NCBI GenBank assembly: GCA_905479705.1
Contig: CAJQNP010000174.1
Location: 1 to 34,961, forward strand
Direction: 5' to 3'
Source of the DNA: an uncultured Gammaproteobacteria bacterium
GTDB taxonomy: Bacteria; Pseudomonadota; Gammaproteobacteria; UBA9214
Length of the DNA: 34,961 bases
The first letter of the stretch is position 1. Each line of letters starts with the position of its first letter. Positions 1-34,961 of this stretch are shown here, piece after piece. The notes beneath the pieces are model-generated. The model had not been told where the DNA came from. It made no database searches and saw nothing but the letters and a program-made list of their open reading frames with translations. The translations under genes were made by a program, and so were the position numbers.

Positions 1-620
1 GCCGGTCGTTCGCTGTCTTCGCGGAGAAAGAAGGTGCCGAGCGGGCCCTTGATGCGCAGCAGGGCCTTTTCCTGTACCTGGTTGAACAATTGCGCGCTGA
101 AGTAGCCGCCGCTGACATTGCGAATCTGCAGCTCGATGAAGTCATCGTCATGCGGGGCATTGGCGATGGAGAAGGCGCGCGGTGCGTGGTCCTTGAGGAG
201 CACGTCGATGTACTGTCCGGCGAGAAACTGCAGGCGTTGCGATTCGGGAATCTTCAGGTAGATACGGACAACGTCATGGGCCAGGTGTTCGAGCTTGTCG
301 ACGCGGCACGGCAGGGTTCTGACCTCGATATCTCGCGCGGCATCGACCTCGCGGACCTTGATGGTCAGGTCACAGTTCGGGTGGGCCTGGCAAAACAGTG
401 CCTTGTTTTGTGCGGCGTCCTCATCGTTGAGTGCCGGGGGCAGGCCGTCCTCGTAGTCAACCGAGCCGCTGAGGATATCGCCCTTGCAGTTACCGCAGTT
501 ACCATTGCGGCAGCCATAGGGCAGTATAATGCCCTGTCGCAACGCGGCATCAAGTACCGTCTCGGGTGGTTCGACATCAAAGGTGTGGCCGCTGGACGCG
601 ATGGTGACCTGGTAGGACAT
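1..620 (-). CDS. 2Fe-2S ferredoxin domain + FAD/NAD(P)H oxidoreductase (CDP-6-deoxy-delta-3,4-glucoseen reductase-like), truncated at window edge (3' end missing)
   Basis: Reverse-strand translation from ATG (cat at 618-620): MSYQVTIASSGHTFDVEPPETVLDAALRQGIILPYGCRNGNCGNCKGDILSG...; plant-type ferredoxin motif CRNGNCGNC plus a later C, then a flavin-binding RAFSIANAP motif (RxYS-like). Absent from the ORF track because it runs off the edge. Confidence 0.88.
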   Translation of the reverse strand, partial: MSYQVTIASSGHTFDVEPPETVLDAALRQGIILPYGCRNGNCGNCKGDILSGSVDYEDGLPPALNDEDAAQNKALFCQAHPNCDLTIKVREVDAARDIEVRTLPCRVDKLEHLAHDVVRIYLKIPESQRLQFLAGQYIDVLLKDHAPRAFSIANAPHDDDFIELQIRNVSGGYFSAQLFNQVQEKALLRIKGPLGTFFLREDSERP

Positions 621-668
621 GGTGATAGCTGGTGAAAGTAAACGGGCAGGCATTGTCGCTGATTCAGG

Positions 669-1556
669 ATGCAAGATAAACCATATAAAACTGTGCTAAT
701 CGTCGGTTGCGGCTATATCGGGCGACGTGTGGCCGCGCTGTTGCAGGCCGCTGCCTGTCGCGTCACCGGCTGTGTTCGCAGCGAGGCCAGCCGCGTCGTA
801 CTTGAAGGGGCCGGTATTCATGCAAGACTGCTCGACCTGGACCAGCCGGACATCGAGGGTGACGGAGTGAGCGGCTACGACGCCGTGTTGTACTGTGCGC
901 CGCCGCAGCCCGAGGGTGACCGCGATCTGCGTATGCAGGCGTTTTTACGGCTGCTGGATACCCAGGCACCGCCACGCCGCATGGTCTACATCAGCACCAG
1001 CGCGGTGTACGGGGACTGCCAGGGCGCCTGGATAACGGAGGCGCAAGCGGTAAACCCGGCCACGGCGCGCGGCCGCCGCCGCCTTGATGCCGAACAGCAA
1101 TTGAGCAGCTGGTGCGGGACACACGGCGTGCACTGGATGCTGTTGCGTGTTCCCGGCATTTACGGACCCGGCAAGCTGCCGCTGGCACGACTGCGCAAGG
1201 GCACGCCTGTGTTGGCGGAGGCGGATTCTCCCTACACCAACCGCATCCACGCTGATGACCTTGCCGCGATCTGTGTTGCCGCGCTGTTCAGTCCACATGC
1301 CAACGAGATCTACAACGTCAGTGATGGCCACCCCAGTAACATGACGGACTATTTTTTCCGGGTCGCGGATGCCGCCGGTCTGCCGCGCCCGCCTGCCATC
1401 GATCGCGCAGAGGCAGGGCGCGTGCTTACACAGGGTATGCTGTCGTTCCTGAATGATTCGCGGCGCATGCGCAATGACAAGCTGCTGAACGAGCTGGACG
1501 TGTCGCTGGACTATCCCGACCTGGACACCGGGCTGAAGTCCTGTTTTAGAGACTGA
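669..1556 (+). CDS. NAD(P)-dependent epimerase/dehydratase, SDR family (YeeZ-like)
   Basis: N-terminal Rossmann VLIVGCGYIGRRVAALL, YISTSAVYGDCQG, RVPGIYGPGKLP; full ORF. Confidence 0.85.
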   Translation: MQDKPYKTVLIVGCGYIGRRVAALLQAAACRVTGCVRSEASRVVLEGAGIHARLLDLDQPDIEGDGVSGYDAVLYCAPPQPEGDRDLRMQAFLRLLDTQAPPRRMVYISTSAVYGDCQGAWITEAQAVNPATARGRRRLDAEQQLSSWCGTHGVHWMLLRVPGIYGPGKLPLARLRKGTPVLAEADSPYTNRIHADDLAAICVAALFSPHANEIYNVSDGHPSNMTDYFFRVADAAGLPRPPAIDRAEAGRVLTQGMLSFLNDSRRMRNDKLLNELDVSLDYPDLDTGLKSCFRD

Positions 1557-2313
1557 ACTCGGCAATCACCGGCGTGTGATCCGAGGGCCGCTCCAGGCTG
1601 CGTGGTTCCTTGTCGATCTCGCAGGACACACAGTTCTTGACCAGAGACTGGCTGGCGAGTACCAGGTCAATGCGCAGCCCGCGGTTGCGGCGAAACGCGG
1701 CGGCGCGATAGTCCCACCAGCTGTAGCTGTTCTCTGCCTGTTCAAACAACCTGAACGTGTCCGTGAGTCCCAGGTCGATTATCTTCTGCAGGGCATTGCG
1801 TTCCGGTGTGCTGCACAGGATGCGCTCGTGCCAGGCCTCCGGATCGTAGACGTCGCGGTCATCGGGAGCGATGTTGAAGTCGCCGACAACGACAAACTGT
1901 TCATGTTCCTGCAGCTGCACACGGATGTGGTCGGTCACCTTGTCGAGCCAGAACAGTTTGTGCTCGAATTTCTCGCTGCCCACTTCCTGGCCGTTGACGA
2001 CATACAGGTCGAGCACGCGTACGCCGTCGATGGTGGCCCCGAGGATGCGGCGTTGCGGGTCATCCAGACCCGCTATGTCGGTGATGATGTCTGTCGCGGG
2101 TAGCTTGCTGAGGATGGCGACACCGTTGTAGGTCTTCTGTCCCGAGTAGGCCACGTGGTAGCCGGCCGCGGTGATTTCATCGACAGGGAAATTCTCGTCG
2201 GTGGTCTTGGTTTCCTGCAGGCACAGCACATCGACCTCGCTGGCCGCGAGCCAGTCGAGCACGTGCGGCAGTCGCACCTTCAGCGAGTTCACATTCCAGG
2301 TGGCAACTTTCAT
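1546..2313 (-). CDS. xthA: Exodeoxyribonuclease III
   Basis: MKVATWNVNSLKVRLPHVLDWL, LCLQETKT, VVVGDFNIAPDDRDVYDP, SDHTPVIAEF: AP endonuclease/exoIII signatures. Confidence 0.93.
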   Translation of the reverse strand: MKVATWNVNSLKVRLPHVLDWLAASEVDVLCLQETKTTDENFPVDEITAAGYHVAYSGQKTYNGVAILSKLPATDIITDIAGLDDPQRRILGATIDGVRVLDLYVVNGQEVGSEKFEHKLFWLDKVTDHIRVQLQEHEQFVVVGDFNIAPDDRDVYDPEAWHERILCSTPERNALQKIIDLGLTDTFRLFEQAENSYSWWDYRAAAFRRNRGLRIDLVLASQSLVKNCVSCEIDKEPRSLERPSDHTPVIAEFSL

Positions 2314-2319
2314 GGCAGC

Positions 2320-4359
2320 TCAGGCAGCCAGTCCGCTGTGGCGCAACAAGGCCTCGATGCTGGGTTCACGGCCACGAAACTCGACAAACAGTTCCATGGG
2401 CTCGCGCGAGCCACCCTGTTCAAGGATGCTGGTGAGGAACTTCCTGCCGGTGTCGCGGTTGAAGATGCCGGTTTCCTCGAAGGCGGAAAAGGCGTCGGCA
2501 GACAGTACCTCGGCCCACTTGTAGCTGTAGTAGCCAGCTGCATAACCGCCGCCAAATATGTGTGTGAAGCCGTTTTCGAAGCGGTTGAATGCCGGCGGCA
2601 GTACCACGGCAACCTGTTTGCGCACCTCGTTCAGTGTGTCGTGGATGCAGGCACCCCGGTCGCTGTGGTAGTCGCGGTGAATGCGCAGGTCGAAGATGGC
2701 GAATTCGAGCTGGCGGACCATCTGCATGGCGGACTGAAAGTTTCTGGCGGCCTGCATGCGCTCATACAGGCCCCCGGGAATCTTTTCGCCGGTCTCGAAG
2801 TGTGCGCAGAACAGGTCCAGTGCCTCGCGTTCCCAGCACCAGTTTTCCATGAACTGGCTGGGCAGTTCGACGGCGTCCCAGGCGACACCGCTGATCCCGG
2901 AGACCGGCGTGTAGTCGACCTGGGTAAGCATGTGATGCAGGCCGTGGCCGAATTCGTGAAACAGCGTGATCACCTCGTCGTGGGTGAACAGTGCCGGCTG
3001 ATCACCGATCGGGGGCGAGAAGTTGCAGGTCAGGTAGGCGACCGGGGTCTGCAGCCCGGCATCGCCGCGGCGTCGCGAGATGCATTCATCCATCCAGGCA
3101 CCACCACGCTTGTGCGGCCGCGCGTACAGGTCGAGGTAGAACTCGCCGCGCAAGGTGCCGGCCTGATCGTGTATGCGGTAGAACGCCACGTCCTTGTGCC
3201 AGGTGTCGACAGCCTCGACGGCCTCGATCTGCAGGCCATAGAGTTTGCCAACAATCGCGAACAGGCCACTGACGACGACGGGTTCGGGAAAGTAGGGTTT
3301 CAGTTCTTCCTGCGAGATGGCGTACTTGTCCTGGCGCAACTTTTCCGAGTAGTAGGCAATGTCCCAGGCCTGCAGCTCGTCCTGCTGGTAGTGCGTGCGC
3401 GCAAACTCGCGTACCTCTTGCAGTTCCTTGATGGCGGCCGGTCGGGAGCGCTGTGCCAGGTCTTCCAGAAAACCCATTACCTGCTCGGTGGACTCCGCCA
3501 TCTTGGTGGCCAGTGAACGTTCCGCGTAGTTGCTGTAGTCGAGCAACTGCGCGGCCTCGTGGCGCAGCGCCATGATCTGTTCCATGGTGTCGGTGTTGTC
3601 CCACTGGCCGGCATGCGGTCCCTGGTCGGATGCGCGCGTGGTATAGGCGGTGTACAGCTCCTCGCGCAGCTCGCGGTTGTCGGCGTAGGTCAGGATCGGG
3701 AAATACGAGGGAAATTCGAGCGTGAAGATCCAGCCATCCAGATCGCGCTGGGCGGCGGTCTGCTGTGCCAGGGAGCGTGCGCTCTCGGGCAGGCCGGCCA
3801 GCAGGGCCTCGTCGGTCACCTGTTTCGACCAGGCATTGGTCGCGTCCAGCACGTTGTCGCTGTATTGCGCACTGAGTTTAGAGAGCGACTGCTGCAGTTC
3901 CTTGTAGCGGTCGCGGTTCGCCTGGTCCAGTTCGATACCGGAAAGGCGAAAGTCACGCAGGGTATTATCGATGACCTTCTTCTGGGCAATATTGAGTCGC
4001 TGGTACTCCTCGCCATCCGCAATCTGCCGGTAGGCGCTGTAGAGCCCCTCGTGCTGGCCCATCTCGGTACCGTATTCGCTGAGTACCGGCAGGCAGGCAT
4101 TGTAGGTCTCGCGCAGTGCCTCGCTGTTGACCACCGAATTCATGTGGCTGACCGGTGACCAGGCGCGACTGATACGGTCATCCATGGCATCCAGCGGCTC
4201 GACCAGGTTGTCCCAGCTGTATGTGCTGTTTTCCTGCAGCAGTTGCTCGACCAGTGTACGACTCTCGGCCAGCAGTGTGTCGATGGCAGGTTTCACATGT
4301 TCCGGTTTGATCTCTGAAAAGGGTGGCAGGCCGTGCAGTGCCAGCAGGGGATTGGTCAT
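2320..4359 (-). CDS. prlC: Oligopeptidase A (M3 metallopeptidase)
   Basis: MTNPLLALHGLPPFSEIKPEHVKPAI...; zinc motif HEFGHGLHHML; GVAWDAVELPSQFMENW. The ORF track extends to 4587, but the homologous N-terminus starts at ATG 4357-4359. Confidence 0.93.
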   Translation of the reverse strand: MTNPLLALHGLPPFSEIKPEHVKPAIDTLLAESRTLVEQLLQENSTYSWDNLVEPLDAMDDRISRAWSPVSHMNSVVNSEALRETYNACLPVLSEYGTEMGQHEGLYSAYRQIADGEEYQRLNIAQKKVIDNTLRDFRLSGIELDQANRDRYKELQQSLSKLSAQYSDNVLDATNAWSKQVTDEALLAGLPESARSLAQQTAAQRDLDGWIFTLEFPSYFPILTYADNRELREELYTAYTTRASDQGPHAGQWDNTDTMEQIMALRHEAAQLLDYSNYAERSLATKMAESTEQVMGFLEDLAQRSRPAAIKELQEVREFARTHYQQDELQAWDIAYYSEKLRQDKYAISQEELKPYFPEPVVVSGLFAIVGKLYGLQIEAVEAVDTWHKDVAFYRIHDQAGTLRGEFYLDLYARPHKRGGAWMDECISRRRGDAGLQTPVAYLTCNFSPPIGDQPALFTHDEVITLFHEFGHGLHHMLTQVDYTPVSGISGVAWDAVELPSQFMENWCWEREALDLFCAHFETGEKIPGGLYERMQAARNFQSAMQMVRQLEFAIFDLRIHRDYHSDRGACIHDTLNEVRKQVAVVLPPAFNRFENGFTHIFGGGYAAGYYSYKWAEVLSADAFSAFEETGIFNRDTGRKFLTSILEQGGSREPMELFVEFRGREPSIEALLRHSGLAA

Positions 4360-4496
4360 GCGTGTATTACCTCGGTATCTACAGTGTAATGCCCGTTTCG
4401 GGCGCGATCGTGAAAGTGTACTGTCTGATACTATTCGGCGGTAGTTCTTTTCAGTGCCATGTGGCAGTGGCTTGATTCGCATCACAGGGGTAACGA

Positions 4497-5030
4497 GTGA
4501 CAGTAAGAAAATTTGAGAAAACAACGCCACGAATTGCATCCAGTGCCTACGTTGATGACACCGCACTGGTAATCGGCGATGTAACACTGGAGGAAGATGT
4601 CTCGCTGTGGCCCAAGGTGGTGGCGCGCGGCGATGTCAACTCGATTTATATCGGAGCGCGCAGCAATATCCAGGACGGCACCATCCTGCATGTCAGCCAT
4701 GACAGCGAGTTTGCAGCGGGCGGATTTGCATTGCACATCGGCGCCGATATCACCGTGGGCCACCAGGCGATCCTGCATGGCTGTACCGTCGAGGACCGTT
4801 GCCTGATCGGCATGGCGGCCACCGTAATGGACGGTGCCGTCGTCCAGTCCGGCGCCATCGTGGGTGCCGGTAGCCTGGTGCCGCCGGGACGTACGCTGCA
4901 GGGCGGGTATCTCTGGGTCGGCTCGCCGGCACGCCAGGCACGACCCCTGCGACCCGAGGAAGAAGGCTTTCTGGACTATTCAGCCGCGCATTACGTCGAG
5001 CTGAAGAACCGCCACATGGCCGGGCGCTAG
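4497..5030 (+). CDS. Gamma-class carbonic anhydrase family protein (YrdA-like)
   Basis: GTG start; left-handed beta-helix hexapeptide pattern; DVNSIYIGARSNIQDGTILHVSHDS, ITVGHQAILHGCTVEDRCLIGMAATVMDGAVV. Confidence 0.92.
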   Translation: MTVRKFEKTTPRIASSAYVDDTALVIGDVTLEEDVSLWPKVVARGDVNSIYIGARSNIQDGTILHVSHDSEFAAGGFALHIGADITVGHQAILHGCTVEDRCLIGMAATVMDGAVVQSGAIVGAGSLVPPGRTLQGGYLWVGSPARQARPLRPEEEGFLDYSAAHYVELKNRHMAGR

Positions 5031-5848
5031 CGTGGCTGGCGCAGTGCGGTAATCACGGGGGCGGTATCCGGCCGGACCTTGCGCCACAGGTAAAATGACT
5101 CGGCGGCCTGCTCCACCAGCATGCCGAGTCCATCCATGTAACGCGCGGCCCCCCGCCTTGCGGCCCAGTCCATGAAGGCAGTCGGCCGGTCGCCGTACAT
5201 CATGTCGTAGCAGTCACTTGTGGCTATCACCACGCTGTCCGGCAGCGCCGGTACCTCGCCGGACAGGCTTGCGGCCGTGGCGTTGATGATGACATCAAAG
5301 CCCTGCCCTTCGAGATCGTCCAGGCCACAGCCCTCGGTATGACCGAGTTCGCAGAACAGCCTTGCCAGGCGCACCGCCTTGTCGGCGGTGCGGTTGGCAA
5401 TGACCAGCAAGGCAGGCCTTTCATCCAGCAGCGGCTCGATGACACCGCGGGCGGCACCACCCGCACCGACCAGCAACAGCCGCTTGCCGGCCAGTGTCAC
5501 GGCATGATTCTGCCGCAGGTCACGCACCAGGCCGGCACCGTCGGTGTTATCGCCGAAATGGTTGCCAGTGTCGTCCAGTACCAGGGTGTTGACCGCGCCC
5601 GCACGTTCGGCGCGCGCGCTGCGCGTCGCGGCCAGTCCCCAGGCGTCTTCCTTGAAGGGCACGGTGATGTTCAGGCCCTTGCCGCCAGCCTGCTGAAAGT
5701 CTGCCACAGCACGCGCGAAACCGCCCGGGCTCACCAGGATGGCCTCATAGCTGAGCGACTGCCCCGTTTGTTTGGCAAACAGCGAGTGTATCTGCGGTGA
5801 CTTGCTGTGGGCGATGGGGTTGCCCATGACGGCATAGCGATCAACCAT
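5027..5848 (-). CDS. aroE: Shikimate dehydrogenase
   Basis: MVDRYAVMGNPIAHSKSPQIHSLFAKQTGQ; LNITVPFKEDAW; LLVGAGGAARGVIEPLL; NTDGAGLVRDL. Confidence 0.94.
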   Translation of the reverse strand: MVDRYAVMGNPIAHSKSPQIHSLFAKQTGQSLSYEAILVSPGGFARAVADFQQAGGKGLNITVPFKEDAWGLAATRSARAERAGAVNTLVLDDTGNHFGDNTDGAGLVRDLRQNHAVTLAGKRLLLVGAGGAARGVIEPLLDERPALLVIANRTADKAVRLARLFCELGHTEGCGLDDLEGQGFDVIINATAASLSGEVPALPDSVVIATSDCYDMMYGDRPTAFMDWAARRGAARYMDGLGMLVEQAAESFYLWRKVRPDTAPVITALRQPR

Positions 5849-5890
5849 GAGGGTGTCCGTTTACGGGAGTACGGTGGACGGGCTGACGGA

Positions 5891-6985
<1,095 letters not shown>

Positions 6986-7033
6986 TCACTGTACCATTAC
7001 CGTGCAGAGCGTGTAAGCTCGTGCACCGCGATT

Positions 7034-7049
7034 GACGCCAGCTGGCGTC
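7034..7049. promoter_or_regulatory. Perfect 16-bp palindrome GACGCCAGCTGGCGTC upstream of the BASS transporter gene; candidate operator
   Basis: Exact reverse-complement symmetry, 64 bp upstream of the likely ATG at 7114; a TTGACG hexamer overlaps its left edge. Confidence 0.4.
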
Positions 7050-7113
7050 CCGTTTGACGGTCAGGCAGCCCATGCCCGTGACGCTACACCGCCCAGAACA
7101 AGAGTCTCCCCGG

Positions 7114-8058
7114 ATGATCAATACGCTGATAACCGCCTGTCGCCTTGTCGCCAACCAGCTGGCCCTGCTGGTGGTGCTGGGTGCCGTGCTGGCGTATCTG
7201 CATCCGCCCCTGTTTCTGCTGTTCAAGTCGAGCTTCCTGTGGTTTTTTGCAGCCACCATGTTTGCCATGGGCATTGTGCTGGATACCGCGGAGTTGCAGA
7301 AAACGCTGCGCAGGCCGTGGCAGATCGGTATCGGTGTGATGACGCAGTACACGGTTATGCCGCTGTTCGGTTTTTTGCTGGCCTTGCTCAGCCCGCTGTC
7401 TCCCGAGCTCAAGCTGGGTTTTATCATCGTTGCCTGTGCACCGGGGGCGATGGCCAGCAATGTCATGGTGTATCTCGCCGGTGGTGCCGTGGCCTTCTCG
7501 GTGGCCATGACCACACTGGCGACGTTCCTGTCACCGGTGCTGACACCCGTGCTGGTGGAAGTCCTCGGGGGTGAACTCCTGCATATCCCCTTCTGGCCCA
7601 TGATGGAGACCATCATCCTCACCGTGGTGGTGCCGCTGGCTGCCGGCATGCTGTTACGCAAGCAGCTGGGCCGTCACCTCGAACTGGCGCGCGCGGTATC
7701 ACCGGCCGTTGCGGCCATCGCCATTATTATCATCTGCAGCTATGCGGTGGCTGCCAACCAGGCACGTATTGCCACGGTGGGCGGCTGGGTGATTGCGCTG
7801 GTGGTGTTGCTGAATGCGCTGGGCTATCTCTCAGGCTGGTGGCTGGGTCGCCTGTACGGCTTTGACGGCCAGCATCGCCTCACCCTGGCCATCGAGATCG
7901 GCATGCAGAATGCAGGTCTCGGTGTGGCCCTGGCACTGGCCCATTTTTCTCCGCAGACCGCCCTGCCGGGCGCCCTGTTTGCCGTGTGGTGCATCCTCAC
8001 GGCGACCGGTGCCAGCGCCTGGTTGCGGCGTCACGGCGCTGTCATGCAACAAGCTTAA
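7114..8058 (+). CDS. Bile acid:sodium symporter (BASS) family transporter
   Basis: MINTLITACRLVANQLALLVVLGAVLAYL...; FAMGIVLDTAELQKTLRRPW, VACAPGAMASNVMVYLAGG, IEIGMQNAGLGVALA; multiple hydrophobic TM segments. Start chosen at 7114 rather than 7054. Confidence 0.85.
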   Translation: MINTLITACRLVANQLALLVVLGAVLAYLHPPLFLLFKSSFLWFFAATMFAMGIVLDTAELQKTLRRPWQIGIGVMTQYTVMPLFGFLLALLSPLSPELKLGFIIVACAPGAMASNVMVYLAGGAVAFSVAMTTLATFLSPVLTPVLVEVLGGELLHIPFWPMMETIILTVVVPLAAGMLLRKQLGRHLELARAVSPAVAAIAIIIICSYAVAANQARIATVGGWVIALVVLLNALGYLSGWWLGRLYGFDGQHRLTLAIEIGMQNAGLGVALALAHFSPQTALPGALFAVWCILTATGASAWLRRHGAVMQQA

Positions 8059-8086
8059 ACCAATCAATAACAATGCCTTACAGCGT

Positions 8087-8106
8087 CTGTAGCGTCGTTG
8101 CTACAG
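8087..8106. repeat. Inverted repeat CTGTAGC-GTCGTT-GCTACAG just downstream of the BASS gene
   Basis: 7-bp perfect stem with 6-nt loop; no T-tract, so not a classical terminator. Confidence 0.5.
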
Positions 8107-8168
8107 GCGGCCCGGTACGCCCCGTCCCCGTTTGTAAAGGCCTGCAACGCAGGGCGCCGGATATTCTT

Positions 8169-8195
8169 TAAAGTTCCGCAAGTGGACGCCGATAG
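8169..8195 (+). promoter_or_regulatory. Sigma-28 (FliA)-type promoter TAAAGTTC-N11-GCCGATAG
   Basis: Matches the enterobacterial FliA consensus TAAAGTTT-N11-GCCGATAA at 14 of 16 defined positions with exact 11-nt spacing; located in an intergenic region. Confidence 0.7.
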
Positions 8196-8201
8196 CCCAG
8201 T

Positions 8202-8354
8202 AGACAGTGATGCAGCAGAACACTGTGACATGGCTCCCTCAGCAAGCAGGAATCGCGGAACCATCTCAGAGACGATTTTGTCATGCACTGCAGTACTAAA
8301 GGCTCCTCCGACGCTGAAAAGCGTTTTCAACCCGCCGCAAGGCGGGTTTTTTTT
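8202..8354 (+). ncRNA. Candidate sigma-28-dependent small RNA (about 150 nt; TSS estimated)
   Basis: Starts just downstream of the FliA-type promoter. Contains hairpins ACAGTG(8204-8209)/CACTGT(8221-8226), ACGCT-GAAA-AGCGT and CCCGCC-GCAA-GGCGGG + T8; C/U-rich CTCCCTC (8234-8240) and CTCCTCC (8303-8309) motifs. Confidence 0.5.
8331..8354 (+). terminator. Rho-independent terminator
   Basis: CCCGCC-GCAA-GGCGGG (GNRA tetraloop, 6-bp GC stem) followed by TTTTTTTT. Confidence 0.9.
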
Positions 8355-8367
8355 GCCTGCAGTCGGG

Positions 8368-9856
<1,489 letters not shown>

Positions 9857-9871
9857 GGCCTGCTGCGGGGA

Positions 9872-12163
9872 TCAGGCCTCGGCCTTATCGGCGGCCGGTA
9901 TGGGTTCATCCCAGGGTTCGACAAACTTGCAGTCCTGCTGCGGGCAGACGCGCTGGGTGCCGGAGCGCTTGGTCGTCTTGATGGAGGTGATCGGCCAGTG
10001 GCAGCTCGGGCAGGGTTGTGCCAGTGGCTGGTTCCAGAGGGCGTACTTGCAGTCCGGGTAGCGCTCGCATGAAAAGAAAATCTTGCCGCGGCGCGACTTG
10101 CGTTTCAGGATGTTGCCCTTCTTGCACTCCGGGCACTGCACGCCGGTGTCTTCGGGTTTCTCCAGCGGCTCGATGTACTTGCAGTCCGGGTAGCTGCTGC
10201 AGCCGATGAATTTACCGTAGCGGCCGGAGCGGATGATCAGGTCGGATTCGCATTTCGGGCAGCTGCGGCCCTCGATAACTTCCGGCGCCGCGCTCTCGCG
10301 GGATTCATCGACATTGCGGGTGTACTTGCAGTCCGGGTAGCCGGAGCAACCAATAAAGAAACCGCCGCGGCCGAGGCTCATTTGCAGTTGCTTGCCGCAG
10401 TCGGGGCATTTCTCCTCGATGGGCTTCGGATAGGGACGCTCGTAGTCCTTGCCAATGAGCTCATGAAACGGACCCCAGAACTCGTTCATCAGCGGGATCC
10501 AGTCCTTCTCGCCACGGGCGACGGCGTCCAGCTCATCTTCCAGGCCGGCGGTGAAATCGTAGTCGACGTAGGACGTGAAGTTGTCTGTCAGGAATTCAAT
10601 GACCACGCGGCCGACATCGGTCGGGTAGAAACGTTTCTTCTCGAGGGTTACGTACTCGCGCGCCTGCAGCGTCGAGATGATCGTCGCGTAGGTCGAGGGG
10701 CGACCAATACCGTGCTCTTCAAGGGACTTCACCAGGCTGGCTTCCGAGTAACGCGGTGGAGGCTCGGTAAAGTGCTGGTCGGCGCGAATGGCATTCAGGG
10801 TGCAGACGTCGCCCTTTTCCAGAGGCGGCAACATGGTTTCATCGCTGCTACCCTTCTTGTCGTCCTCGCCTTCCTGGTAGACCGCCATGAAGCCGGGGTC
10901 GACAATCGTCGAACCGTTCGCACGAAACAGGTTGCCCGCGCCACAGGTGAAATCCACGCTGACGGTATTGATGGTTGCATGGATCATCTGGCAGCTGATG
11001 GTGCGTTTCCAGATGAGCTCGTACAGCTTGAGCTGTTCCGCCGACAGGTATTGCTTGATCTCTTCCGGCGTGTTGCGAATCGAGGTGGGGCGTATCGCCT
11101 CATGCGCTTCCTGGGCATTTTTCGCCTTGGTTTTATAGGTGCGCGCCTCGGCGGGCAGCGCGTTCTTGCCATAACGTTCAGGAATAAAGCTGCGTATCTC
11201 TTCGAGAGCATCCTGGGCCAGGTTGACGGAGTCGGTACGCATGTAGGTGATCAGGCCGGCCGTGTCGCCGCCGATTTCCATGCCTTCGTAGAGTTGCTGG
11301 GCGACGCGCATGGTGCGACTCGCGGTAAAGCCGAGCTTGCGAGAGGCTTCCTGCTGCAGGGTCGAGGTCGTGAACGGCGCCGTCGGGTTGCGCTTGCGCT
11401 GTTTCTTCTCGACGTTGTCGACGACCAGCTTGCCATCCGCCGCAGTGAGCAATTCTTCCTTTGCGCTGGTGGCGCTGGCCTCGTCGGAGATGGAAAACTG
11501 CTTGAGTTTCTCACCGTGTAATTGTGTCAGTCGCGCGATGATCGCCTGCTTGTCATGGGCCAGGTCACTTTCCAGTGTCCAGTATTCACGCGGTTTGAAA
11601 TTCTCGATCTCGATTTCACGCTCGACGATCATGCGCAAGGCCGGTGTTTGCACCCGGCCGGCGGACAGGCCGCGGCGAATCTTTTTCCACAATAGCGGCG
11701 AGAGGTTGAAGCCGACCAGGTAATCCAGCGCGCGACGCGCCTGTTGTGCATTGATCAGCTCGGTCGAAAGTTCGCGTGGATGCTCGATGGCCTCGTTTAC
11801 GGCACGCTTGGTAATCTCATTAAAAACAACACGGTAGACCGATTTATCCTTCAGTGCCTTGCGGTCCTTGAGGAGTTCGCAGAGGTGCCAGGAGATGGCT
11901 TCTCCCTCGCGGTCCGGGTCAGTTGCGAGGTACAGGGCATCGGATTTTTTCATCGCCTTGACGATCGAATCGACATGCCTGGCATTGCGATCGATCATCT
12001 GGTAGTTCATGTCGAAGTCATGCGCCGTGTCGACAGCACCTTCCTTGGGGATGAGGTCGCGCACGTGGCCGTACGACGCCATGACTTCATAGCCCTTGCC
12101 AAGATACTTCTTGATAGTCTTGCACTTGGCGGGCGATTCAACGATTACGAGATTCTTGCTCAT
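9872..12163 (-). CDS. topA: DNA topoisomerase I with four C-terminal Cys-rich zinc-ribbon modules
   Basis: MSKNLVIVESPAKCKTIKKYLG, LATDPDREGEAISWHL, LSAGRVQTPALR, ITYMRTDS; C-terminal CPDCG/CPKCE/CPECK/CPSCH modules. Confidence 0.96.
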   Translation of the reverse strand: MSKNLVIVESPAKCKTIKKYLGKGYEVMASYGHVRDLIPKEGAVDTAHDFDMNYQMIDRNARHVDSIVKAMKKSDALYLATDPDREGEAISWHLCELLKDRKALKDKSVYRVVFNEITKRAVNEAIEHPRELSTELINAQQARRALDYLVGFNLSPLLWKKIRRGLSAGRVQTPALRMIVEREIEIENFKPREYWTLESDLAHDKQAIIARLTQLHGEKLKQFSISDEASATSAKEELLTAADGKLVVDNVEKKQRKRNPTAPFTTSTLQQEASRKLGFTASRTMRVAQQLYEGMEIGGDTAGLITYMRTDSVNLAQDALEEIRSFIPERYGKNALPAEARTYKTKAKNAQEAHEAIRPTSIRNTPEEIKQYLSAEQLKLYELIWKRTISCQMIHATINTVSVDFTCGAGNLFRANGSTIVDPGFMAVYQEGEDDKKGSSDETMLPPLEKGDVCTLNAIRADQHFTEPPPRYSEASLVKSLEEHGIGRPSTYATIISTLQAREYVTLEKKRFYPTDVGRVVIEFLTDNFTSYVDYDFTAGLEDELDAVARGEKDWIPLMNEFWGPFHELIGKDYERPYPKPIEEKCPDCGKQLQMSLGRGGFFIGCSGYPDCKYTRNVDESRESAAPEVIEGRSCPKCESDLIIRSGRYGKFIGCSSYPDCKYIEPLEKPEDTGVQCPECKKGNILKRKSRRGKIFFSCERYPDCKYALWNQPLAQPCPSCHWPITSIKTTKRSGTQRVCPQQDCKFVEPWDEPIPAADKAEA

Positions 12164-12198
12164 ACGTGTCGGGTACCGGCGGACGATCGCTCGTCTGT

Positions 12199-12672
12199 CT
12201 AGTGCAGGCGGTTTACAGCGTCATCAAACACCAGGTCTTCGACCCAGGTGTAGGCGGCTTCCTGTCCGGGCTGGTTGAACAGCACCATGAGGATGACCCA
12301 TTTGAGCTGATCAAGGTCGAAGTCTTCACTCTCAAGCGCCATGGCGCGATCAATGGCGAGTTCACGGCTCGCGGGTGTCAGTACACCCATTTGCTCGAGA
12401 AACAGGATAAAGCCGCGGCAGCTGGCATCGAGCCGGTCCATCTCCTTGCCGGAGAACAGGCGCAGTGAACGCTCCGCCTGCATGCTGGGCGCGTTGTCTT
12501 CCCCGGCGAGCCCCTCCATCCACTGAAAGGCACGATCAATCTGCAGGGCGGGGAAGCCTGCCTGGCTGAGTTCCTGCTGGACCACGTCGCGGTCTGGTGC
12601 GACCGCGTTGTCGTCATCCATATAATAGTTTTCAAACAGATACATCAACACGTCAAAGACGTTTTCTTTCAT
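12199..12672 (-). CDS. smg: Smg family protein (DUF494)
   Basis: MKENVFDVLMYLFENYYMDDDN...; canonical position next to dprA. Confidence 0.9.
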   Translation of the reverse strand: MKENVFDVLMYLFENYYMDDDNAVAPDRDVVQQELSQAGFPALQIDRAFQWMEGLAGEDNAPSMQAERSLRLFSGKEMDRLDASCRGFILFLEQMGVLTPASRELAIDRAMALESEDFDLDQLKWVILMVLFNQPGQEAAYTWVEDLVFDDAVNRLH

Positions 12673-12682
12673 AATTAACCTA

Positions 12683-13819
12683 TTATTTCAATCGGTTATA
12701 GAGGCCGCCAGGGCTGGAGGCTAGATAACCGCTCATTTCCAGCTGCAGGAGCATGGAGGAAACTTCTGCCGGCGTCAATCCGCTGCTGTAGACCAGCTGG
12801 TCGATCGATGTGTTGTCAAAGCCTATTAAATCAATGAGTTGTTGGTAATCCGGGGCAAGTTTACCGGTTTCTTCACCAGCCGGGCTGTTGCCGGCGGTCG
12901 TTTGTGCCGTGGCGCAGCTCGCGGCCAGCATACCCAGTTCATCAATCACATCCTGTGCCGTCTCAACCAGTTTTGCACCCTGGCGTATCAACTGGTGGCA
13001 GCCTCGAGCCAGCGGGTTGTTGATTGACCCCGGGATCGCAAACACCTCGCGCCCCTGTTCGCCGGCGTAACGGGCGGTTATCAGCGAGCCGGAGCGCAGG
13101 GCGGCCTCCACGACCAGGGTACCGAGGCTCATGCCGCTGATGAGGCGATTGCGTTGCGGAAAGTTTTCCGCGCGCGGCGCGGTCCCCACGGGAAATTCTG
13201 AAACCAGTGCACCGTGCTCGGCGATCTGCCGGGCGAGGTCACGGTGACGTGCCGGGTACACGCGGTCCAGACCGGTGCCCATCACGGCGATGGTCGGCGC
13301 GCCCGCCTGCAGCGCACCCGTGTGACAGGCGGCATCAATGCCGAGAGCCAGGCCGCTGGTAACCACCAGGCCGGCTGCTGATAGATACTGCGCGAACTCT
13401 GTCGCGATGCGAACGCCTGCCGGAGTCGGGTGGCGGCTGCCAACCATGGCCAGCTGTGGTTCACTGAGCAGTGCGCAGTTACCGTGGATGTACAGGATTG
13501 GCGGTGGGGCATCGAGTTGCGCCAGCATCACCGGGTAGTCCGGGTCACGACAGGTCATGACGCGATTCCCGGGCTGTGCGTGCCATTCCAGATCACGTGC
13601 AATCAGGGCACTGTCCGTCTGTCGCAGGGCTGCAATGGCGGCCGTCGACATGCCCAGCCCTTCAAGTTCCCGGCTGTCTTGCAGTCCGAGAGATTGCAGG
13701 TCAGGCACGGCATCCAGTATGCGCTGGAATGTCACCGTGCCCACGCCCGGTGCGTGGTACAGGGCGAGCCAGTGTTTGAGGGTGTCTGTGTCGGGAGCCT
13801 GAGAGTACGGGGTCGCCAT
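12683..13819 (-). CDS. dprA: DNA-processing protein DprA (Smf)
   Basis: AMVGSRHPTPAGVRIATEFAQYLSAAGLVVTSGLALGIDAACHTGAL, MGTGLDRVYPARH, FPQRNRLISGMSLGTLVVEA, REVFAIPGS. Confidence 0.95.
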   Translation of the reverse strand: MATPYSQAPDTDTLKHWLALYHAPGVGTVTFQRILDAVPDLQSLGLQDSRELEGLGMSTAAIAALRQTDSALIARDLEWHAQPGNRVMTCRDPDYPVMLAQLDAPPPILYIHGNCALLSEPQLAMVGSRHPTPAGVRIATEFAQYLSAAGLVVTSGLALGIDAACHTGALQAGAPTIAVMGTGLDRVYPARHRDLARQIAEHGALVSEFPVGTAPRAENFPQRNRLISGMSLGTLVVEAALRSGSLITARYAGEQGREVFAIPGSINNPLARGCHQLIRQGAKLVETAQDVIDELGMLAASCATAQTTAGNSPAGEETGKLAPDYQQLIDLIGFDNTSIDQLVYSSGLTPAEVSSMLLQLEMSGYLASSPGGLYNRLK

Positions 13820-13903
13820 GATGGCTATCCGGCTCTCCGGGCGTCGCGGGTTTGCGTTGTCATGTGCTTACCATCCTTGGTAATGACTGTGAGTTGGGTT
13901 GTG

Positions 13904-14935
13904 TCAGGGAGTGCGTACGAAATCGTTGATATGTATGGCGTCGGTTGCCTTCATGATCAGGCCGAAGCTGACCTTCTCGAAGCTGCGGAATATCATCACC
14001 AGCCCGGCGTCTTCATCCGGCAGTTTAACCTTGTCATTGCGCTTGCCACTGACCGTGTCCTTGACGACTGCACCGGCCTGGTAAACACGAAAGACATGCC
14101 CGGCCTCGATGCCTTCCCGGCTTCCAAGGTCGATGGCAACAACATTGAACTGGCCGATCTGGGTGACACCACCAATCACCGAAATGATACGGCCCTCGGT
14201 GTTTTCCGGCGGAATATGGGGCTGAAAGCTGGTGATCGCCGAGGCGCTGCTGGCGGGACGCAGGCGGTGGCCGATGCGTACCTCGCGGGTGGTCTCGGCA
14301 AGGAACAGGGTGGACGGGTCGCCGTACTGTTCAATCGGGCCACGACCGATATACAGTGCCTCGTAACCAAGCACCTCGTCCGTATCGGGATCGATATAGG
14401 CATCACCGGGTTCAAAGATATCGTAGGTCGAGTGATCCTTGTTGTCGATACCGCGGGCATAGACGCGGTCGCCGACGCCGGTCACGACGTGCTCACCGGC
14501 ACTTTGTACGACGTAGGGTGCGGTGTCCAGTTCATTCTCACCCACTACTATGGCGCGGGTCAGGAATTGTTGTATGGCATCAAGCGGAATGGTCGGGATG
14601 GCCTTTTCAAGGCTTTCTTCACGAACCTGCGGTGACAGGGTGACTGTCGGGTAGCCGCGCGTCATTTTCAGCTGGGGTTTGCCGTCGACATAGACCAGGG
14701 TCAGGATGTCGCCCGGGTAAATCAGGTGTGGATTCTCTACCTGCGGATTGACGTACCAGATTTCCGGCCAGAGCCACGGGTCACGCAGGAACATGGTGGA
14801 AATATCCCAGAGGGTGTCACCCTTGACGACGACATAACGGTCCGGGTGTTCCGGGTTGAGTACCACGTCGTCGGCAATCAGCGAGCCGGCAAGCAGTACG
14901 GCGAAGACCATTCCTAACAAGTTCTTGGTTGTCAT
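13904..14935 (-). CDS. LysM peptidoglycan-binding domain-containing secreted protein
   Basis: MTTKNLLGMVFAVLLAGSLIADD signal-like N-terminus; LysM motif YVVVKGDTLWDISTMFLRDPWLWPEIWYVNPQVENPHLIYPGDIL. Confidence 0.9.
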   Translation of the reverse strand: MTTKNLLGMVFAVLLAGSLIADDVVLNPEHPDRYVVVKGDTLWDISTMFLRDPWLWPEIWYVNPQVENPHLIYPGDILTLVYVDGKPQLKMTRGYPTVTLSPQVREESLEKAIPTIPLDAIQQFLTRAIVVGENELDTAPYVVQSAGEHVVTGVGDRVYARGIDNKDHSTYDIFEPGDAYIDPDTDEVLGYEALYIGRGPIEQYGDPSTLFLAETTREVRIGHRLRPASSASAITSFQPHIPPENTEGRIISVIGGVTQIGQFNVVAIDLGSREGIEAGHVFRVYQAGAVVKDTVSGKRNDKVKLPDEDAGLVMIFRSFEKVSFGLIMKATDAIHINDFVRTP

Positions 14936-15098
14936 GGGCGTCCTTTTACGTCGTGTATGTAGCACTTCTGGTCAGCATTGCCATCGCCTGGGTGTCGTCT
15001 GGCTGGCAGCTTCAGGTCATGCGCGAGTCTAGCGGAAAACCCACACAGAACAAATCCTTTTGTCGATTTCCGGCGGCCGTCACACGCATGATTGTGAT

Positions 15099-15117
15099 AA
15101 AGTATATTAGATACTTT
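15099..15117. repeat. Inverted repeat AAAGTAT-ATTAG-ATACTTT upstream of def
   Basis: 7-bp perfect arms, 5-nt spacer, in the divergent LysM/def intergenic region; partial extension GAT.../...ATC. Confidence 0.5.
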
Positions 15118-15142
15118 CATCATGATTCGTGACGGCAATCAC

Positions 15143-15682
15143 ATGGCTATCCTCGAAATTCTGCATTTTCCCGATCCGCGTTTGCGCAACGTTGCACATT
15201 CCGTTGAAACGGTCGGTGATGATACCCGGCAGTTTCTCGATGACATGCTGGATACCATGTACACAGCGCCCGGCATTGGTCTTGCGGCGACCCAGGTCAA
15301 TGACCCGAGGCGGATCGTTGTCATTGATGTATCGGATGCAAAAGACCAACCTTTATGCCTGATAAACCCTGAAATACTGGAACTTGACGGGGTTGAGGAG
15401 ATGGAGGAGGGCTGCCTTTCAGTGCCCGGATTCTTTGAAAAGGTAAAACGCGCCGACCGCGTGCGCGTGCGTGCGCTGGATCGCAACGGCGAGGCCTTTG
15501 AAATGCAGGTCGAGGGTTTACTGGCGGTCTGCATCCAGCATGAAATAGATCACCTCGATGGCAAGCTGTTCGTCGATTATTTGTCGCAGCTGAAACGCAC
15601 GCGTATTCGCAACAAGCTGGAGAAAGAGCAGCGCCAGAATGCACCGGCAGCCAGTGGCGAGGCGAGCCAGCGCGTCATCTGA
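15143..15682 (+). CDS. def: Peptide deformylase
   Basis: [57 protein letters not shown]. Confidence 0.96.
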
Positions 15683-15734
15683 CCCTGGTGTTTACTGCTA
15701 TCCCCTGGATCTGCCTGACTGACGCGCTGTATTG

Positions 15735-16667
15735 ATGAGAATTCTGTTTGCAGGCACCCCGGGTTTTTCCGTCCCTTCACTGCAGGCGCTGCTGGACAGT
15801 GCACACGAGGTCGTTGCCGTCTACACGCAACCGGACCGGCCTGCGGGTCGTGGCAGGCAACGGGCGGCCAGCCCGGTGAAGCAGTTGGCGGTCCAGCAGG
15901 ATATTCCGGTGTGCCAGCCGGACCTGCTGCGCTCAGATGCCGCGCAACAGCAGCTTGCAGCCTGGCAGCCCGATCTGATGGTCGTGGTGGCCTACGGCCT
16001 GATTCTGCCGCCCGAGGTGCTGGCCATTCCGCGCCTGGGCTGTATCAACGTGCATGCATCGCTGTTGCCTCGCTGGCGCGGTGCAGCCCCGATTCAGCGC
16101 GCCATCCTTGCCGGCGACAGTGAAACCGGCGTCTGCCTGATGCAGATGGATGCCGGGCTGGATACCGGGCCGGTACTGGCCTGTGCACATTGTGACATTC
16201 ATGCTGACGATACCGGCAGTCGCCTGCATGACAGGCTGGCGCAGCTGGGTGCGGACCTGCTGGCAGACAAGCTTGCCTTGATCGAAAGCGGGGGGCTTGA
16301 AGCCCAGGCACAGGACGATTCAAGGGCTAGTTACGCCAGCAAGCTGCAGAAGTCCGAGGCACGAATCAACTGGCAGGATGCAGCAAGCGATATCGCCAAC
16401 CAGGTGCGTGCCTTCAATGCATGGCCGGTGGCCGAAACAACTTATGAAGGTCGCCAGTTGCGCATCTGGGAGGCGACCGCACAGCCCGGTGACAGCAAGA
16501 TCGCACCCGGCACGGTAGTTTCTGCCACGCGCGATGGTATCGAGGTCGCCTCTGGTAACGGTAGCTTGCTGATACACAGGGTGCAGTTGCCTGGTGCCCG
16601 TATCATCGATGCCGCAGACTTTATCAATGCACATGCGCTGCAAGGCGTGGTCTTTGCTGGTGAATAA
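15735..16667 (+). CDS. fmt: Methionyl-tRNA formyltransferase
   Basis: MRILFAGTPGFSVPSLQALL, YTQPDRPAGRGRQ, INVHASLLPRWRGAAPIQRAI. Confidence 0.96.
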   Translation: MRILFAGTPGFSVPSLQALLDSAHEVVAVYTQPDRPAGRGRQRAASPVKQLAVQQDIPVCQPDLLRSDAAQQQLAAWQPDLMVVVAYGLILPPEVLAIPRLGCINVHASLLPRWRGAAPIQRAILAGDSETGVCLMQMDAGLDTGPVLACAHCDIHADDTGSRLHDRLAQLGADLLADKLALIESGGLEAQAQDDSRASYASKLQKSEARINWQDAASDIANQVRAFNAWPVAETTYEGRQLRIWEATAQPGDSKIAPGTVVSATRDGIEVASGNGSLLIHRVQLPGARIIDAADFINAHALQGVVFAGE

Positions 16668-16694
16668 TCCCCGGCTACGTGTGCGCGACTAGCG

Positions 16695-17996
16695 ATGGAT
16701 GCACGTGCCTGTGCTGCCCGGGTCGTTCACGCGGTGACTGCTCATGGGCGCTCGCTCACCGATGCCCTGCCGGAGGCCATTCAGAAGGAGATCGACAGTC
16801 GTCAGCGTGCGCTCATCCAGGAATTGTCCTACGGCACCCTGCGCTGGTACTACCGCCTGGATGTGCTGCTGCAGCAATTGTTGAAGAAGCCACTGAAGCA
16901 GCGCGATGCCGATATCCGCTGTCTGTTACTGACGGGTTTGTACCAGCTGTCTCAACTTGCCATGCCGCAACGGGTTGCTGTTAACGAGACGGTACAGGCG
17001 ACGAAGGCATTGCAGAAAGACTGGGCGCGTGGCCTGGTTAACGGGGTGCTGCGTAACTACCAGAGACAGGCAGAGGTGCTGGAAGGTCGCGTCGACAACA
17101 CTGTCGAGTTCCGCTTTGCGCACCCGCAATGGCTTGCGCAGATGCTGCAGACTGACTGGCCTGACGCCTGGCAAGCCGTGCTGGATGCCAATAACGAGCG
17201 GCCGCCGTTCAGTCTGCGCACCAACCCGCAACACCTTACCCGGGATGAATACCTTGATGAGCTGGCGGCGCGCTCACTCGAGGCACGGCCATTGCCGCAT
17301 ACCGCGACAGGCATTCTGCTTGCCCGCCCGTTACCTGTTGAATCACTGCCGGGATTTGCCGAGGGTTTCGTGTCCGTGCAGGACGCGGCCGCACAGCTGG
17401 CGGCCGGCTTGCTGGATGCAAAAGCCGGTCAGCGGGTGCTGGATGCCTGTGCGGCACCCGGCGGAAAAACCGCGCACATCCTCGAGTCCACTCCGGATGT
17501 TGCACATCTCAGCGCACTGGATATCGATGCGCGGCGACTCGAGCGTGTCGGGGAGAACCTGTCGCGCCTGTCGCTCAAGGCAACCCTGCAGCAGGGTGAT
17601 GCAGGGGAACCGGCTGCATGGTGGGATGGTCAGCAGTATGAGCGTATCTTGCTGGATGCGCCCTGCTCTGCCACGGGCGTGATCCGCCGGCATCCTGATA
17701 TCAAGGTGTTGCGTCAGCCCGAAGACGTTGCGACACTGGTGTCGCGTCAGGCACACATGCTGCGGGCCCTGTGGCCACTGCTGTCACCTGGGGGTATGCT
17801 TTTGTACTGTACCTGCTCGGTGCTGTCCGATGAAAACAGCCGGCAAATAGGCAGTTTTCTGGGCTCTCGGACAGACGCGACCGAATTGCCGATTAATGCC
17901 GCCTGGGGGCGCGAGTGTGCACATGGCAGGCAGGTCTTGCCGGGTGATGATGATATGGATGGATTTTACTTCGCATGTTTGCGCAAGCTCGGTTAA
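16695..17996 (+). CDS. rsmB: 16S rRNA (cytosine(967)-C(5))-methyltransferase
   Basis: NusB-like N-terminal domain; VLDACAAPGGKTAHILE, ILLDAPCSATGVIRRHPDIK, LYCTCSVLSDEN. Confidence 0.95.
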   Translation: MDARACAARVVHAVTAHGRSLTDALPEAIQKEIDSRQRALIQELSYGTLRWYYRLDVLLQQLLKKPLKQRDADIRCLLLTGLYQLSQLAMPQRVAVNETVQATKALQKDWARGLVNGVLRNYQRQAEVLEGRVDNTVEFRFAHPQWLAQMLQTDWPDAWQAVLDANNERPPFSLRTNPQHLTRDEYLDELAARSLEARPLPHTATGILLARPLPVESLPGFAEGFVSVQDAAAQLAAGLLDAKAGQRVLDACAAPGGKTAHILESTPDVAHLSALDIDARRLERVGENLSRLSLKATLQQGDAGEPAAWWDGQQYERILLDAPCSATGVIRRHPDIKVLRQPEDVATLVSRQAHMLRALWPLLSPGGMLLYCTCSVLSDENSRQIGSFLGSRTDATELPINAAWGRECAHGRQVLPGDDDMDGFYFACLRKLG

Positions 17997-18568
17997 CTGC
18001 ACGCACACCGCGTGGCCTGTTTGCAGGTCTGCTGCTGGGGCTGTGCTGCTGCTTGCCTGCGCTGTCCTGGGCCGGCCATCCCGGTATCGTCAAGCTGGAA
18101 GGCGCGAATACCTGGCGCAGCGATGGCAGGGATTACCTGCAGGCCCAGTTCACGATCGAGCTGAGTACCGGTGCCGGGGAGGCTGTGCAGAATGGTGTGC
18201 CGCTGATATTCGAACTGCAGGTACAGGTGGTCGAGACGCACACATGGCTCTGGGATTCGGTTGAAATAGAAATTACCGAGCAGCGTTCGCTGCAGTATCA
18301 CGCACTCAGCCAGACTTACCAGGTCAAGGATCTCAACGCCGGCACCCAGGGCAACTACCGGCGCCTTGATGACGCGCTGCGTGCCGTGGGCCAGCTTCGC
18401 GAGGTGCTGCTGACGGATGAATCACTGGACGGAGGACCGAGCTACAGCATCCGCCTGCGCGGTAGCCTGGATGTTGAGTCGCTACCGACACCGGTTCGTT
18501 TGCTTGCCTACGTGTCATCAGACTGGAGCATGGTAAGCAAGTGGTATAAATGGCCGCTGGTTCGCTAA
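17975..18568 (+). CDS. DUF4390 domain-containing protein with N-terminal signal/anchor
   Basis: Position between rsmB and an NtrY-like kinase; hydrophobic N-terminus GLFAGLLLGLCCCLPALSWAG; YQVKDLNAGTQGNYRRLDDALRAVGQL. Confidence 0.75.
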   Translation: MFAQARLTARTPRGLFAGLLLGLCCCLPALSWAGHPGIVKLEGANTWRSDGRDYLQAQFTIELSTGAGEAVQNGVPLIFELQVQVVETHTWLWDSVEIEITEQRSLQYHALSQTYQVKDLNAGTQGNYRRLDDALRAVGQLREVLLTDESLDGGPSYSIRLRGSLDVESLPTPVRLLAYVSSDWSMVSKWYKWPLVR

Positions 18569-20751
18569 CGCGTGTCAGATCCGGCGTGCTGCCGATGCTG
18601 GCGCTGTTTGCGCTGCTGCTGGTGTCGCTGTCCCTGCTGAGCGACGCGACGCATAATTCCGAACGCTTCGGACAGATGTACTCCATGCTGCTGCTGATCA
18701 ATGCAGCCGCGCTGGTGCTGCTTGGTGCGCTGGTGGCCGCCAATATTTTCGGACTGATTCGACAGCAGCGCATGCAGGCTCCCGGTGCACGCATGACCAG
18801 CCGCCTGGTGGTGATGTTTGTCATTCTTGCGGTCGTGCCGGTTTCGATCGTCTACTATTTTTCCCTGCAGTTTCTGCAGCGCGGCATTGACAGCTGGTTT
18901 GATGTGCGCATCGAACAGGGCCTCGATGACGCGCTTGACCTCAGCCAGGCCGCGCTGGATGTGCGTCTGCGTGATGTGCTGAATCTGACGATCCGCATCG
19001 CCGAGGACCTGTCCGATGCGCCACAGGGGACAGTCTCGTTGACACTTTATGATCAGCGCGTGCGCAGCGGTGCTGCCGAGCTGACTTTGATTGGTGGTGA
19101 CGGCCGCATTGTCGCTTCGAGTAGCTCGGATATTACCGACATCATTCCGGACCAGCCACCCAGCGAGATGATGATGTTGATGCGCAATCGCAAGCATTAT
19201 ATCGGGCTTGATCCGATTGGCGACAGTGGCCTGTATGCGCGCGCACTGGTACCGGTATTGTCGTCGCGCTCGGACAGCGAGGTCTACACGCTGCAAGCGA
19301 TGTACGAGGTTTCGGAACGGTTCAGCTCACTGGCAGAAGGCGTGCAGTCTGCCTATACGCGCTACAAGGAACTGTCGTTTTTGCGTACACCCCTGAAATT
19401 CAGTTACAGCCTGACACTCTCTATCGTGCTGGTTCTGAGTTTGCTGGCGGCAATCTGGGCGGCCTTTCACTCGGCGCGACGACTGGTGGCGCCGGTGCGT
19501 GACCTGGCGGAAGCTACGCACGCGGTTGCCGAGGGTGACTACAGCAGGCGACTGGCGGTTGCCAGCGAAGACGAACTGGGCTTCCTGGTGCGTTCCTTCA
19601 ATGACATGACGCGCCGGCTGGCACGTTCGCGTGAGCAAACCCTGCTTGGCCAACAACAAATCGAGGGGCAGCGCGCCTACCTGGAGGCGGTGCTTGCAAA
19701 CCTGTCATCCGGGGTCATCAGCATGAGTGCGGATTCAGTGGTGCGAGCCATTAACCGCACGGCGAGCAGGCGTTTCGGTATCGATCCCGGCCAGTTCCTG
19801 GGCAAGGAGCTGGCCGCCCTCTCCGGGCAACATGAGCATCTGGAGCCGTTTGTCGATGCCATCCTGCACCACCGCGAACAGGGTGACAAGACCTGGGAGC
19901 AGGAGATTGCCTTGCCGGGTGACAATGGCCACCAGATATTGATGTGTCGCGGCACAGTGCTGGGCGGCAAGGGCAAGCGTGCCGGTGGTCTGGTGATCGT
20001 GTTCGATGATGTTACTACCCTGATACAGGCGCAGCGGGATGCCGCCTGGGGCGAAGTGGCGCGCCGCCTTGCGCACGAGATCAAGAACCCGTTGACGCCG
20101 ATCCAGTTATCCGCGGAACGCCTGCGGCGGCGTTACCTGTCGAGCATGGCGGCCGACGATGCCGAGTTGCTGGATCGTGCCACGCGTACCATCGTCAACC
20201 AGGTCGATGCGATGAAAAAGATGGTGAATGCCTTCAGCGAGTATGCACGTGCGCCCAGCGTGCATCTGGAAACCATGAATCTTAACCAGCTGGTGCGTGA
20301 AGTGCTGGATCTCTACCGCAGCAGTGATCTGAATGTAGAGATTGTTGAACAGCTTGACGCCGGGAACGACACCATCGAAGGCGATGCCGGGCGCTTGCGA
20401 CAGCTGTTGCACAACCTGGTCAAAAATGCGCTGGAAGCCGTCAGGGATACCCCGGATGGTCGCATCGTGGTGTCGACCTGTGCCGTGAATACTGTCGAGA
20501 CAGGTCAGGTCGAGTTGTGTGTTGAGGACAACGGTGCTGGTTTTGAGGCGGCAGTCATGGAGAACATCTTTGAACCCTATGTTTCGACGAAGGCCAAGGG
20601 CAGTGGTCTGGGACTGGCTATCGTCAAGAAAATTGTCGAGGAACACAGCGCTACCATCAGTGCCGAAGCCGGCGCTTCCGGTGGTGCACTGGTCAGGATA
20701 CGTTTCATGCTATCGAGCGAGCATGGCAGCGCCACAGAAAACCTTGCCTGA
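18550..20751 (+). CDS. NtrY-like membrane sensor histidine kinase (HAMP, PAS, HisKA, HATPase)
   Basis: N-terminal TM helices; HAMP/PAS region; VARRLAHEIKNPLTPIQLSAERLRRRY; NLVKNALEAV; GSGLGLAIVKKIVEEH. Confidence 0.92.
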   Translation: MAAGSLTRVRSGVLPMLALFALLLVSLSLLSDATHNSERFGQMYSMLLLINAAALVLLGALVAANIFGLIRQQRMQAPGARMTSRLVVMFVILAVVPVSIVYYFSLQFLQRGIDSWFDVRIEQGLDDALDLSQAALDVRLRDVLNLTIRIAEDLSDAPQGTVSLTLYDQRVRSGAAELTLIGGDGRIVASSSSDITDIIPDQPPSEMMMLMRNRKHYIGLDPIGDSGLYARALVPVLSSRSDSEVYTLQAMYEVSERFSSLAEGVQSAYTRYKELSFLRTPLKFSYSLTLSIVLVLSLLAAIWAAFHSARRLVAPVRDLAEATHAVAEGDYSRRLAVASEDELGFLVRSFNDMTRRLARSREQTLLGQQQIEGQRAYLEAVLANLSSGVISMSADSVVRAINRTASRRFGIDPGQFLGKELAALSGQHEHLEPFVDAILHHREQGDKTWEQEIALPGDNGHQILMCRGTVLGGKGKRAGGLVIVFDDVTTLIQAQRDAAWGEVARRLAHEIKNPLTPIQLSAERLRRRYLSSMAADDAELLDRATRTIVNQVDAMKKMVNAFSEYARAPSVHLETMNLNQLVREVLDLYRSSDLNVEIVEQLDAGNDTIEGDAGRLRQLLHNLVKNALEAVRDTPDGRIVVSTCAVNTVETGQVELCVEDNGAGFEAAVMENIFEPYVSTKAKGSGLGLAIVKKIVEEHSATISAEAGASGGALVRIRFMLSSEHGSATENLA

Positions 20752-20870
20752 TCCCGGTTCACCACGACTGGCTGGCGAGTGTGGGCTATACTTGCGTTTT
20801 CCCGGGATGCAGCAGTGCCGGTTGTAGTGCCAACAATAGAAATTGAATTCATGAAAATGGAACACGCCAC

Positions 20871-22232
20871 ATGACAAGCCGGCACATCCTCGTTGTCGAT
20901 GACGAGCCTGATATTCGCAGCCTGGTGCAGGAAATTCTCGAGGATGAAGGCTATACCGTCACGACCGCTGATGGCGGTGAAGCTGCGCGCAAGGCACGGC
21001 GTGCGCGGCGCCCCGACCTGATCCTGCTGGATATCTGGATGGAGGGCACCGACGGCATAACACTGCTGCGCGAATGGTCCGAGAAAGGTGGATTGCCCTG
21101 CCCGGTGGTCATGATGTCGGGGCACGGCACGGTGGAGACGGCTGTCGAGGCAACCCGCCTCGGGGCCTATGATTTTATCGAGAAACCCATCTCGCTCGCC
21201 AAGCTGCTGCTAACAGTGGAACGCGCCTTTGAGAGCGATCGCCTGCAGCGTGAAAACGTTGACCTGCGCGAACATGCGCAACCCGTCGTTGAACCACAGG
21301 GAAAGTCTGCGGTCATGACGCAGCTGCGTGAACAGGCGAAAAAGCTCGCGCAGCATAACAGCTGGGTGCTGATCAGTGGCGAGGCGGGTGCCGGCAAAGG
21401 TACCTTTGCACGTTATATACATGACCAGAGCGCGCGGCGTGATGGCCCGTTTGTGGAAATTGCCGTTGGTTCTATCTCCGAGGAAAATTCGGCCGCCGAG
21501 CTGTTTGGCAGCGAAGAGGGTGAGGCCGTGCACTATGGTCGTCTTGAACAGGCCAATGGCGGCACACTGAGTATCGGCGACATCGCGGACATGGACCTGC
21601 AGACACAGGCGCGCCTGCTGAGTGTCTTTCAGACGCATTCCTTTACCCGCCTTGGAGGCAGCGAGGATGTCGAGGTGGATCTGCGGGTGATTGCCACGAC
21701 ACAGCGCAACCTCGAGGATGAGGTGGCTGCGGGACGTTTTCGCGATGACCTGTTTTACCACCTGAACGTGGTGCCCCTGCATATACCCGCGCTGCGCGAG
21801 CACGCCGATGATGTGCATGAATTGCTGGATTACTACATTGATTACCTCGTCACTCATGAGCGGCTGTCCTATCGCCATTTCAGTGTTGCCGCGCAAAACA
21901 GACTGCGTAACTACGACTGGCCTGGCAATATTCGTGAGCTGAAAAACCTGGTGCAGCGGCTGTTGATCCTTGGTACGGGTGAAGAGATCGAGGCGGCGGA
22001 GGTCGAGCAGGCGATCAGCACGCAACCTGTCACGGGCGATTCGGGCGCACCTGCCCTGCCCTATGATCTACCGCTGCGCGAGGCGCGTGAAAAGTTCGAA
22101 CATGACTACCTGCTGCACCAGCTGACAGAGGTTGGTGGCAGCGTTGGCAAGCTGGCAAAACGTGTCGAGATGGAACGTACGCACCTGTATCGAAAATTAC
22201 GTGCACTCGGAATTGACCACAAGAAAGGGTGA
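20871..22232 (+). CDS. NtrX-like response regulator (REC + degenerate AAA+ bEBP domain + Fis-type HTH)
   Basis: ILVVDDEPDIRSLVQEIL, LILLDIWMEGTDGI; AAA+ GEAGAGKGT; ELFGSEEGEAVHYGRLEQANGGTLSIGDI lacks GAFTGA; C-terminal VGGSVGKLAKRVEMERTHLYRKLRALGI. Confidence 0.9.
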   Translation: MTSRHILVVDDEPDIRSLVQEILEDEGYTVTTADGGEAARKARRARRPDLILLDIWMEGTDGITLLREWSEKGGLPCPVVMMSGHGTVETAVEATRLGAYDFIEKPISLAKLLLTVERAFESDRLQRENVDLREHAQPVVEPQGKSAVMTQLREQAKKLAQHNSWVLISGEAGAGKGTFARYIHDQSARRDGPFVEIAVGSISEENSAAELFGSEEGEAVHYGRLEQANGGTLSIGDIADMDLQTQARLLSVFQTHSFTRLGGSEDVEVDLRVIATTQRNLEDEVAAGRFRDDLFYHLNVVPLHIPALREHADDVHELLDYYIDYLVTHERLSYRHFSVAAQNRLRNYDWPGNIRELKNLVQRLLILGTGEEIEAAEVEQAISTQPVTGDSGAPALPYDLPLREAREKFEHDYLLHQLTEVGGSVGKLAKRVEMERTHLYRKLRALGIDHKKG

Positions 22233-22296
22233 TGCACCTGCAGTCCACAGACTGCCGCCACAGCTGGCAGGGAACCTGAATCAGGAATAAGAGCAC

Positions 22297-23670
22297 ATGA
22301 AGATTTTAATCCTGGGCGCCGGTCAGGTCGGCGCCTCGGTTGCTGCCAACCTGGCGAGTGAGGCAAACGACATTACTGTCGTCGATGACGATTCTGCCAC
22401 CTTGCAGGATCTGCAGGATCGACTCGATATTCGCACCGTCATCGGACATGCCTCGTATCCGGAAGTCCTTGCGCAGGCGGGTGCCGATGATGCCGATATG
22501 GTAATTGCTGTCACACGCAATGATGAAACCAACATGATTGCCTGCCAGGTCGCCTACACGCTGTTCCATACGCCGACGAAGATCGCGCGCGTGCGTTCGG
22601 TCGAGTACCTGAAGCATGCGCGGCTGTTTGCGCAGGAGGCCCTGCCGGTCGATGTGCTCATCAGTCCCGAGCAGCTGGTGACCGACTACATACAGCGTCT
22701 GATCGAAAATCCGGGTGCCCTGCAGGTGCTCGATTTTGCCGAGGGCCGGGTGCAGCTGGTGGCGGTACATGCCTATTACGGTGGCCCGCTGGTCGGCCAC
22801 GAGCTGCGCGAACTGAAAGAACACATGCCGGGTATTGATGCGCGTGTGGCATCCATCTACCGCCAGGGGATGCCCATCAAGCCGGAAGGCGACACCATTA
22901 TCGAGGCAGATGACGAGGTGTTTTTTGTCGCCGCGGCCAGGCATATCCATGCTGTCATGGGTGAGCTGCGCAAGATGGACAAGCCGGTCAAGCGCGTCAT
23001 TCTGGCGGGTGGCGGTAACATTGGCATGCGCCTCGCGTGTGCCATCGAGGCGCGGTACCAGCTCAAGATTATCGAGCGCAACCCGGAGCGTGCACGCATG
23101 CTGTCGGAAACGCTTGGCCGCGCCATCGTGCTGCTGGGTGATGCGGCTGATGAAGAACTGCTGCTGGAAGAAAACATCGAGAATACCGATGTCTTTTGCG
23201 CGCTGACCAACGACGAGGAGGCCAATATCCTTTCCGGTATGCTGGCCAAGCGTCTGGGTGCGCGCAAGGTGATGTCGCTGATCAATCGTGCGTCCTATGT
23301 CAATCTGGTGCAGAGCGGCAGCATCGATGTAGCCATATCGCCACAGCAGGCGACCATCGGCAGTCTGCTGACACATGTCAGGCGCGGTGATGTGGTGATG
23401 GTGCACTCGCTGCGCCGCGGTGCGGCCGAGGCAATTGAAGCTGTTGCCCACGGTGACCGCGGCAGCTCAAAGGTTGTGGGCAGGGCCATTGAAGAGATCA
23501 AGTTGCCCAAGGGGACCACCATTGGTGCGATCGTGCGTGGTGAAGAGGTCATCATCGCGCATCATGACACCGTGATAAATACCGATGACCACGTGGTCCT
23601 GTTTCTGGCGGACAAGAATTGTATCCAGGAAGTCGAGCGTCTTTTCCAGGTTGGTGTCACTTTCTTCTGA
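22297..23670 (+). CDS. trkA: Trk system potassium transporter TrkA (two RCK_N/RCK_C)
   Basis: [32 protein letters not shown]; second NAD fold [18 protein letters not shown]. Confidence 0.95.
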
Positions 23671-23709
23671 CATGCTGCATGCCGTAGAGAACCCGGTGGG
23701 TAACTGAAC

Positions 23710-25161
23710 GTGCACCTGCTCTCCATTCAACGCCTGCTTGGCATGATGCTGATGCTGTTCAGCGCGACGCTGCTGCCCCCGGCCGCGGTATCCTGGTTTT
23801 ATGACGACGGCCAGCTCCTGATCTTTGTCGAAGGCATGCTTGCCGTGCTGGTGCTTGGTTGCCTGATGTGGTTCCCGGCGCGGCGTTTCAGGGAGGAGCT
23901 GCGAGTTCGTGACGGTTTCCTGATCGTGGTGCTGTTCTGGCTGGTGCTCGGACTGGCGGGTGCGTTGCCATTTGCCATATCGATTACGCCCGAGATGTCA
24001 GTTACGGATGCCGTCTTTGAATCGTTTTCCGGATTGACCACGACCGGTGCGACGGTCATTACCGGGCTGGATGAACTGCCCAAGTCGATCCTGTTTTATC
24101 GACAACAGCTGCAGTGGCTCGGTGGTATGGGCATCATCGTGCTGGCCGTCGCCATCATGCCCATGCTGGGTGTGGGTGGTATGCAGTTGTATCGTGCTGA
24201 AACGCCAGGGCCGCTCAAGGACACCAAGCTGACACCGCGCATTACCGAGACGGCCAAGGCGCTCTGGTACATCTACCTTTCGCTCACTGTTGTGTGTGCC
24301 GCCAGTTACTGGCAGGCCGGCATGAGTGGCTTCGATGCGATCGCGCACAGCTTTTCCACCATTGCGATCGGTGGCTTCTCTACCCATGACGAAAGTATCG
24401 GCTACTTTCAGAGCACCAGCATCGAGATGATCGCGGTGGTCTTCATGCTGCTTGCCGGTATGAATTTCGCACTGCATTTCGTTGCGTGGCGCTCGCTGAA
24501 CCTGAAGGCATACTTTCGCGACTCGGAGTTGAAAACCTACCTGGTTGTGCTGTCACTGGTGACGGCGATAACGGTGACGTACCTGTACTACACCGATACG
24601 TTTATCTTTTACGATGAAGCGCTGTATGCCGGCCTGTTTCAGGCCGTGTCTATCGGAACCACGACCGGTTTTACCACGGCAGATTATTTTGACTGGCCCG
24701 GGTTCCTGCCGGTGATGCTGCTGTTCGTCAGCTTCATTGGCGGTTGCACCGGTTCCACCGGCGGCGGCATGAAGGTCATCCGCTTCCTGCTGTTGCTGAA
24801 ACAGGGACACCGGGAAACCATGCGCCTGATTCGCCCGAATGCCCAGATTCCGGTCAAAGTGGGGGGTAAGCCCATGTCTGACCGGATTATCAGTGCGGTG
24901 TGGGGGTTTTTTGCGGCCTATGTGGGGAGCTTCGTGATCATCATGCTGTTTCTGATGGCAACCGGGCTGGATCAGATTACGGCATTTTCAGCAGTTGCGG
25001 CCTGTATGAATAACCTGGGTCCCGGTCTGGGCGGCGTGGGTGAAAACTTCATTGGATTGACCGACCCTGCAAAGTGGGCGCTGTCGTTTGCCATGATGCT
25101 CGGCAGGCTGGAGATCTTTACCCTGCTGATCCTGTTTACCCGTGCGTTCTGGCGGCGCTAG
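23710..25161 (+). CDS. trkH: TrkH family potassium uptake protein
   Basis: GTG start; SGLTTTGATVITGLDELPKSILFYRQQLQWLGGMGIIVLAVAIMPMLGVGGMQLYRAETPG; GCTGSTGGGMKVIR. Confidence 0.95.
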   Translation: MHLLSIQRLLGMMLMLFSATLLPPAAVSWFYDDGQLLIFVEGMLAVLVLGCLMWFPARRFREELRVRDGFLIVVLFWLVLGLAGALPFAISITPEMSVTDAVFESFSGLTTTGATVITGLDELPKSILFYRQQLQWLGGMGIIVLAVAIMPMLGVGGMQLYRAETPGPLKDTKLTPRITETAKALWYIYLSLTVVCAASYWQAGMSGFDAIAHSFSTIAIGGFSTHDESIGYFQSTSIEMIAVVFMLLAGMNFALHFVAWRSLNLKAYFRDSELKTYLVVLSLVTAITVTYLYYTDTFIFYDEALYAGLFQAVSIGTTTGFTTADYFDWPGFLPVMLLFVSFIGGCTGSTGGGMKVIRFLLLLKQGHRETMRLIRPNAQIPVKVGGKPMSDRIISAVWGFFAAYVGSFVIIMLFLMATGLDQITAFSAVAACMNNLGPGLGGVGENFIGLTDPAKWALSFAMMLGRLEIFTLLILFTRAFWRR

Positions 25162-26072
25162 GCTTTAGTTCTCGTTGTAGCAGTCCGTGGCCTTTTGTAG
25201 AAGGATGCCTCGCCCTCGGGGCGACTTTTGAAACGGCGGTAACTCCACTGGTACTGTTCCGGACACTCGCGTACACACTGCTCTACCGCCCTGTTGACGC
25301 CCGCGACATTACTTTCAATGTCACTGGCCTCGTTCACAGCGGTGAAGGACCTGAAGTGCAAGTGGAAGCCCCGACCCCACGAGAGGCGTTCGCACCAGGC
25401 AAAGATGATGGGTGCACCGCTGCGAATCGACAGGCGTGAGAGAAACACCATGCTGTAGGCCGGTATGCCAAAAAACGGTGCGAACACACCGGTACCGGCC
25501 TGTGGTTCCTGGTCGGGCAACATGGCAACCACATTGCCCTGTTCGAGTGCCTTGTAGATGAGTCGAATGCCCCTGGCATTCGCAGGCACGTAGTTTCCGC
25601 CCAGGCGGTTGCGCGCATTGCGCACCAGGTCTTCTGCCTCGGCGATCTTCAGCGGACGGTAGAGGCAGGTAATAGCGAACTCGGCAGAGCCATACAGGCC
25701 GGCCGCCTCCCAGGAACCCAGGTGCGGTGTAGCGAGGATCACACCGGAACCCGCTGCGATTGTCTGTTGAACCTGTTCATTCCCATCAACCCGGCGGATC
25801 AGGCGCAGCGATTGTTCCCCGCTGCGAAACCACAGTGCGCTGGTTTCGATGATGGTCTTGCCGGTTTCCAGCAGACTTTTTCGCAGCAGTGCCCGTTGTT
25901 CGCGGGCAGACAATTCTGGAAGGCAGCGCGCAATATTGATTTCACTACTGCTGCGTGAGCGATTTGGAATAAGGATCAGACCCCAGCCAATGCCGACGCC
26001 GATGGCGTGAATGACCGGCAACGGCAAATAGGCACATATGTACAGAATGGTTTTGATGAAGAATAAACGCAT
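25158..26072 (-). CDS. LpxL/HtrB-family lysophospholipid/lipid A acyltransferase
   Basis: GVILATPHLGSWEAAGLYG (HxxxxD/E-type), CLYRPLK, MLPDQEPQAGTGVFAPFFG, QYQWSYRRFKSRPEG. Confidence 0.9.
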   Translation of the reverse strand: MRLFFIKTILYICAYLPLPVIHAIGVGIGWGLILIPNRSRSSSEINIARCLPELSAREQRALLRKSLLETGKTIIETSALWFRSGEQSLRLIRRVDGNEQVQQTIAAGSGVILATPHLGSWEAAGLYGSAEFAITCLYRPLKIAEAEDLVRNARNRLGGNYVPANARGIRLIYKALEQGNVVAMLPDQEPQAGTGVFAPFFGIPAYSMVFLSRLSIRSGAPIIFAWCERLSWGRGFHLHFRSFTAVNEASDIESNVAGVNRAVEQCVRECPEQYQWSYRRFKSRPEGEASFYKRPRTATTRTKA

Positions 26073-26079
26073 ATTTAGT

Positions 26080-26115
26080 AATTATCTGATTATATCCCAC
26101 TATGGTCAATATAAT
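26080..26115 (-). promoter_or_regulatory. Sigma-70-like promoter for the acyltransferase: TTGACC-17-GATAAT (minus strand)
   Basis: Reverse strand reads ...ATTATATTGACCATAGTGGGATATAATCAGATAATTACTAAATATG...; 5/6 and 5/6 consensus matches with 17-nt spacing; extent approximate. Confidence 0.5.
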
Positions 26116-26138
26116 GCGCATATGTTTGTTTGTTATAC

Positions 26139-26159
26139 CCACTATTTATTAAATAGTGG
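26139..26159. promoter_or_regulatory. Perfect 21-bp palindrome CCACTATTTA-T-TAAATAGTGG, candidate operator in the divergent acyltransferase/rhodanese promoter region
   Basis: 10-bp perfect arms about a single central base; overlaps the expected -35 position of a TATAAT at 26170-26175. Confidence 0.55.
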
Positions 26160-26382
26160 CCATTATCGTTATAATATCTCTACCAATTATCTAACAATCC
26201 AGATTGTGGGAAATATTATTATTTATTTAGCAATTTAATCATTTTATGTGGGATTTGTGATGTTTTTAGTCGCTTTCTCACCGGCCATATTTGATTTTCG
26301 CGCTTGCCACACCGTGGTTGCTACGCAGCACAGCTGGCGACACAATGCAGGATACTGTATCCATCGATCAGGAGAAAATCAC

Positions 26383-26808
26383 TTGGCCAACGAAGTGCAG
26401 TCCATAACACCCCAGCAGGCATGGGAAATTGTACAGGCTAATCAAAGGGCTGTGATGATCGATGTGCGGTCCAGCATGGAGTTCCTGTTCGTGGGGCACC
26501 CGCGAGGCAGCGTACACGTACCCTGGATCGATGCGCCCGAGTGGATTGTGAACCCGCATTTTATCACCGAGGTGCGCAAGGTCATGCTTGGCGGAGTGGG
26601 CATGGGTGAACACGGTGACGATGCACCGGTCGTGCTCATTTGTCGCAGTGGAAAACGCTCTCTAGAGGCAGGCAAGTTGTTGATGAATAATGGGTTTAAA
26701 GACGTCTACAACGTTACCGAGGGCTTCGAGGGTGAACTCGACGACAGTCACCACCGTTCCACCCTGGGTGGCTGGCGGTTTCACGGCCTGCCCTGGGAGC
26801 AGTGCTGA
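26383..26808 (+). CDS. Rhodanese-like domain protein
   Basis: TTG start preceded by AGGAG at 26370-26374 (8-nt spacing); AVMIDVRSSMEFLFVGHPRGSVHVPWID; active-site loop VLICRSGKRSLEAG. The ORF track start (26248) lies in an AT-rich non-coding-looking stretch. Confidence 0.88.
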   Translation: MANEVQSITPQQAWEIVQANQRAVMIDVRSSMEFLFVGHPRGSVHVPWIDAPEWIVNPHFITEVRKVMLGGVGMGEHGDDAPVVLICRSGKRSLEAGKLLMNNGFKDVYNVTEGFEGELDDSHHRSTLGGWRFHGLPWEQC

Positions 26809-26815
26809 GCATGAC

Positions 26816-26862
26816 TGACCCGGCAAGAATGCAGTACTGGGCATAATTGACCCTGCAAGAAT
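26816..26862. repeat. Two 15-bp direct repeats TGACCC[G/T]GCAAGAAT (26816-26830; 26848-26862), 32 bp apart
   Basis: 14/15 identity by direct reading. Confidence 0.75.
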
Positions 26863-26875
26863 ATATAAATATACT
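26847..26875 (+). promoter_or_regulatory. Sigma-70-like promoter for dsrE2: TTGACC-17-TATACT
   Basis: -35 TTGACC 26847-26852, 17-nt spacer, -10 TATACT 26870-26875. Confidence 0.65.
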
Positions 26876-26907
26876 TATGCGTTCATACAAATAACTAACC
26901 AGATCGT

Positions 26908-27030
26908 AAGGCCCACGGTTACTGTCACGACCCCGGGTCACTTCGTGAGGTCGAAAACCGTACAGGGAAAGCCCTGTTACTTTCAAAAAATCATTCCCGC
27001 ACATCTTACGTCGGTGTCCGGAGTGGCCTT
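26908..27030 (+). promoter_or_regulatory. Putative structured 5' leader of dsrE2
   Basis: Closing helix AAGGC(C)CAC 26908-26916 / GTGGCCTT 27023-27030; ACGGTT 26915-26920 / AACCGT 26956-26961; CGACC 26928-26932 / GGTCG 26949-26953 (alternative TCACGA/TCGTGA); ACAGGG 26962-26967 / CCCTGT 26972-26977. The outer helix ends next to SD GAGGAG 27032-27037. Confidence 0.4.
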
Positions 27031-27044
27031 TGAGGAGTACAACC

Positions 27045-27659
27045 ATGTCAACAACCGCAGACAATATTCCCGATAACGCTCAACTTGATGCCTGGCTCGA
27101 CAAAAAGCTGGATGAGTTGCTGCCTACCAAACTTGAAGAAATCGATGCGTCGAGGACGCCGTCGATGTCCATTATTGCCACCAAGGGTACCCTGGACTGG
27201 GCGTATCCTCCCTTCATCCTTGCCTCTACGGCTGCAGCACTTGGCTGGGATGTTGATGTGTTCTTTACTTTCTACGGCCTGTTGCTGTTGAAGAAAGATG
27301 TCGATGCCGAGGTCAGCCCGCTGGGTAATCCGGCCATGCCAATGAAGATGCCTTTTGGTCCCAAGTGGTTCCAGGACTTTAACTGGCCCATGCCGAACCT
27401 GGTGATGGCCGGTATTCCCGGTTTCGAAAAGGTTGCGACCGGACTGATGAAGAAGACATTCAAGAACAAGGGCGTGGCCACAGTTGAAGAACTGCGCAGC
27501 CTGTGTGTTGAAGCCGATGTGAAAATGGTTGCCTGTCAGATGACCGTTGATGTATTCGGCTTCGATGCCGGTGAGTTCATCCCCGAGGTTACCGACTTCG
27601 TGGGTGCGACTTCATTCCTGCCGATTGCGAAACAGTCCGACGTTTGCCTGTTTATCTAG
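27045..27659 (+). CDS. DsrE/DsrF/DsrH-like sulfur-carrier family protein (DsrE2 type)
   Basis: ATG 27045 with GAGGAG SD; SMSIIATKGTLDWAYPPFILASTAAALGWDVDVFFTFYGLLLL; conserved Cys in KMVACQMTVDVFGF. Confidence 0.88.
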   Translation: MSTTADNIPDNAQLDAWLDKKLDELLPTKLEEIDASRTPSMSIIATKGTLDWAYPPFILASTAAALGWDVDVFFTFYGLLLLKKDVDAEVSPLGNPAMPMKMPFGPKWFQDFNWPMPNLVMAGIPGFEKVATGLMKKTFKNKGVATVEELRSLCVEADVKMVACQMTVDVFGFDAGEFIPEVTDFVGATSFLPIAKQSDVCLFI

Positions 27660-27722
27660 GGCGGGGTCAGTCTGATCGCTTAGAGTCGCAAGACCGCACC
27701 CGATCGGGTACGGCCGAGAACC

Positions 27723-27758
27723 AAACAAAGGGCGTGCAATTGCACGCCCTTTGTTTTT
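27723..27758 (+). terminator. Strong Rho-independent terminator after dsrE2
   Basis: 34-bp perfect palindrome AAACAAAGGGCGTGCAA|TTGCACGCCCTTTGTTT with trailing TTTTT. Confidence 0.92.
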
Positions 27759-27789
27759 GCATTGATACATTCCGGGATACCGACCATTC

Positions 27790-28740
27790 ATGCAACAGCT
27801 ATACCCGCTGATTGAACCCCACAAGGTGCATCATCTACCCGTAAGCAACGGGCATACCCTGTATGTCGAGGAGTGCGGCACGGCGGCCGGGCTACCAGCC
27901 GTTTTCCTGCACGGTGGGCCGGGCGCCGGCTGCGAAACATACCATCGGCAGTTCTTTGATCCGGCGGCATATCGCATTGTGTTGTTTGATCAGCGCGGTT
28001 GCGGACGCTCCACACCCCACGCGTCACTGCAGGCCAATACCACGCAGGCGCTGATCGAGGATATCGAGACACTGCGCCAGCAGCTGGACATCGATCAATG
28101 GGTCGTGTTTGGCGGATCGTGGGGATCGACGCTGGCTCTGGCCTATGCCGAGGCGTATCCGCAGCGTGTCCTGGGGCTGGTGCTGCGCGGTATCTTCCTG
28201 TGTCGCCCGCGAGATATTCACTGGTTCTACCAGGAAGGCGCCTCATTTCTGTTGCCTGATCAGTGGCAGGATTTTCTGCAACCGATTCCAGAGGATGAAC
28301 GGCATGACCTGGTCAGTGCCTACTACCGGCGCCTCACCGGAGACGATGAAATCGCCATGATGGCTGCGGCAAAGGCCTGGTCCATCTGGGAGGGGCGCTC
28401 ATCGACGTTGCTGCCCAAGCGCGCGGTCGTCGACCATTTCGCCAGCACAAAGACAGCCTTGAGTCTTGCGCGAATTGAATGCCACTATTTTATGAATAAC
28501 AGCTTCATGCAGCCCGGGCAGTTGCTGGCGGATGCCGGACGCCTCGCGGATATTCCCGGTGTTATTGTGCATGGTCGATATGACGTGGTGTGCCCGCTGG
28601 AGCAGGCCTGGTTGCTGCACCAGGCATGGCCAGAATCGCGGCTGGAAATCATCCAGGATGCGGGGCATTCAGCAACAGAGCCCGGCATCGTTGATGCCCT
28701 GGTGACGGCCACTGACCAGTTCGCGCGGCGTTTTCGATGA
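27790..28740 (+). CDS. pip: Prolyl aminopeptidase
   Basis: [58 protein letters not shown]. Confidence 0.94.
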
Positions 28741-29186
28741 TCGGCTTGCTGCAACGGGTGCGGCAAGCACAGGTCGAGGTGGGTAATGACTGCATCGCCC
28801 GTATCGGCCCTGGCCTGCTGGTGCTTGTCGGTGTGCAGCATGACGATAATGAGACAACCGCAAAGCGCCTGCTGGAACGCCTGCTCGGATATCGTGTATT
28901 TGCCGATGCCGACGGCAAGATGAACCTGAATATTGAACAAAGCGGCGGGGAGCTGCTTCTGGTGCCGCAGTTTACACTCGCGGCCGATACCCGCAGCGGT
29001 ATGCGCCCGGGCTTTTCCACTGCTGCCGACCCGGAAACCGGGCGGCGACTGTTCACCTGTCTGGTGGAGCGCGCTCGGCGAGGGTCATCCAGGGTCACGA
29101 GCGGGCAATTCGCTGCCGATATGCAGGTCTCGCTGGTCAACGATGGACCGGTGACCTTCTGGCTGGAGGTAAATCCTCGCCAATGA
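28737..29186 (+). CDS. dtd: D-aminoacyl-tRNA deacylase
   Basis: [64 protein letters not shown]; overlaps pip by ATGA. Confidence 0.95.
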
Positions 29187-29253
29187 GCTGTTAATATAGA
29201 CAAAAGACAGGCATACTTTTCGACTAACTATCTATTTTTAATGGTAATTCAAT

Positions 29254-29847
29254 ATGTCAGAGCGGCAGGCGGCTGTGAGTCGCGACACACTGGAGACGCA
29301 AATCAGCGTGTCTGTAAATCTCGACGGGTCAGGCAAGGCCACGTTTGATACCGGACTGCCGTTTCTTGAGCACATGCTCGATCAGGTGGCTCGTCACGGT
29401 ATGCTCGACATCGACGTCAAGGCAGAGGGCGATCTGCACATTGATGGCCACCATACTGTCGAGGATATCGGTATTACCCTCGGACAGGCCTTTGCCAGGG
29501 CGCTGGCGGACAAGCGCGGTATTCGTCGCTACGGGCACGCCTATGTGCCACTGGATGAGGCCTTGTCGCGTGTCGTGATCGATTTTTCCGGCCGTCCCGG
29601 GCTTGAGTATCATGCCGAGTATCCGCGCGCGCGTATTGGAGATTTTGACGTCGACCTGCTGCATGAGTTTTTCCAGGGGTTTTGTAACCATGCGCTCGTT
29701 ACGCTGCACGTGGATAACCTGCGGGGTGACAATGCCCATCATATTGCCGAGACGATCTTCAAGGCCTTTGGCCGGGCGCTGCGTATGGCGCTTGAAGCGG
29801 ACGCAGCGCTGGGTAACCAGATGCCTTCGACCAAGGGCAGTCTTTAA
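29254..29847 (+). CDS. hisB: Imidazoleglycerol-phosphate dehydratase
   Basis: [52 protein letters not shown]. Confidence 0.97.
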
Positions 29848-29898
29848 TCCATTTATCACTCAGGCTGTGTGCCGCTGTAATAACGCGTTAATTCCATC

Positions 29899-30546
29899 AT
29901 GAGCACGATTGTTATCATTGACTATGGCATGGGTAATTTGCACTCCATCGCCAAGGCGCTGGAACATGTTGCCGGCAAGGAGCGCGTCATCGTCAGTGGC
30001 GACCACGAGAAGATTCTTGCGGCTGACCGGGTCGTGTTGCCCGGTGTTGGTGCGATTCGCGATTGCATGGCCGAGCTCGGGCGGAGCGGTCTCGACACGG
30101 TTGTAAAGCAGGTGGCTGCTGAAAAGCCGCTGCTCGGTGTGTGTCTTGGCATGCAGGCCCTGCTGGATCACAGCGAGGAAAACCAGGGTACGGATTGTCT
30201 CGGTCTTATCCCGGGCAATGTCAGGCACTTCCCTGATTCAGCCTCGGGCAATAGCACTAGCGAGCGGCTCAAGATCCCCCACATGGGCTGGAACCAGGTG
30301 CAGCAGCAGCGCGGTCAGGCCATGTGGACGGATATTCCGAACGACAGCCGGTTTTATTTTGTCCACAGTTACTATGTCGAAACCAGCCGGGCAGAGGATG
30401 TCGCGGCGACAACCCGCTACGGAATCGAGTTTGCTTCCGTGCTGGTGCACGAAAATATATTTGCCGTGCAGTTCCATCCCGAGAAGAGTCAGCACGCCGG
30501 GCTGCAGTTGCTGTCAAATTTTGTCCACTGGAATGGAGATTCCTGA
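29899..30546 (+). CDS. hisH: Imidazole glycerol phosphate synthase subunit HisH
   Basis: IVIIDYGMGNLHSIAKAL, VLPGVGA, LLGVCLGMQALLDHSEE, AVQFHPEKSQHAGLQLL. Confidence 0.96.
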   Translation: MSTIVIIDYGMGNLHSIAKALEHVAGKERVIVSGDHEKILAADRVVLPGVGAIRDCMAELGRSGLDTVVKQVAAEKPLLGVCLGMQALLDHSEENQGTDCLGLIPGNVRHFPDSASGNSTSERLKIPHMGWNQVQQQRGQAMWTDIPNDSRFYFVHSYYVETSRAEDVAATTRYGIEFASVLVHENIFAVQFHPEKSQHAGLQLLSNFVHWNGDS

Positions 30547-30549
30547 GAT

Positions 30550-31293
30550 ATGTTGCTAATACCCGCGATTGATCTGAAAGACGGCAAGTGCGTGCGTCTG
30601 CGACAGGGACGCATGGAAGACGAGACCGTGTTCGGTGATGACCCGCTTGAGGTCGCGCAGCGCTGGGTAGATGCCGGGGCGAGGCGATTGCACATGGTCG
30701 ATCTGAATGGCGCCTTTGAAGGCAAGCCGGTCAATGCCGGTGCGATCAAGGCTGTTGCAGAGAGTTTTCCCGATCTACCCATTCAGGTCGGTGGCGGTAT
30801 TCGGGATGAGGAGACTGTTCAGACCTATCTTAATGCGGGGGTGCAATACGTGATTATCGGCACCCGGGCTGTCAGTGCGCCGCACTTCGTCAATGACCTG
30901 TGTGTCGAGTTTCCAGGGCACATCGTCGTTGGTCTGGATGCAAAGGACGGCAAGGTTGCCATCGAGGGCTGGTCAAAGCTGTCGCATCATTCAGTGATCG
31001 ACATGGCGCAGCGATTCGAGCAGGATGGCGTCGAGGCCATCGTGTTCACCGATATCGGCCGTGACGGCATGATGAGCGGCGTCAATGTTGATTCCACCGT
31101 GGAACTGGCCCAATCAATACACATCCCGGTGATCGCCTCGGGCGGCATCACCAACATAGATGACATCAGAGCCCTCTGCGCGGTCTCCGACGAGGGTATC
31201 ATGGGCGCCATTACAGGTCGTGCCATCTATGAGGGGACGCTCGATCTTGCTGCCGCCCAGAAGCTGGCAGACGAACTTTGTGGTAACGAGTAA
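30550..31293 (+). CDS. hisA: ProFAR isomerase HisA
   Basis: [63 protein letters not shown]. Confidence 0.97.
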
Positions 31294-31299
31294 CGCAAG

Positions 31300-32073
31300 A
31301 TGGGACTCGCAAAACGCATAATTCCCTGTATGGATGTCGATGCCGGACGTGTCGTCAAGGGCGTACAGTTTGTTGATATCCGTGATGCAGGTGACCCGGT
31401 AGAGATTGCGCGACGCTATGATGAGGAAGGCGCCGATGAGCTGACCTTTCTGGATATCACTGCCAGCTCTGATCAGCGCGAAACCATGGTGCATGTCGTT
31501 GAACAGGTTGCCGGTGAGGTCTTTATTCCCCTTACTGTTGGCGGTGGAATTCGTGAAGTCGAAGACATTCAGCGCATGTTAAACGCCGGTGCAGACAAGG
31601 TCGGCATTAATACGGCGGCGGTATTTAATCCTGAGTTTGTCAGGCAGGCGGCAGAGCGCTTTGGCTCGCAGTGTATTGTGGTTGCCATCGATGCAAAGCG
31701 GGTCAATACTGAAGGTGAACCTTCACGCTGGGAAATCTTTACCCACGGCGGCCGCAAACCGACGGGTATTGATGCCGTCGAGTGGGCGCGACGAATGGTT
31801 GACTACGGTGCCGGGGAGATTCTTTTAACCAGCATGGATCGTGACGGTACGCGTGACGGGTTTGACCTGGAACTGACGCGCGCCATCAGTGAGGCCGTGG
31901 CTGTACCCGTGATTGCCTCGGGTGGTGTTGGTGAGCTTGAGCACCTGGCCGAGGGTGTGATTGAAGGCAAGGCTGATGCGGTACTGGCAGCCAGCATCTT
32001 TCATTTTGGTGAGTACACCATTGGTGAGGCCAAGCAGCACATGGCCAACCGGGGTATCGAGGTCCGGCTGTGA
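31300..32073 (+). CDS. hisF: Imidazole glycerol phosphate synthase subunit HisF
   Basis: [61 protein letters not shown]. Confidence 0.97.
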
Positions 32074-32119
32074 GTGTTTATCGGGTGGTTTTAATCTGCC
32101 GGATACGGGGCATTGTCAC

Positions 32120-32515
32120 ATGAGTGAAGAGGCCTGGCTGGATGCGGTGAAGTGGACCGATGACGGGCTGGTGCCGGTTGTTGCGCAGGATGCAACGGAT
32201 AGCAAGGTGCTGATGGTGGCATGGATGAATCGCGAGGCCCTGCAACTGACTGCGCAGGGCGGTACGGCGGTTTACTGGTCGCGATCACGCCAGCGGCTCT
32301 GGCACAAGGGCGAAGAGTCCGGCCACCAGCAGCGTGTCCGGGAAATCCGGCTGGATTGTGACAACGACGTTATTGTATTGCTGGTTGAACAGCAGGGCGG
32401 TATTGCCTGCCACACCGGCAGGCGCAGTTGCTTTTATCAGCGTCTGCAGGGCGATAGCTGGGTGGCGGTTGATCCGGTGATAAAGGATCCCGAGACCATC
32501 TACGGGAAACACTAG
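32120..32515 (+). CDS. hisI: Phosphoribosyl-AMP cyclohydrolase
   Basis: ATG 32120 (the ORF track start is too early); [43 protein letters not shown]. Confidence 0.95.
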
Positions 32516-32517
32516 CG

Positions 32518-32835
32518 ATGAGTGACACGTTGAACAGGCTGGCGCAGGTTATAGAGTCGCGGAAAACAGCGAGTGCTGATTCATCCTATGTGGCGAGTTT
32601 GTTCAACAAGGGTATGAATGCCATTCTCAAGAAGGTCGGGGAAGAGGCGACAGAGACCGTCATCGCAGCCAAGGAAGATGGCGACGAGCAGCTTGTTTAT
32701 GAAACAGCTGATTTGTGGTTCCACACACTGGTGATGCTGTCAGCAAGAGGGCTGGGGCCGGATGATGTGTTACGGGAACTGGAGCGTCGTTTTGATGTAT
32801 CCGGACTTGAAGAAAAGGCAGCAAGAGACAAGTAG
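32518..32835 (+). CDS. hisE: Phosphoribosyl-ATP diphosphatase
   Basis: [48 protein letters not shown]. Confidence 0.95.
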
Positions 32836-32882
32836 TACTGGCGTATTCAGATTCCGTGTAAGCGCACGGTTGGAGAGACAAA

Positions 32883-33113
32883 ATGGGTATTAGTATCTGG
32901 CAATTATTGATTATTCTGGCAATCGTGCTCGTACTGTTCGGCGCCAAGCGCCTGAGAAATGTGGGCTCCGATCTGGGTGGCGCAATCAAGGGCTTCAAGC
33001 AATCAATGCGCGAAGGAGAAGAGGAGGCCGGCGAAAATAAAAGCCTCTCTGACAAGGATGAGGGTCGTGTGATCGACGCAGAGGTCAGCAAGCACGACAA
33101 GGACAAGGTTTAG
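32883..33113 (+). CDS. tatA: Sec-independent translocase TatA
   Basis: [42 protein letters not shown]. Confidence 0.95.
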
Positions 33114-33148
33114 ACACGTAACGGCAGTACACGGATTACGAGTCGATC

Positions 33149-33505
33149 ATGTTTGACATCGGATTTTGGGAAATCATATTTATCCTGGTGATCGCCCTGC
33201 TGGTCGTTGGTCCGGAGAGGTTGCCGCGCATTGCCAGAACGGCCGGACTCTGGGTCGGTAAAATGCGCGGCTTTGTTGCCTCGGTGAAGGCCGATATTGA
33301 TCAGGAGCTCGCTTCGGATGAATTAAAAAAAGTGCTGGCCAAGCAGGCCTCCGTCCCCGAGCTGGAAGAGTTGATCGATGAAGTAACAGGTGAGCCGCTG
33401 GCTGCTGTTGAGCGCAAGGCGCCTGCTGACAAACAGGAAAAACTGTCAGACGGAAAATCTGATGAGGTAGCAGCTACGCCGGCCAGCAATGAACAACAAC
33501 GCTAA
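33149..33505 (+). CDS. tatB: Sec-independent translocase TatB
   Basis: [43 protein letters not shown]. Confidence 0.95.
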
Positions 33506-34352
33506 GCAACAAGAAACTGCATCGCTGGACGATACAGAACAACCGCTGATATACCACCTTATCGAGTTGCGCGATCGCCTGCTGCGGGTCGTACTCGTCG
33601 TTGGCGTGGTTTTCCTTGCGCTTTTCCCGTTTTCCAACAAGCTGTTTTCCTGGCTATCCGGTCCGCTGATGGCGCATATGCCGGAAGGCAGCAGCATGAT
33701 TGCCATTGAAGTGGCATCCCCGTTCCTGATCCCGTTCAAGCTCACGCTGTTCCTGGCCCTGTTCTTGTCTATACCGTATGTGCTCTATCAGCTCTGGTCG
33801 TTCGTTGCGCCCGGTTTATACAAGCATGAGCGGCGTCTGGTGTATCCGTTGCTGGTATCCAGTACGGTGCTGTTTTACGCGGGCGCCGCGTTTGCATATT
33901 TCGTTGTTTTTCCACTGGTGTTCGCCTTCTTTACCGGGACAGCGCCAGATGGCGTATCGGTGATGACGGACATCAGCCGCTACCTGGACTTTGTGCTGAC
34001 CCTGTTTTTTGCCTTTGGTATGGCCTTCGAGGTGCCGGTGTTTACAGTGTTGCTGGTGTGGACGGGTATGGCAACGCAGGACGGTCTGCGTCAAAAACGG
34101 CCCTACATTATTGTCGGGGCCTTTGTGATCGGTATGCTTTTGACGCCACCGGATATTATTTCGCAGACGTTGCTGGCGGTGCCCGTCTGGATCCTGTTTG
34201 AGCTCGGTGTGTACTTCTCCGGATGGTTTATAAAGGAAAAGGAGTCAATGCCCGGCGACGGGTCGGCTACGGATGTTGATCATTACCAGCCGCTCAGTGA
34301 TGCAGAAATGGAGGCTGAGCTTGATCGAATGGATAACGAGGATAAAAGCTAG
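33489..34352 (+). CDS. tatC: Sec-independent translocase TatC
   Basis: [81 protein letters not shown]. Confidence 0.96.
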
Positions 34353-34961
34353 TGCTTTATGTTTGCCGCCTGCAGGTGAATAAGTTCCACCTGGGCTGAC
34401 TTGGGGCTCAGGTCTATCGGCTTGTTGTAGAGTGCGATCTCAATGGGAGCGGGTTTTGCAATGTGGTATCCCTGTGCATAGTCAACCCCGACACTGCGCA
34501 CGGCTTCGAGGGTTTTCTCGTCTTCCACGAATTCTGCAATGGTTTTAATATTCATGGTGTGACCGATCTGGTTGATGGCTTGCACCATGGCATGATCGAT
34601 TTGATCGTCTACCATGTTCTTTACAAAACAGCCGTCCAGCTTCAGATAGTCAACGGCCAGATTTTTCAGGTAACCGAAAGAGCTGAGCCCGACACCAAAG
34701 TCATCCAGTGCAAAGCGACAGCCCATCTCTCGCAATGTTGCGATCAGTTGCGATGCGTTGCACAGGTTGGCTATCACCGCTGTCTCTGTGATTTCAAATA
34801 CCAGCACTTCCGGTGAAACGCCCGAGCTTTTGATCTCATCGACCAAAAACGTCATGAACCGTTCATCGGACAGCGACTGTCCTGACAGGTTGATACAGCA
34901 TGAGCTGATGGTGTTGGCAACTTTATCCTTGTCATGGGTCAGCATTTGAAGGTATTGGACA
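34349..34961 (-). CDS. EAL-domain (c-di-GMP phosphodiesterase-type) protein, truncated at window edge (5' part missing)
   Basis: [73 protein letters not shown]; the frame continues past the right end of the window. Confidence 0.9.

Follow-up and report, generated by a model that had tools for sequence, protein, structure and literature searches.

A candidate FliA-dependent small RNA with a putative anti-Shine-Dalgarno seed, conserved in gammaproteobacteria that include genomes without detectable flagellin or FlhA

The window analysed here is a stretch of 34,961 nucleotides from an uncultured gammaproteobacterium of the lineage UBA9214 (genome G000). It carries hemB, encoding porphobilinogen synthase, at 5891-6931 on the minus strand, a BASS/SBF-family transporter gene at 7054-8058 on the plus strand and hemF, encoding coproporphyrinogen III oxidase, at 8368-9402 on the minus strand. 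Both haem genes were assigned by protein family models (NF006762, 525.8 bits for hemB; NF003727, 466 bits for hemF) and by synteny. For the intergenic element studied here (8169-8354), hemB is the conserved upstream neighbour and hemF the convergent downstream neighbour. The transporter gene lies immediately upstream, codirectional with the element and ending about 110 nt before it, and goes undetected at some homologous loci.

The element begins with a match to the FliA (sigma-28) promoter, TAAAGTTC-N11-GCCGATAG, at 8169-8195 on the plus strand. The -35 box occupies 8169-8176, with its TAAAG core at 8169-8173, and the -10 box 8188-8195. Only two of the 16 consensus bases are mismatched, those at the end of each half. 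Allowing up to three mismatches brings up one further site in the window, where 0.12 would be expected; it lies at 15329-15355 on the minus strand, inside a peptide deformylase gene, and was taken as chance. Among non-redundant homologous loci, 48 of 56 carry an upstream match to at least 11 of the 16 consensus positions, compared with a mean of 3.25 and a maximum of 10 for 300 permuted consensus motifs, a control for the way in which a site-based alignment favours the boxes. Over 45 aligned loci the -35 core holds 1.81 bits per position and the first seven positions of the -10 box 1.54, against 0.21 in the 30 nt upstream flank and 0.27 in the 11-nt spacer; this alignment was anchored on a recognisable FliA site, which favours the figures for the boxes. 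Both boxes and their 11-nt spacing are thus conserved above spacer and flanks, as expected of a FliA-type promoter. Four loci (L094, L135, L139 and L141) had no good FliA site within the scanned range and one (L017/L080) has a 12-nt spacer. The first-pass annotation had proposed a FliA promoter at this position, departing from consensus only in those two last bases, and had made its case dependent on box conservation in relatives; promoter and conservation both withstood the comparison, the boxes standing at 1.81 and 1.54 bits per position over surroundings at 0.2-0.3.

From the usual distance to a -10 box, a transcript of about 150 nt is predicted at 8201-8354 (plus strand); a conserved AGACAGTGA begins near 8202, close to this start. 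The 5' domain of the RNA forms helix 1 (8223-8271), with arms at about 8223-8236 and 8257-8271. Further downstream an invariant CUCCUCC (8303-8309), a putative anti-Shine-Dalgarno seed, directly precedes helix 2, a further conserved hairpin closed by a GAAA loop (GACGCU-GAAA-AGCGUU, 8310-8325) just 5' of the terminator. The intrinsic terminator, AACCCGCC-GCAA-GGCGGGTT followed by T8, occupies 8329-8354 and has an 8-bp stem and a GCAA loop, bearing out the GNRA-loop hairpin and T8 tail noted earlier. Its end is 14 nt short of the hemF stop. The observation of a FliA promoter followed by a terminated RNA is thus confirmed, beyond what chance would produce.

Compensatory changes in relatives support the helices. 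They were found in nine of the 11 pairs of helix 1 and five of the eight pairs of the terminator stem, and the lower stem of helix 2 changes from GACGC/GCGT to GGCGC/GCGC in distant members. The stem conservation that the first reading had named as a check is seen across the family. On the covariation score the helices outdid every one of 500 shuffles and every slid control. Taken by itself, the RNA has an unexceptional fold energy (z -1.48). CUCCUCC does not vary among 37 sequences and hardly varies in a more diverse set of 36, and its predicted probability of being unpaired is 0.73-0.99, compared with a mean of 0.44.

We also considered coding potential. No open reading frame crossing 8169-8354 matched a Pfam protein family, and no conserved frame was found among relatives of the RNA, in agreement with the earlier view that no coding sequence separates promoter and terminator. 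A 29-codon ATG frame, MQQNTVTWLPQQAGIAEPSQRRFCHALQY, does lie near the 5' end in the window, and L081 has a similar one of 27 codons. Its start and frame are unconserved in other clade-A members, however, and the distance from the -10 box to CUCCUCC varies irrespective of codons. That the RNA encodes a small protein is the least probable of the alternatives that we weighed.

Homologues are widespread. A DNA search (blastn) of 57 genomes found them in 16 other genomes of the family, and when 84,980 species genomes were scanned for CTCCTCCGACGCYGAAARGCG, 36 stretches came up. Most of the assemblies concerned are gammaproteobacterial, Thiohalobacter and Thiogranum among them, and one is the isolate Thiohalobacter thiocyanaticus Hrh1. 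Searching with a covariance model built on the 3' module detected the RNA in 17 of the 23 genomes of the order, and in all eight of good quality. A broader model gave hits (E<=1.5e-6) in 26 of the 369 class genomes, spread over 13 gammaproteobacterial families; calibration of the models was rough and most genomes are metagenome assemblies. Weaker second matches to the model, possible paralogues, occur at G089:C128:126-198, G105:C23:81992-82063, G144:C1:2685057-2685116 and G258:C18:13975-14034. There are also long forms, in which the FliA site lies 230-265 nt before CUCCUCC (L062, L078, L087, L130-L133, L136, L142, L143, L145 and L152); these have in common an additional element on the 5' side, around GGAACTCCTGAAG or a similar sequence.

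The RNA lies outside known Rfam families, as the first reading had supposed. Rfam 15 gave no gathering-threshold match in the window and nothing at E<=0.01 in 18 homologous loci, and relaxed thresholds brought nothing above cut-off. The window RNA scored 21.9 bits against RF02278 (gathering threshold 50) and 17 bits against the anti-hemB family RF02837 (threshold 49.5), though it too neighbours hemB. A search of the literature available to us found no description of the RNA at 8169-8354.

Gene order at the homologous loci bears on two alternatives. The order hemB, RNA, hemF is widely kept, whether or not a BASS gene is detected between hemB and the RNA; the RNA has this position in the 17 carrier genomes of the order, and nearly all stretches from the species-genome scan adjoin hemB, hemF or both. 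The region might simply belong to the BASS mRNA, as its 3' UTR or a tail produced by read-through, with a fortuitous FliA match; the orientation and proximity of that gene would allow this. Yet at L085 and L092, for instance, the RNA and its FliA site persist with hemB as upstream neighbour and no detected BASS homologue, and read-through is therefore disfavoured; both boxes, moreover, are retained a constant distance apart although the sequence between them diverges. We regard this explanation as highly improbable, and the RNA as independent of BASS read-through, in line with its first description. An RNA that terminates so close to the hemF stop, in a widely kept hemB-RNA-hemF arrangement, could instead be a cis-antisense regulator of convergent hemF, possibly linking FliA to haem synthesis. 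The RNA stops short of hemF, however, and in several relatives (L068, L069, L076, L088 and L093) hemF is 1.4-3.2 kb away, leaving this role very unlikely.

Another possibility is that the RNA acts mainly as a sponge titrating CsrA/RsmA and not by base pairing. One or two exact CANGGANG motifs occur in each of the 12 clade-B relatives tested, where 0.06 per RNA would be expected. By contrast, the motif is present in none of the 15 clade-A RNAs, the clade of the window, and in none of the 11 long-form RNAs; in both groups GGA counts are at expectation, and conservation within the family is highest at CUCCUCC, not at GGA. We consider a sponge very unlikely, and for the window's clade it is disfavoured. 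The clade-B motifs, of CsrA/RsmA type, sit in the 5' domain of the RNA (L065-L070, L075, L076, L085, L086, L088 and L128), and it is possible that these RNAs have a dual function.

Next, the distribution of fliA was compared with that of the RNA. The genome of the window encodes a full-length FliA (TIGR02479, 260.6 bits; cut-off 189.6), so the proposal did not fall for want of the sigma factor. In the class sample, fliA is present in all 26 RNA-bearing genomes and in 208 of all 369 (hypergeometric p about 1.6e-7, ignoring relatedness, which inflates such simple probabilities). Counted by family, all 13 RNA-bearing families have fliA (p about 6e-4). Two drafts, G018 and G022 (93% and 64% complete), have the RNA and no fliA above cut-off. 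In the window's genome fliA lies at L103:4336-5064 (minus strand), and in G013 at L319:3800-4525 (plus strand); in both it adjoins a gene for a ParA/MinD-type ATPase, with a GGDEF-EAL gene nearby.

Flagellar markers were distributed differently. In the window's genome (98% complete), neither the flagellin N-terminal domain (PF00669, E<=1e-8) nor FlhA (PF00771, E<=1e-20) drew a match. The same two markers went unmatched in G013, a single-contig chromosome rated 93% complete which has both fliA and the RNA. Since both are absent from these two genomes, a working flagellum is very unlikely in either, as judged from two markers, short of a full inventory. Most of the family likewise has no detectable flagellin or FlhA: within it both occur only in G002, G004, G005 and G008, and G016 has FlhA alone. 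The first-pass annotation had described a candidate isolated FliA-driven sRNA of the flagellar regulon. The comparisons support a non-coding RNA that stands alone, with a terminator of its own and a FliA promoter in front; the flagellar-regulon label is not supported, because this genome and most of its family are without detectable flagellin and FlhA and the host does not appear to be a flagella builder. On these comparisons the RNA appears to be a FliA-regulon RNA and, in the window's genome, not a flagellar one.

A FliA-dependent RNA might nonetheless fine-tune flagellar assembly, as is known for sigma-28 sRNAs of E. coli and Campylobacter. The FliA promoter would fit such a role, and some members of the order (for example G004 and G008) combine flagellin, FlhA and the RNA. 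Against this, the window's genome and most relatives keep fliA and the RNA without detectable flagellin or FlhA, and no flagellar gene was recognised among the candidate targets described below. We consider a flagellar tuner unlikely, though less so than the other alternatives.

Sequence comparison shows the RNA family, its promoter, structure and synteny, its co-occurrence with fliA and the absence of detectable flagellin and FlhA. Our preferred reading, to which we assign a probability of roughly 0.7, is that 8169-8354 is an independent gene for a FliA-dependent, trans-acting sRNA, an anti-Shine-Dalgarno repressor within a FliA regulon that outlived the flagellum in the window's organism. 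RNA polymerase with FliA would transcribe the RNA of about 150 nt, and its own intrinsic terminator would end the transcript. The 5' helix probably serves to stabilise the RNA or to present it, and the 3' half would act as the conserved module, made up of the unpaired CUCCUCC, the GAAA hairpin and the terminator with its U tail. CUCCUCC is complementary to strong ribosome-binding sites (GGAGGAG); most likely it pairs in trans with sites of this type, so that targeted mRNAs would be translated less while FliA is active. Transcription, the anti-Shine-Dalgarno action, the targets and any involvement of Hfq are inferred.

To look for candidate targets, four genomes were searched for GGAGGAG-N3-9-ATG. 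Each had 31-66 sites, compared with 19-25 for the reversed pattern; this is a single pattern built on a short 7-nt seed, and the sites were inspected in the window's genome and in G013. SCP2-like genes, glnA and ftsZ recurred, each in two or three genomes, and G013 has two PII genes with such sites (all gene names assigned by eye). The candidates formed no coherent pathway.

If FliA was retained without a flagellum, other genes might have come under its control. In the window's own genome, FliA-like sites were seen upstream of genes for a PleD-like diguanylate cyclase, a type IV pilin and a PilG-like response regulator (the PilG label by eye). We surveyed recurrence across eight family members in which flagellin went undetected, this genome included. 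The pattern TMAAG-N14-GCCGWTA occurred 63 times, against 45 for the reversed-pattern control; this excess is modest, so single sites prove little and only recurrent ones were used. In five of the eight genomes a DUF1249 gene is preceded, at 69-74 nt, by a site TCAAG-N14-GCCGATA, with diverged spacers (L318, L285, L286, L288 and L291). PleD-like diguanylate cyclase genes have an upstream site in four genomes (L031, L269, L284 and L314), and recurrent sites also precede pilin-type (L035 and L307), PilT/PilU-type ATPase (L273 and L304) and CRP-like genes; the PilG-like gene is at L037. A further FliA-like site common to all eight genomes (TCAAGTG..GCGCCGATA) was discarded as conserved coding sequence of the opposite strand, its variation tracking the reading frame by eye. 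The recurrent sites suggest, as a hypothesis, a rewired FliA regulon. We tentatively propose, at somewhat less than even odds, that FliA was kept after loss of the flagellum, that its regulon was redirected towards surface behaviour, with type IV pili, c-di-GMP and cAMP/CRP signalling, and that the anti-Shine-Dalgarno sRNA is its most widely conserved output. If so, sigma-28 would possess an arm of post-transcriptional repression lasting beyond its role in flagella.

Precedents exist for FliA outside a purely flagellar setting. Legionella oakridgensis is non-flagellated and keeps FliA together with FlgM (PMC5655016), resembling the window's organism in retaining fliA without a flagellar regulon; no FliA-driven sRNA of this RNA family was seen described there. 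In Bdellovibrio, FliA controls pilins (PMC5430801) and its regulon includes three sRNAs with FliA promoters (PMC3627812), making it a similarly broad regulator that drives both sRNAs and pilin genes. The Bdellovibrio regulon, however, includes flagella (PMC3627812), and the parallel with its sRNAs is drawn by description.

In architecture the RNA resembles the betaproteobacterial double-hairpin "toxic" sRNAs of RF02278, which have been likened to the Neisseria NmsRs (PMC5688073): both have an unpaired CU-rich anti-RBS stretch, a hairpin and a terminator. RF02278 RNAs are short (57-92 nt) and multi-copy (PMC5688073), whereas the window RNA has an additional 5' domain and a FliA promoter. A separate short RNA-like element, made up of CTCCTCCACCTCC, a hairpin and a terminator, occurs at L101:1332-1393 (minus strand; contig C116 of the window's genome) and at L102 near 4963 (minus strand) in G013. 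It follows a sigma-70-like promoter just upstream of apparent ribosomal protein genes (rplM-rpsI) and scores 26.6 bits to RF02278, below cut-off.

Sigma-28-dependent sRNAs themselves are known from E. coli (UhpU, MotR, FliX and FlgO; eLife 2023, PMC10578931) and Campylobacter (CJnc170/FlmR, PMC11187230; CjNC1/CjNC4, PMC4626219). In these cited studies of flagellated model bacteria they are mostly interpreted as adjusting the assembly of flagella. The window RNA appears to share with both sets its dependence on FliA. The Campylobacter sRNAs are tied to flagellar assembly in a distant bacterial class and were compared by description (PMC11187230, PMC4626219). Those of E. coli derive from UTRs and act on the flagella of a flagellated host (PMC10578931), whereas the window RNA has an intergenic gene to itself, complete with promoter and terminator, and is also found in genomes without detectable flagellin or FlhA; this distinction is drawn from descriptions and the absent Rfam match. 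A free-standing FliA-type sRNA present in at least 13 gammaproteobacterial families, always with fliA in the class sample, would offer a handle on the role of FliA in bacteria that keep it after loss of the flagellum.
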